DNA of 64,000 bases from Sinonovacula constricta (Eukaryota; Mollusca; Bivalvia; Cardiida; Solecurtidae), in NCBI GenBank assembly GCA_007844125.1, contig CM017555.1, positions 27,457,624 through 27,521,623 on the forward strand, given 5' to 3'. Under the pieces are notes generated by a model. That model made no database searches, was not told the origin of the DNA, and saw only the letters and a program-made list of their open reading frames with translations. Positions 1-64,000 of the stretch are shown here, in pieces. Made by a program: the position numbers and the translations under genes. The first letter of the stretch is position 1, and the number at the start of each line of letters is the position of its first letter.

Positions 1-29
1 TCTTTTTCTGATACACTTCAGGAACAGGT

Positions 30-185
30 TGGATCTCTGGCCATGACATACCAAAGTTGTTAAAAATTATAATGGTATAACTCCATGGGTAACGCTCAAG
101 AAAATGATAAGGTAGTTCCACAACTGGCCAGCCTAGTGTCAGGATAATGCGACTGGCTGTTGTATCATAGCGTATAGTAACTGGA
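30..185 (+). repeat. SINE family S3, partial copy
   Basis: This stretch aligns by eye with the repeat at 17118-17345: both carry a 'CTGGCCATGA...ATACCAA...GTTGT' block, a 'GCTCAAG' block, 'AAGG(G)TAGTTCCA', and 'AGTGTCAGGATAATG.GACTGG'. Other copies lie at 3640-3805, 14102-14316 (reverse) and 29785-29905 (reverse). The family looks like a tRNA-derived SINE whose head is best preserved in the 29785-29905 copy. This copy lacks the 3' part. Confidence 0.6.
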
Positions 186-959
186 CTACCTGACTCTTCT
201 TTAATAATATTTAATCTTTTTTAATGGACTGCCAAGAACTGACATTTCCTCTGCCTTCCTGACAGTTGTGTTTTTGTTGGCTGGCCCTAGGCATTGAATT
301 TAAAGGTTTACTGTCTCTGAAGAAATGGTGATTTTCATAGTAACTGAAAAAATAAAAGTATGCATTACAGAATTTGGCTTTATATGAAAAGTTGCAGTAA
401 CCCACCTAACCTCTTCGGTTCCAGTCCGAGTCTGGACAAATATATATATTGTCTGGCACCTTCATTGACCAAAAAAAATATAAAACAATAATACAACATT
501 AGGACCATCTCCAGACAACTACCCGGTAATTTTGAATACAATTACAATTGTATATAAATACTTTTCTTTAGTAAAATGGCATTGATTAACACTAAAGAAA
601 TTCCCAATAGGTGTGTTGATTTTGATATTTATTAGATATTTACATTCGAATGATTCTTTGCTTTTCTTGAACTTCTTGGTAGTAGGTTTAATATGTTGAA
701 AATGCCTCTATGTGGACCAAAATGCTTTCAAAAGATTGGCAAAAGGTCTGCGCAGAAAAAAGAGGAGTGAGACAGAAGACTGTGAGGGTGTCCAAAAAGA
801 AAGTTTCACTGGCTCTTTAAAACGGTTGATAACATTGGAAGTAGTGTCCACACTGATCTTTCTTTCTCCTCTTTTTATGTTTCTAAGGAGCATCTTTCCA
901 CTTGACTAGTTATGGATAAGCTTTGCATAATTTGTATTTTGTAAGAGGAACAGTTCTAA
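186..959. other. AT-rich spacer without recognisable gene
   Basis: No exon with good splice signals or recognisable protein was seen. Short open frames at 211-405 and 708-909 have biased, low-complexity translations and no recognised domain. Part of 708-900 may be continuing decay of the mariner-like fragment next to it, but the translation is too degraded to say. Confidence 0.4.
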
Positions 960-1325
960 ATCCTTTCTCTTTATATAATGCACAGATGATTTAGAAATAC
1001 CTATCTCTGTCAATGTGCGTCTGATGGATTTTTCAGGATTTTGTTAGAACCTCTTATGGAGCACGCTTACATTTTCATCACTTCTAATGGTCTTTGGTCG
1101 GCCGGACTTTAGAGCATCTGTTATGGTCCAAAGTTCTTCACACTTTCTTACAATCTTGTAGATGTTCACTCTACTCACACTCATGCCTTTATTTGAATAT
1201 TTAAACTTTATTTGCACATCGGTAACACTTTTAATTTCATGATAACATTTCATGATAAAAATGCTAGGATAGCTCATCAATGCACAGTCTTGAGGTTTCC
1301 ATTGTGATAAATAGGAACAGTTCAT
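960..1325 (-). pseudogene. mariner/Tc1-type transposase N-terminal remnant
   Basis: Minus-strand translation gives a helix-turn-helix segment ending in 'SGRPKTIRSDENV', the DNA-binding linker signature of Tc1/mariner transposases (S/T-GRP-K/R). After a stop or frameshift near 1040 the next frame reads 'NPEKSIRRTLTEIGIS' and 'RKDLELFL', matching the second HTH and the 'DLGL.PYK' region of mariner transposases in order. No DDD/DDE catalytic segment follows, so this is a broken 5' fragment. The assignment rests on motif order, not on a database match. Confidence 0.6.
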
Positions 1326-1600
1326 AACAATTTTGAACTTATGGATTAGATTATCCTAATCAACAAATCATGTCCGAACTTAAAAAAGTGTATTATTTCT
1401 TATATATATTTGCTATATTTAACATGGAATAGAACCATTTATAGAATCAAACCCACCACTTTTGTAACTATTGTTATCAATGAATAATGTGAAACAAATA
1501 TAGTGCTGCCTTTTCTGTGAATAAGTCCCATGAACCAATTAAACCCACTAATTTAATTCTGAGACCAGTATTGTATAACCATCAGTTTAAGGGTTGTCAA
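1326..1600. other. spacer between transposon remnants
   Basis: AT-rich sequence with no recognised feature. It separates the mariner-like remnant from the 5' truncation of the LINE. Confidence 0.4.
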
Positions 1601-1604
1601 GAAA

Positions 1605-3182
1605 TTGAACTACCAATGTACGTACAGCTGTTTAAGGCCACATCTAAGGGTCAAGCTTAAACTAGCTGTCGATTCCCAACTTGAAAGACACCTATCTGCA
1701 CATAAACTTCATGAAGAGCGTCAGTCTGCTTATAAGCAGTTTCATTTAACAGAATCTGCTTTATTATGTGTAAAAAATGACATTCTCCTTTTTCTTGATC
1801 AGAATGAAGCTACTGTGCTAGTCATGTTGGACTTATCCGCTGCTTTTGATACGATCGACCATAGTACCCTCCTTTGCCGACTTGAACAACACTTCGGCAT
1901 AGTAGGCAAACCTTTAAAATGGATGAAATCGTATCTATGTGAGCGCCATCAAACTGTCTGCGTCAATGGAGAACTGTCTTAACCTGTACGTATGACATTT
2001 TCTGTGCCACAAGGGTCTGTTCTTGGCCCGAAAAACTACATCATGTACACTAAACCTGTGGGCGCGATCTGTCGGAAGCATAATCTTCAACATCATTTCT
2101 ACACCGACGATTCGCAATTGTACATGGCGTTTAAACCAAAAGAAACCATTTCACGCAATGAGACCTTGCGAAGGATTGAAGCATGCCTGAATGACATCAT
2201 ACTATGGATGAATAATAACTTTCTTAAACTAAATGCGGACAAAACAGAGGTGATTGTCTTTGTACCAAAACGAAGTAACGTTGAAGATCTTACGGTAAGG
2301 GTAGGCGATTCTGTAATAAAACCATCAACAACAGTTAGAAACCTTGGTGCCATACTGGACTCTCATTTAGACATGGAACAACATGTGAACTTAGTTTCTC
2401 GTTCATGCTTCATACAAATTCGACAGATACATGTAGGTCAAATTCGTAAATACCTGACCGTAGATTCAACCAGAACCCTGATAAACTTGTTAGTGACATC
2501 AAGACTAGATTACTGTAATTCGCTGCTATATGGATCTCCTAAGTACGTTCTCAACAAGCTCCAAAATGTTCAAAATACGGCTGCTCGCATTGTAACCAGG
2601 ACACCACATAACAGCCACATAACCCCTGTATTAAAGGAACTACATTGGCTTCCTGTACACATCAGAGTCGAGTACAAACTCCTCACATATGTGTTTAAGG
2701 CGCTTCACGGACAGGCACCTACCTACATACAAAACATGCTAGACATTTATATCCCATCCAGACAACTTAGGTCCCAGAATGATTGTTTAACGCCGGTTGT
2801 ACCGCGCAGTAGGACTGAGACTTACGGTGATCGCGCGTTTATGACGGCAGCCCCTAAACTCTGGAATGCCCTACCTAAATCACTTAAAAGCTGTGAAACT
2901 CTAACAGTGTTTAAGAGAGCACTTAAAACTCACTTATTTAAGAGGTTTTATCTGGACTGATTATTTTTGTACCAGTCGCTTTCTAACAAATTCTTAAGTC
3001 TTACCTGTATTTCATTTATCTTTTTTATTTTTATGTGTGACTTGATCAATATCTATGTTTTAATCTGTTTTTAAATATTGTATTATTTATGTGGTTACAC
3101 TGTACAGTACTTTTGAACGTGTTAATTGTACATGAAAAAAGTGCTTAAAAAGTTTGGTATATAATAATAATAATAATAATAA
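1605..3182 (+). mobile_element. 5'-truncated CR1/L2-like non-LTR retrotransposon (LINE), decayed
   Basis: A single frame encodes the C-terminal half of a reverse transcriptase, broken by one in-frame TAA at 1980-1982. Visible motifs in order: 'LDLSAAFDTIDH' (RT block A, catalytic Asp), 'VPQGSVLGP' (block B'), 'FYTDDSQLY' (the YxDD catalytic box, here YTDD), 'NADKTEV', and the LINE C-terminal signature 'YGDRAFMTAAPKLWNALP'. The frame ends at 2960, followed by a 3' UTR of about 200 bp and a (TAA)n tail at about 3162-3182, a microsatellite-type 3' end as in CR1/L2 elements. The endonuclease domain and the start of the RT are missing, the usual 5' truncation. The sequence near 1605-1660 that should encode the 'YRPISNL' block is degraded. 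The element lies upstream in the same region as a possible minus-strand gene whose first exon is at 3341-3439, so it may sit in an intron. Confidence 0.9.
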
Positions 3183-3340
3183 CATGGTTTTCTGATAACT
3201 GCTATAGATGTGTTGATTTTCGATTTACCGGTAGCTATTTATGCAGCATGGAAATAAATGTAAAAAGCCTGATTATATATTTAGATAAACCCTAGTCATC
3301 AGATTAAACACAACAACAAACAAATAAAGAAATATCTTAC

Positions 3341-3439
3341 CATGACTGCAGACTCGAATTGGGTGGAGCAGATGCGCATTGTGTCTGGGTTAACACTAAA
3401 ATCTGAACGTTTATCATCAAGAAACAGTGCCACCGCCAT
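3341..3439 (-). CDS. candidate first coding exon of an unidentified minus-strand gene
   Basis: On the minus strand an ATG at 3439 (context GAATGGCGG) opens 33 codons ending exactly at a consensus donor (CATG|GTAAGATA, donor at 3340-3339), phase 0. The peptide begins MAVALFLDDKRSDF and ends QFESAVM; I do not recognise the family. About 120 bp upstream is an ACCGGAAGT site (about 3557-3565), an ETS-type motif common in housekeeping promoters. The frame is also open upstream to about 3589, so the start is not certain. The rest of the gene would have to lie to the left of the window or in exons I could not see. It could be chance. Confidence 0.35.
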
Positions 3440-3556
3440 TCTTTTTTGGTAAAACCCTTTGGAAGTTAAAATTTCACATCCTAGTACCCCCTTTAACACG
3501 AGATTTAGGCATTTCTTCATTAATGTTAACACAGCTTTAAATCTTTTAAGTTTACA

Positions 3557-3565
3557 CCGGAAGTT
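3557..3565 (+). promoter_or_regulatory. ETS-type ACCGGAAGT motif
   Basis: A perfect ACCGGAAGT lies upstream of the candidate minus-strand first exon (3341-3439). ETS-family sites of this form mark TATA-less promoters in animals. A single 9-bp match in 64 kb could arise by chance, so support comes only from its position. Confidence 0.25.
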
Positions 3566-3639
3566 TCCTATGATTACCAGTGGGGGCACTGTGACGGATT
3601 TAGCCTATTGATATAGAGTTAATAGTGTGATGTCACGAG

Positions 3640-3805
3640 TCGGCAGTCCCTTTAATATATGTCTGTGGTTGTATCATGCAAGATGTTTGCAGCATGCTAA
3701 ACTCAGTGAAGGCAGCACTACATCTGCTTCAAGTGGACACCATCTTCAAATAATTGAAATACTGTTGGTGGGACAATAGACCCAATAAACATACAAATGC
3801 TCTGT
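3640..3805 (+). repeat. SINE family S3, 3' part
   Basis: Shares with the reverse copy at 14102-14316 the block 'CTTCAAGTGGACACC..CTTC/CCAGATAA', 'GAAATACTGTTGGTGGGAC' and 'ACCCAATAAAC', which is the 3' end of this family. Here it ends in ATAAACATACAAA, a decayed (AAAC)n tail. Confidence 0.6.
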
Positions 3806-6391
3806 TGTAGGTCTTGTGTAGGCTGTTTTATAAGAACAATGATTGAGGTTGTTTCCAACAATAGCTGCTTTCCATTATAGCTTATCATAAAACATGACAT
3901 TTTACTATCTACAAAGCAATTAAATGAGTATCTGCCTACAGAAGTTGCCTGTTTTTTCCTTTGCTAAAACTGGGGATAATACCAATAGAATTGGATACAT
4001 GTACATATAATAAACAAAATTCCAAATGCACTTGTTTAACTGTAATATTGTAAATTCTTTATATTTGTTAACACCTTAACTTACACAAAGTAATTTAAAT
4101 GCCTATGTGTCGTTTTTTTTAAACCTAGTGTCAGTCTCCATATTTTGTGGATGGCAAGATACCTAAATTGTGATGTGTATATATTATGTTTCTTGCTTTA
4201 ACAAGAACCTGGAACCCCTGCAGCAGAAAACTCAACTCAGACATTTTGGGATTTTTATTTAAAAAAGTCTTTTGTTGTTGCTTTAGCCATTTTGTTCAGT
4301 ATAGTTTTTCTGATCTGTGGGTTAATATTCTCTGGTACAAATACATGGACCAATGTGTATACACCAGACAGATCAACCAGTCTGTATGAAAGTGGTTAAA
4401 ATATTATGGGCATGAGTAACTATTGCTAATGAAACAAAGTTGATGATGCCTGTATGCATATTAGCCACTTTTCATGCTATTTATAAATTTATTTATTTTT
4501 AAATTAAAGATTGTTTTATATGTTTTTTCAACACGTAACTATTTTACAGTACAGAAGCATCTCCAAAATTGGCAAGATGTGATGGTGAAAGTATATAGGT
4601 GACTAAAATCTATTGACTTCACCATATATTTATAAAATGATACAGTGAATCAATAAAACATGGACTGCAAAAATAGCCTTCACATACTTCCTTGAATTTT
4701 TGTTTGGTCCAGTAGATGTTTCTTTTTTGTTTGTATACCTTTTCAGTATTTAATTGTCATGTTTCATTTAGTTTTCCATATTAACACGTTTTCCATATTA
4801 ACACAATGACATATGAAATTTTATTAATGTATTTACAAAGCTGTAATCACTTTCCTTAGACTTCTTTATAATGTTGAAATGTTCTTCCAATTGTCAACCA
4901 ATTCTGTTAATGTGAGAAGCCTCTAATAAAGAAAAACTTTTGAAAATTTTTCTGATTTTTTCCCCCCACCATAAATCCATGTATTGTGTTTTCATCACAA
5001 ATAAGATTTTGTTATCTTTTGTCAATTTTATCATTAGTATTTAAAACAATTTTTTTAAAGAATGGGTATTTATGTACTGGCATTATATTTGTAGTACATT
5101 TTGCGAATCCCCCCGCCCCCCATAAATCCAGGTTTTATATCATTGGTACTATTTACTTGGAGAAAACCTTTCAGTGGATGTTTAATACATTGACTGAACT
5201 TAAGAATGAGAAAAACCCACCTAATACATGTTACTGTAATTTACATATAACGTACATACATGTATATCTAGATTACCAATCAAACATCCATATCCAAGCC
5301 TATGTATTTCTATGCTAGTTTTATTTTTAGGTCTGTTAACATTAACATTGATATTTTTGTTAAGTAAATTACATTATAAAATTATTGTTTAATGTATTTA
5401 TTTTAATATCCAAAGTACAACTGCCATAAATAACTTGTACATGTTATTTTTATTTTCCCAGATACTTCTAGGGAAAGAAAAATGCGAATAGTAACAATGC
5501 AGGTGCATATATGTAAAACTGTAAATGGGAAAAGCCATAAATTTTATTAATAAAATATTCTCAAAAAATGTGTATGGTAACAATGATGAACATTACTATA
5601 TTTACAATGGGTATTGTTTATGTAATACTCTACACACACAAAGTCAGAAGTAGTGTTTGCACACATCCTCCCCCACTTTTATGAAAAAACTGGTGAAATC
5701 AAGCTACATCTGCAGTCAATTTCTTACAACAATGGGGGACTGTGTCTGTAAAATCACTAGGTACAATACAGGTGTTTTGATTGGTAATTCACAAAATGAC
5801 ACAGCGACCAATTGTCTAAGGCCAGAAATCAGCAAGATTTCATCACCTTTTGTTTGAAGTTTCCTCATTTTGTGTGTACTAAATAGGTACTAGTAATACT
5901 AGTGCAGCATCCTAACTAATCCGTAAACTTACAAGAGCAATACTGACTGATCATGACTTTCTTGTGGCAGTGATTACCTTCTGTACGCCAACAATAACAG
6001 ACAATGGAACTCAGAAGACCTCTTAAGCTTCAGAAAAGATGGATATTGTTAATACTCAAGTGTAGCTTTCCAGTGGAATTTCAAAAACTAGTGATAAGTA
6101 CCAAATACATTTCCAGATCAGGATCGGCCAAAGAGATGAAAATGAATGAATATTAAATGCGACTCATTTTGCCTTTTTAACAATGTCACTTCAATGTCAA
6201 TAAGGAAAATACATAGTACATGTATTTAACAATATTCAAAACCTTTCTCTTCCAATAAACAACTTAAAAATTACTCAGTTTTCAAACTTATACACTTTGG
6301 ATCGTTTGATAAAGTTAGTGGTGTCCAACACTGACATTGGAGACAATTTCTATATCACTAATTTTCTTCATTATTCACATTACAGGTAATA
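3806..6391. other. intergenic AT-rich sequence
   Basis: No exon, RNA gene or recognised transposon was seen. The strand-open stretch 4986-5318 has a low-complexity translation. A small direct duplication of TTTTCCATATTAACACG lies at about 4772-4805. The right end (6360-6391) is the 3' flank of the ABT1-like gene. Confidence 0.4.
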
Positions 6392-6825
6392 TCAATCATT
6401 ATCATCGTCCCCATCTAAACCACTGGAAAATATTTTTGTCAAGAAAGACTTCTTAGAAGGTCCCTCATTAATCTCTTTCTTTTGTTTCTTCCTTTTCTTC
6501 AAAGAATCCTTTTCAGATCGTTTTTGTTTAGACACTATTTCATCTTCTGTCTCTTTAAGTCTGAATTCATAAACCCTATCCTCATTCTCACCATCTTCTT
6601 TTTCCTGATGCAGTCTTTTCGTATCTTGACGTTTTCTTCTTTCATTCCGCTCGGCATTTTCAATGTAGAAGTTTGCCTGCTTCTTAGCCTGAGCTATTTC
6701 TGTCCTCATTCTCTGCGAATGAACTGCCTTTTCATAGGCCAAGCGTTCATTAAGGTGAGACCACTGGAAACGATGGAGATATTTGATGTTCCATATTTCC
6801 TCTCTCCATCTATTCTTTTTCTTTC
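6392..6825 (-). CDS. ABT1: ABT1-like exon 3 (terminal)
   Basis: Acceptor TTTTTTTTTCAG|GAAAG lies at 6827-6826 and the stop TGA at 6394-6392. 434 bp, entered in phase 1 so that the split codon makes GGA. It encodes the 'WNIKYLHRFQWSHLNERLAY' core and the coiled-coil tail, ending GLDGDDDND. Confidence 0.92.
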
Positions 6826-9800
6826 CTGAAAAAAAAATAATCATGTATTACTTTTTATGATTTTGGCTTCTTATAGAAAAAATTTGAATGTGAAACTTAT
6901 TTGATAAATTCATGAGTCAAAATAACATTTTTGTACTTTTACTTCAATAGTTTATGTACAACATAAACAGATGTTTTGTAGCTTTAGCTGGATGTAATAA
7001 ACATTGTTCATTTTAAAAACAATCATTATGGTGATATAAAACTGTCAAAAGAAAGACTCCAGATAAATGCTTAGGGTGAACCATCTCAAAACTTAAAGAT
7101 AGCATAAAGACCCGTCCCAAATGGGTCGACCATGTATTGAGGGTGTAAGGGTAAGTTGCAACTTCAGCCACAATAACTTGCTGGATTAAAAAAGACAAAA
7201 TAATACAAACAAATGACACTTACCGCCAATGATGGTATTATTCAGGGAGGCAGCTACAAACTTGGCAACTTTTTTATCCATAAATTCAACCCATCCTTCA
7301 GAAAATGCTCGGTTTCTTTTGCCCCTACTGGGAGCTTTGACTGAAATGACAATGATCATAAAACATGATATGTCTGACTAAAATGTCAAAGATCATAAAA
7401 CATGACATGTCCGACTAAAATGACATATCCTAAAACATGACATAATTGACTAAAATGACACAGATCATAAAACATGACATGTCCGACTAAATAACATCAT
7501 AAAACAAGGCATAGTTGGCATAGTTGACTAAAATGACAAAGATAATATAACATGACATATTTGACTAAAATGACAAAGATCATAAAACATGACATATTTG
7601 AATGGAGTGACAAAGAGAATAAAACATTAGGTTAAATATATGAATATCTATAATGCAGTCATGCTGCATTAATTATTATGTGTGGCCACATTAGAGCTTT
7701 TAATTCGCTTAAATTAAAAAAAGGAAAAGCCCTCCTCTGCAGTCAGGTGTTATACCAAAAAGCAGCAAGCTAAAGCCTGTTAATTAATGAACAAATATGT
7801 GACTTAATGGGTTAAACTAGATAATGAATCAAGCCATAAGATTCGTCTCCACAACAGACCCCAAACCTACATTATGTTAAACAGAAGTATAAAAACATTA
7901 AGTTCTCAGTCTTTACTGACCAATGAGAATCCAGTGTTTTCATTTGTTATATCAGAATGTTTTTACTACTGTGGGCCAACTTAGCGCAGTTGTTATAAAA
8001 TACAAAATTTGGAAAAATATTTAATGTAATTTGTGAATGCTTTTGCTTGCTACATTCAACTTGCAAAGGCAAATAATTTGCATAAAAGATGATGCATAAA
8101 AATTATGCAACACATCATTTGGAACACTTTTGCAATTTTCAAAAGATTTGAATGGTGTTACAATGGTCAAATGTGTTGAATTTCAATTGGTCAAGTACAA
8201 TGTAAATGGATTTATTTGGATACCCAAAACGTAAGTGATTTACTTCTTATGCTAATATTGCTGATATGCATTTCATGTTTTATTTACGTTAATGTTGCTT
8301 GTAAATGTTTGATGTTTTATTCACCAATACCATTCTGCAGACATATCATCAACCCAAACTGAAGTATTCCTGCTTATACAGCGTACTGAATTAATACTGG
8401 AAAAACAGCAGAGAGAAGTTTGATTCATGTCTTTAAAAATGGTTGCAACTCAGATTACTTTAAAAGATTTACAGACGTTTAACTACCATCTGTTTAGTTA
8501 TTCATTATGTTTCCCACCTTAGATGTTTTGCACCTAGACATTTTGCAACTCAGTTTAACAGCAAATGTGTATTGTTGATAGTCTTAGTGTTATGTGTAAC
8601 CAATAACATCTAAATAGAAAACAGTAACACAATATGATTTTAATGTAAGCATTTATTTACATATGCATTTTTTCCATTCAATATTGTTTAAAAGACAAAA
8701 GCATACAGATCTATATAAAAAATATAGTTATAGTTAAGGATACACGCGTAAACTACATTGTTTTAGCAGATTTGAAAACCAAACGTTCAAGTTATAAAAA
8801 CTAATTAAACATACATATAAAAAATCGAACAGAGTTATATATAAAGATACCATTAACAACAATCTCATGTTTCAGTGATTTCAGTGACTGAATTTAGCAT
8901 CAATATGTTCCGATATGTTTTTTAATTTCACTTACACACATTAAATTTGCTAAAATTGCACTAAGAAATCCCCCATTTCTATTATAAACTGAATTAAGTA
9001 GTTTAAAAAATCAAACATGGCAATGTTAAAATGGGCTAATGGGCTGACACAAAAGCCATCACATTTTCTTTGATCCTTTTCAGGTTGTGATATGACTTAT
9101 TACCAGATATGAATTCCTATCTGCAGATATGAATGTAAAAACTAAAAATTTACCATCCCTTCTTTAGATTTTTTCTCTTTGTTTAGATAGCCTTATATGA
9201 GATGGTGGTATATTAAATAATTTATATTCAGTATTCTAGTAATTACATAAAGTCCAATATAAAGATCTTTATGTATGTATGACAAGCAACACAAAGCCAT
9301 GTACTTTTTTAAATAATACCATTGCAGTTAATATATAATAAAAATACCATAATAATACAATTTATGCAAACAGATTGAAACTAAACATAAAAATGTAATG
9401 GCTGTTATTTTTTCCAGTTTTCTGAAAAAGAGCCTATTGTTGTTATTTTTGTCAATCATCGTTGCATTTCGTGATAGAAAACAACAATCATCACATTTGG
9501 GTTTTTTTCAGCAAACAATCATCGGATTTTATGCTTAACAAAAAAGACATTAATGTAATCTAAATTGATATTTTTGTTGGATGTTTGACAATGTGCATAA
9601 TTAAGCAGTAGACTACTTATTGAATCAAAACTTGTCTTATGAAAACAAACAACATTTCCCTGGGATCCTTCAATAAATTGTTGGGATGTCAACGAATAAA
9701 TGTTTCCTATCTGGATACCTGTTTACACTATCCAGATAGTATCCACTTAACAGTGTTTTGTCTGCATATAAATTGATCTTTGATTTCCTACATTGTGTTA

Positions 9801-11079
9801 CATTGAAAATTTTCAGTGTTAACAAAAACTGTGACAGAAATGTTTTTTTTTCATATGTACGAATTGTGTGAATGAATACTTGGGCGAAAACATATAAGTG
9901 GAAACAAATGGTGTCATAAGTCAAATATATGTTATATGAGTTAATGGTCGTTCTGTGATGGAAAGACCTGTGCACATGCTTCATGCAACACCCAGAATGT
10001 GCAGCTGTATAGATATTTTTACATGATCATATTAGAATAAATAATGTGTATATGGGAAGTAGGACACTTATAATAACATTATTCGCACTTCATATAGGTA
10101 ATTGACGATTCAAGCCAATCAGCTTTTATGACTAAATTATGTATCTTACTGCAACGACAGAATATATTAAAATGGCTTAAATAGTTAAAAAACATCTTGA
10201 CACTTTTTATTCTAATTCCCTTTAAACACCACAGTCTTTTATGGAACAACATACTCACAGAGGGTGCCAGTCTATATTATACTATATGTTTACCTACTTA
10301 CCAAAACGACCAGAGTCATCCTTACATAAGATGAATTTATGGAAGTGGTCATTTACCAAAGTGACCTGCAACCCTCACATATACATAATGAAGTGATCAG
10401 ATACAACATTTTTAACCAGTTATAATTGTGACTCAACAATTTTTTACTTTGTAGACAAAAATGAAAGCAAACAAAAATGACAAACTGTGGACAAGCCATG
10501 TTAAAGCAAAATGTCATTTTTATGGTAAAGTAGAAATACTATATTCCTACCCCAGACTCATATCCACAGATATGAATTCGTATCCTGTAAATAAATAGTC
10601 ATACCAGGTATAACCGTCTTCACAACAATCCAAGTCCTAAAATTAACAAAAACATGTCATTTTTCGTTGTTGAGGAATTTTCTGAATGTGTGAAACATTC
10701 CGATTGACTTTGTACATAACTTTTCCTCGCAGGCCTGTTATTAGATAATGGATTGGTCTTTCTCACAATATATAGTTTCGGGTTCCCAAAGAAAGGCTTG
10801 CTCTTAAATTGCTTCCAAAGTTGTTACCTTTACTATAGAATAAAGAACAAATTCATTTATTGTCGTGTAACCTAATGGTGACTTACGGTCTGGTTGCAGA
10901 AAGATTTTCCCAACTTCTCCGAACCTCTCGAAATGTCTGCGCACGATATTCACATTCATTAAGGTGGGTACTCTACTCAAATAAATTATTCCACATTTTG
11001 TACTCTTTCTCTTCAGTTTAACTTGTTTACTAGGCTTCTCATGTTCTTCACACATGTTGACATCCCCCGAAGCCGCCAT
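6392..11079 (-). CDS. ABT1: ABT1/Esf2-family RRM protein, complete gene (three exons joined)
   Basis: Three minus-strand exons (11079-10887, 7340-7224, 6825-6392) join with matching phases into 247 codons plus TGA. The protein starts MAASGDVN, has a basic stretch KLKRKSTK, then one RRM: RNP2-like 'IIYLSRVP' (residues 31-38), helix 'IVRRHFERFGEVGKIFLQPD', and RNP1-like 'GWVEFMDKKVAKFVAASLNN' in exon 2. Exon 3 begins with the family signature 'RWREEIWNIKYLHRFQWSHL' and continues as a charged coiled-coil rich in Lys, Glu and Arg, ending in an acidic tail. Human ABT1 and yeast Esf2 share this layout and a similar length (ABT1 about 270 residues). Family members act in the nucleolus in early 18S rRNA processing; ABT1 was first described as a TBP-associated activator of basal transcription. 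Intron 1 is long (3.5 kb), intron 2 about 400 bp. Confidence 0.92.
7224..7340 (-). CDS. ABT1: ABT1-like exon 2
   Basis: 117 bp, acceptor GTCATTTCAG|TC at 7342-7341 and donor GGCG|GTAAGT at 7223-7222, both consensus. It encodes 'SRGKRNRAFSEGWVEFMD' and 'KKVAKFVAASLNNTIIGG', the second half of the RRM. It enters in phase 1 from exon 1 and leaves in phase 1. Its acceptor lies at the edge of a 37-bp tandem array (7340-7620). Confidence 0.9.
7340..7620. repeat. 37-bp tandem repeat abutting a splice acceptor
   Basis: About seven units of a 37-bp repeat (consensus starts GACTAAAATGACAAAGATCA and continues TAAAACATGACATATTT). The first unit overlaps the acceptor of ABT1-like exon 2: on the minus strand each unit ends TTTGTCATTTTAGTC, close to the true acceptor TTGTCATTTCAG|TC. 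Some units have lost parts, giving irregular spacing in the middle. Confidence 0.85.
7621..10886. other. ABT1-like intron 1 (left part), no further feature
   Basis: AT-rich intronic sequence between exons 2 and 1 on the minus strand. No coding exon is needed, since exon 1 and exon 2 join in phase. The open frame at 9670-9984 has no recognisable domain. I see no clear repeat family here. Confidence 0.5.
10887..11079 (-). CDS. ABT1: ABT1-like exon 1 with start codon
   Basis: ATG at 11079-11077 in a good context (GCGGCTTCGG follows it). 193 bp to a consensus donor CAGACC|GTAAGT (donor at 10886-10885), leaving phase 1. It encodes the basic N-terminus and the first half of the RRM. The open frame past the donor to 10804 is intron read-through. 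Confidence 0.92.
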
Positions 11080-11516
11080 CTTGTTGCGGTATGATGCGGT
11101 TGTCTGGACGTGTAAATATCGGTCAATTCACGTTTTAAATGCGGTAATTATGAGGTTCGCGGACGTATCAATTTACTGGACCGTAATGTACACGCTGCAA
11201 GTAAATAGAAAAGTTACGGTCATTGCATTCTAAATATATAATAAAAATATAAAAAAATGGTGCAATTGAACTTAAATTAGTGTAAATATTGGTTACAGCC
11301 CATTTATTAATAATAATGCATGCACTATCATGGTTTTTACTATTGTGTTAATTGCTAATGCAAGTATTTTTAAGAGTAATATTTTATTTTCAATTCAAAA
11401 CGTCATCATTCCACTTTAAAACTTCCATATACATCCTATGTTATTATTTTAATTTTATATCAAGGGAGATGTAGTTCAATCCGTTCAATATGGAAGCTGA
11501 CTATAACATACACTGT
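11080..11516. promoter_or_regulatory. 5' flank/promoter region of the ABT1-like gene
   Basis: The first 100 bp upstream of the minus-strand ATG is richer in CpG (TTGCGGTATGATGCGGTTG, GCGGACG) than its surroundings, as expected near a TATA-less promoter. Beyond about 11220 the sequence is plain AT-rich spacer. No individual site was identified with confidence. Confidence 0.3.
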
Positions 11517-11529
11517 GCATGCTCTTAGA

Positions 11530-11792
11530 TTGGATTGGATTGGATTAGCCGGCATTTTTGCCGATACTGCGCAGCGACATTTCTATCATTATAGCACAGG
11601 GGCACTTATAAAGCGCCCAGGGACTGAACCCGGCCGGTCCATTATTGACACCGACGAGTCAGGCGTAATGCTGTCCCCTAAGCCCCGAGCGTTAGGAGGG
11701 AAGCCACTACTACTAACTTTAAAGTCTTTGATATGACCCGGCCGGGGTTCGAACCCACGACCTCCCGATCCACAAGCCGACGCTCTACCACC
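11530..11792 (-). mobile_element. tRNA-derived SINE, family S1, with target-site duplication
   Basis: The minus strand starts with a tRNA-like head: box A-like GGTAGAGCGTCGG and box B GGTTCGAACCC, then a body shared with the copy at 36953-37223 (AAGCCACTACT.CTA, GCTCGGGGCTTA, CGCCTGACTCGTC, GGGCACTTATAAG/GTGCCCCTGTGCTAT). The 3' end is a (CCAAT)-like tail, seen as ATTGGATTGGATTGGATT on the plus strand. Flanks GCATGCTCTTAGA (11517-11529) and GCATGCTTTTAGA (11793-11805) are a 13-bp target duplication with one mismatch, so the copy is fairly young. Confidence 0.85.
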
Positions 11793-11805
11793 GCATGCTT
11801 TTAGA

Positions 11806-12559
11806 ACTATGTCTATACCAGATACATGTTAGGTACTACACACACACACATTTGATGGACAAAATGTTCACATAAAATCTCGCGATCACAGATACTATGT
11901 TATTCTCTTTATCATTGTGGTTCAACATTTTTGCTTTTGTGTGTTTTTTTATAGAAAAAATGCAAATTTGATCAAAGATAACAAAATCGACTGTTAAATT
12001 GTTTTGTTTTTAGTGTATAAAAGTTAAAGGTTTAAAAATTCTTAAAACAATGTTTAACATTTTGAATTAATAAATGTTGTCCTAGTAATACAAATTGGAG
12101 CGTTTTTGCTTTTGTTTTTCAAATTTAACAATTTACTTGAAATTATCGGCGGAAAATCGTCATCTCAACGCCATTTTAATAAGGTGTCACTGTTAACCAT
12201 GCATTCTCTTTGCAGGCGCAGTATTCATCGAAAAGAACCATCAACAGACGGTGGTTGCCAAAATAATGTTTATATACATAACAGTGAAAACTATTTACTG
12301 ATAATAGATTTATTTACTTCATAAAGTAAGCATACCATATTTTCGACGGCTTGGAAGTATGGTAAAAAGTAGTAAAACGGGTAAATACAAGTAACGTTAC
12401 AACGTCAACTAGCAGTATTGTCGATGGACCAGCTATTAAACATTATTATGGATCTGAAAGCATTAGTTATAATAAAAATCCAACAGTTTAACAGATGTCA
12501 ATATCACTATTTAAGTAAGGTCGTAAGAGGTGTAGCCTACACAGTGATCTTTTTCACGT
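11806..12559. other. AT-rich spacer
   Basis: A short (CA)n run lies near 11838-11850. No gene or recognised repeat otherwise. The open frame at 12106-12324 has no recognisable domain. Confidence 0.4.
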
Positions 12560-14089
12560 TATAAGCTGCACATCATTTAAGTCTGGTGGGTTAAAAGTGG
12601 ACGCAGTGCACCTCATGGCCGTTACAAGACGCACACCGTTTAAGACAGGTGGGTAATAGCTATGTACACAGTGCACCTTATGGCCGTTATAAGCTGCACG
12701 CCGTTTAAGTCAGGTGGGTAATAGATGTACACATTGCACTTTATGACCGTTAAAAGATGCACACCGTTTAAGTCAGGTAGGTAATAGATGTAAACAGTGC
12801 ACCTTATGGTCGTTATAAGCTGCACACCGTCTAAGTCAGGTGGGTAATAGATGTACGCATTGCACTTTATGACCGTTATAAGCTGCACACCGTCTAAGTC
12901 AGGTGGGTAATAGATGTACACATTGCACTTTATGGTCGTTATAAGACGCACACCGTCTAAGTCAGGTGGGTAATAGATGTACACATTGCACCTTATGACC
13001 GTTAAAAGATGCACACCGTTTAAGTCAGGTGGGTAATAGATGTAAACAGTGCACCTTATGGTCGTTATAAGACGCACACCGTTTAAGTCAGGTGGGTAAT
13101 AGATGTACACATTGTACTTTATGACCGTTAAAAGATGCACACCGTTTAAGTCAGGTAGGTAATAGATGTACACATTGCACTTTATGACCGTTAAAAGACG
13201 CACACCGTTTAAGTGGGGTGGGTAATAGATGTACACATTGTACTTTATGACCGTTAAAAGATGCACACCGTTTAAGTCAGGTGGGTAATAGATGTACACA
13301 TTGCACTTTATGACCGTTAAAAGATGCACACAGTTTAAGTCAGGTAGGTAATAAATGTACACATTGCACTTTATGACCGTTAAAAGATGCACACAGTTTA
13401 GGTCAGGTAGGTAATAAATGTACACATTGCACTTTATGACCGTTAAAAGATGCACACAGTTTAAGTCAGGTAGGTAATAAATGTACACATTGCACTTTAT
13501 GACCGTTAAAAGATGCACACAGTTTAAGTCAGGTGGGTAATAAATGTACTCATTGTACTTTATGACCGTTAAAAGACGCACACAGTTTAAGTCAGGTAGG
13601 TAATAAATGTACACATTGCACTTTATGACCGTTAAAAGACGCACACCGTTTAATTCAGGTGGGTAATAGATGTACACATGGCACCTTATGGCCGTTATAA
13701 GCTGCACGCCGTCTAAGTCAGGTGGGTAATAGATGTAGCCTACGCATTGCACTTCATGACCGTTACAAGCCGCACACCATTTAAGCCCGGTGGGCAATAG
13801 ATGTACACAGTGCACCTTATGGCCGTTACAAGCCGCATACCGTTTAAATGAGGTGGGTAATAGATGTACACGGTGCACCTTCTGGCCGTTATAAGCTGCA
13901 AACCGTTTAAATCAGGTGGATAAAGGTGTACACAGGGCACATTATGGTTGTACACTGTGTCGTATTATTGCCGTATTAAGCCACACACACATAAGAGGTG
14001 ACACATGGCACCTTATGGCCTGTATAAGCCACACAATGTTTAAGTCGGATGAGTAAAAGGTGCACACAGTGTCCCGTTAGGCCACGTTG
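12560..14089. repeat. 63-bp minisatellite, block 1
   Basis: About 22 units of 63 bp (for example GTCAGG at 12709 and at 12772), more decayed after 13960. Key unit parts: TCAGGTGGGTAATAGATGTA, ACATTGCACTTTATGACCGT and AAAAGATGCACACCGTTTAA. Because 63 is divisible by three, a minus-strand frame stays open for 412 codons (13878-12640) as 21-residue repeats of the type 'YYPPDLNGVRLLTVIKCN'. I regard this as a probable by-product of the unit length, not a demonstrated protein: there is no start context, splice pattern or known domain. Confidence 0.9.
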
Positions 14090-14101
14090 AGAATAAGGTG
14101 T

Positions 14102-14316
14102 TTGTTTGTTTGTTTATTGGGTTTATCGTCCCACCAACAGTATTTCAGTTATCTGGAGACGGTGTCCACTTGAAGCAGTTATAGTGCTGCCTTCACTGTG
14201 TATAGCATGCCGTGAACACCTGGCATGATACCACACCCAGTCACATTATCCTGACACCGGGCCAACCAGTCGTGGAACTACCCTTATATTTGCCTGAGCG
14301 TTAGCAAGGGAGCTAT
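14102..14316 (-). mobile_element. SINE family S3, copy inserted in the minisatellite, with TSD
   Basis: Starts with (GTTT)n followed by ATTGGGTTTATCGTCCCACC, AACAGTATTTCAGTTATCTG and GTGTCCACTTGAAGCAG, and ends CCTGAGCGTTAGCAAGGGAG. A perfect 12-bp direct repeat AGAATAAGGTGT flanks it (14090-14101 and 14317-14328), so both borders are fixed. It is the reverse complement of the copies at 30-185, 3640-3805 and 17101-17345. Confidence 0.88.
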
Positions 14317-14328
14317 AGAATAAGGTGT

Positions 14329-14870
14329 AAACAATTCTTCTCTATAAGACGCACACCACTGAAGTCAGGTGGAAATTCCTGCTGCTTATAACGACGACAA
14401 AGGTAATACCGAGTTATAGTCTGCTTTCAAGCTATTGCTCGTTCAGCCGACTTTACAGTTTTCCCATCTGACTTAAATGGTGTACGACTTTTAGTGGTCA
14501 TATGGGACACTATATGGGACCTTTTTCCCATCTGACTTTTAAAAATGGTTTCCGACTTTTAGTGGTCATGTGGGACACTATGTACAAAGTTTTCCCATCT
14601 GACTTAAATGGTGTACGACCTTCAGTGGTCAAATGGGACACTATGTACAAAGTTTTCCTATTTGACTTCAATGGTGTACGACTTTTCGTGGTCAAATGGG
14701 ACACCATGTACACTTTTTTTCCATCTGACTTTAATGGTGTACGACGTTTAGTAGTCATATGGGATACTATGTTCACCGTTTAGACAGATGACATAAACGG
14801 TGTATGCCTTTTAGTGGTCATATACTGTAACACGTAGATGTACACCGTTTACGTTCTAACAAAGTACGTA
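14329..14870. repeat. 63-bp minisatellite, end of block 1 and diverged inverted block 2
   Basis: 14336-14375 still reads in the orientation of block 1 (TATAAGACGCACACCACTGA, GTCAGGTGG). From about 14455 onward six or so units of the type CCCATCTGACTTAAATGGTG, TACGACTTTTAGTGGTCATA, TGGGACACTATGTACAAAG are clear but diverged reverse complements of the block 1 unit. The plus-strand translation 'FPSDLNGVR.LVV.WDTMYKV' matches the block 1 minus-strand translation 'YPPDLNGVRLLTVIKCNVYI' in the same frame. Confidence 0.8.
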
Positions 14871-15144
14871 CATTGTTTTATTGTCTTATGGTTAACATTT
14901 ATAAGCATTGCATAGCCTATTCATCCATTTCATTCAGTCGTTATATTCTGTGTGTAGCCACACACAACTATCGCTAAATATTCAATCATTTCACAATGTT
15001 GACTGTATTTAGATAGTTATGTTGCCAGTTAAATCCTATTGTTTGTGTTTTACCTGTTTAATGTTATCATTAAATTGTACAGGGCATTCATTATTTTCCT
15101 TTGCTGCACTTTTCGCTAGATGTTGATATTTGGATACGAGTTTA

Positions 15145-15180
15145 ACCCCGCCCACGTCGGACCATGACTCCGCCTATATC
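15145..15180 (+). promoter_or_regulatory. GC-box-like promoter candidate
   Basis: TTTAACCCCGCCCACGTCGG contains a CCCCGCCC (Sp/KLF-type) box in otherwise AT-rich sequence. It lies about 550 bp upstream of a perfect splice donor (AAG|GTAAGT at 15720/15721). If real it could drive a plus-strand transcript, possibly the cytokine receptor gene far downstream. Evidence is motif-level only. Confidence 0.25.
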
Positions 15181-15499
15181 ACCTGTACAATTAATGTTGA
15201 TTACCAATTTTTGGCGTAGAGATAAACAAAACTCTGTGTAGTCAATGAGCGACCTTCGTTTCTTTTCTTTGAGATTTTTTGTAAAATAGGGGAATTCCCT
15301 GAACAGTTTCGGTAGCTATGATTGGCGGGATGTCACGATGTTCAATTTTGGCAAGGTAGTGTACCTATTAAGTTAAAAGGAATTTTTCTATCGATTGCAG
15401 ACGAAATTTGAAACTTCCCTGTCGATGTCATTTCATGCACTGACAGTGTAAACTGTTCACGTACTTTTATAGATCGGTCGATTAACGTAGGACTTGCAT

Positions 15500-15720
15500 T
15501 CAATTCTTTGGTAAAAACGGTGTCATTTGACATGTGGTAGACGCTCAGTTGCCGTGACTGGTGTAAGAACGATGTAATTCATAAAACAAAATATATCTAT
15601 GTTGATCTATATAGTATATGGTGTTACGAACACAAGCCTGACAAGGGGAAACAAGTTGTGATCTTACAAGTTGATTTCTTCATTTACACACATACATACA
15701 TCATCCGTTTAAAAATTAAG
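15500..15720 (+). other. candidate non-coding first exon (5' end undefined)
   Basis: Ends at a perfect consensus donor AAATTAAG|GTAAGTAC. Short out-of-frame ATGs and stops mean it would be 5' UTR or non-coding. A chain with 21413-21606 and 44851-44974 would give the cytokine receptor a 29-kb 5' region, a common layout in animal receptor genes, but no transcript evidence is available here. Confidence 0.25.
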
Positions 15721-17100
15721 GTAAGTACATTTTTACTTTATGGCCTTACAAGTAGATCTGTTTTCATATTAGTTTAAAACACATTCTTTTAGGAGTTGTC
15801 AGTTGACTTTCTGTTCAGTTATTTCTGTTGGTTTACTCATTTTCCCCACGACATTTTATGCATATAGATAATTTCTGACTATATATTAGAATGTATGCAT
15901 GCTTATGTCCTTGATCATGTAGCTCAAATTACACTTTAATTTTTTTTTTTTTTTTCACAAAAGTTCACTTATTGTTTATAGTTTGGAACTTTTTGTATAA
16001 GGTCAATTGGGAAGTTTGTTAAAACTCATGCTAATTAATTCCACTTGATTGCCTACTTCCTGGGTAGAACAAGTACTAAGGTAGTAACTACCTTGAGCAA
16101 TGTGCATGAATACCGGTAGTCTTGCTCTAGAACTAATTTTAAAACATTCTGATAAGTTAAAAATGAAAACCTGAGACACCACCTCCCCTCAATCGCCCCC
16201 TACTTCTAAATCCAAGGTATTCGGCACAAGACCATAGCATATGCCTGCTAAAAGTAATACTTTTAAAGTTTTAACATAAATTGCAATTTTTTTCTAAGTT
16301 GACACATTTTTTTACTTTTCCAGCAGAGCATGGCAAACCCTTTCTGAGTTTTTACTCCTGAAATAATTAGGAAGTTAAATTGTTCATTTATATTCTAGTT
16401 AACAAAGAGTCTGATACATTTGTCAAAAACTTGCACACAGTCTGTGAGGTAATAATAAGGTACTATAGTCTCATAGTCTCCTCTAAGTGTAATTCTCCCT
16501 AGCCTTTATTCTAAGGAAGAAACTTAACATTATTTTTAAGACATTCAAAATGGCCTTCTTTAGGGCTTCCCAAGATAACACCATGCTGTGTCTTGTTAGA
16601 TAACAAATGGACGGGTTATTAACTACACTGCAATTCATCAGCAAGACTAATCCCACCCCTACCTTTATACTACAGCAGCTTGCCTGGACACACCCCACCT
16701 TCAAAATCTCACAGCCTCAGAAATCTCATGGTAGATGAGTTGATCCAACCAGACTGCCATATAAGTCCCTGCTGAGATGATGGGACATCAGACTCATACA
16801 TGTTTGTTACCTGTAACAACCTGTGCAATTATAATATGACATGCATGAAGTAGATTAAGGGTACAACGATGTATTAATGTGTTTGTCAGCTCTTCAGAGA
16901 ATTACCCATGGTTCAAAAGCATGATCAGTAATGGTTAGCAAATGACAGATGTCTACTTAGACAACATGTAGGTACATGTTTGTGGAGAAATTTTCTCTCA
17001 CTGATTTAGCAACCAAGTTTACATCTTATAGCAAAATGCACTGAGTCTGTTAAAAATAAGATCAATGAAAGAAATATATAAAACATTTCACAGAGTCATA
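15721..17100. other. AT-rich spacer or intron
   Basis: Contains a poly-T run at about 15941-15956. No coding exon or clear repeat family was recognised. The open frame at 16483-16704 has no domain. Confidence 0.4.
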
Positions 17101-17345
17101 AGGTCTGGTAGTGCAATTGGTACCAGAGCCTCCTGGCCATGAAATACCAACGTTGTCAAAAATAGTTGTGATATTGCTGCCTTGCTAATGCTCAAGCAAA
17201 TATAAGGGTAGTTCCATGATGCGTTGGCCCAGTGTCAAGATAATGTGACTGGGTATGATATCATGCTAGGTGTTCATGGCATGCTATACACATTGCCAGC
17301 AGCACTATATCTACTTCAAGTGGACCTGTCTCCAGATAAATTCCA
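17101..17345 (+). repeat. SINE family S3, copy with tRNA-like head
   Basis: Begins GGTCTGGTAGTGCAATTGGT and continues through CCTCCTGGCCATGA, GCTAATGCTCAAGC, AGTTCCATGATG, CAGTGTCAAGATAATGTGAC to CTTCAAGTGGACCTGTCTCC. The 3' tail is missing; it abuts the 3' end of the hAT-type pseudogene fragment. Confidence 0.65.
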
Positions 17346-18120
17346 TAAAAGTCAACCACATGTTTCATCTCCTCCTCATAGCCAGATGTACCTGTGACAG
17401 ATTTCACTAAATGTCCTCTAGGTGTTGGTATGTCCTGTAACTGGGCTGGTCAAAACAGTCAGTGATGTTAATGATAGCAAGGTCCAGCACCTCGTAGTAC
17501 TGCTGTCGGTACATATCTTCCCTTGAAGCCGGATAATCTGACGAAGTGTTCCCAGTCTCTAAACCTCTTAGGCATTTTTTGTTTTCGAGGAAGCGATGGC
17601 TGGTTGACTTCACACCTGTCAATTTGCTCATTTACGTGAGACCAGAATTTGTCATACTCAGTTTTAGTGCAGAGTTCACGTAGAGTGTTGACCTTTATGG
17701 CTGCCTGCGTCTGACCCTCCGCTGGGGACATGTCTTTATGTTGCAGAGACCTGCTCAGGCTGTCAGTAGGACGGAGAACTTCATAACCAAGACATGCTCC
17801 AAACAAGAAATCAAATAACCTCATTTTAGTCTCTACACCAGTTACACGTGCATGAATTTCACCATCTTTAGTGGCACACTTCCCAAAGGGCACTGTATAG
17901 TTCTGCAAAACACTGTCTAAGCTTACAGTCCATCTAGTTAGCACAGGGTGCGAAACCGGGGCATATCGGGACGCATTTCCTGTTTTATGTCTTGTAGTTT
18001 CACATCACGTTTAGGAGAGAACTTTATCAACTTTGACATTTTATACACTGTGTCCATGGTGTCTCTCATCACCTTTGACACTTTCATTGTGGCGCCTTTC
18101 ATTTTTACGCAGACTGCTTA
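17346..18120 (-). pseudogene. hAT-family transposase / ZMYM1-like pseudogene fragment
   Basis: Reading the minus strand from 18120, consecutive frames give 'KFSPKRDVKLQDIKQEM', 'PRFRTLC', then 'TRWTVSLDSVLQNY', 'FDFLFGACLGYEVLRPTDSL', 'SRSLQHKDMSPAEGQ', 'FWSHVNEQID', 'LPRKQKMPKRF', 'REDMYRQQYYEVLDLAI' and 'EEEMKHVVDFYG'. This is the order found in the hAT-derived catalytic-core proteins annotated as zinc finger MYM-type 1-like (RTLCPTRWTVR, LQ.K.LSA.EGQ, LPR..K.P.R, YRQ.YYEALDL). It needs frameshifts near 17940, 17560 and 17410, so it is inactive. The N-terminal zinc finger and C-terminal dimerisation domain are not present. Confidence 0.82.
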
Positions 18121-18329
18121 GTTATTCTTATTGTATAACTTCATGACATTGAAGGTAGTAATTATTTTTAGTCATTGTACTTGAAATTCTTATCAGTATA
18201 CAGAAACTTAAAAGCCACTTGGTCATAGTTGGTCAAATCGAAATTTTTAAAAATTTTGTTTAAAGAAAAGCAAAACTCTGTTGAAACAAATTAAATAATG
18301 GAATATAATATAACCTGATCACTAGATTT

Positions 18330-18600
18330 TTGTGGACAGGCTGTCCTTCAAAATATAATGTTGTCTTTAACTTGGAAGATATCAAAATTATTGCGACACT
18401 TTCTAACTACTTTAATGGTTTTAGCTCAGCAACCTACTCTATCTCTGAACTGTGCATGTGGATATATATGCCATGTCTATACATCAGTCAAAGACATTAT
18501 GCTGATTGACTTGATAGTAATACAATAATTTAAATACAAATACATGTGTATATATGAAGTGTGGAAGTGAGTCATGTATCTCAGGTAAATTGTAACTAAT
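18330..18600 (+). repeat. dispersed repeat family E, copy 1
   Basis: Contains ATCTCTGAACTGTGCATG, ATATATGCCATGTCTATACA, TCAGTCA, CTGATTGACTTGATAGTAAT, ACAATAATTTAAATAC and ATATGAAGTGTGGA. Similar strings in the same order occur at 38850-39080 and 43600-43760, with a shorter match at 27750-27845. No terminal repeats or coding capacity were seen, so the type is unknown. Confidence 0.5.
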
Positions 18601-20135
18601 TTTAACTAAAGAGGCTTTCCTGTTCAGGATTATAGTAATAGATAGTTCTCAGAGCTATGTCAATTCATTTCAAGAAATACATTCATGTCTGGTAGGAACA
18701 AAAGAGATTGAAACCTCACTGGGCCAAATTTTAATCCAAATGAGGATTCTAAGTAAACACTGTTTAACTTGCCCTCAAATAACTTGAACCGATAAACTCG
18801 ACAAACGAACGTATTCTATCATTAGGTTAAAAACCATCAATTTGGAATATGTCACTCACTATTGAGATATGTGGTCTACTGGCCATTCTAACCTTCAAAT
18901 CATCAGTTTGAGTCCAGCTGTGGACAATAAGTTTTGCTGAAAAAATGTTTGAAGATTTATGATTGGTCTGTTGTGTTTAATGCCCATATATTAATGATGG
19001 TTCTCCAACTGACACCGCTCAATAAAGCCACCCTGTTGATGTACCAGAACCCTTTTTTTTTCTCCATATGAGTCTGAAAATATTCGAAAAATTGAAAAAT
19101 ATTGAGCTTTTCATGTGAACGTTATATTTAATCGGTTTTCAATGTGACCTAGTGAAGACATCTTGGCTATATATGCTGTAAGACTGTGATTGCCTACAAT
19201 TTATGGCTATAGATTTACTATATAGACACACACACATAAAATGAGCAGCACAAATTTTACAAGGATAGAAAAAATACAAGCAAATTTTTATTTAGAAAAA
19301 AAAAAAAATTTTTTTTTTATCTTGAGTTGAACCTGCGACCCATTAGTTACTTCATTGCAAATATGGGACACTTACACACTGAGGGCTACTAGCATTTTAT
19401 CATGAAAAGTTTAACAAGTTAACCGAGAGTAGCCTACAGATTTAACCAAATATGCACTGAGGGCAAGTTCAACATTTTTATTAATGCTGGTTGACCCTTT
19501 CAAAATCATAACAAAGGATATAGGTCTACCACAAGCATTGAGTCGTGCAGTAGTTACATAATTTGGACTTGTCCAGGTAAAAGGGATAGAACCATGTATA
19601 AATGATAATAAATCCTGCTATAAAATAGTATATTTTATATTTGAGTAGTCCAGTGGTCTATGATGCTCATGTTTTGATCTATGAGTCATAGGTTCGAGTC
19701 TCCTAAAATACACTTTTTTACTTTGTTGTGTGCATTTTGATTTTTTATACTTATTTACAATGGTATACATGTGTTTCTACAGATTTTATTGCTGCATAAT
19801 TATGTTAATAATGAAAAAAAATCAATTTTTTTAAATAATCTGTTTTACTTTTCTCAGACCCACAGGAAATATATGTTTTTTATTGTTGCGTGTGATTCTG
19901 GTGCATTTTGAATACAGAATGGTATTTAAGGAGACATAAGTTGGGCCTTTTTTTCATACAGTGTCATGCGCCATGAAATCGTCTGTTATGTTTCTGCTTA
20001 ACGAATCTTAGCGACCGCAGATAGACTGACCCAAAGGTCACAGCTCAGAGGTCATAGTTGACCTATATGTTGAAATTTGAATGTAGACATTATACTTGTC
20101 ACAATGTATGATAGAATCATACAAAACAGATATGT
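18601..20135. other. spacer with scattered tRNA-like relics
   Basis: A weak tRNA-like string with box B-like GGTTCGAGTC at about 19640-19715, and a reverse one around 19320-19385 (TTGAACCTGCGACCC), suggest old SINE heads. A (CA) run lies at 19226-19236. No gene was recognised. Confidence 0.35.
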
Positions 20136-20139
20136 ATCA

Positions 20140-20212
20140 AAACTCAGTGGTGCAATCAGCAGAGCACTTGACTGCCATCCAAACGGTCCTGGGTCTGAAT
20201 CCTACACAAACC
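20140..20212 (+). other. tRNA-like sequence (SINE head or tRNA relic)
   Basis: AGTGGTGCAATCAGCAGAGC resembles box A and GGTCTGAATCC resembles box B at tRNA-like spacing. Arm pairing is poor and no isotype can be assigned, so this is more likely a decayed SINE head than a working tRNA gene. Confidence 0.4.
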
Positions 20213-20524
20213 AAGCCTTTTTTATTATTACATTTTTTCCTTTTTCAAATTTACAGCTCCCAAGTTTTATCAGGGATTAGGTTTAGTATTATTTTAAACT
20301 GTATACAACATGCTTGCCAGTGGTATTAAGACAAAATAGCCTATAGAATATGCATGCAAGTATTTATAAATTTCTGCTTTTTAATGGACTAAAAAAGGAG
20401 AAAAAACTCTTTTAAATTATCTTCAGTCTTTTGGAAACAGGATTTGCTAGAAGCAGATAGTTGGCTATCCTTCACTTTGAAATTATCCCATTAATAAATG
20501 TACAGTGAACACACAGATTGCATG

Positions 20525-20605
20525 GGGGAGCCCATGGCATAGGTAAAATCATCAATTTGTAACTCCTCTGACATGTTATCTGTCCTATGGGTTTGAGTCC
20601 AGATC
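20525..20605 (+). repeat. SINE family S2, head fragment
   Basis: GAGCCCATGGCATAGG, TCAATTTGTAACTCCTCTGAC and GGGTTTGAGTCCAGATCTTG match the tRNA-derived head of the S2 copies at 22595-22770 and 23765-23985 (CTCCTCTGAC, GGTTCAAGTCCC). It is followed at once by a reverse S2 body (20660-20800), making an inverted pair. Confidence 0.6.
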
Positions 20606-20659
20606 TTGGTGAGAAGTTTAAGGGAAGTAACCACCTTGATCTGGGTGTGCACTTATGGC

Positions 20660-20800
20660 TTTACCAAACCACTGATAGTTATTATGGCCAGCTATTTGGA
20701 TGGAGGAAGACCTTTGAAAAAAAAGTCTGGGTAGAGTAGAACTGCTCCTGTACTGCCAGTTAGCTAGAAGACCTCTACACATTAAGTCCGACACTCCTAC
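20660..20800 (-). repeat. SINE family S2, body fragment
   Basis: Reverse complement contains AGGTCTTCTAGCTAACTGGC, GCAGTTCTACTCTACCCAGA and GTCTTCCTCCATCCAAATAGCTGG, matching the S2 body. Confidence 0.6.
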
Positions 20801-21360
20801 ACCCCTGCAACTGCACACCACCCCCCACCACCCACCTAAAATAATGTATTAAATATTTTAATAGATAATTTGCCAAGCAAACTTTCTAACCATAAAAAGA
20901 TAACATTCAAATCAGCAGAAGACAGGCAATTAAATGCTGTACATATCCACATTAACTGCAACATGTGACCTTGAAAACATGTTACCTCACTGTTTGCAGA
21001 TTTTATTTTACATTTCCCTTTTCCTTTGAATACTCAGATAATGTTTTTTAAGAGCATTTGAAAATTATACATGCAAGCATTTAACACTCTCTTATATAAT
21101 TATATAATGTATATAATATAGAAAATGATAGTTCATTTTTTAAAAACATTTTTACTATATCACTTGATTTGTTTAGCATGTCCCCGCCACATTCATTTTT
21201 CTAATTATTATTATTACTTATAATTTTAATGACAATAGACTGTTGAAAACATCTTTATTTATAGTCTTATTAGACAATATGAACAGATCAATTTATCAAC
21301 AGAACTAATCAGAAATCTTCAATATAATAACCAATTATTTATACTCAAGTTTAAAACTCT

Positions 21361-21399
21361 ACCTCCTATAATATGCTTTACCTCCTATAATATGCTTTA
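21361..21399. repeat. 20-bp tandem duplication
   Basis: ACCTCCTATAATATGCTTT occurs twice in direct succession just before the candidate acceptor at 21411-21412. Confidence 0.8.
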
Positions 21400-21412
21400 T
21401 TGTTTTATCTAG

Positions 21413-21606
21413 GGCTGCATTTTTCTTCAGAGAAATGGGCACCCAAACAACCATCTTGTTTAGATGACAACAGAAAATGATTTACGCCACAACTGAAGTG
21501 TAGCTTGTGTATGCAAGATGGATCTGGATAAGCTATGTTAACAGACTCAATGTATCTCTAGCTTGTGCATTTACCTGAGGACCACATGCATGTCAAACCG
21601 GATCAG
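21413..21606 (+). other. candidate non-coding internal exon
   Basis: Bounded by TGTTTTATCTAG| and a perfect donor ATCAG|GTAAGTG. Contains several ATGs with short frames, so it would be 5' UTR or part of a non-coding RNA. Possible link between the donor at 15720 and the receptor exon 1 acceptor at 44850; unproven. Confidence 0.25.
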
Positions 21607-22416
21607 GTAAGTGTTTTTGAGCTTAGTAGGACAGATTTACATTGCTGCATGCTGATAACAATATAAACACTATGCTGATAAATAAAGTTATGTTATAATA
21701 CATGTTACATATACATATGCTGTAAAATGTTATATACACACTGTGTGTCAACATCATTAAATGGTTTGTTATGTGCTTAGTTTGATTGACCAATTGACAA
21801 TAATGTTGTTGTCTTCTTAAAATATATTTTTTTCTGATTTTGCAAACTGAAAGGGTTTATTATAACAGAAAAAGAGTATTGTTAATTCAACAACACATAT
21901 GACAGACATATTTTAATGTCAGTTATAATGATAAAAACCTTTTCAATGTGTCATTTTGTTTGAGGCTTAAAGGTGGTATCTAACAGTTTGCCTATATCAA
22001 ATACAGGTAATGTTTGCTCATTGTTTTGAGGAAATTTAGGCATAATTTCTGCATAGACTCCATCCTTAAATTCTAAACAAAGACGATTTTTAAACACTAC
22101 CGGTACCACAACTGTTACAGTACAAAATGTGAAATAAATCAGTCTAGATGTTCATTCTTTCCAAATCTTTGAATAAGCACTGTTACAGTCCTTTTTGAAA
22201 CAAAACCCCATTTTGAAATAACTACTTAAATGTTTTTTTTTGTTTCAAAACGGGTTGTAATGTCCAACCACTTGTGAAATAAGTTAATTAAACTGATGTA
22301 TATGATAAACTTAATGGACGCTTGGCGAAATATTGAAATATGCGTATATAGAAAGAGTTGCTTATGGCTTGAAACGTTGAAAAACTTTTAAAACAATCTT
22401 TTTATAATATAACCAT
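21607..22416. other. AT-rich spacer
   Basis: No gene or clear repeat; the phrase TTAAAGGTGGTATCTAACAGTTT at about 21968 resembles one at 41134, hinting at another low-copy dispersed repeat. Confidence 0.35.
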
Positions 22417-22488
22417 TTAAGTGCTGAAAACACCATTAGGGCTGGGTATGTGAATGGGTTGAATGGTGTTTTCATCAAATAGTGTTAA
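22417..22488. mobile_element. short palindromic MITE with TTAA ends, copy 1
   Basis: TTAAGTGCTGAAAACACCAT at the left is inverted at the right as AATGGTGTTTTCATC...TTAA. About 72 bp. Related copies: 37350-37452 and 51029-51113, partials near 38175 and 54643. TTAA ends suggest piggyBac- or Kolobok-type mobilisation. Confidence 0.6.
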
Positions 22489-22594
22489 TGTTAAAGTAAG
22501 CCATCACCATCATGACTACCAACATGGGCATAGCTGTCATTATCATGTATTCATAATCTTGGGTAAGCTTAACCATAACATTGATACATTAATG

Positions 22595-22770
22595 CAGTGT
22601 TTGTGATCTAGTGGGTAGAGTCACCGACACCTCTGACTTTATGTGAGTTGGAGTCTGGATTGTGGCAAGAACTTTCATGACTGTAAAGAGGTCTTACAGC
22701 TGACCTGCAGTGTGCCGGTGGTTCTACGTAGTTATCTATTTGGAGTCTTCAGCTAATAATAGCAGCTGGA
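22595..22770 (+). repeat. SINE family S2, copy
   Basis: tRNA-like head (ATCTAGTGGGTAGAGTC, GAGTTGGAGTCTGG) followed by the family body AGGTCTTACAGCTGACCTGC, AGTGTGCCGGTGGTTCTAC. Ends shortly before the target duplication of the 22801 element. Confidence 0.7.
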
Positions 22771-22800
22771 TTTACTGTTAGACCATGAAGTGTGTTTATA

Positions 22801-23708
22801 GAATCATGGACAATTCTCCATCCGGACATTTCTCCGTTCGTTGTTTTTCACACCCCGGACAATTCTCCGTAGCTTTGCAGGGTCAGACAATTCTCCGTTC
22901 GTAGCTTTGCACGGCCGGACAAATCTTTGTTCATATTTTAAAGTCAATCGCCATTTGTTAAACCGACACATTATGATCTCATTATTATGTATTTTATATT
23001 GTTATCTATGATCGGTGGATTTATTTAAAGCAACTGCCCATTTGGTGCTTACAATCAACAAACATCTCTGTTGGTCACTTACACACTTTTAGAGCAAAGT
23101 GAAGTGATTATTGAAGAAGTTATTGAAGAACAAAATCCAAGACTAGTACATACTTAATTAATTGTTTTAATTGAAATAGACAAGGTACGTGTCATAAAAA
23201 ATAAATACAAATTTAAAAGTACAAAACACAAGAAACATACTAAGCACTGAATAATGAGAACACATACAAAATAAACATTTTACTGAACAATAGAACTGTA
23301 TATAAAGCACAAGATCTTTAGCACTACACATAAGAACTGTCACATTTTATTGGTTTCTAATGGTCCAGGCGGACACACTTTCCAATTGCCTTCAGGAACT
23401 CGCGGACATCCTTGTCACCGTTGTGTAGTTCCTAAAACAGTCCCTTCAGTCTCTATTGATGTGCGACTGCGGTCTTCTTTCGACTTTTTTTTGACGTTTA
23501 TATACTTTATTACATTTTGATATCATGAGCGAATTATAGTCCGCTTTATTTAACATATGACAATGAGAATATGAACGGAGATTTGTCCGGGTGTGCAAAC
23601 TCATGAACAGAGAATTGTCCGGCCCTGCAAATCCACGAATGGAGAATTGTCCACCTGTGCAAATTTCACGAACGGAGAAATGTCCAGACGGAGACTTGTC
23701 CGGACCCT
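22801..23708. mobile_element. non-autonomous DNA transposon with phased GGAC-array inverted repeats (element 2)
   Basis: 908 bp flanked by the 9-bp direct repeat GTGTTTATA (22792-22800 and 23709-23717). The left end has GGAC at 22808, 22824, 22857, (AGAC) 22885 and 22917; the right end has the inverse GTCC at 23698, 23682, 23649, 23617 and 23585. Spacings from the outside in are 16, 33, 28, 32 and 16, 33, 32, 32. Units are of the type GGACAATTCTCCGTTCGTAG followed by CTTTGCACGGCC. The first GGAC is 7 bp from each end. The interior (about 22930-23570) has no coding capacity. Nine-bp duplications are typical of Mutator-like elements, but no transposase is present to confirm it. Confidence 0.85.
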
Positions 23709-23764
23709 GTGTTTATATGATGTTTCTCACTATCAAAACTAATGTATAATTGGGGAATTGTGGG

Positions 23765-23985
23765 CGTGCCTGTGGCTTAGTGATAGAAAGTGGGATTTGT
23801 ATCTCCTCTGACTTCTTAGCCTTTAATGGCATGGGTTCAAGTCCCATTTAGGGTGAAGTACTTAATGTGGGAAGGCCTTTGAGCTGACCTGTGGTGTGCC
23901 AGTGGTTCTACTCGGGCATTTTCTGGGGTCTTTCTCCACCAAAACAGCTGAACATCACCCAGATGATCATATTGGCTGCTGCTAC
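23765..23985 (+). repeat. SINE family S2, near full-length copy
   Basis: Head: GCCTGTGGCTTAGTGATAGA and GGGTTCAAGTCCCATTTAGG (box B GGTTCAAGTCC). Body: GAGCTGACCTGTGGTGTGCC, AGTGGTTCTACTCGGGCATT, GTCTTTCTCCACCAAAACAG. This is the best copy for defining the family in this window. Confidence 0.75.
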
Positions 23986-24071
23986 ATAAGAAAAAGTCAT
24001 GATTTTTTTTGTATAATGACTAATTTATTTCTATATCATTTATTCAACATGTAACTACTATAATGTTTCTA

Positions 24072-24920
24072 CTGTGAAAGCATTTTATTTCGTGGGGCAT
24101 TTCATTTCGTGGAATTCGTGGGCAAGACAATCCACGAATTTAAGTACCAACAATATAAAATTCCCTCGGTTAGACTTTCGAATGCTAGATTTACTTGTAA
24201 AGTGTCTAAACAGGACATAAAGCTCAAACAACAGACGATTTCACCACACTTTATTTACATTGTATTGACAAAGAATGATAAAACATGTTTACGAACATAA
24301 GCCATTTAATTATGAAAAACGATCAATGCTAAGTAATTTTATACTGTAATATATACACGAGCACTATAAACTAAAGCACATTGTACAGGTAATTTTACAA
24401 CATTTTGTCACAACACAATCACACTAGCACAGGCCTGCCTTCCCCGCGACGATCAACTCAGACTTCGCTAAGGGTGTTTACTCAAGGGTCTGTTTTGTGT
24501 CAGTTTGCATAGTACGCTAATTGGCGTTAATTGACAGTCAATGGCTTCGTTAAATTAGACCCTTAAAAGAACCCGCGCACCTAACATCTTTATGAATATA
24601 ATCCCTTAAATGACACGCTAATTGACAGTTTGGTGTCATAAAAGTCGTCTGATGAGACTCGGCTGTGAAAACATTGACCGGCTGCCGTGGATCAATATCA
24701 TCAGGCGTGACGTAAGACAATAGGCAGAGTCACTCGCTAATCCGTAGTTTCGCAATTGACCCTGTTTCAATGTTAGATCTCAGTTTCGCATCTGTCAAAA
24801 ATCAAAGGTATTTTTTTTAATTTCGTGGGTAGGGCAATCTACGAAATCAAGTACCCACGAATATGCCCGTCCTCTGCAAACGACGAAATTTCTGTCCCAC
24901 GAAATAAAATGCTTTCACAG
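24072..24920. mobile_element. 849-bp TIR element with TA flanks
   Basis: A 25-bp perfect terminal inverted repeat, CTGTGAAAGCATTTTATTTC then GTGGG, lies at both ends, flanked by TA on each side (24070-24071, 24921-24922), as for Tc1/mariner-type insertions. Just inside each end is a second small hairpin (ATTCGTGGGCAAGACAATCC... and TTCGTGGGTAGGGCAATCT...). No transposase is encoded; it is a non-autonomous element. Related 'TTTCGTGGG' elements are, to my knowledge, common in invertebrate genomes. Confidence 0.85.
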
Positions 24921-25159
24921 TACCGGTATATTAATTTGTTTCAATAAGAAAAAACAACTGTTGTGCCAAAATTAAATTCATTAATGCCACCTCAGTTATC
25001 TGCATTCATCCAGATTTCATTTTTCAATCATGGCTCAACTCAAACATGGACATGCACAAAGCAAATAATTAAATTTTGGAAACTCTGTTCATGTTCACTG
25101 TTTTCTTGCATAGGTGATAACTATGTTACTCATGAAGTTGTAATTAAAATCCTCTGAAC

Positions 25160-25456
25160 CTAAAAAAAACTGAACTTATGGTCAATTAGCGTTTCCATCA
25201 GACAATGGTTTGCTATTGCTTCAAGTTGTAATGATCTATTTGATATAGACAAATCGTTGCACAACTCCTTACATGCATTAGTGGATGTCTTCCTGCTGTA
25301 TTTATGTGTGGCCATGACATTGAGAAGTGCAGTCGGGACATCAACAATCTGTAGTGTGCATGTTGGAGCAACAAATGTGCAAATGTAGTTCAGCTGTCTA
25401 CTGTTTTTGCAGTGTCTGATTGGGATCTGAACTATTTGCTGCCAGGTCACTAGCAG
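25160..25456 (-). CDS. unidentified coding fragment, possibly a terminal exon
   Basis: On the minus strand a frame of about 98 codons runs from an acceptor-like ATTCTGCTAG| (about 25457) to TAG at 25162-25160. The translation, with 'WQQIVQIPIRHC', 'LNYICTFVAPTC', 'VDVPTALLNVMATHKYSR' and 'ANHCLMETLIDHK', has balanced amino-acid use unlike the low-complexity frames nearby, and regularly spaced Cys/His. I do not recognise the family. It may be the last exon of a minus-strand gene or a fragment of a transposon or retrocopy. Confidence 0.35.
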   Translation of the reverse strand: MLVTWQQIVQIPIRHCKNSRQLNYICTFVAPTCTLQIVDVPTALLNVMATHKYSRKTSTNACKELCNDLSISNRSLQLEAIANHCLMETLIDHKFSFF

Positions 25457-25634
25457 AATTGTCAATTATAAAAATGTAATTGTTTGTAATTGTTCCTCAT
25501 CATCAGCATTATCATCAGCACCAGTACAACCTAAAGTTGCCCTGGATTAGCCTTTGCTACAACAGTTTTAGGGTCCTCACGAATAACTAAATTTTTAGTT
25601 AATTGTGTTCTTTTTGTAACATTGTACTGACCCA

Positions 25635-25760
25635 GTAATGGTCCTGTTGACAACATCCAGCTAATTACTGGTGGAGGAAGACCCTAGATTTAACCACAGG
25701 TTAGCAGGTAAGCCTCCCCACATGGAATATCTCACCCTGAAACGTGAACCCATACAGCGA
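25635..25760 (-). repeat. SINE family S2, fragment
   Basis: Reverse complement contains GGTTCACGTTTCAGGGTGAG, GAGGCTTACCTGCTAACCTG and GTCTTCCTCCACCAGTAATT, matching the order of the S2 head end and body. Confidence 0.55.
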
Positions 25761-26879
25761 TAACGAAGCCTCACAGTCACTTTATGTTACAGAGATATCT
25801 GTATTAATAAAAACATAAGTATTGATATATTGTTTCAATGTATTTGAGTAATTTTTGCAATGAATTATTGGATTTATATCAAAATGTAATTATTCATTAT
25901 TCATAAAGCTTAATTACCACTAGGGATGTAAGGGAACATTCAAACGAATGGATAGATACTGATTGTTCAAATGTATTTTTAGCATTCAAATGTTTGGTAA
26001 ACAAAATATGATTCTATTCCAAAAAATTGTTTTCACTAAACTGAAATCATATAACCAAAAAACGTAAACCTTAATTGTTTAACATTCACACCTGCTGCCA
26101 GTTAAGATGTGTTAAATTGTGGTGGTCAGGTAATAACCAGTGTCATTGCATCAGAAAAGGAAGATCATTTATATTATTGTAGTTTTTTCTATTATTTCAG
26201 TGGCGTATGAACTATTAACTGTATCCACTTTGCTAGTGTTCAACTTGGGAAATTTCCTCAAGCTATTCACGGCAGCCGATAACGTAATATAGCAACTGGT
26301 TACCCGCTTTCATACTGTACAACCCAGTAGGACAGTAATATCATGGAACCAGTCTGGTCAAAATGAGGTTCAATGAATTTATAATTAGATCACGTTATTT
26401 GGTTATTATATACAATGATAAGGACTGAACAGTCACCTTTTATACATCAATTAACCAAACATTTTTTATTGTTGCATCGGCTTGTATATAATTACTCTGG
26501 TGTATTATTCAATGAAAAAGCAAATGTGCAGGATGTTTGCAAGACAAAAAAATGTCTCAACAGAATGCAAAAAATTGTATATGTACAGGTTATTGATGTG
26601 TTTTCAGCAAAAGAAATACTGACATAAGTAAAGTCTAATAAGGGTTGTATGTTTATTAATTAGTACAGTGGCCAACCAGGTGCTTGAAAGAACTGTTCCA
26701 ACTCTCGCACATTTTGTGTGTCCAATGTTGGTCTGTCAGTGTTGCTTGTCTAACTTTCCACGTCACTGGCTGAAACCGGGGAGGTGTCCTACGGAGATTC
26801 ATTCTTTCTGTAATATTCTTTAAAATAATTATAAATAATCAAAAATTATCAACAACAATTTTGTTTATTCCATAGATAA
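25761..26879. other. AT-rich spacer
   Basis: No gene or clear repeat. The open frame at 26415-26627 has no domain. Confidence 0.35.
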
Positions 26880-27030
26880 GGGGATGGGGGCTTTTGTCCT
26901 ACCTTTAAAATTTATTGAGGGGGCTTTTTTCCTATCTGCAAAAATGATGGGGGGTCTTTTGTCCACCAAATCATTTTTAATGAGGGGGCTTTTGTCGGGG
27001 GGGGGGGGGGGGGGCTTTTGTGTACCCCCG
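26880..27030. repeat. one-sided phased GTCC array with 18-bp poly-G
   Basis: GTCC or near-variants recur at 26896, 26929 (TTCC), 26961 and 26994 (GTCG), spacing 33, 32, 33, with units of the type GGGGGCTTTTGTCCACCAAA. A run of 18 G lies at 26997-27014. The spacing and the G-rich/GTCC grammar match the right ends of the elements at 22801-23708 and 61612-63081, but I found no matching left end upstream, so this may be a solo or decayed end. Confidence 0.6.
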
Positions 27031-28075
27031 GTTTATCTATCAAGGCAAAATATCGACACTGAGGGTCTTTAGGCATGGGCAAATTATCAGTGTTTGTTCC
27101 AGCTGGCCCCACCCCCGCATATTATCCTTTAAGATACATACTGTGCTCATGGAAAGAAACCTTTGCTGTAAAAACAACAACATATAAATATAAATTATCC
27201 TAAAATGGCTGCTTGAATGGAAAGAGTGTCTGGAAAATGGGATGACAATTGTCATTTTCCTTCAGTGAGTTTATTGAATGATGATGTCATCTTTAGCTCT
27301 TGATGTCATGTCCATTTATTTACAGGGCTGATTATTTATTGGACTAAAACAAAATAACAGTGCACACACAACAATATTTGCCTATTATCATGATCATGTT
27401 GATATTATTTATAGTAAAAATATGTCTATTGTATAGCTATTTTTTGTTAGAAATAAGGTAGAGAGATAATGATTCATCTCGAAACAAAAACAACAACATG
27501 CATTGCTTTGCAAACCAACTTCCTAAAGAACAGACATTGATGTTAATAACTTGTTGATATGCGCATGCATATTTCTACCCTCTTTTTTTGAGTTTATCCA
27601 GGTGTGAACCATACTGTATTGTGTCTAAATACATGTACATTTAACTTTAGAACATAAGTAAAATTCAGCATTACAATTCACCAAAAGGTGCAAATTATGG
27701 GTATTAGCTGGTATAAATAGAGATCATCCAACTGTGTAGCTTGTAAAATCAGTCATGTGCAGGTGTTTCTCATTAACAGTATGTTGATTGACTGATAATG
27801 CCTCAATAATTTAAATACATATGAAGTGGCAGATCACTTGTTTAGATCTATGTGTCTTATTCCTATGCAAAACTGTGGCCAAGTTCTTTTTTAATGAAGA
27901 TAGACCAATTAAGCCATAAATGTATTTTTAAAGAAACATACACATGTAATATAATACCATAATTATGCACATATATTGTATATATGGCTGTTATAACACT
28001 TTAAACCTGTTTTTCTTTATTTGTTCTCCAATTTTCTATTTTATGAGTGTCATAAAATCTGATAATTAGGTTTGA
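27031..28075. other. spacer, includes short family E match
   Basis: 27750-27845 has TTGATTGACTGATAATGCCT, CAATAATTTAAATACATATG and GAAGTGGCAGAT, similar to family E at 18500-18570. Nothing else was recognised. Confidence 0.35.
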
Positions 28076-28119
28076 GTCACACATAACAGCCAAACATTCA
28101 TGTTTATGATAGTGACATC

Positions 28120-28260
28120 TGGCTACTTTAATAGGGACAGACTTCAGACAAATAGCTAGGTAGAACCACTGTACACTGGGACAGGTCAGCTGGAAAACCT
28201 TCAAACATCAAAGTTTTCACCCTGTAAAAGGATTTGAAACAACACTGTCAGGGTCTATTG
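28120..28260 (-). repeat. SINE family S2, fragment
   Basis: Reverse complement contains GGGTGAAAACTTTGATGTTT, GTTTTCCAGCTGACCTGTCC and CAGTGGTTCTACCTAGC, matching S2. Confidence 0.6.
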
Positions 28261-28589
28261 ATTCAGAGAAGTTTCAAGTTGGCTACCCTTTACATTAAGC
28301 CACAAGCAACCATTATGAATTTATAATTTCTAGATACAGTGAATACTTTCTTATCATCACAAAAAACTCATACTGAATGGTAATTTGAGGTTTTATCTTC
28401 CTGTGAAGATGTCAGAGGATCTATAAATAGACGTACTGTTAATTGTTGGAATAATTGATTTAGTTTGTCATATTTTATTTAACAGTTATCTTCATTTGTA
28501 GTAAAAATTCTGCATAACAAGGCAGGTGTGAGGTGAGCAAAGGTGAGCAAATCACGGACCTGTTGATCTGTTATGTATGGAATCATCAC

Positions 28590-28730
28590 AATCCTCCTCC
28601 CCCTCATCATCATCATTATTGTCAGTTTTACAACATCATCATCATTACACTATATTTATTATCATCACCACCACAATTATCGTTATCATAATCACATTCC
28701 TCAATAGTTACCACCATCATCATATTACCT
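28590..28730. repeat. imperfect (CAT)n/(ATC)n microsatellite
   Basis: Runs of CATCATCATCATT interspersed with ATTATCATCACCACC. The open frames here are produced by the trinucleotide repeat. Confidence 0.8.
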
Positions 28731-28756
28731 ACAGTCAAAGTAGCACTTTTTTCGGC

Positions 28757-28850
28757 GTAGCTGTCTAACCTCACTTTTGATCTCATTACAAATGCTGACT
28801 CAAGGCTAGCCTGAATGAATATCAGAGCGATTCCCATTGGTAGAAATTCC
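28757..28850 (+). repeat. dispersed repeat family D, copy 1
   Basis: GTAGCTGTCTAACCTCACTT, TTGATCTCATTACAAATGCT and CAAGGCTAGCCTGAATGAAT match in order 52443-52520. Type unknown. Confidence 0.5.
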
Positions 28851-29784
28851 TAATAGCATCATATACTGTAGTGTTTCTAATAAACGTCCTCGGGGTGGCG
28901 ATATATAGTTATTTATACAGGTATTTAAGTCATAAACAAGTCTATATCAATGAGTGACATTAATGAATAGTCTCCCCTGAATAACCCCTAAATGCAAGTA
29001 GGTCCTTTCATTTGTTTTACTCGGTTTTTATGCTTGTTCTTTTTGGAGTGTATGTTGACTTCTTTGACTTTCAAGTTAACCATCATCAACAAACACTTCC
29101 ATTTTCTTTTTTAAATAACAAATCTCTATAAGTATTTAAATGGATTTTAAGCTTATATTTGTGCAAAAGAAATTTCACCGTTTGTAACTGCAAAATCTAC
29201 AAAAGAACGGGCGATAAAGTCCAAGAATTCCGACTATAAAGGACCTACCTACTCTTTGGAATACCTCGGATATTAACAAACAAGGGAGATAATTTCCAGT
29301 TTACCAATGTACCCCATTTCCTACAGTATTATTGTATATAGTGTATAAAATGTCACTTGATCCTACATTTGTTTAAACATCATCTCTGTCATATGCCGCA
29401 AAGCAGACCGTTCACTTCCGGCACGATCTAACTACTTTGTAACTTTAAGTGCCTATTACGTGAGAATTATGAGGCGCAGATGGAGCGAGTGACTAGTTTA
29501 AAAATGTACACCATTTTCATGCCATTCTTCTCACAAATTTATATTCAATAGAAACATAAACACGATAAAAATGTGTAAGTTAAGGCTTCACAAACGCCGC
29601 AGAGCCTTTTAAAAGAAATTTCTTGTTTTTTCTTTTTTTTAATCCGACGCCGTTTGTCTTTTTAAAGACATTTCTTGTTTCCTTTAAGGGAATACTGTCT
29701 TTGCTGACTTAACAGACATGCTAAACCCACAACTAGCAAGGACAGCTGAAGTTATAGAGTCCATTTCAAATTGTTTTCCAGTAT
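28851..29784. other. spacer with a short GC-richer patch
   Basis: 29385-29490 is richer in CpG and contains CACTTCCGGCACG (ETS-like). No exon with good splice signals was linked to it. A small duplication of TTTTAAAAGAAATTTCTTGT/TTTTTAAAGACATTTCTTGT lies at about 29607-29680. Confidence 0.3.
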
Positions 29785-29905
29785 TAGCATTAGCAAGGGA
29801 GCTATTTTCCTTACTTTGGTATTTTGCAGCCAGGGTTTGAACCTGGGGCCTCCTGTACCTGGAGCTGATGTCCCAAAGATTGTGCAGCTAGGTCTGGTTT
29901 AAGAT
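29785..29905 (-). repeat. SINE family S3, head
   Basis: Reverse complement shows the tRNA-like head: AGCTGCACAATCTTTGGGAC, then CAGGAGGCCCCAGGTTCAAA with box B GGTTCAAACCC, then GGTATTTTGCAG.. and CTCCCTTGCTAATGC as in other S3 copies. This copy shows that S3 is tRNA-derived. Confidence 0.6.
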
Positions 29906-30351
29906 TTTGTATATCATTCTATAAGCTTTATGGATAACTGTTAAACAAATTGGTCTTATAAAAGAATTATTATGTATTCTTATGAAGCATCTAGATGTTT
30001 TATTACTAAAAGAGAAACTTTTGTATGTGCTTGCTATGTTCAGCTATCAAGTCACACATTTAATGGCATTGAAGCTGAATAAATCAGAAATTTGTGACAG
30101 AGCTGTTATTGAAGTCAGCTTTGTGCCAAAGTCTATTATCTACCAAATTTGGCAACTTCTAACCACATGGGTTAAGTAGATTATAGCTGTTGTTTGTTGG
30201 CAGTGAAGTACAAGGGTTTAAGACTGGTGTTCATTCTTTATTCCTTTTATTGGTTCCATATAAGATAAGTCAATTTATTAAATGAAATATTTACATCATT
30301 TAGACAATGTGCAATATGAATTGTGCAACATACATGACATATGAAAGCCTG

Positions 30352-30377
30352 GATCATCATCATCATCATCATCATGC
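30352..30377. repeat. (ATC)n microsatellite
   Basis: Eight uninterrupted CAT units. Confidence 0.95.
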
Positions 30378-30512
30378 ATATCACATGGACACTTTGTTCT
30401 AATTCACAGTGATTGGTGAATGTTATTTTACAAACTTGCCAATTTTAATGCTGTTTGGTTTGTGAGTCAGTTATTGTTGATACATGTTGTATATTTATTA
30501 CATATTAAAGCT

Positions 30513-30690
30513 GGGTGTCCATGAGTTACTGGGTAGAGTCGCTAATCTGTAACACCTCTAACGCTCTGGTCTTCAATATGTAGGGTTTTGAGTTTCTGTT
30601 GGGGTGAGACCTTTAATGAGGTCTGCCAGCTGACTGGTTGTGCCAAGTACTGGTGGGTCTACCTAGACATTTGTTTATAGTCACCAATAA
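30513..30690 (+). repeat. SINE family S2, copy
   Basis: GTTACTGGGTAGAGTCGCTA, ACACCTCTAACGCTCTGG, GGTTTTGAGTTTCTGTTGGG, GAGGTCTGCCAGCTGACTGG, ACTGGTGGGTCTACCTAGAC in family order. Confidence 0.65.
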
Positions 30691-30807
30691 TAAATGTATA
30701 TATTATAATTATAATAAATTGTGTCAGTGTCTCTCAAAAACAAAATAAAACAAAACATTTAAGAATAATGTTTTTTTGGTAACAGCAATTGACCCACATT
30801 GCTGTCG

Positions 30808-31030
30808 ATGGGCGCCCATGACTGAACAGTTAGAGTCAGCAACTAGTAACTTCTCAGCTCAGTCACTGCATGGGTTCGAGTCCTGGTCAGGGCGAGAACT
30901 TTCATGTTCTCAAGTTTTTCAGCTAAGCTGTGGCGTGCTAGTGGTTCAATTAAGACATATACGTAAGTCTGGGGTGTTCCTTCACTATTAATAACTTCTA
31001 TTACCACAATTGCATTGTAGCAATGCCCCT
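30808..31030 (+). repeat. SINE family S2, copy
   Basis: GGGCGCCCATGACTGAACAG, TGGGTTCGAGTCCTGGTCAG (box B GGTTCGAGTCC), GCTAAGCTGTGGCGTGCTAG and TGGTTCAATTAAGACATATA in family order. Lies about 120 bp after the preceding copy in the same orientation. Confidence 0.7.
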
Positions 31031-31740
31031 CTTTAAAATAAACAAAACATATAAGAACAATGGATTTAAATAGATATGCAATTGACCAACATTTCTATTG
31101 TGTTCACAAGGCAATTATGTCTGATAGTAGTTTCAAAGTTTAAATCAGGTCAACAATGGTACTTGACTCTAAACCTGATCAGGCCAGTGCAAAGAGTTTT
31201 ATTCCAGATCAGTAAGCTCTATCTGGGATAACTGACTGATAATGGTCTGCATATTTTGCTGCTAATAGTGTTAGTTATGAATACTAGAGAGTAACTAGTA
31301 AATAACTGTTAATTAAACTAATAAATACAGCTTATAACTCCTTGCCTGCTGCATTTGACAATAACTCATAATATGTTGTAATTGTTCGATATTTGCTAAC
31401 AATTTCATGTTTCACATCCAAGACTTAAGCAGCAAATAGTGTAAATCCGCTTCAGAACTTGGCTGATCTGGATCTATACTGTTTGTGATAGCTTTATGAA
31501 TATGTGCTCAGCAGGTTGAGAGTAAATAGATATTGTTAATTAGGTTCTGGGAGTGTTTTGCAGGTTTTAATTGCTTTGTTGTGGGTGTTTCTTGTATACA
31601 AACGGGAAGTTTTGAAACTCTTTGTGTTTCAATACATAATTACTCTGAAAATAAAAGATTAATTTCCTGTAACTATTGTAAAGAATTACACTCAATTGCC
31701 AGGAAAAAAATGACTGCAGAAGCACAAGGAGGCTGTTCAA
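31031..31740. other. AT-rich spacer
   Basis: No gene or repeat recognised. The open frame at 31533-31814 has no domain and its right end overlaps the duplicated flank of the 20-bp array. Confidence 0.35.
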
Positions 31741-33163
31741 TAGATAAAAATAACATCTTGTCAATGTTTTATGTCCTGCTTTTCTTTATTGTCCTCAATA
31801 TAGTTAAATTATAATTGCCAAGTATTAAGCATGTTGGAAGTAACTCTGGTTAAAGATGGCTATCAGATAACTCCAATCAGGGTCAGATAGCCCCAATCAG
31901 GGTCAGGTGGCCCTCGTCAGGGTCTGATAGCTCAATCAGGTTCAGATAGCCCCAATCAGGGTCAGATAACCCTCGTCTGGTTCAGATAACCCTCGGCTGG
32001 GTCAGATAACCCTAATCGGGGTCAGATAGCCCCAATCAGGGTCGTATAGCCTTCGTCAGGGTCATATAGCCCCAATCAGGGTCGTATAGCCCAATCAGGG
32101 TCATATAGCCCTCGTCAGGGTCGTATAGCCCCAATCAGGTTCAGATAGCCCAAATCAGGGTCAGATAGCCCTCGTTAGGATCAGATAGCCCCAATCAGGA
32201 GCAGATAGCCCGCAAAAGGGTCAGATAGCCCCAATCAGGGTCACATAGCCCTCCTCTGGGTCACATAGCCCCAGTCGGGGTCAGATAGCCTTAATCAGGG
32301 TCAGATAGCTCCAATCAGGATCAGATAGCCCCAGTCAGGTTCAGATAGCCCTCGTCTGGGTAAGAAAGCTCTCGTCTGGGTCAGATAGCCCCAATCAGGG
32401 TCAGAAAGCCCCAATCAAGATCATATAGCCCTCGTCAGGGTCAGATAGCCCCAATCAGGGTCAGATAGCCCAAATCAGGGTCAGATAGTCCAATCAGTGT
32501 CAGATAGCCCTCATCAGGTTCAGATAGCCCCAATCAGGGTCAGATAGCCCAATCAGGATCAGATAGCCCCAATCGTGGTCATATAGCCCTCGTCAGGTTC
32601 ATATACCCCTAATCAGGGTCAGATAGCCCCAATCAGGGTCAGAAAGCCCCAATCATGGTCATATAGCATTCGTCTGGGTCAGATAGCCCCAATCAGGGTC
32701 AGAAAGCCCCAATCAAGATCATATAGCCCTCGTCAGGGTCAGAAAGCCCCAATCAAGATCATATAGCCCTCGTCAGGGTCAGATAGCCCCAATCAAGATC
32801 ATATAGCCGTCATCAGGTTCAGATAGCCCCAATCAGGGTCAGATAGCCCAATCAGGATCAGATAGCCCCAATCGTGGTCATATAGCCCTCGTCAGGTTCA
32901 TATAGCCCTAATCAGGGTCAGATAGCCCCAATCAGGGTCAGAAAGCCCCAATCATGGTCATATAGCCCCAACCAGGGTCATATAGCATTCGTCTGAGTCA
33001 GATAGCCCCAATCAGGGTCAGAAAGCCCCAATCAGGGTCAGAAAGCCCCAATCAGGGTCAGATAGCCTTTGTCTGGGTCAGATAGCCCTAATCAGGGTGA
33101 GATAGCCCCAATCATATCACCAGTCAGGGTCATATAGCCTTGCCTGGGTCAGATAGCCCCATA
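31741..33163. repeat. 20-bp minisatellite with flank, duplicated unit 1
   Basis: A 140-bp unique-looking flank (TAGATAAAAATAACATCTTG to TGGTTAAAGATGGCTATCAG) is followed by about 60 units of a 20-bp repeat, consensus GTCAGATAGCCCCAATCAGG with variants CCTCGTCAGG, CATATAG, CAGAAAG. Inside, longer blocks recur, for example the order 'AATCGTGGTCATATAG, CGTCAGGTTCATATA' at about 32570 and 32870 (about 300 bp apart). Confidence 0.9.
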
Positions 33164-33976
33164 TAGATAAAAATAACATCCTGTCAATGTCTTATGTCCT
33201 GCTTTTTTTATTGTACCTCAATAAAGTTAAATTATACTTGCCAAGTTTTTAGCATGTTGGAAGTAACTCTGGTTAAAGATGGTTATCAGATAGCCCTAAT
33301 CAGGGTCAGATAGCCCCAATCAGGTTCAGATAGCCCTCGTCAGGGTCAGATAGCTCAAACAGTTTCAGATAGCCCCAATCAGGGTCAGATAACCCTCGTC
33401 TGGGCCAGATAGCACCAATCAGGATCAGATAGCCCCAATCAGGGTTGTATAGCCCTCATCAGGGTTATGTAGCCCCAATCAGGGTCGTATAGCCCAATCT
33501 GGGTCATATAGCCCTCAAAAGGGTTGTATGGACCCAATCAGCTTCAGATAGCCCAAATCAGGGTCGTATAGCCCTTGTTAGTGTCAGATAGCCCCAATCA
33601 GGAGCATATAGCTCCAATCAGGGTCAGATAGCCCCAATCTAGGTCAGATAGCCCTCGTCTGGGTCAGATAGCCCCAATCAGGGTCAGATAGCCCCAATCA
33701 GGATCAGATAGCCAGAGTCAGGTTCAGATAGCCCTCGTCTAGGGCAGAAAATCCTCGTCTGGGTCAGATAGCCCCAATCAGGGTCAGAAAGCCCCAATCA
33801 GGGTCATATAGCCCTCGTTATTGTCATAAAGCCTCAATCAGGGTCAGATAGCCTCAATCAGGGTCAGATAGCCCCAATCTGGGTCAGATAGCCCAATCAG
33901 GGTCATATAGCTTTCATCAGGGTCAGACAGTCCCAATCAGGATCAGATAGCATTTGTCTGGGTCACATAGTCCCAA
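33164..33976. repeat. 20-bp minisatellite with flank, duplicated unit 2
   Basis: The same flank restarts at 33164 (TAGATAAAAATAACATCCTG), 1423 bp after its first copy, and is again followed by the 20-bp array with a similar starting order of variants. This is a tandem duplication of flank plus array. Confidence 0.88.
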
Positions 33977-34455
33977 GTATTATTTTATGAACATAAACCC
34001 CCCCCCAAAATATTATACATCTATTTAAATCTTGTTTGTCAACCCCTGTGTCCTTTTTTCTTCCAGGTGGCAAAGTTACTGTTATCTGAATGGCATGTTA
34101 CAACTGACATGGAGAATGTAATATTTCTTGCAGGCACATTGTTTACTTTCCTAAGATTTGTGGTTGAATATAAACCTACATGTAGCAAATTTATTTGGCA
34201 CTAAATTCAGGAGCTGTAAATAAGCTAGTCAGTGGAAGCGGAAGAAAATAAAAGACAATGGAGTAAAAGCCTTACTAAAGAAAAGTTCTTGTTTTTTTAT
34301 GATTTAAATCCAGGTCCTCTTGTTTGGTTGCTCTTTGCTCTTCAAACTGTGACACTGAGTCTTTGCACATGCACCTTTCTTTGCTCACTTGAACGCAATG
34401 TGCTCAAGGTGAGTTTTTCTGCTACCCCTTTGTTCTGTCAGGTGTCATCAACAAT

Positions 34456-34785
34456 TTGCTTGTGAACATACTAGAGGCTATAGTTTTTAGTCAGTCTTCA
34501 CCAAACTTGGTCAGAATGTTTGTCTGCAAAAACTTTTGGATGTAACTAGGTCACATCGGGTCAAAAACTACATCACTAGAAAAACCTTGTGAACATGCTA
34601 GACGCCACATTATTGGCCCAATATTAACCAAACTTAGCAAGAATGTTTGCCCGGATAAATCATGGATTAATTTGTTTCCTGGTCACCTGGGGTCAAAAAC
34701 TAGGTCACAAGGTCAAATTTTAGAAATACCTTGTGAACATGCTAGAGGCCACAGTTATGGCCCTATCTTTTACATAATAGGCTTT
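34456..34785 (+). repeat. about 140-bp tandem repeat 'CTTGTGAACAT...'
   Basis: CTTGTGAACATRCTAGAGGC starts at 34459, 34586 and 34730. Units share CACCAAACTTGGTCAGAATG, TGGGGTCAAAAACTAGGTCA and TAGAAAAACC. Repeats of this wording are, as far as I recall, widespread in bivalve genomes; that link should be checked. Confidence 0.75.
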
Positions 34786-36940
34786 AACTAAATGAATGGG
34801 TAAAAAAAATTGTTCATTCAATTGATCTCTTAGTACATTATTTCAATTATAATTCAAACTTTGAGATATTGTTGTTTGACGTTCATAAAAGTCTTCAGTC
34901 GGGTAACATGCATCCAGATGCTTAATTAATTAATTCATGTGATATCAATTCTCAGTTCGATGATAATAAATTCTACTGTCATGACACTATAGTGTTTTCA
35001 TTAGAAAATTTAAAAAAAACAGTATAGCAAGTCAAGAAGAGCATGAACAAATAACCACTAACTGTTTTCAGACCAAACATATACATAATTATGCAACGAA
35101 GTTTTCTATTAATATGACATAATTGTTTAAATTAATCTAATCTAAGGTCATATGTTTTCCTAATAACATGATTAAAAAAAGCAAGTGATTTATAACTTAA
35201 AAGACATCTAATCTGAAGCAAACAAGCCTACACATCAGAGCAAATAGTTTATGTTTATAAGTACATTGACCTTTTCTACATTTCTTTTCTGAATCAAAAA
35301 CAATCAATGACTTAATAAGCACGATGGGGATTTCTGCTAAAGATAGACATCAACGTCAGAGCGAGTTACCCGAATGATGATAGAATGTAAACCTAAAATT
35401 TAATGATCACATGGTTTTCTTTAATTAAAAATATCTAACTGTGCAGTGTGGCTCAGATAGAAAATACATGTTTGTGATGACAAGTGGGGTGTTATGCTTC
35501 CCTTTTCACAGAGATGTAGGACATCCATACATAGCATTTTGTGTTACCCTTTCAATTAAGTACAATTTATTTGATTGTTTGAGAAACAGAATGTTGGTCC
35601 AACCTGTCGGATACCACCTTTAACACATAAAAAAAATGTTTTTGGTAGGAAACCGATCAAAAATAATTGTTGGAGAAAAAAACCTAACTGCTGTTGCTAA
35701 TTGTATTCTGTCAGTACTAGAACAGGTTGCTAAATGATGTATTTAGGCAGACAAATGTTTGTACACAAAGACCCAAAGTAATTGCATTTCACCTGCAAGT
35801 AAAAAACACCAGGTAAACAAATCTTTCTTTAATTAACCCAAGCATTCAATGGCATGCACATTGAAAAGTTTCGCCTACATTTAGGTCAATCGGCACTTCC
35901 TGTTACTGTTTCCCTCTAATATCTTCTTTATCTAGATGACAATGTTTTGTTTTGAAAGTGCATTGTACAAGTAAATTTTGAATGCCAAAAAACTACTGTA
36001 GTTTGTAAAAGGAAAAGTATTTACACACTTACTTTGGACCCTTCAGCCTACTTGAAGAGTTTTTATAATGCTCTCATTTAGTGCTCAGTTGTTTTTCTTT
36101 CATAATCCACATTTTATTAATACCTAAGAGAAGTCTCAAAACTATAGTATTTATATAGTAAGAAAATAAGCAACACTCTCAGAAAAGATGTCTGTTGTGA
36201 CATTGTCTTTACGGGCAAAGCATCAATATCAGTGCCATAACTATGCATCAAATGCACACATCTACTTATGCTATAATACATGTATGTATTCCCAATTTGG
36301 GAAAGTAGTTCAACTTTATTTAAATATCGATGATAAAAGCATTAATTTGATTCTGTTCAACATGTCAAAGCCATTCATTACATGAGGAAGGGTGCATAAA
36401 CCAAAAAACAAACATTTTTTAATTATATACTCCAGCTGTAATGTTTTTTCTTTAAATCAACTCTTTCAGATTTCATTGTTGATTTTTTACATAATGTTTA
36501 CACAGTTATGGTCATTTGGCAACATTGAGCTTATTTTGTTAATGTACATAAAGTTCTCAACCTGATCAAGACTAAAGCCCCTCTTCCAAATTTCATTGTC
36601 ATATATACATGTATCCATGTATCGGTTGATAAGTGCTGTAGGGACTTAAGCATCTTAAGTTGCACTCACTGGCAACATGATGGTGTATCATAGGTCAATG
36701 CCTTCTCCCAAAATGACTTTTTCCAGCAGAAACTTCTTTTACTATTGTGATATGTGATACAATTATAATCTGAGAACAATAATACATACAAGTGATTTTG
36801 TATTAAAAAAACATGACAAAGTCCTATGAGTGCTGCAACATATATTAAACTTTGAAAAGGCATTAGACAAAGGTATTTGCATGCCAGTCAAAAGTAACAA
36901 TACAACAAAACTGTAATGAGACATATTAAATAGAGCAAAT
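34786..36940. other. AT-rich spacer
   Basis: No exon, RNA gene or clear repeat was recognised. Open frames at 35441-35623, 36188-36385 and 36666-36863 have no domain. Confidence 0.35.
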
Positions 36941-36952
36941 CCAACAGTTACT

Positions 36953-37223
36953 AACCTGCCACAATAGCTTAGGTGGTAGAGCGTTGACTTGTGGATCAGG
37001 AGGTTGTGGGTTCAAACCCCTGCCGGGTCAAACCAAAGACTTCAAAGTTGGTAGTAGTGGCTTCCCTCCTAATGCTCGGGGCTAAGGGTACAGCATTACG
37101 CCTGACTCGTCAATGTCAGTATAATGGACCAGCCGGTTCTAGTCCCTGGGCACCTCATAAGTGCCCCTGTGCTATAATGATAGAAATGTCACTGCACAGT
37201 ATCGACAAAAATGCTGGCTAATC
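36953..37223 (+). mobile_element. tRNA-derived SINE, family S1, with perfect TSD
   Basis: tRNA head: box A-like TAGCTTAGGTGGTAGAGCG and box B GGTTCAAACCC, followed by GACTTCAAAGTTGGTAGTAG, GGCTTCCCTCCTAATGCTCG, CGCCTGACTCGTC, GTCCCTGGGCACCT, GTGCCCCTGTGCTATAATGA. A 12-bp perfect direct repeat CCAACAGTTACT flanks it (36941-36952, 37224-37235). The reverse copy at 11530-11792 matches along the whole length. Confidence 0.9.
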
Positions 37224-37349
37224 CCAACAGTTACTGGAGTCATGTATATAACAAGTATCTCCTGGCCCAGATGGGCCTATCAGTCACTTTGAAACCAAAA
37301 AAGTAGATATTCTAGAAGGCCACATGATTATTGATGATAATCATTATTA

Positions 37350-37452
37350 TTAACACTTTACTTGATGGAAATACCATTTATCCCATTGGCATAAAACATT
37401 CCCCACCCAACATACCCCACCCAAATGGTGTTTCCTGCAAGTTAAGGGTTAA
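37350..37452. mobile_element. short palindromic MITE with TTAA ends, copy 2
   Basis: Left TTAACACTTTACTTGATGGA and right TTTCCTGCAAGTTAAGGGTT AA are inverted repeats; the middle CCCATTGGCATAAAACATTC is shared with 51029-51113. Confidence 0.65.
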
Positions 37453-37621
37453 TTGTGAGGTCTTTTAAGGTTCATATTTTGTCATTTCAGACTTGCATTT
37501 CAGGCCTGTTTTTATGACACAAGGAAGTAGTCACTCATGACTTATCACATCTAAGGTTAAAATACTTGCTGATAAACTAAGGACCCAGATAACTCATGAT
37601 CCATTATCTAATATTATAAGG

Positions 37622-37676
37622 AGACTGATGTGGCCTAGTGTGTCACCAATTTGTTTCTCCTCTGACTTCATAGTTT
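37622..37676 (+). repeat. SINE family S2, head fragment
   Basis: GATGTGGCCTAGTGTGTCAC, TTTGTTTCTCCTCTGACTTC resembles the S2 head at 23770-23820. Truncated. Confidence 0.45.
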
Positions 37677-37852
37677 TTTGTATTGTTTTGTTTGAAACAT
37701 TACGAACACAGTTTTTCATTTTTCATTTAATGTAAAACAATTAACAATTATTTAATGAAAGACACTTATTGCTTAACGATTAACGTATGCAACTTATGAT
37801 CTGGTATCAATTTGTAAACTTAAAAAAAATCGCTGACTTCTTTATGATATTA

Positions 37853-38146
37853 CAGTAAATGAGTCGGCATGTCGTAAAGTGTGCAAACAATCTTGTTCAC
37901 TTGAGCACGTGTGTTAAACTAATTAATGGCACTTGTATAACTGGACTACCTGGTTCTGTAGCAAGGATTAATAAAGGTGTGAATTTGTTAATTGGTTCTG
38001 AAATAACTGTCCCGGGTAGTGGGGTACCCAGCTTTCCGAGGTTGTGGGACATTAAAATAAAGAAACAAACGGTTCTGGAAAAAAAGTGTCCTAGCGTAGC
38101 GGGCTGTCCCGCTTAGCGGGGTGGTTGTTTAGTAAAGTTTTACTGT
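37853..38146. mobile_element. possible small TA-flanked MITE
   Basis: TACAGTAAA at the left and TTTACTGTA at the right form a short inverted pair flanked by TA, as in Tc1/pogo-type MITEs. The interior ends CGCTTAGCGGGGTGG. Only about 7 bp are inverted, so this is weak. Confidence 0.25.
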
Positions 38147-38849
38147 ACATTATTTACTTAAATAGGGAGAACGGGGTTTCCAGCTAGTAAAGGGTTAAAA
38201 GAAATAAGAAAACCTTGAAATTAATGTTATTCATATAATTACCAGCATAATATGGTTTAATACAATTTTTCAGTGTCTCCACTTTCCAGCCTCACTCCAA
38301 ACATTGTGGTTTTGATTTTATGTATTGACACAACAGCACATTTATCATCGCTATGCATTTACTTGGGGGACTTTTTTCCTATCACATTCTGTTTCAGTAC
38401 CGGTATTTCATGCTATGCCTTCTTTGGTCTGCCTTGTGGTTATGGGATTGGTACAAACCACCAATCCCTGATCTGTTTAAACCAGTCTTCATTAATCTCA
38501 ACCTTCTTGTTATATCAGTGACATTGACAAAGCCTGTCAGTGTAAATAGATTTTAGTGCAATTTCTGCTCACAACTTTATCTCCAGCTGTTAGTGGTGAA
38601 GAGCCCCAAACCCCCACCACCTCACCCAACTGCAGTGAACAATGCATCGTCTCTTAAAAAAATATGCATAAAGCATGTAAAAAGAAACATATTTAACTTA
38701 TCAGCAATTTATTCATAGCTGGTCAATATTTTTTAAAGTTTTATTAAAATAATAAAATAAATTTGTTGAAAAGACACCTTTTTTTAAATGTTGCCAGAAT
38801 CTCTTATCATTAGATTGATATGGACATGCTGTGTTTAAATAATTTTTTG

Positions 38850-39080
38850 TCTTAACATCAGGAGTATCAAAGTGTTTTCAACATTTTTTATTGCCTTTCT
38901 TCAACAATCAGTACATCTCAGAACTGTGCATGATATATGTACAATATAAGTCAGTCATAAACAATATACTTATTGGCTGGATTGTGGCACAATAATACAA
39001 TAATAGATACATATAAAGTGCAGATTGTTAAGTTTTAAGGGACAAGCTTCTTAGACATCAAATGACTTGAATGCCCCTTG
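38850..39080 (+). repeat. dispersed repeat family E, copy 2
   Basis: ACATCTCAGAACTGTGCATG, TCAGTCATAAACAATATACT, ATTGGCTGG, AATAATACAATAATAGATAC, ATATAAAGTGCAGAT match 18330-18600 in order. Confidence 0.5.
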
Positions 39081-39104
39081 GTTAATTAAGGGAAGTTATT
39101 CGAG

Positions 39105-39800
39105 GGACCTGGTTGAGGGACCTTGTTGAGGAGCCTGGTTGAGGGACTTGGTTAAAATACCTTATTTTGGGACTTGGTTGAGAGAACTGTTTCAGGGAAT
39201 AGGTTTTACGACCTGGTTGGGGGACTTGGTTAAGGTACAGGTTAAGGGCCTGGTTGATGGACCTGGTTTAGTAACATGTTAAGAGACCTGGTTTGGGGAC
39301 TTGGTTGAGGGACTTAGTTGAAGGACCTGGTTGGGGAACCTGATGAAGAAACTTGGTTGAGGGGCCTAGTTGAGGGACCTAGTTAAGGGCCTGGTTGATG
39401 GGCCCGGTTGAGGGACCTGGTTAAGAGACCTGATTTAGGGACTTAGTTGAGGGTCTTAGTTGAAGGACCTGGTTGAGGGACTTGGTTTTGGGACCTGATT
39501 AAGTGATCTGGTTGAGGGATTTGGTTGAGAGACATGGTTGAGGGACTTAGGTTTTGGGACCTGGTTAAGTGATCTGGTTGAGGGTACTTAGTTGAATGAC
39601 CTGGTTGAGGGACTTGGTTGAGGGGCCTGGTTGAGGTATTTGGTTGAGAGACCTGGTTAAAGGACTTGGTTGAGGGACTTAGTTGAATGACCTGGTTGAG
39701 GGATCTTGATTTAGGGGCCTGGTTGAGGTATTTGGTTGAGAGACCTGGTTGGGGGACTTGTTTGAAGGACTTGATTAAGGGATCTGGTTAAGGAATTCAG
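39105..39800. repeat. 13-bp minisatellite
   Basis: More than 50 degenerate units of 13 bp, consensus GACCTGGTTGAGG with GACTTGGTTGAGG and GACTTAGTTGAAG variants. Occasional 12- and 14-bp units. Confidence 0.88.
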
Positions 39801-40805
39801 TTGCTTAAGTAGATGGCCCATTTCGCCTTACCTGGCAGTGGAATCATCCAGCAACGTTGCCTGTCAGTAAACAATCAATAAACAGTCCTTATTATAGTGC
39901 ATGGCACAACTCCTTATATCAAGAATGATACAAAAGCATTTAAGCCCCTGGTCATTGAAGATTTGTATGGATAAATGATGCAGCTTTTAAGATCACAGAG
40001 TTTGGAGGTTGTTTGTGGAATATCAGTTAACAAGGTATTTATTAAAGTAGTTATTCTTCTGAAATATTTATGACCTCAAATATCTACATTAACAAACCAT
40101 TTTATTGAATGTCGCTATTATGATATCTTCAATGTTTTAGAAAGAAACTAATAATGTCTTTTGTAAACTCAAATAACCAGTGAATCAGGTAAACACAACA
40201 CCTTTTCAGTTCCAAACTGACTTGGTCATGATTTAGCATAGATACATGACATTGAACATCACACAATCAGCAGTTAGTTGCTAATCTTGAACTAGCAAAA
40301 AAAACAAACAAAAAACAAACAAACAACAACACCATTATATCATTTAAGCTAAAAAAATGGGAGCAGGTGAGGCCCCACTGCATTTCTCTTATCTTGGCAA
40401 CCTTAGATATTTTTTACTATATTTCATTCTAACTTGCGCTTTGTCCAGTATTATGATTGAGTCATAGATGTAGTAAAATAATAATATTAATTTATTATAA
40501 CACAAACAAAACAATGAAATATATGGAATATAGACATTGAATAGAATGCTTGCAATCCTTGCAAAAGTATTATTTCATCTTTATAATACATTTAAATTTT
40601 ATTTTATTTCATTTGAAGATATCAGCAAAGCTGGATATTGATGGCTATTTGAGATATTTTTATAAGCATTTTGTCTAAAAAAATTGTGTATTAACTTTCT
40701 CATTGCTACAATTGATCCGTTGGCTAAAGATCATACTGGAGTCCTTAAACTAGTTTAACTGAACCCTAATATCACACTTTCTAAGGGTATCCTCAAATAA
40801 AAATA
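39801..40805. other. AT-rich spacer
   Basis: An A/C-rich low-complexity tract (AAACAAACAAAAAACAAACA) lies at about 40298-40330. No gene recognised. Confidence 0.35.
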
Positions 40806-40809
40806 GTAA

Positions 40810-40935
40810 AAAGTTATACCAATTTGAAACATAACAATCCCAAAATATATCACTTTGAAACAAAACAGTTAAAGAATACATCAGCTTGAAACAAAACAAT
40901 CCAAGAATATATCAGTTTTAAATAACAAAGACTAA
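40810..40935. repeat. 31-bp tandem repeat, about four units
   Basis: AATATATCACTTTGAAACAA plus AACAGTTAAAG and AATACATCAGCTTGAAACAA plus AACAATCCAAG are adjacent 31-bp units; flanking units are more decayed. Confidence 0.7.
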
Positions 40936-42477
40936 ATGGGGCCATAAAATTAGAACTAAGCAATGGTATCATAAAATAAAACTGCATTAAAAATATTTTT
41001 AATGATATAGTCCATTTTGGAATTGGATGAAAGGAGTGGTATTACAGTTATTAGACATTAGAAATAACAGGAAATTCTACATTCTGAAATAAAAACTTGC
41101 TTGAATTAAAGATGAAACACAACAGGGAGAGGTTAAAGGTGGCATCCAACAGTTTTGTTCTAAGTTTTGTTGTTCACAGAACAAAATAAAAGTTGTTACC
41201 TGAAAAGAACTATTTATTGATGTCTTAAATCTACACTCCTGACTGTTTGTCAGGTGTACTTAGACTAAAAAATCAGTTTTATGATTAATTTGATGCCCAA
41301 ATTCACCAAGACAGGGGTAAAATATTATTATTTGTACTTGCTATATGCCAACTGTCGATACCACTTTTAAGGGGTTGTTGTAGCCTGTTCCTAAATAGTT
41401 GGAATTTGAGTACCACTGTCCAATGTATATGAAAGGATAATATACAAAAACAACTCTTAAAGGATGAATTAAATGACAAAATACATTACATGTATTGTGA
41501 AATTTTCAGGACCATTTAGGGCTGGTGCATCTTGCCATTCAATCAAACTGAGGACTTTCTGCACTTGGAGGTGGATGCCTTTAGTTTTGTAAATTTTCCT
41601 AAACACCTAACTTATAAAGGTTGTTTTATGAGCCCTTGTCAAGGAACATTTTATTCTATTATTCATTGTGGTTCAACAAGCTTTTCCTTATTTGAACCAA
41701 AGATAAAAAAATGAAAATTTGACTGACAGTGACCAATCTCCTTTAATAGAGAAACTTGACATTTGAGCCTTGGAATATGCACCCACATTTTTGTTTACTA
41801 CAACTTTCTCTTGATTAGTTGAATAATGATATAAGTGCCCCCTATAATTGTGGATGGACAGTTGCTTGCTAAAAGGATGTTATAGAATACGTCTTGCTGA
41901 AGTCTTGACTTCCTGTTGGGCGAGAGAGAAAGAGAGATCCAGTATATAAAAGAGGCAATAACCAGTGGTGTCATAATGGGAATTGGGAGTATGGTGAGGT
42001 AAGATTTATAATGAACCATGACATTTTGACAAGCTATTGTAACAGTAATTAAAACAGTGAAGATTTAAATCAATTAGTACTTGTCCTGGTAGTCAGAGTT
42101 TTACTTATGTTGTTGTTGTAGTTGTAGATTTTGTGGTAGTAGATATTGTATTTGTTGGTGTCAGTGTTGTTGTATTTGTACTGCTTGAGGTAGATAATAG
42201 TCTGCATTAATATCTTCTCAGAGATCTTTTTATCCACTCAAATTATAACATGCCATTGTTGAATGTACAGTCTATCATACTCTCATATATGCTACAACAC
42301 ATATATCAAAGCTGACTATTGCACACTTACATGTATGCACTTGGGTTATGGTTATTGTAAACTTTCCCATGATCAAGGATCTGTCTGTAAGCATGTGGTC
42401 ATTTTTTATAAGTGCACAAAAATGAAGTTTTTTTTTGTTTTTGTTGTTACATTGCATCAACATAAGTTATGGTAAGA
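40936..42477. other. spacer
   Basis: A G/T-rich simple tract (GTTGTTGTTGTAGTTGTAG) lies at 42108-42180. The open frame at 41532-41714 is not recognisable. No gene. Confidence 0.35.
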
Positions 42478-42650
42478 TTGGCCATGTCCAGTTAATTTTT
42501 GGTGGAGGACAACCCCAGGCTAATGTCTGGGTGGAACCACCGATGCAACACTGGTTAGATAGAAAACCTCCATACATGAAAGTTCCTGCCCTCGCCAGGA
42601 CAACTAAACCCTCTTATTTGTTACTAACTTAGGCCACTGACAAACATCCT
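42478..42650 (-). repeat. SINE family S2, fragment
   Basis: Reverse complement contains CCTGGCGAGGGCAGGAACTT, GGAGGTTTTCTATCTAACC, CGGTGGTTCCACCCAGACAT and GTTGTCCTCCACCAAAAATT, matching S2. Confidence 0.65.
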
Positions 42651-43027
42651 CCATTCATGTAACTTAATAGGGTTTATTATAATAAAAAGGGGTCTCAAGT
42701 AAGGTCACTCATTGTATTATTCAAGTCAATAACTCTGGCAGACACTTTAGCTTTACCTTCTGCTTAACAATTCAAAATGGTTAAATATAATATTAGGAAA
42801 AATATTTGTCAATTAATTTTTAAGGCGCTATAAAGAATTATAATTTATTTAAAAAGCTAAATGTTTAAATTACAGAAAAAGGCATTTTGCGGAAAACTTA
42901 AGGTTAAGCTTTATAAAGAAAATATTTTTCTACAGTTCCTTATGGAACAATTAATTTACACTATTGAAAACAATGATAGCTGCGAATGATAGTGGAAGAA
43001 AATGACAAAATGTAACACTAAAGAAAT

Positions 43028-43100
43028 TGCTTGGTTTTTACATGACTCGAACCTGGGACCTCTTGTCTGACAGTTTATTGTTCTACCAACTGCGCTGCTG
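43028..43100 (-). other. tRNA-like sequence (SINE head or tRNA relic)
   Basis: Reverse complement reads GCAGCGCAGTTGGTAGAACA (box A-like) and CCAGGTTCGAGTCATG (box B GGTTCGAGTC). Acceptor-arm pairing is not convincing. TTATTGTTCTACCAACTG recurs at about 44118-44135, so it belongs to a dispersed family. Confidence 0.45.
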
Positions 43101-43429
43101 AATCTTGGTACATTCATGTGTTGTATAGTTTTATTATACATTTTCTCATTGTTTACAACTTAACATAGCCTATGTTATAATTTTGATGGGTTTCAACTGA
43201 CTCTTACCCATTTATCTTGTTTCAAGTGGGGCCCAAGAAGGGATCAACCAACATTGTTTTGGTCAGACTTGTATGCCATGTAACTCTGCTTTTAAACTGT
43301 TTTGACCAAATTGTATTGTTGCATTGGAATTAGTATTGCTTTAAAACTACCTGGACTCAATTGGTCAAAAAAGAAAAAAACTTTGTTTATCCACAATGAA
43401 TAATAGATTATAATATGACATCTGAACAA

Positions 43430-43555
43430 CTTATTATCAAAGTAATTAATTAATTTTCAAAGTTATAAAGTTATTTATTATCAAAGTTATTAAGTTATTG
43501 TCAAAGTTATTAAGTTATTGTCAAAGTTATTAAGTTATTGTCAAAGTTATTAATT
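43430..43555. repeat. 20-bp tandem repeat
   Basis: Four to five units of TCAAAGTTATTAAGTTATTG, the first ones diverged. Confidence 0.9.
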
Positions 43556-43599
43556 TAACTTTCTGTCTTATATGAGATTGTGGATTGTTGTTTAGGTTG

Positions 43600-43760
43600 G
43601 GAGAATCAAAAGTATTTTATTTTTCAACTATTTTAGCCATTTTGATGCAATACAACCTGTTATAGATCTGAACTTTGCATGCAGGAATAAATATCAAGTG
43701 AATACACCCTGTACATCAGTTAGTAACAATACACTGATTGGCTTGAAAGAGGTCAATTAA
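43600..43760 (+). repeat. dispersed repeat family E, copy 3
   Basis: AGATCTGAACTTTGCATGCA, CCCTGTACATCAGTTAGTAA, CAATACACTGATTGGCTTG in the same order as the copies at 18330 and 38850. Confidence 0.45.
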
Positions 43761-44686
43761 GAAAAATGGTTTGGTGTCCTGGAATGAAAAAGTTTTTTAT
43801 GCAAGGCGAGGAATACCTATAGATGATGGATGAGTCGAAGGAGATTATAGTATTCAGTGTTACAGTGACACTTAGTAGTAAAAAAGAAGTCTGGCAATTC
43901 ATTCATTAATATGCCACATGGTCGACTGATGGATAACATTAATCATGTGATCAACTGCCTGATACCGCAAATGTTATCAGACTTCTTATGTAACCATACA
44001 TGTTGGTGTTGTTAATAAATATTTGCCTGGACCTCATTGAATATTCATGTGTTGAGGTAGACCACTGTTGTATTGCTTTTATTTGATATTAACACAGTAC
44101 AGTGTGCCCAATGGTTTATTGTTCTACCAACTGTGCCATTGTTACATGCAATTTTTTGTATACTTATATATTGTGACTAGAAACTCACTGTTTATAGTTT
44201 ATAGTTAACATGTAAGTTGTGTCTAATGATATAGCATTAAAATGCCATATGTACATACCTGTAACATGCATCACATTGTGTAACATAAAGTGGGGACCTA
44301 AACACACTCCAAAGACTCATTTGAAGATTACATAGTATAGTTAATATATAGCCTCATCAGTTGCCTGTATTGTTCAGTCGTCTGTGTTGTTATGTCACCT
44401 GTCCTGTTCTGACCACGCACATGTATGCGTGCACCAGTTGTAGCAAATGACCAATAGATATGGTCCATGTATATATGTGCCCTTAAGGCTAATCTTTGTA
44501 TAGTATGAAGACTAGGTAGGTAATAATGTAATAATGGCTCAGTTGTCAAATCAGTAGTTTTTTGGCATCAAATGAAACAGTAAGACTGTATTTGTCACAC
44601 ACACAGTTAATTGTACGGGTGTTATTTTGGCTATTAACCATGTCACTTAGATCTGTGGTTCTAATTATTTTTATTATCTAGCTGTT

Positions 44687-44895
44687 AATGATATGTGGCT
44701 TTATATCTCAGGTTATGTTTATACTATGTGAGAAAAAAACATTGTTTATTTCAGGTAATGAGGTGTGTTGTTGTATTTCTGGTTGTGTTTTGATTATCTG
44801 AAGGAAAATATTGCCAATTTCGATTAATGATGTCTGATTTTATTTTTCAGGTTATGCTTCTTCAGTGTGAGAATTAACCATACACACAGTCACTA
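44687..44895. repeat. about 70-bp tandem triplication containing the exon 1 splice acceptor
   Basis: Units start AATGATATGTGGCTTTATAT (44687), AATGAGGTGTGTTGTTGTAT (44757) and AATGATGTCTGATTTTATTT (44826). Each has a pyrimidine tract before GGTT(A/G)TG. The third provides TTTTATTTTTCAG|GTTATG, the acceptor before the start-codon exon; the first has TTATATCTCAG|GTTATG. Confidence 0.7.
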
Positions 44896-44904
44896 AACAC
44901 AGTC

Positions 44905-44974
44905 ATGGCCTGGATGAAGGCTTTCATCTTACTCTGTATCTTACCCAGTCTCAAAGGTTTTTTCTTTCAAGAAA
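44905..44974 (+). CDS. receptor exon 1 (start codon, signal peptide)
   Basis: ATG at 44905 opens MAWMKAFILLCILPSLKG, a short n-region and hydrophobic core ending in small residues, a good signal peptide. Ends GAAA|GTAAGA, phase 1. The likely transcribed part begins at 44851 after TTTTTCAG. Confidence 0.8.
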
Positions 44975-47900
44975 GTAAGAATTTAAACTCCTTTTAATAA
45001 TGCTCTATTTTACTTACATATAGTATGACTTAACGAGAAGTGGTTAGTATGCTTTGCATTCTTACATACAGCTTAAAAAGGTTCTGCCAGCCAGATGGTT
45101 CATTTGCAAAAACGAAGAAGAAAAAAGTTGAAAGAAGACCATTTACCACTCTAATTGTTGCATAAAGTTCAGTTAAACTTAGCAGCTGTACACCTTTTGA
45201 CTTTATAAGAAAAAATTGTCATGTTGTTTTTAAATCATTTTCAGGATAAAATCTACCGTTTGAGTAATGCAGGAACTAATGTAACACAGACATGTGATAT
45301 TCCCTTGGTCCCAAAGAGGGAGACTTAGGCTCCCAGAGAGCGAGATTGGGGTTCCAGGGAGGGAGATTTCCGTGAATGCGCGTTAAATTGACTGTGTGGC
45401 TTATTTCTATTTGTAAAACAGTATTTTGTCTTTTTTATTAATAATAATAGTAATTTCAGTGATAAAAATGTTATTTACAATATTTTAAAATGAATTTTGG
45501 AATATATCTAGCATTTTTTAGTTCACTATCTAGACATAAATTGTATGCTATGGTTTTAAGCTTGTGGCCTACAAAAACAACAACAGCCAAACATAGTGTA
45601 AACAAGTCAAGTGTCAACAGCACCTACTAATGAATTGAAAAAAGATTTCCAAAGAAATAATGAGTATGCAAGCATAAAAATAGTTTATTTAATTTGTAAG
45701 TTAGTGACAAAAGAGTTTTAATAATTATAAAATATTAGTGGTAAACACATTGATACCATTACTTTCTAAACAAAGTTAAGGTTCTGGACCTGTAATGGTG
45801 ACCTTCCACAATCCTTATAATGATACTGTTTCTTGAATCTATACTATAAAACACATCTTACGGTGAATTTTTAAGGAAGTTTACCGTTTGTAACTCAAGT
45901 TATGTACATTTTTATAAAGTCACCCTTGATTTTCAAAAACACCGTAAATTGTGCTGGAACAAAATTTGAAAAAGTACTATTTTTTCAAATTCTACTGTTC
46001 TATATTCAAATTTTAACCAATTTTCCTGTTACACAATCATGTCATGATAAATCAGAACAATAAGATCACACTTTGGACAAATACTTATAAAAAAACAGAA
46101 CTTTGCATACATGTACCCCCGAGCAAAAATCCGAGTTTTTTGGGTGTGTTTAAAAATTTACTCTATCTATAAAAGCAAATATCTCAAGTTTGAAGCTAGT
46201 TAGACACATACAAGTAGTTTTAAAATTTTCTGCAATATAAACTGCCCATAATATGAGATTTTAAAGGCATTTTACCGTTCCTAATAAAATTTACAGACCT
46301 TTGCATACATGTACCCCCGAGCAAAAATCCGAATTTTTTTAGTTGTTTAAAAATTTACTCTATCTATAACAGCAAATATCTCAAGTTTGAAGCTAGTTAG
46401 ACACATACAACTAGTTTTAAAATTTTCTGCAATATGAACTGCCCATAATATGAGATTTTAAAGGCATTTTACCGTTCCTAATAAAATTTATAAGAATTTG
46501 TAAGGATACTTTAATGAAACTGCAATAGAATTTATAGCGAAAAATAACGTCAAAATGGTCAATTACAAATTATACTCCTTTATACAAAAAATCACCTACA
46601 GTTGGTATAAGAGATGGAAATATGTATGTAAAACTCTGCATTATTACATGAAAACCTTCTCTTTACGGATTTTGACTGGCTTGAGGGAAATATTTGAAAT
46701 TAACCACTTTACACGGTTTTCGTAAAAAAATCCGACAGTTTAGGAATAACTGAGTCAAGCACTCTTTTGGTATTAGTGACACTTGGTTGTCCCTCACAAG
46801 TTTGACCCCTGAACACATTTAAAAGTCCATCTTGGCCATCCGGAGAAAATATCAGACGAAGGTGAGCGAGCGTCAAACCATGGCGCTAACTATCGCAGTT
46901 AGCATGCGAAGGAAAATTTAAATCGCAAACACAAGATAAAACAGTGCATTTTTCACCTGTACACAGGAAACCCACACAATAGTTATGATCCACTTCAACT
47001 TTACATGACTTTGTTGTCGGTAAACCACTATTTTAACAATATCGCCCTCGACGATTACGTTGTCGAGCTCCCGGTTCTCTCATTTTTGAGAAATGGGTAA
47101 CCCAATGACGTCATGGAAAATCCATATCACATGGTGAAAAACTACTAAAAATAGCAAATACGAAACTTTACGACGAATGCTATTCAAATAAAACCGGATC
47201 ATACCGAGTGCCGATGTTTGACGAAGTTAGTTACAGGTCCAGAACCTTAAATGAATTTAGAATACATGAAGACATTATACTAATCAAGAATAAATAGCAA
47301 ACAAGTGTTTTTCTGTGACAAAGTAGTAAATGGATATCTGTCCGTTTTTTAACAGATATAAACCACATACTAATGTAAAAAATACAGTTAAAATTATTTT
47401 ACATTAATTAAAGAATTCATCTTTTGACAATGTATGATGTAAACTGATTTGAACTACCAGTAGTTGAAATGGAAAATATGTTTTAAAAGTGTCTAAGGTT
47501 GGCATTTTATTTACCGTTCATGCGCAAAATGAAATGGTATCAACTGTCAGAAAACCATTTACTTTTATGATAAATGTATATCTGCAGGAAGAAGACAAAT
47601 TTTCTTTCAAATAGAAACAACACTATTGTAAAGTAAAGAAACGTTTACTCCTCTTAAAAAGCTAAAGTCAAAGTAAGCTTTACATACTGTTGGGAAATGT
47701 TCACCATTTCTTAGATTTTATCTGTTCCAATGTTACTGTGACCCTTGCAGATTTGTCTCCTAATTCCCACCCCGACATATAATTCAGGGCTAGAAGCTTG
47801 CCTACATATCTTACACTATGTGTTGTTTTGTGAGTGCCGATAATGTCCTAAATAATAATTATGCAATTAGCAAAAGGCCTTACAAAGTATCAAATTAAAA

Positions 47901-50900
47901 TCATTGATTGTTTTAGTAGCACAATGCACAAATATACATGTTGCAAGCTCTTTGTATTCAGGAGTGTTATTGTTTCACACATTCATCTCTTTCACGCAAA
48001 CTTGTTTTTATGTTAATTTCATATGCACATTAGTACTTTAACATAATGTTTATTTCCAACCATTACACGCAACAAGTTCTTAGTATAGGTTTATAATCTA
48101 AATTGGTGATTTTTCCAGTCGGTTCATTTGGATTTGGGTCTGCTCATTTTGTTAAATGACTCATTACTTATTTACTTTTACTTTTGACTTGCACGTGAAT
48201 TCCTTTGTCCTGTGCGTTTTCATATTTTAGTATATATTGCAATGCTCACTGGACTTTGTCATATATTCTTATTCATCGAAAAGAAACCACGATCGCTCGC
48301 TTCGTTCATTCCCTTTGGTTTTTAATTCCAGGACGAGTCGCCCATTTAGACACTAACCTTAGCATAGTAAAACTATACACAATCGTCTCGGTTTAATAAA
48401 AATAAAATCAATACTAGAGTAAGTGTTATAAGTACACACGAACGCATCAGTTTCAACATATGCGGTAGTCTGCTGACAAAATGGCGCTATGACGCGATGA
48501 CGTCACACATATAATTAGCACTAGTTTGTTTTTTGTTTGTTTGAAAGGCACGTAGGCAGGTCAGTTGTTAAACGTTTTTGAATTATTCTGTCATGTAGTT
48601 TGCCTGCATTCAAGTGCATGCATGTCCGTTTTTCTGCATATTTACATGATTTACGTCGTGTATTTAGAGTACCGAGGTAAACGGAAATCAGCGTACTTTT
48701 TTGCAGTCAGGAGGTTTGTCAATCGCAATAATAATGCTGGAAATTATTACCTAGGCTTGATAAGGAAAAAAACTGAAGATGTTCAGTCTAATTATACGGA
48801 GCCTGCGTTTGGGTAAATACAAATTAATTCTCACATCACCCTATTAACGGGTTATTGAACGTATAAAATTTCGAAGCTCAGTCCTATGCCTTTGTCCGCA
48901 CGTGCAAGTTGTGTAAGAAATTAGAACATGTGACACTGATTGGGCATGATCTCCGCCGTTCACTAAATGGGTGTGGTTATGGTGTCAATCAAGACATTAC
49001 AGTTTGTGGCGGTTGCCTTTTAACACCATGAGGCGGAGCACGAAATTATCGTCGCGACCAATTAACACTGATTGGCAGTGATATGTTTCGGTAAGCTGCA
49101 CACATACACACGCAGATGCTGGTCGCTTGCAGTAGGATATATTGCGAAATCAAATGATCGGCTGGTAGCTACTGTCTTAGGAGGAATGAGATTAAGTCTG
49201 TCGGGAACATCAAAGCGGGAGAATTGATGTGCTCAGCGTGAGGCGTGAGACAGACCCCTGATATCGGGAGTCTCCCGGCGAAATCGGGAAACATCACATG
49301 TCTGTTAAGTAACAACTTTCTGAATGGTCTGTTGGTCACATGCTAGCCTCACATAGTCTAGGTACCCTGTCAATTTATGTGTGATGCCATTATTTATTTT
49401 TTTTTTTATATTTTGGTAAAAGTAATGATTTTGCTAACTACATTTGACTTTTTTTCTTTTTCTTTTTCTACAAAAGTTTTCTGGAGACACACTGGTGTGT
49501 CTTGAACTGTAGGTAATCATTGTGAAAAGGCAGGGTAGTCAGGTATTAACCACATTTTGTATTTAGTATTTTGAGTTTAATGATACATGATAGGTTCCAG
49601 CAGCGCTGAATAAAATGATGTTTAACATAAATGAAATATCAATAGGTTAAAACTAAAGTAAGTAAGAAATAAAAAAATTTATATGGTTATTAACTGTTTT
49701 TAGTTATAGCTCTACTTTTTTTTGTATGTTTGTTCCACAGCCTCTGGTGAATTGGAGCCATCAAGCCCTGAAGTGTGTACTATGGAGGATTTGACCTTGA
49801 CCTACTTTCCCAAAAACACTTCTGACCTTGAAAATGCCACCCTCATAATCGAAAGAAGGGATGGTTACCTTGGTGATGGAAATGCAACCAGGGAGGTGAA
49901 CATAACTGGGGGTTACGTGGCTTTCATTCTTCGCAACATCACTCAGAACCTCAATAAGGCTGTCATAAGCAGTTGTTCCTGGTTATGTGACAAAACTTCA
50001 AACTCTTTATCGCTTACAGTCTATGGTAAGTTATCAGAATTTTATATTGTCCCTTGCTTAAAGGCATTGAAAATGACCTTCTTTTGATGTTAAATTAACA
50101 AGTAAAAAGAAATATCTTTTAAAAAGATTTGCAGTGTTGAAGAGGCTTTAAAATGCTCAGTGTGTTTGTAAATGCAATGTGGTTTCACCAAAACTTGAAT
50201 TCAACTTATTGATTGGTTAATTTAAGAGAATTGTATGAACCAAAATTGTCTTGAATTATGAATATTTTACACTGTATAAATACAGCTAACTTACTCTGGT
50301 AATATCTATCAACTTTTGTAAATCATTAAATGTTTGTTGTATGTAACACACAAAATAATGTTGCCAATGCTTGTGGGATTATTTTGAAGCTATTTAAAAA
50401 ACAGATAAATGCCTTATACAAAATAACAAACATATGCTTTATAAACCATCAATGCAAACAGTTTGCTATACTTCTTACAACCATTCGAAATTAAATTCCT
50501 TTGGAGCTTGATCATTGCAATAAAAAGCTTACAGTTGACACACCTTATTAGCAGAGTGGTAAAGCAATCCTTGCCAAGGAGTTCCAAATGCTGCTACAAT
50601 TGCAGATAAAATGTAGCCTTCAATGGCATTGTTAGACTTTAGCAGTGTTTTTATCTGCGTTCCTAAGTAGGTCAAAAGTGAAGTTAGACTTCTATGCTGA
50701 AAAAATCCACTGCATTGTCTGACATTGTTTAAAAGATTTCCCTTTTTAAAAGAAAGATTTTACAGACCCTCCATGTAGTTACTAGTACACAAGTAACCTT
50801 ACAGTATCTGATTTCAGAATTTATCCGATAAATTGTTTAATATGTGAAAGAGGTAACAAATGGGGAGTCATCTAATTTAAAAATGGTACATTTATAATCT

Positions 50901-53900
50901 TTTTCATACACAATAGAAACAGGAGTTGCATGACTCTTATGGCTTATTTGGCAGGTCATTCTCTAAAAATTCAGATGCTTTTTATATATATATATGTTTT
51001 TATAAGACAAAATTTTCATGAGTCCTCTTTAACTCTTTACTGAAAACACCATTCACTCCATTAACATAAAACATTCTCTACCATAAAGGTGTTTTCAGCA
51101 AGAAAAGGGTTAAACAGCCAAATATATCCAGATTTGTTCATGTCTTGCTTTAATAAGGCTAAATTGATGCTTTAACAATAAATATTAAACACAATCTTTA
51201 AATATCATCAATATATTTATTTTTTTGCACTTAAGTAACATTTTTAGAAATATTTAAGGGTAAAAAAAAGATCTTATACGCTAGTTAAGTGGTTTAGTGG
51301 GCACCACTTAACAAAACATTATTTTAGTCAAAGTATAGCTTTGTTTTTATAAAACAGATTGTAGAACATATCCTTTATGTGAGTGTATGATAATGTCAGA
51401 TAACATGAGGATACTAGAAACACCTTATAGTAATTCAACTTGTTGAATGAAAGCCTATTATAAAGCTGCAATAATCTGACCAAACACGACCGACAAGATG
51501 TGTTATACAATTAATTACAATGGATACTTTATATATTATACAAAATAAAGGTAGTATGAAGTGTCATAGAGTTGGATGATGGCCATCAGTGTATGTTTCT
51601 AGTGGCTGTTTAAGTTCACTAGGGGTTTCAGACCGCCACTCATGGTGGGTCTTAGAACAGGCAAGTGGTAACCCCCACACAGGCACAAAATTTGGGGGTT
51701 GGGGTGTATTGGAGTTACGTTATTTGTTTGTCAATCTGTGTGTTTGTCAATCTGTGTGTCTGTCCATCTGTGTGTCTGTCCATCTGTGTGTCTGTCCATC
51801 TGGGTGTCTGTCCATCTGGGTGTCCGTCCATCTGTGGATTCAATTCTGTTTGGGCTTTTTCTCATACACATTTGCTTTAATTTTGATGAAACTTCACAAT
51901 CATCTTGTGTAACTTTTTTGTTTAGATCAGATGAAAATTACAGGGCTTACCGCCACATTAAGGGGGTTATTAAGTGAAAATAATTTTGTTTCAGGAATTG
52001 GTATAACATGAGTGTAGAACAGAACACCCCCTGAATTATTGACATTCTTGCTCTTTATGTTTTTTGAGCTTATTTACAGGGAATTTTTTTCCACATTAAT
52101 AAAACTGTAAACTGTTAAACATCAAAAAGAATGTGTGATTGTTTAGTTTTGGTACAAGTTTCAGAAACTGATGTATCATTCGATCTCTCATTATGTGATA
52201 ATATTTGTATGCAGTGAGCCTAAATAATGCATTACAGTCTTTAGCCAATAACATCAAGATTCGTCTCCTTTGTTACTTTGAAAGACAGGCTATAAGCACT
52301 AACAATGCACACATTCCAGAACTTTATGTAAGATACTGAGATCTCCTCTATGACAAGGAGTTTTAACAATCAGTCTGACTAGAGTCCCACTTCAAGTTAA
52401 CCACATTTTGGGCTAAAGTGTTTTTTTTTTTATTTTTTCATGTAGCTGCCTTACCTCACTTTTGAACTACTTAGAAATGCTACACAAGGCAAGCCTTGAT
52501 GAATATTTAAGAGTCCTGCAATGGTAAAATTTAATCATTTCATCATTATACTCATCTACATACATAACATACCACTTAATCAACAAACTATACACCCTCA
52601 GTTTTGCAGATGTCCACTGCTTCCACTGCTGTACTACATTTTTTTGCAAGAATTGTACAAAAGTAAAATTCAGAACACCTCAGATCTGACTGTGCCACAG
52701 CTGTCCCAAACTAATTTTTCAATAATCTATGAAAACAACATTATTATTAGCTGAACAAATTAGCAATTTTGTGCCTTATATACAACATGTTTAATACAAA
52801 GGTGAATCTTCAAGTTTATGGTATTGAATCAAATTAAAAATAATATAAAAAAAATGTATAAGCTTTAAGCCCCACCTGCAGAACCATTTCTAAGTTGAGA
52901 TTATGCTCAAGCTCATTAAGTTGCACACAGTGAAAGCTGATTTATACCATGTGTCAATGGACTTTATCAGCATTATTTGCATCCTAATTTATTTTATTTG
53001 CATACAGTAGGTGAATAAGTTTGAGAAAACAATAAGAAAAATCATGACCTTGAAAAAACTGTACCAAAATTAGGTTGCGGGCTGTTCACATAATGGCTGC
53101 AGTTGAAAATAGATTCTTTAAATTCCTATTCTGTTTTGAACTTTTGTTTTCTGAAATTCTTTTCGCATGCTTTATGATACCCACTCATTATGACTCAAAA
53201 CAACATCTCCAAACCCCCCACCCCCAGATTACCATAACTTGTCAGGGTAGACAATGGCTTGAGCTCTGGAATAGCCCCAAATAGCACAGGTGTTTTCCTG
53301 GAATAATTCGATCAACCATGTAATTGATACCTGTCCCAGTGTCTCCCAGTGATCCTCTGGAAGTGTAAAACACTTAAGATCAATCGAGGTGGCTGGTCAG
53401 TCCAAGCAGGATCACCATGGTTCCTCCCAGCTTATTACCCGGGATGTACTGGATCCCAGTGAGAGTGTATCATTATACTAAAGTGATTTGTTAAAGATTT
53501 CATATGAGTATATATTGAGCAGTCAAAATTTGATCTTGGGTAAAATCTTAAAAACATTCTGCAAGTGAAGTTTGGTGTCTTGCATTTTGATGTGTTTTTA
53601 TCCTTTTTATGTTTGTTTTATATTTTAACAGAGACCCCACAACCAGTGAAGAATTTTTCATGCAAGGTTTTCAATTATTATGATGGCATGAACTGCTCCT
53701 GGGAACATGGAGCTGACTATAAATGGGTTACACAACATGTCCTGAAATGGTAACTACTCATTTCACTGTTTACCTTTTGTATTCCTGTCATAGGAAGGTA
53801 AGATTTTGTATCAGATTCAAAGTCTGTATCTAGCCAAAGAACTCATTGAGTCTAACAAAAGAAATGAAATTTCTGGAAATCAGAAAGTGTTTCAAAATTT

Positions 53901-56900
53901 ATACCATATGACCTTTGTAGTACACATAGTGATTAAAATCATCTTAAAGCAAGACTGTATCCTTGGCCTGCATGTTTTCCATATACCATAAGATGGTATG
54001 TCCACTAAGGTAGACACATTTTCAGATATCACCTTTGTTGTTGCTTTTTCTAGTGGCCATCTAATAGATCTATTCATGACCAACCTTTGATATACATGTA
54101 TTAATTAAACCATGTAACAGCAAGACTGTACCTTTAGCTGCATTCTTTTCCTAAATACCCTCAGATGAAAGTGTGTTTTCATAACATCTATCTGAGGTTA
54201 ACACATTGTAGAATACTACATTTTTTCTGTAGAGGAAAAATACGAGAGCAACAAAGGTCAGCTTATAGATGTACTCAGCAATATAATAAGGAACAGTCAA
54301 TGGAAGATAGATGTATCACGCAATAGCAATGAAAATTTACCTGATTGTTGATCAAAGCCGTACCTTTGCAAAAAACATTGCTTTCCTTCTCCATGACATT
54401 TGTAAATGGCAAACAAATTTTAGCATAATGTTATCATTTTGTCAAGCTTTGCTAGCATTTATAATTCATTTTACAATAAAGTTTATTAAGGACCCAATGA
54501 GAGGTCAATTGCTATTGTTTTGGTCCTCTATGCCATACACTTCTTGTTAACAATTTTGGTACTGTTTAAATTGTTTCATGGGAGTTAGTTTGGCTTAAGT
54601 TATCACTTAGAAAGAAACTCATGTAGAGAACACAGTTTTATAATTAACCCTTAAATAGCTGGAAACACCTTAGCGATACGGGTATGTTAATTGATAATAG
54701 GATGAATGACATTTCCAACAAATAAAGAATTAAGAGTAAAAGCCACAATTCAGTTTTAATAAGCTAATAAATAAGTCTGAAACATCTAGGAGAATCCCAA
54801 CATATCAAAGTAACTGGAATAACTGCTCGAACCCGGCAGACACGTACTGTTACTGGCAAGGGCTGAAGGACGGCGATTACTCCATGAAGAAAATTGACAT
54901 CCTCCTAACCTTGGAGAAGTCCCAATGTCGCCAGAACATGTTCATGAACTTCAGCATTAATGCAAGCGAGATAGGTTGGTAGAAACTTAAGTTATATGGC
55001 TTATTTTTGAGCTTTGTTGGAGTTACCATAATTTTTATTGATGGCCTATGATGTTCAATCACTATTATTTAGAGGTTTATTACATTGCCCAAACAAAAAA
55101 AAATTGATAGGATTTTATCTTTGTTGTATCTTTTATCTGTTATGGCTATATTTTATAACAGTTATTCTCTTTCCTTGTTTATTTTTGGCTGAAATTAATT
55201 ATGGGATGGCATGGTAGAAAATTGACCCCTCAGGTTTAAAAGTTTATTGTTTTATTATCAGAGTAAAGTTGATCCTGCTGAGGACCAATATCAAGCATCT
55301 GATTGGTTGGATGTCAAAATCTCAAATTCAACCATTCAGAAACTGATGTTATGAAACTTTACGAATGAGCCTGAGACCAGATTCTAGTTTCTAATTGGTT
55401 GTATTTGAAAATCCATTCAAATTCAACCAATCAGGAGCTAAGGAGTTAATTCAGAATCAAGCTTTAAGTTTTATAACCTCAGGCTTGTGGTTGGAGGCTA
55501 TAAAACTTTTGAGTTTGAGTCTTAGATAAAGTTCAATAATCTTATTGGCTGGATTTAAATAAAATTTGAAATTATTCAATCAGATGGTTGAGAAGTGGAC
55601 TCAATCTCAAAGTTGTATAACATCCAACTTTGGATTTTAGAAGGGACATGATTGCTTTAAGTTTGTGTTTTGTTTTCCCACATTTGCTTTAAGTATCATG
55701 GTGACATTTACAGTTGAGCCTGCCCCAGTGGTTGATCTAGGTGGGACAGCCATTAACAGTACATGTATCAACATCTCATGGAGAACAATACTACATCAAC
55801 ACCTTAAAATAAACAAAATCATCTATGACAGTCAATGGAACAAGTCACAGGTACTAGAGTGTTAATTTTTGTTGAATCCGGATGGGCCAATCCAAAGTGT
55901 TACTAATTTCTGATTTATTCGATGCTTGAATTAGATTTGGACAATTAAAAAAGTTCTTGAAGGGTTAAAGTTTTACATAGATGCATAACACATAGAACCT
56001 CACTTCATTTGTTCTGGTATGTAAATTATTGCATCGAGCCAATTATAATATTATTTAACTGACACATACACATAATTTGCATGTGCTATTTGGAGAGGCA
56101 TAAAAGAATGTTCAGTGATAAACTATCGTAAATTGTTGAAAACCATTTACAAAAGCACTGCTTTTGACTCTTCCAACTTAACAACACAATCTCTTGAAGG
56201 ACTGTTTTTTCACATATACTCTAGCAGTCAGAGGCTATATTTTATTCTACTGTTTATTTTCTTTCAACAAGTTTTGCTTTTTAAACAAACAAAAAAGAAA
56301 ATATCTTTAAAAAAAGATATGCTGTGTTAGTGAGGTCTGAATTTACAATTTATTGATAATATTTTTTCATAATAGACGCTTATGAAAAACTGAGGCACAA
56401 AAAGATAATAAACTTTTGACAAAATGCAATTGCTACATTTCTACCTCTCAAATTGAAGCATCGAAAAATATCTCTAAATAAACACTAACGGAATCGAGTG
56501 TTTTTTTATGCACTATACAGTAGTATAGGGAATGAATTGTTTATGACTTAAGTAACAGCCCTTTTTAAAAATGTAACTTGTTAAATAGGAACAATGCCTA
56601 TAACAATATATGGTGTTTCCTGGAATTGCTATTTATGGGAGATTAGTGTTTCCTTGTCTCATCCTCAGGTCAAAAATAAACATTTCTTTCAAATATTAGT
56701 CACACCATTGTTTATTTGCCTGTTATATAGGTAGAAAAATGTACAGCTTGTCCTGGACTTGAACCCAGGACACTTCTCTATAACAAGGCGATTGCTCATC
56801 CGACTGAGCGAACAACAGACCTCTTACACATTCTCTCCCTATCACCTGGCTACATGCCCAGACTCCCATACAGGCATGTTCTTTTTCAAAGCAGATTCTG

Positions 56901-59900
56901 TTTTAACTCCATTTATATGTCTTATCCAAAAGAAAAACATGCATGATACATAGACAAACAAAAATGTTCCCTAAATTAATGAAATTGCTGAAATATACCA
57001 ACATATCTCAACATGTGACTATGTCATTGAGCTATATTTAGGTCATATATCACTTAATTAGTATTTGTATCATTGCCATAACCTTTTAACACTTAAACTG
57101 CTAAGCAAATAAAGAAAAAATGGCTTCAATAATCCATGATCAACTCGGTCTTTCTGGCAGCTGTCTGGTAAGGATAGGCACTATTTGCTACTGAATCTCT
57201 TGGAATAATTCAAGTCTTTTTACCTTGGCATGTACTGTTATAAAATGACTAGATATAGTCTTTCTTATAAACATATATTGCATAGGTGCTATTTGATATT
57301 TGACCTTTGTCCTCATAAGTACTTACTGACATTTGACCTTTGACCTGATAAGTGCTAATAAAAATATGACACTTGACCTTTACAGATGATTCTGCAGGAG
57401 GATTTGGTAGATGAAGCCTTCAAGAAGCTGACTGTATGTGACCTTCACCCTGCCACCAACTACACCTTTGTTGCCACAGTGATGCCAATACAGGGCGGAT
57501 ACTGGAGCCAGCCTCGAGCCATCAGCCTGACTACCCACGATGATTGTAAGCTTGACATAAAATCAAGAACAGGGGCACCTATGGTCAAAGGGTAGAGTGC
57601 TCCTCTCACTGGGTGGGTTCGAGTCCCATTGGGGGCAAAGGACTAATTGTCAGAAGATATTGTGACTGATCTGTGGTGTGCTTGTGGTTCTACCCAGACA
57701 TTTGTAGAGAATACCACAAATTTCGCAGCACTTTGATTTTTCACTGCCACACCCATATACATTGTAATTTCCATATGAAACAGATTAAAAATTACTTTTA
57801 CCTTGAAATCATGTAACAAACACAAATCTTACATAAATGGCCATCATTTTAAGTTTATGCTGCATTTTTTTAAATGGTATGGAATTTTGATAAAACACAA
57901 GACTGTTTATCAACAAGACATGTGTATATGATACAAGTGGCCAGCATCTTGCTCCTGATTGAAAACCACTCATTATAATAATTTAAGCTACATTAAGAAC
58001 ATTTGTTTAAAACATAACATACACATTAGAAAACTGATTCTTTTAATATACCTCACTGATGTACATTGAGGTTTAATGAAATTCTAAAATGGTTTATAAG
58101 ATGAATGCAAGTTTGAACACTTTATTTTGAAGATAAATCATTCATTCCCAATTTTATCATGTCACTTTATTACAATTTTAGCTGTATTTTACATAAATTT
58201 TATTGAACATATATGTAGATATAACATTACTGATTAGGTGATGGTTATCCTCCATTTGAAATGATAATGCTGTTCTATGTACTCACATGTATTCTTTGAA
58301 TATATGTTATTTTGTCGATTTGTATACTTACATATCCATTGTTGCTATCTTAGTCTTTCTTCATGTTAATTGCTGTAACAACACAAACTTTTGTTCATTT
58401 TTATATTTGTGAAATTAAAGTCATCTTTTCAACCTCAGTGCCATCTGCAAGCCCACAGATTTTGCCATGGACCTTCAGTCAAAGCCCACAGTATTGTGAT
58501 TCCATTTTTAGACCAGTGACCATTCATTGGCTGGTAAGTACTAGTAATGAACTACATTTCATTTTAAATTATAGTGCTTATAGTGCATTAAGGTGATTGC
58601 TTTTTTAAATCACTTTAAAATCCCCATTAACAGTTTAGCAACAACAAGGTAAACACAATTGCTAGTGTGAAAGAAAAAAATGGCTCTTAGCAAATATAAT
58701 TAAGTAAGTGTGTGACTTTTAATGTAAGAAACAAGAAGCAGCACTGAAGGGATCAAGAAACAAGAAAAGGTGTTTCTATTCTCATTGTTTACTGCATGAG
58801 TGAAAGACACAAGTTCTATTTTTCTATACTGCTTAAATCTTGCTTTACTGCAGAGACTGGGCTGTTTTATTCTTGCACACGTGCTCATTAGTAAGTTTAC
58901 TTTATTTAATTCTTTATTGCAGTCACTTTAAAATCTTGTTATGACTTGCTTACATGTATAACTTATAGCTTACTAAGTGGATATCAATTACGTATAGCTT
59001 ATAATAGTACTTTGTGGAAAGGCTCTGCAATATGCCTTGCGTTTCAGACGAGTGAATACCACAGAACTTGCAGCACTTTGATTTTTCACTGCCACACCAA
59101 CAGATAATTTCCACTTGAAATCGATTAACAGTTACCTTTACCTTACAACCATGTAATTAACACAAATCTATACATTTCTTTTACCATATGTGAATTTTGT
59201 AGTTTTGACAAAAAATAATACACAGTTTGCTTTAAGTACTTTTATGTGTCTGCCAGAAAAATTAAATGTCCATACCTGTAGGTTCAAGTAATTTAAAGAA
59301 AGAAAAACACTAATGTTCCATTTTTATCACCAGCCCCTGCCAGAATTCCATCGTAATGGACATCTAAAAGCCTACACTGTCATTGCTATGAGAGTAAATA
59401 ATAATGGCACGTTAACCAATGAGCCAACCAATGAAGCCCCAGGTGACAGAACTCAAATCACTCTGTATCTGCACTTGTACCTGTACGTACATCATCAGTG
59501 TACATCCAAGAAACAGCAAAGGCGATTCACCAATGAACAGCACTGTGACCATTCCAGCAGTCAGCCATGGTATTTCTTTTCTTACATTACTGCAACACAC
59601 ATATGGCCATTATATGGATTTCCAGCTAATTTGGTGAATAACCCCCCAAGACAAATGTGTTGGAAGAACAACCGGTGCATCGAAGATCAGTTGGAAGATC
59701 ATCCCCTATGACTTATAAGCCCTTCATTCAGGTTACAAGTTGGCTGACAGACAAACTTGGGGTCATATTTGTTAAAATACATGTTTTATATTTTTGTAAG
59801 CAATTATCCCACTTAATTAATTAAGGACGTTTTCAGTAGTAATTTCTGCACATCATTTAAGTGCATCCAGAGGAGATAATTGCAGACTTTTACTCTTCAA

Positions 59901-61085
59901 AAAGGAGATAGTTGAATATTATTTGGAGATTTCACTTTGCATTAAAGTCTGTGATTACGATGAGCCAACAACTGTGGATACGCGGAGAAAAATGATCAGA
60001 TAGAATACGAGCGACATTCCAGCGGTACCATCAACCTGATAAATCAATGTCTTTAGATGATAATGTTTCTGACAGTTTTGGCGCACTTACCCCACCCACC
60101 ATTCCCTCTAGTATCAAAACGTCAGAAGAGCAAGCTATCACTTCGTCGAACAGAACCTGTTTTACTTCTTAAAATGAAATTTTATGTTCCATGTAACAAT
60201 TATTATGTACTTGTGAAACATTACTGTATGATGTTTCAATTTTTGAAGTAAAATTGTTAACAGATGGAAACAGTTGTTAATTGAAATTAACCACATATTT
60301 TGCAAGAACTGAGATATTTGTGCTTTTATTTTGTTCAGTAATTGTTATTGTTCAACTTTAAAATAAGTTGTGGGCTGTTTTTACTGTTTTGTCAAATATG
60401 GTTGCCATAGAAACAGCTGTTTTTATAGAAAATTAACAAAGAAACATTATTTTTCAATATTTTGAGATAAATTTGTGCTATTTTTGTGTCTTATTAAGTG
60501 AGCAAGGCATAACATAAATTCTAGATATTTTAAAATAAGTTTTATGATTTATTTTACAGTTTTGGCAAATTGGTTACCATGGAAACTTCATTTTTACTAA
60601 AAAAGTAGCCCAACAACCTTACTTTTTCTTTTCATTTTCGAACTCACCATTGAATTCTACTACGGCTTTCAAAAAATTAGAAAATTCTATGAAACGATTA
60701 TTATTGTAGAAATCGTCCTTAAGTTTTCCAAAAGTATTTATTTGTCAATTTTGGAATATTTTACATTTCTGACATGCTAAAGTAATTTCTCTGAAGTCAA
60801 AACTTACTCTGTTGAAGTTAATTTTAAAAAAATGGTTATTTTATCACAGTCAGTTATCCAGAGGTGTTCTTTCTTTATTCTTTTTGCCATTAAAAATAGG
60901 TAAAGGATTTGTTTTTGTCATTCGCAGTGCCCCCACAACCCGAGTTCATATTGGAACGGGCCAACAGGACCTCGCAAAAAGGTCTCACACAGGTGACCAT
61001 GACCTTGATGAATGTAGTTCAAAATTCAAATGCTGTAAACTACACAGTGCTCTGGTGCACCAAAGGGGAACTAGGATCATGTGTT
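44905..61085 (+). CDS. class I cytokine receptor (gp130/Domeless type), exons 1-9 of a longer gene
   Basis: Nine exons with consensus splice sites join phase to phase (1,1,2,1,0,1,0,1,0): 44905-44974, 49741-50025, 53632-53749, 54790-54974, 55714-55850, 57386-57545, 58439-58533, 59334-59569, 60928-61085, giving about 481 residues. Order: signal peptide (about 1-19); Ig-like N-terminal domain (24-118); cytokine-binding homology module 1 (119-220) with 'NFSCKV', 'MNCSWE' and 'TYCYWQG'; module 2 (220-318) with 'STCINISWR', 'CDLHPATNYTF' and a WSxP-type 'WSQPRAIS' (305-312) in place of WSXWS; FN3 (319-428); start of another FN3 with 'NYTVLWCTKGELGSC'. Many N-x-S/T sites. It should sit in the plasma membrane and signal through JAK/STAT; transmembrane and cytoplasmic exons lie beyond the window. 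Exon 8 needs a one-base shift, so either the assembly or the allele is imperfect. No gene symbol is given because invertebrate members are not one-to-one with gp130 or LIFR. Confidence 0.85.
45776..47250. mobile_element. 1.47-kb element with TTAA target sites
   Basis: TTAA followed by GGTTCTGGACCTGTAA at the left (45776-45795) is inverted exactly at the right as TTACAGGTCCAGAACC then TTAA (47231-47250). The interior has a 198-bp direct duplication (46101 and 46299) and no coding capacity. TTAA targets are used by piggyBac and Kolobok elements. Confidence 0.82.
46101..46490. repeat. 198-bp tandem duplication inside the TTAA element
   Basis: CTTTGCATACATGTACCCCC starts at 46101 and again at 46299, and both copies run through CTCAAGTTTGAAGCTAGTTA and GGCATTTTACCGTTCCTAAT with few differences. 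Confidence 0.9.
47251..49292. other. receptor intron 1, remaining sequence
   Basis: 48480-49300 is richer in CpG than the surroundings (ATGGCGCTATGACGCGATGACGTCA at about 48480 with a CRE-like TGACGTCA; GAGGCGGAGCACGAAATTAT; GTCTCCCGGCGAAATCGG). It may be the interior of the 4-kb element or a second promoter. No exon was recognised. Confidence 0.35.
49741..50025 (+). CDS. receptor exon 2 (N-terminal Ig-like domain)
   Basis: Acceptor TTGTTCCACAG| and donor TATG|GTAAGT. 285 bp in symmetrical phase 1-1, as for a single-exon Ig domain. Encodes 'SGELEPSSPEVCTMEDLTL', 'ITGGYVAFILRNI', 'SSCSWLCDK', 'SLSLTVY' with several N-glycosylation sites. Ig assignment is by position, phase and size, as in gp130 D1. 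Confidence 0.82.
51029..51113. mobile_element. short palindromic MITE with TTAA ends, copy 3
   Basis: TTAACTCTTTACTGAAAACA at the left, GGTGTTTTCAGCAAGAAAAG then GGTTAA at the right, inverted. Middle TCCATTAACATAAAACATTC matches 37350-37452. Confidence 0.7.
51725..51840. repeat. 16-bp tandem repeat
   Basis: About seven units of TCTGTCCATCTGTGTG (early units TTTGTCAATCTGTGTG, late ones TCTGTCCATCTGGGTG). Open frames here come from the repeat. Confidence 0.92.
52443..52520 (+). repeat. dispersed repeat family D, copy 2
   Basis: GTAGCTGCCTTACCTCACTT, TTGAACTACTTAGAAATGCT, CAAGGCAAGCCTTGATGAAT match 28757-28850 in order. Confidence 0.5.
53632..53749 (+). CDS. receptor exon 3 (cytokine-binding module 1, first half)
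   Basis: Acceptor TATTTTAACAG|, donor GAAATG|GTAACT, phase 1 in, 2 out. Encodes 'TPQPVKNFSCKVFNYYDGMN' then CSWEHG: the first Cys pair and CxW box of class I receptors. Confidence 0.88.
53928..54215. repeat. imperfect intronic duplication
   Basis: GCAAGACTGTATCCTTGGCC (about 53948) and GCAAGACTGTACCTTTAGCT (about 54120) start two similar stretches of about 110 bp in receptor intron 3; a third shorter match lies near 54350. Confidence 0.5.
54790..54974 (+). CDS. receptor exon 4 (cytokine-binding module 1, second half)
   Basis: Acceptor AAACATCTAG| and donor GATAG|GTTGGT, phase 2 in, 1 out. Encodes 'NWNNCSNPADTYCYWQG' and 'LTLEKSQCRQNMFMNFSINA', containing the remaining conserved Cys. The donor GTTGGT is weaker than the others. 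Confidence 0.85.
55255..55630. repeat. three diverged hairpin-forming intronic repeats
   Basis: ATCTGATTGGTTGGATGTCA...TTCAACCATTCAG, TCTAATTGGTTGTATTTG...TTCAACCAATCAGG, and CTTATTGGCTGGATTT...ATTCAATCAGATGG lie about 92 and 149 bp apart. Each can form a short stem. Confidence 0.55.
55714..55850 (+). CDS. receptor exon 5 (cytokine-binding module 2, first half)
   Basis: Acceptor GACATTTACAG| and donor TCACAG|GTACTA, phase 1 in, 0 out. Encodes 'EPAPVVDLGGTAINSTCINI' then SWRTI, a typical FN3 beginning with N-glycosylation sites. Confidence 0.85.
55851..57385. other. receptor intron 5
   Basis: 56752-56815 holds a reverse tRNA-like SINE head (GAACCCAGGACACTTC and GCTCATCCGACTGAGCGAAC). At 57295-57385 a short tandem of ATTTGACCTTTG(A/T)CCT units leads into the exon 6 acceptor. 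No exon needed by phase. Confidence 0.5.
57386..57545 (+). CDS. receptor exon 6 (module 2, second half, WSxP motif)
   Basis: Acceptor TTGACCTTTACAG| and donor GATGATT|GTAAGC, phase 0 in, 1 out. Encodes 'LTVCDLHPATNYTFVATV' (tyrosine corner LxPxTxY) and 'GGYWSQPRAISLTTHDD', where WSQP replaces the first half of WSXWS. Confidence 0.88.
57565..57700 (+). repeat. SINE family S2, copy 20 bp after the exon 6 donor
   Basis: CACCTATGGTCAAAGGGTAG, TGGGTTCGAGTCCCATTGGG (box B), CTGATCTGTGGTGTGCTTGT and GGTTCTACCCAGACATTTG in family order. Confidence 0.7.
57697..57905. repeat. direct repeat flanking exon 7, left copy
   Basis: GAATACCACA, GCAGCACTTTGATTTTTCAC, TGCCACACC, AATTTCCA, TTACTTTTACCTT, CATGTAACAAACACAAATCT also occur in order at 59047-59230. 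Confidence 0.7.
58439..58533 (+). CDS. receptor exon 7 (FN3 module, first half)
   Basis: Acceptor TTTTCAACCTCAG| and donor GGCTG|GTAAGT, phase 1 in, 0 out. Encodes 'PSASPQILPWTFSQSPQYC' and 'FRPVTIHWL', ending at the FN3 core Trp. Confidence 0.8.
59047..59230. repeat. direct repeat flanking exon 7, right copy
   Basis: GAATACCACAGAACTTGCAG, CACTTTGATTTTTCACTGCC, ACCTTTACCTTACAACCATG match the left copy at 57697-57905 about 1.35 kb away. Confidence 0.7.
59334..59569 (+). CDS. receptor exon 8 (FN3 module, second half) with one-base frame discrepancy
   Basis: Acceptor TTTTTATCACCAG|, donor GCCATG|GTATTT. From exon 7 (phase 0) the frame reads 'LPEFHRNGHLKAYTVIAMRV' and 'NNNGTLTNEPTNEA'. The FN3 end 'CTYIISVHPRNSKGDSPMNS' with 'TVTIPAVSH' and the phase into exon 9 require the next frame. 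The switch must occur between about 59400 and 59460; the CCCC run at 59437-59440 is a likely site of an extra base. The first-half alternative frame hits a stop early, so no single frame works. Confidence 0.75.
59570..60927. other. receptor intron 8
   Basis: AT-rich, with no recognised repeat or exon. Confidence 0.5.
60928..61085 (+). CDS. receptor exon 9 (next FN3 module, first half)
   Basis: Acceptor TTTGTCATTCGCAG| and donor TGTGTT|GTAAGT, phase 1 in, 0 out. Encodes 'PPQPEFILERANRTSQKG' and 'NYTVLWCTKGELGSCVV'. Last exon visible; the following intron is filled with a minisatellite to the window end. Confidence 0.82.
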
Positions 61086-61139
61086 GTAAGTTCTTATCTC
61101 CATCCACATCATCTTTAACTCATCCTCCACCTCCTCCCC

Positions 61140-61611
61140 TCTTTATCTCCACTTATCTCCTCCTCACCTTTATCTCCACCATCTCCTCTTCATTATCACA
61201 ATTCTTGTTATGATCTCCTCCTCACCTTTATCTCCACCATCTCCTCATCATTATCACAATCCTTGTTATGATCTCCTCCTCACCTTTATCTCCACCATCT
61301 CCTCATTATTCTCACAATTCTTGTTATGATCTTCTCCTCACCTTTATCTCCACCATCTTCTGTTCATTATCACAATCCTTGTTATGATCTTCTCCTCACC
61401 TTTATCTCCACCATCTCCTGTTCATTATCACAATCCTTGTTATGATCTTCTCCTCACCTTTATCTCCACCATCTCCTTTTCATTATCACAATTATAGTTA
61501 TAATCCCCTCCTTACCTTTATCTCCACCATCTCCTCATCATTATCACAATTCCTGGTATGATCTCCTCCTCACCTTTATCTCCATCATCTCCTGTTCATT
61601 ATCACAATTCC
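61140..61611. repeat. 58-bp minisatellite, left part
   Basis: Units CTCCTCCTCACCTTTATCTC, CACCATCTCCTCATCATTAT, CACAATCCTTGTTATGAT repeat every 58 bp, starting about 60 bp after exon 9. A marker variant CAATTATAGTTATAATCCCC lies at about 61489. Confidence 0.93.
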
Positions 61612-63081
61612 GAATCTAGGACAGTTGCCCCCCCGGACGTTTGCCCCCCGGACGTTTGCCCCCCTATTTGTGAAGGGCGGACGTTTGCCCCCCAGCTGAA
61701 ATTACAAGGCGGACGTTTGCCCCCCAGCTGAAATTACAAGGCGGTCGTTTGCCCCCCAGCTGAAATTACAAGGCGGACGTTTGCCCCCTCTACTAAAATG
61801 TCAAGGCGGAAATTGCCTACCCTTTCTTCTCAAACTCTGTATCCCGCCTGTAAATGTCTTCCCGCCATATTAGAAACATACACAAACGGTACTACATGGT
61901 GCTACAGTACATGAAATGTGTTAGGTGTAACCAAATTTTCTATAATTTTTTTCATAGGACTGGAATTAAGTAAAAGTTACAATCTAGTTTGCCTTCATAT
62001 CTTTACATCGCATCAGGTTCCGAGACAATTTACCCGTTCTAAAACTCTCGCCGTCGAACCCGCAAGATTTCGGCTTTAACAGGTTGTTTGCTACACATTT
62101 CCCGCGATCGCTTGCCACTCATGCGTAGAGTGTCACAAACAGGTTAACTGTCAATCAACTGGTAGGCCTAGACCCATTTAAAACACTTTGATTAATCAAA
62201 ATTAGTTTGCAAAATTCACGTATTGTAGGCATAATTTCGTCTGAAAAACTATATAGATCCGTTTAATGTTTTTCTTCTGTTTTGTCAAGTATTATATATT
62301 TTATGTTTTTAGTAACTTTATAAAATGCACCTCATTTTTATATCTCATAGGGATGACATGTAAAACGAGACAAAATAAATTCAAGTTTTATTACAGGCTT
62401 AATTACAACAGTTTCAATAATAAGAATATAACACGTGAAAGTACAACTGACAAAAATAATGAAAACAAATATACAACAAGCACATTTTGATTAGAACATT
62501 TTCAGCGAACGAGGTAAGAGTCCATCATATTTAAAGGACTGTGCTTACAGTTTGCATTTTGAGACGTGATAACGTGACAAATAAACACAATTTGTGACAT
62601 TCCTTTAATTGAATCTCCTGGATTTAATTCGGCCAATCAAAGAAACCGTCGCGTATAATTTAATGCAATACAGTTAATTGTTTATAATTAAATAAAATCA
62701 TGTTAATCGCCGTTAATTGGCATTCTCTGTGAAATTAGTAATGCAAAGAAACCGCCGCGTATAACTGAACGCATTACAGCTAATTGTTTATAATTAAGTA
62801 CAAGGATGTTAATCGCCGTTTTTTACATTCTTTGTAAAATTAATGAAATTGACAGATTGATTTTTTTTAAAGTCCGCCCTTACGTTATGGGGGGGGGGGG
62901 GGGGGGGGCAAAAGTCCGCCCTCAAGTTTTGTTGAGGGGGCAAACGTCCGGCTTTGAAAATCGGCAGGGGGGCAAAAGTCCGGCTCTGAAAAACGACAGG
63001 GGGGCAAACGTCCGGCCTGCATTTAAAAGAGGGCAAACGTCCGGGGGGGCAAATGTCCGGGGGGGCAAATGTCCGTGCACC
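61612..63081. mobile_element. non-autonomous DNA transposon with phased GGAC-array inverted repeats (element 1), inserted in the minisatellite
   Basis: 1470 bp flanked by CACAATTCC (61603-61611, 63082-63090). Left end GGAC at 61619, 61635, 61650, 61679, 61711, (GGTC) 61743, 61775; right end GTCC at 63071, 63055, 63039, 63010, 62978, 62946, 62914. Spacings from outside: 16, 15, 29, 32, 32, 32 and 16, 16, 29, 32, 32, 32. Left units are GGACGTTTGCCCCCCAGCTG plus AAATTACAAGGC. The first GGAC lies 7 bp from each end. The interior has a 106-bp tandem duplication (62641, 62747) and a 20-bp poly-G (62889-62908) but no transposase. Nine-bp duplications suggest Mutator-like mobilisation. Confidence 0.9.
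62636..62855. repeat. 106-bp tandem duplication inside element 1
   Basis: AGAAACCGTCGCGTATAATT (62641) and AGAAACCGCCGCGTATAACT (62747) start two copies that both run through TAATTGTTTATAATTAA and TGTTAATCGCCGTT. Confidence 0.88.
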
Positions 63082-63090
63082 CACAATTCC

Positions 63091-64000
63091 TGGTATGATC
63101 TCCTCCTTACCTTTATCTCCACCATCTCCTCATTATTATCACAATTCTTGTTATGATCTTCTCCTCACCTTTATCTCCACCATCTCCTGTTCATTATCAC
63201 AATCCTTGTTATGATCTTCTCCTCACCTTTATCTCCACCATCTCCTGTTTATTATCACAATCCTTGTTATGATCTTCTCCTCACCTTTATCTCCACCATC
63301 TCCTTTTCATTATCACAATTATAGTTATAATCCCCTCCTTACCTTTATCTCCACCATCTCCTCATCATTATCACAATTCCTGGTATGATCTCCTCCTCAC
63401 CTTTATCTCCACCATCTCCTGTTCATTATCACAATTCCTGGTATGATCCGCTCCTCACCTTTATCTCCACCATCTCCTCATTATTATCACAATTCTTTTT
63501 ATGATCTCCTCCTCAGCTTTATCTCCACCATCTCCTGTTCATTATCACAATCCTTGTTATGATCTCCTCCTCACCTTTATCTCCACCATCTCCTGATCAT
63601 TATCACAATCCTTGTTATGATCTCCTCCTCACCTTTATCTCCACCATCTCCTCATAATTATCACAAGCTTGTTATGATCTCCTCCTCACCTTTATCTCCA
63701 CCATCTCCTCTTTATTATTACAATTCTTGTTGTGATCTCCTCCTTACCTTTATCTCCACCATCTCCTCATTATTATCACAATCCTTGTTATGATCCCCTC
63801 CTCATCTTTATCTCCACCATCTCCTCATCATTATCACAATCCTTGTTATGATCTCCTCCTCACCTTTATCTCCACCATCTCCTCATTATTCTCACAATTC
63901 TTGTTATGATCTTCTCCTCACCTTTATCTCCACCATCTCCTCATAATTATCACAAGCTTGTTATGATCTCCTCCTCACCTTTATCTCCACCATCTCCTCT
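63091..64000. repeat. 58-bp minisatellite, right part, continues past the window
   Basis: Same 58-bp unit as 61140-61611. The rare variant CAATTATAGTTATAATCCCC reappears at about 63316. Taking out element 1 and one target repeat (1479 bp), the two markers are 348 bp apart, exactly six units, so the array already had a six-unit higher-order period before the insertion. Confidence 0.93.

Follow-up and report, generated by a model that had tools for sequence, protein, structure and literature searches.

A probable FLYWCH-MULE foldback copy in the bivalve Sinonovacula constricta, with stepped GGAC arrays whose spacing seems better conserved than their letters

The 908-bp element at positions 22801-23708 of the window (the whole stretch of 64,000 nucleotides analysed) is best read as a non-coding copy of a FLYWCH-MULE foldback transposon, whose stepped GGAC arrays are likely binding sites of its transposase. 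We put the probability of this reading at about 0.72. It builds on what can be read in the DNA: 9-bp target duplications at several sites, a C-terminal remnant of the transposase within the element, intact genes lying between like arms elsewhere in the genome, and the lineage of a second element in the window (element 1). The element treated here, called element 2 below, is an ordinary kind of mobile element from a known class, the foldback MULEs. Its parts are as follows.

22792-22800, no strand: left copy of the target site duplication GTGTTTATA, matching the right one at 9/9 letters
22801-23708, minus strand (that of the transposase remnant): element 2, 908 bp, putative non-coding FLYWCH-MULE foldback transposon copy
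22801-22807, plus strand: left tip GAATCAT, 7 bp, the end at the transposase 3' side
22808-22930, plus strand: left GGAC array, motifs at 22808, 22824, 22857, (AGAC 22885) and 22917; steps 16, 33, 28, 32
23360-23488, minus strand: C-terminal transposase remnant, 77% identical to aa 438-480 of the L060 protein, E 7e-16
23575-23701, minus strand: right GGAC array, GTCC at 23585, 23617, 23649, 23682 and 23698; steps from the tip 16, 33, 32, 32
23702-23708, minus strand: right tip AGGGTCC, 7 bp, the end at the transposase 5' side
23709-23717, no strand: target site duplication GTGTTTATA, right copy

The preliminary description had recognised an element of 908 bp with a 9-bp target duplication, a first GGAC 7 bp from each end and a second one 16 bp further. 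All this is borne out: GTGTTTATA is perfect on both sides, and the 7 and the 16 are found in both arms. The steps of 32-33 bp that it saw further inward hold for the right arm (33, 32, 32), but in the left arm (33, 28, 32) one step is broken and one motif reads AGAC. The arms are inverted relative to each other, with 70 bp at 81% and 34 bp at 91% identity, and are composed of tandem subrepeats, since 32-bp units are present in both. The pattern GGAC-N12-GGAC-N29-GGAC is present in each arm of element 2, nowhere else in the 64-kb window, and not once in 100 dinucleotide shuffles. No open frame of at least 100 aa overlaps the element, Rfam at gathering scores yields nothing between 22700 and 23800, and the FLYWCH and MULE domains seen in its coding relatives are absent from the element itself. 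Because only the last 43 codons of the transposase (aa 438-480, minus strand) are retained, it looks like a deletion derivative: a gene-less form likely made from a FLYWCH-MULE foldback transposon by internal deletion. Such an element would depend on transposase from elsewhere.

Element 2 has 266 matches in the 1.22-Gb genome (40 of 230 candidates scored). Most copies compared at both ends have a target duplication of 9 bp: it flanks elements 2 and 1, an element 1 copy on C5, a copy at C1:21.12 Mb and the loci L002, L009, L021, L064, L066, L067 and L068; eight of nine letters agree in L017, L026 and L070. Three of the loci, L009, L016 and L017, lie within 13 kb on C16 at the same or nearly the same target site and are counted as one. 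In L072 both arms are present, and no matching duplication was seen by eye. Among the 30 loci L001-L030, 8 gave a duplication pair that agreed in at least 7 of 9 letters, of which the one in L005 was dismissed as spurious because of its tips; among the 22 loci without a pair, many lacked one or both ends. Arms differ widely in their number of units, with 3 GGAC steps at the low end and about 20 at the high end (L029, L014).

The presumed source of the remnant is seen in the coding relatives, where a FLYWCH zinc finger, placed N-terminally, is combined with a MULE domain. L060 has an open frame of 480 aa (FLYWCH E 7e-12, MULE E 2e-10) between arms that are 99% identical over 132 bp, with a target duplication of 10 bp as counted by eye. 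The gene recurs in a second copy, L065 (99%), whose arms are 99.5% identical over 214 bp. Intact genes of about 480 aa were read in two lineages, L060/L065 and L064/L066, and the MULE domain PF10551 was found in L060, L064, L065, L066, L068 and L034. Three residues, D187, D253 and E392, are invariant in 10 aligned proteins; judging from MULE motifs, we take them to be the likely catalytic triad. The nearest matches of the transposase with a named source are uncharacterised mollusc proteins (Ruditapes, Mya, Dreissena). When the genome was searched with the MULE domain, 150 of 302 candidates were scored and 146 matches obtained, some of them in or beside copies of element 2: C8:13479747 between the arms of L003, C12:25540908 beside L027 and C6:248570 beside L022. 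A further group, L034-L039 and L041-L043, consists of nine nearly identical copies with a frame of 651 aa that holds FLYWCH, MULE and a weak PHD finger; all three copies checked have 8-bp duplications (L034 read as 8 by comparison). Viral contigs searched for relatives of the transposase gave one stretch that matched a pattern, and none was confirmed.

A MULE-type transposase, a target duplication within 8-11 bp and long terminal inverted repeats place the element in the MULE superfamily; arms composed of tandem subrepeats are those of the foldback type. Target duplications of 9 bp and tandem-repeat arms are also the features of the Drosophila Foldback element, FB/NOF. Helitrons and Helentrons are not known to make a target site duplication, whereas 9-bp duplications are present here. 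A tandem-repeat Helitron (Helentron) or a foldback element of the P/Galileo superfamily has nevertheless to be considered, for both types can, by the partial descriptions at hand, carry internal tandem repeats. As described in passages of PMC3688188, Galileo has long, internally repeated arms, and secondary binding sites of its transposase were demonstrated in the repeats; this transposase, however, belongs to the P superfamily and has a THAP domain, which makes it another lineage altogether. The FLYWCH-MULE protein inside matching arms and the 9-bp duplications refute either identity for practical purposes, and we give it next to no weight.

The closest known systems are the foldback MULEs Phantom, Muta1 and Tm1. 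The relevant passages of PMC5225508 list MULE transposases of 504 and 554 aa for Muta1 and Muta5 of Aedes aegypti and a FLYWCH finger in 13 of 14 Muta families. According to the same passages, Muta1 and Muta5 make 8-9-bp duplications and have a terminal motif of 10 or 8 bp followed by subterminal tandem repeats, which in Muta1 are 12 bp long with spacers of 3-4 bp, a period of about 15-16 bp; Muta elements have many non-coding derivatives that keep the arms. The FLYWCH-MULE protein, the size of the duplications, the short tip before tandem repeats and the non-coding derivatives are thus alike. In contrast to what is described there for Muta1 and Muta5, the inner array here has mostly 32-34-bp steps, with 16 in the outer pair, each end has its own 7-bp tip, and the host is a bivalve.

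Tm1 of root-knot nematodes, as far as it is described in the corresponding part of PMC3169594, duplicates 9 bp at its target and has asymmetric tips of 7 bp with GGA directly after them; its composite arms are built of 13-15-bp tandem repeats, its FLYWCH-MULE protein of 496 aa is Phantom-like, and it has MITE-like derivatives. By this description it resembles the present elements in its duplications, in the asymmetric 7-bp tips before GGA, in tandem-repeat arms and in the protein. It differs in the length of the repeats, for which no 32-bp step is stated in that part of the paper, and in the tips (CGGTTAA and CCTACCC in Tm1); by tips and unit lengths, element 2 falls outside the Tm1 family proper. 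Phantom MULEs are described in part of PMC6446971 as having a FLYWCH zinc finger in some members, 8-10-bp duplications and animal hosts, and in these points they agree with our elements by description. The Phantom hosts listed there are flatworm, arthropod, crustacean, tunicate and ichnovirus; a mollusc is not among them, in contrast to the host here, and the mollusc groups listed, MULE-Cg and MULE-Mollusca, stand without a zinc finger. A paper on bivalve transposons counts MULEs, and Foldback, Phantom or FLYWCH do not appear in the portion of its text covered (PMC10294476). In the titles and abstract openings searched, which leave out most subscription papers, no description of the 7/16/32 plan or of foldback MULEs in bivalves was found.

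The window contains a second element with stepped GGAC motifs.

61603-61611, no strand: target site duplication CACAATTCC, left copy
61612-63081, minus strand: element 1, tips GAATCTA and GGTGCAC; steps 16, 15-16, 29, 32, 32, 32
63082-63090, no strand: target site duplication CACAATTCC, right copy

Element 1 has been called exactly like element 2 in its spacing. It is not: its steps are 16, 15, 29, 32, 32, 32 in the left arm and 16, 16, 29, 32, 32, 32 in the right one, so that there is one extra step of about 16 and a joint of 29. The sharing of GAATC-NN-GGACA by the left tips, also mentioned before, is correct (GAATCAT in element 2, GAATCTA in element 1). In the genome, element 1 has 140 matches (40 of 337 candidates scored), many of them 98-99% identical over the left 900 bp. 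One of its copies, L063 on C7, is 3.1 kb long and has transposase pieces between its arms, which match the L060 protein at aa 1-55 (42%), 53-105 (47%), 104-204 (50%) and 424-478 (29%). Another, L083 on C4, of which the sequence examined holds the right end only, has such pieces on the inner side of this end: aa 1-49 (45%), 53-105 (45%), 104-200 (54%), 207-273 (66%) and 258-286 (48%). An 88-aa transposase query also matches the inner side of element 1 arms at C11:53865517, C4:46044225, C14:29414850 and C13:44839422. The pieces in L063 and L083 indicate that elements 1 and 2 represent two lineages of the same transposon type, related by descent.

The preliminary description implied instead that two independent transposons had converged on the same spacing. 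At E 1e-3 the two elements show no nucleotide match to each other, and their C-rich fillers differ, as such a convergence would have it. The transposases of the two lineages, however, are homologous, similar tip types stand at the same sides of the gene, and a residual similarity of the fillers persists in register. We consider convergence very improbable; the shared transposase rules it out, unless chance insertions account for the pieces in L063 and L083.

The fillers had been called unrelated, and they are better described as diverged. Gapped arm identity between lineages was uninformative here (shuffles averaged 0.61-0.63), and a register test was used instead; its 12 p values are uncorrected, and its sets include stray GGACs outside the arrays (one row in A, one in C) as well as rows with 16-bp steps (B, C, D). 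With D standing for element 1, A for element 2 and the other letters for the lineages listed below, the 20 bp before GGAC are more alike than in column shuffles for A-B (0 of 2000), A-C (p 0.0005) and C-D (0 of 2000), followed by B-C (0.0095), B-D (0.0125) and A-D (0.027). Elements 2 and 1 are thus connected directly at p 0.027, and via a third lineage at p 0.0005 and 0 of 2000. The 12 bp after GGAC are alike for A-B and weakly for C-D (0.02), and for no other pair, the value for elements 2 and 1 being 0.44. Examples of fillers are GAAATTTGCAcAGGTGGACAA in element 2 and CAAAATTTGCATAGGTGGACAA in L064.

Arms were read in six lineages or sublineages and in one distant lineage. Each is given below with the identity of its transposase to that of L060 and with the steps from the tip inward.

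Lineage A (element 2): 77% in the remnant, 82% in the best piece of L003; 7, 16, 33, 32, 32
Lineage B (L060, L065): 99%; 7, 16, 33, 32, 32, 16, with an inner step of 31 in one L060 arm
Lineage H (L068, L069, L070, L072): 50-64% by method; 7, 16, 33-34, 33, 32
Lineage C (L064, L066, L071): 56-57%; 7, 16-17, 34, 32, 16
Lineage G (L067): 48-57% by piece; 7, 15, 34, 32, then 22 and further 32 inward
Lineage D (element 1): 29-66% by piece; 7, 16, 15-16, 29, 32, 32, 32
Lineage F (L034 and relatives; 8-bp target duplications): 24%; 7, 17, 25, then 32 or 20 depending on the end, the 20 standing at the 5' end and counted by eye

Some of the motifs in the arms are variants such as TGAC, GGAT or AGAC. 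The tips at the 5' side are of the type GGNGTNC or GGTATCC and those at the 3' side of the type GAATC or GAATG, with single-base variants, in elements 1 and 2 and in lineages B and C; lineage H shares only the 5' tip type.

The recurrence of the steps is seen best in loci that were chosen by transposase similarity alone. All eight of them (L064, L066-L072), which span three lineages and include two with the 5' arm only (L069, L071), have at least one arm with steps of 15-17, 33-34 and 32-33; L065, picked with an adjoining GGAC match, was left out of this count. In five of the eight (L064, L066, L067, L068 and L070, the last with 8/9 letters) the 7-bp tip is fixed by the target duplication. The best single case for a spacing that outlives its motif is L067. 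It has a perfect 9-bp duplication and 7-bp tips; its GGAC slot reads TATC, GCTC, GATC, GTTC, AGTC or GGTC, while the AATCCCC core after the slot and the first steps are kept, with a 22 step in each arm. In L064 and L066, growth of a C-tract has brought the outer steps of the 5' arm to 20 and 27, and target duplications and genes are intact. Four other copies of lineage C (L076, L078, L081, L082) have the outer step of 16, L082 also one step of 38, and at two of the seven predicted lineage C ends that were fetched (L077, L080) no array was seen.

Chains of GGAC were found in only 2 of the 30 top MULE loci (L031-L060). The plan is therefore not general to MULEs, but belongs to part of the MULEs of this genome. 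A genome search for GGGGTNCGGAC-N0..20-GGAC gave 153 matches, against 62 for the pattern read backwards. Among the 100 matches listed, 67 have exactly the 16-bp spacing; these are near-identical members of a single family and cannot be counted as independent cases. Of the remaining 33, 21 belong to one satellite on C10.

How such arrays might work can be sketched from their geometry. The FLYWCH zinc finger of each subunit would read one site of about 16 bp, made up of GGAC and a C-rich stretch, and two sites 16 bp apart, 7 bp from the cut, would form the terminal complex. The inner sites, one every 32 bp or about three helical turns, might load further subunits on one face of the DNA, and this loading could bring the two ends of the element together. 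Spacing would then change more slowly than letters, because the geometry constrains the complex; the letters would drift with the DNA-binding domain of each lineage. In its strongest form this becomes a spacing code that outlives its letters: the transposase would measure a rigid 7/16/32 geometry, while lineages rewrite motif and filler along with the DNA-binding domain and so acquire private ends on a shared frame. We advance it tentatively, at less than even odds. Several arrays do not comply: element 1 with its 15-16 and 29 steps, lineage F with 17, 25 and 32 or 20, L067 with its 22 steps, and L064 and L066 with outer steps of 20 and 27.

Common descent together with the duplication of units might suffice to keep the same spacing, with no need for selection on helical phase, and the arrays might be by-products of hairpin or slippage repair. 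The transposase ancestor shared by all lineages fits this, as do the range of unit numbers per arm, the conversion-like extension of one arm in L065 (see below) and the C-tract slippage that altered the outer step in L064 and L066. Against it, the outer step of 15-17 and the joint of 33-34 are single-copy in most arms and are kept at 50-64% protein identity. The spacers between arm and gene, moreover, vary while the steps stay: in L060, L064 and L070 they measure 551, 323 and 401 bp on the 5' side and about 380, 451 and 329 bp on the 3' side, i.e., they differ by about 100 to 230 bp. In L067, finally, the motif slot stays in place though its letters changed. Descent and duplication alone appear rather unlikely to us as the whole explanation. 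Single-copy steps kept across lineages beside variable spacers suggest a constraint; they are a pointer, not a proof.

Conserved spacing, as proposed earlier from elements 1 and 2, is supported and extended by the recurrence of the steps in lineages B, C, G and H, one of them without GGAC. Selection on motif phase is plausible but short of proof, since the lineages are all homologous and a period can persist through the duplication of units alone. The geometry of the transposon seems better conserved than its letters. The genome itself is a natural experiment on this point: the arms of several lineages match, their spacing is nearly equal and their letters differ, and in two of these lineages intact genes of about 480 aa were read.

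The view that array units are homogenised within each element came with a proposed comparison of left and right arms, which was carried out. It does not hold as a rule. In set A (element 2), arms are 0.75 identical within a copy (6 copies), 0.873 between copies for the same arm (57 pairs) and 0.741 for opposite arms (57 pairs). Element 1 (D) has 0.777 and 0.779 within a copy and 0.987-1.0 for the same arm between copies in the usable rows, and lineage C has 0.918 and 0.941 against 0.966 and 1.0. In A, C and D, identity within a copy is thus below that of the same arm between copies; the arms of one copy were not homogenised during the spread of these copies. Lineage B comes closer to the expectation, its arms being about as alike within a copy as between copies: 0.943 (5 copies) against 0.927 for the same arm (20 pairs) and 0.924 for opposite arms (20 pairs), with single within-copy values of 0.992 in L060, 1.0 in L065 and 0.832 in L026. 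For sets A and B, the arms L003_5, L024_3 and L021_5 were assigned by hand, L011-L014 and L016 were left out, and L009 and L017 are near-copies of one locus. The two arms of L065 are equal along 214 bp, further inward than the 132 bp that those of L060 share, and the inner sequence is found in one L060 arm only; one arm of L065 may have been copied onto the other, in a conversion-like manner.

The 32-bp unit may itself be a diverged pair of half units of about 15-16 bp. In 26 units, the first 13 bases match the second half best at an offset of 15 (132 matches; the next best, 109, at 16). This similarity has p 0.0003 in B and in G and 0.038 in H, the value for H being unreliable, since cutting the second unit of L070, which is 34 bp, at 33 shifted two of the six H units by one base; it is not significant in A (0.12), C (0.24) and D (0.85). 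The unit is likely a doubled 16-bp unit in some lineages, which is unproven in others. If true, this would link the 32-bp arrays to the 12-15-bp repeats of Muta1 and Tm1.

The window also contains a third, decayed relative.

26668-26805, minus strand: transposase piece, aa 359-404, 48% identity, E 1e-11
26886-27027, minus strand: adjoining array, unit GGACAAAAGCCCCC on the minus strand, period about 33

A C-tract has grown in this array. A second (left) arm or a target duplication was sought for it and not found.

Inspection by eye of the long inverted pair at 14164/17172 revealed no GGAC array. Two long tandem arrays, at 12557-13946 and 31863-33951 of the window, have periods of 63 and 20 bp and no evident tie to the elements. 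In the genome, 32-bp units of the element 2 type seem to have expanded to about 1.8 kb at C1:4236959-4238766 and C1:4651206-4653045, on opposite strands, as judged from match runs only, and L014 and L029 hold about 16-20 steps; such expanded arrays are possible seeds of a satellite. A frame of 188 aa with a MULE piece is listed at 19 places, L067 among them, with scores that are equal or almost so, likely the trace of a recent burst. Element 1, finally, splits a 58-bp tandem array, which runs through 61155-61610 and resumes on the other side at 63082-63999, a natural picture of a filled target site.
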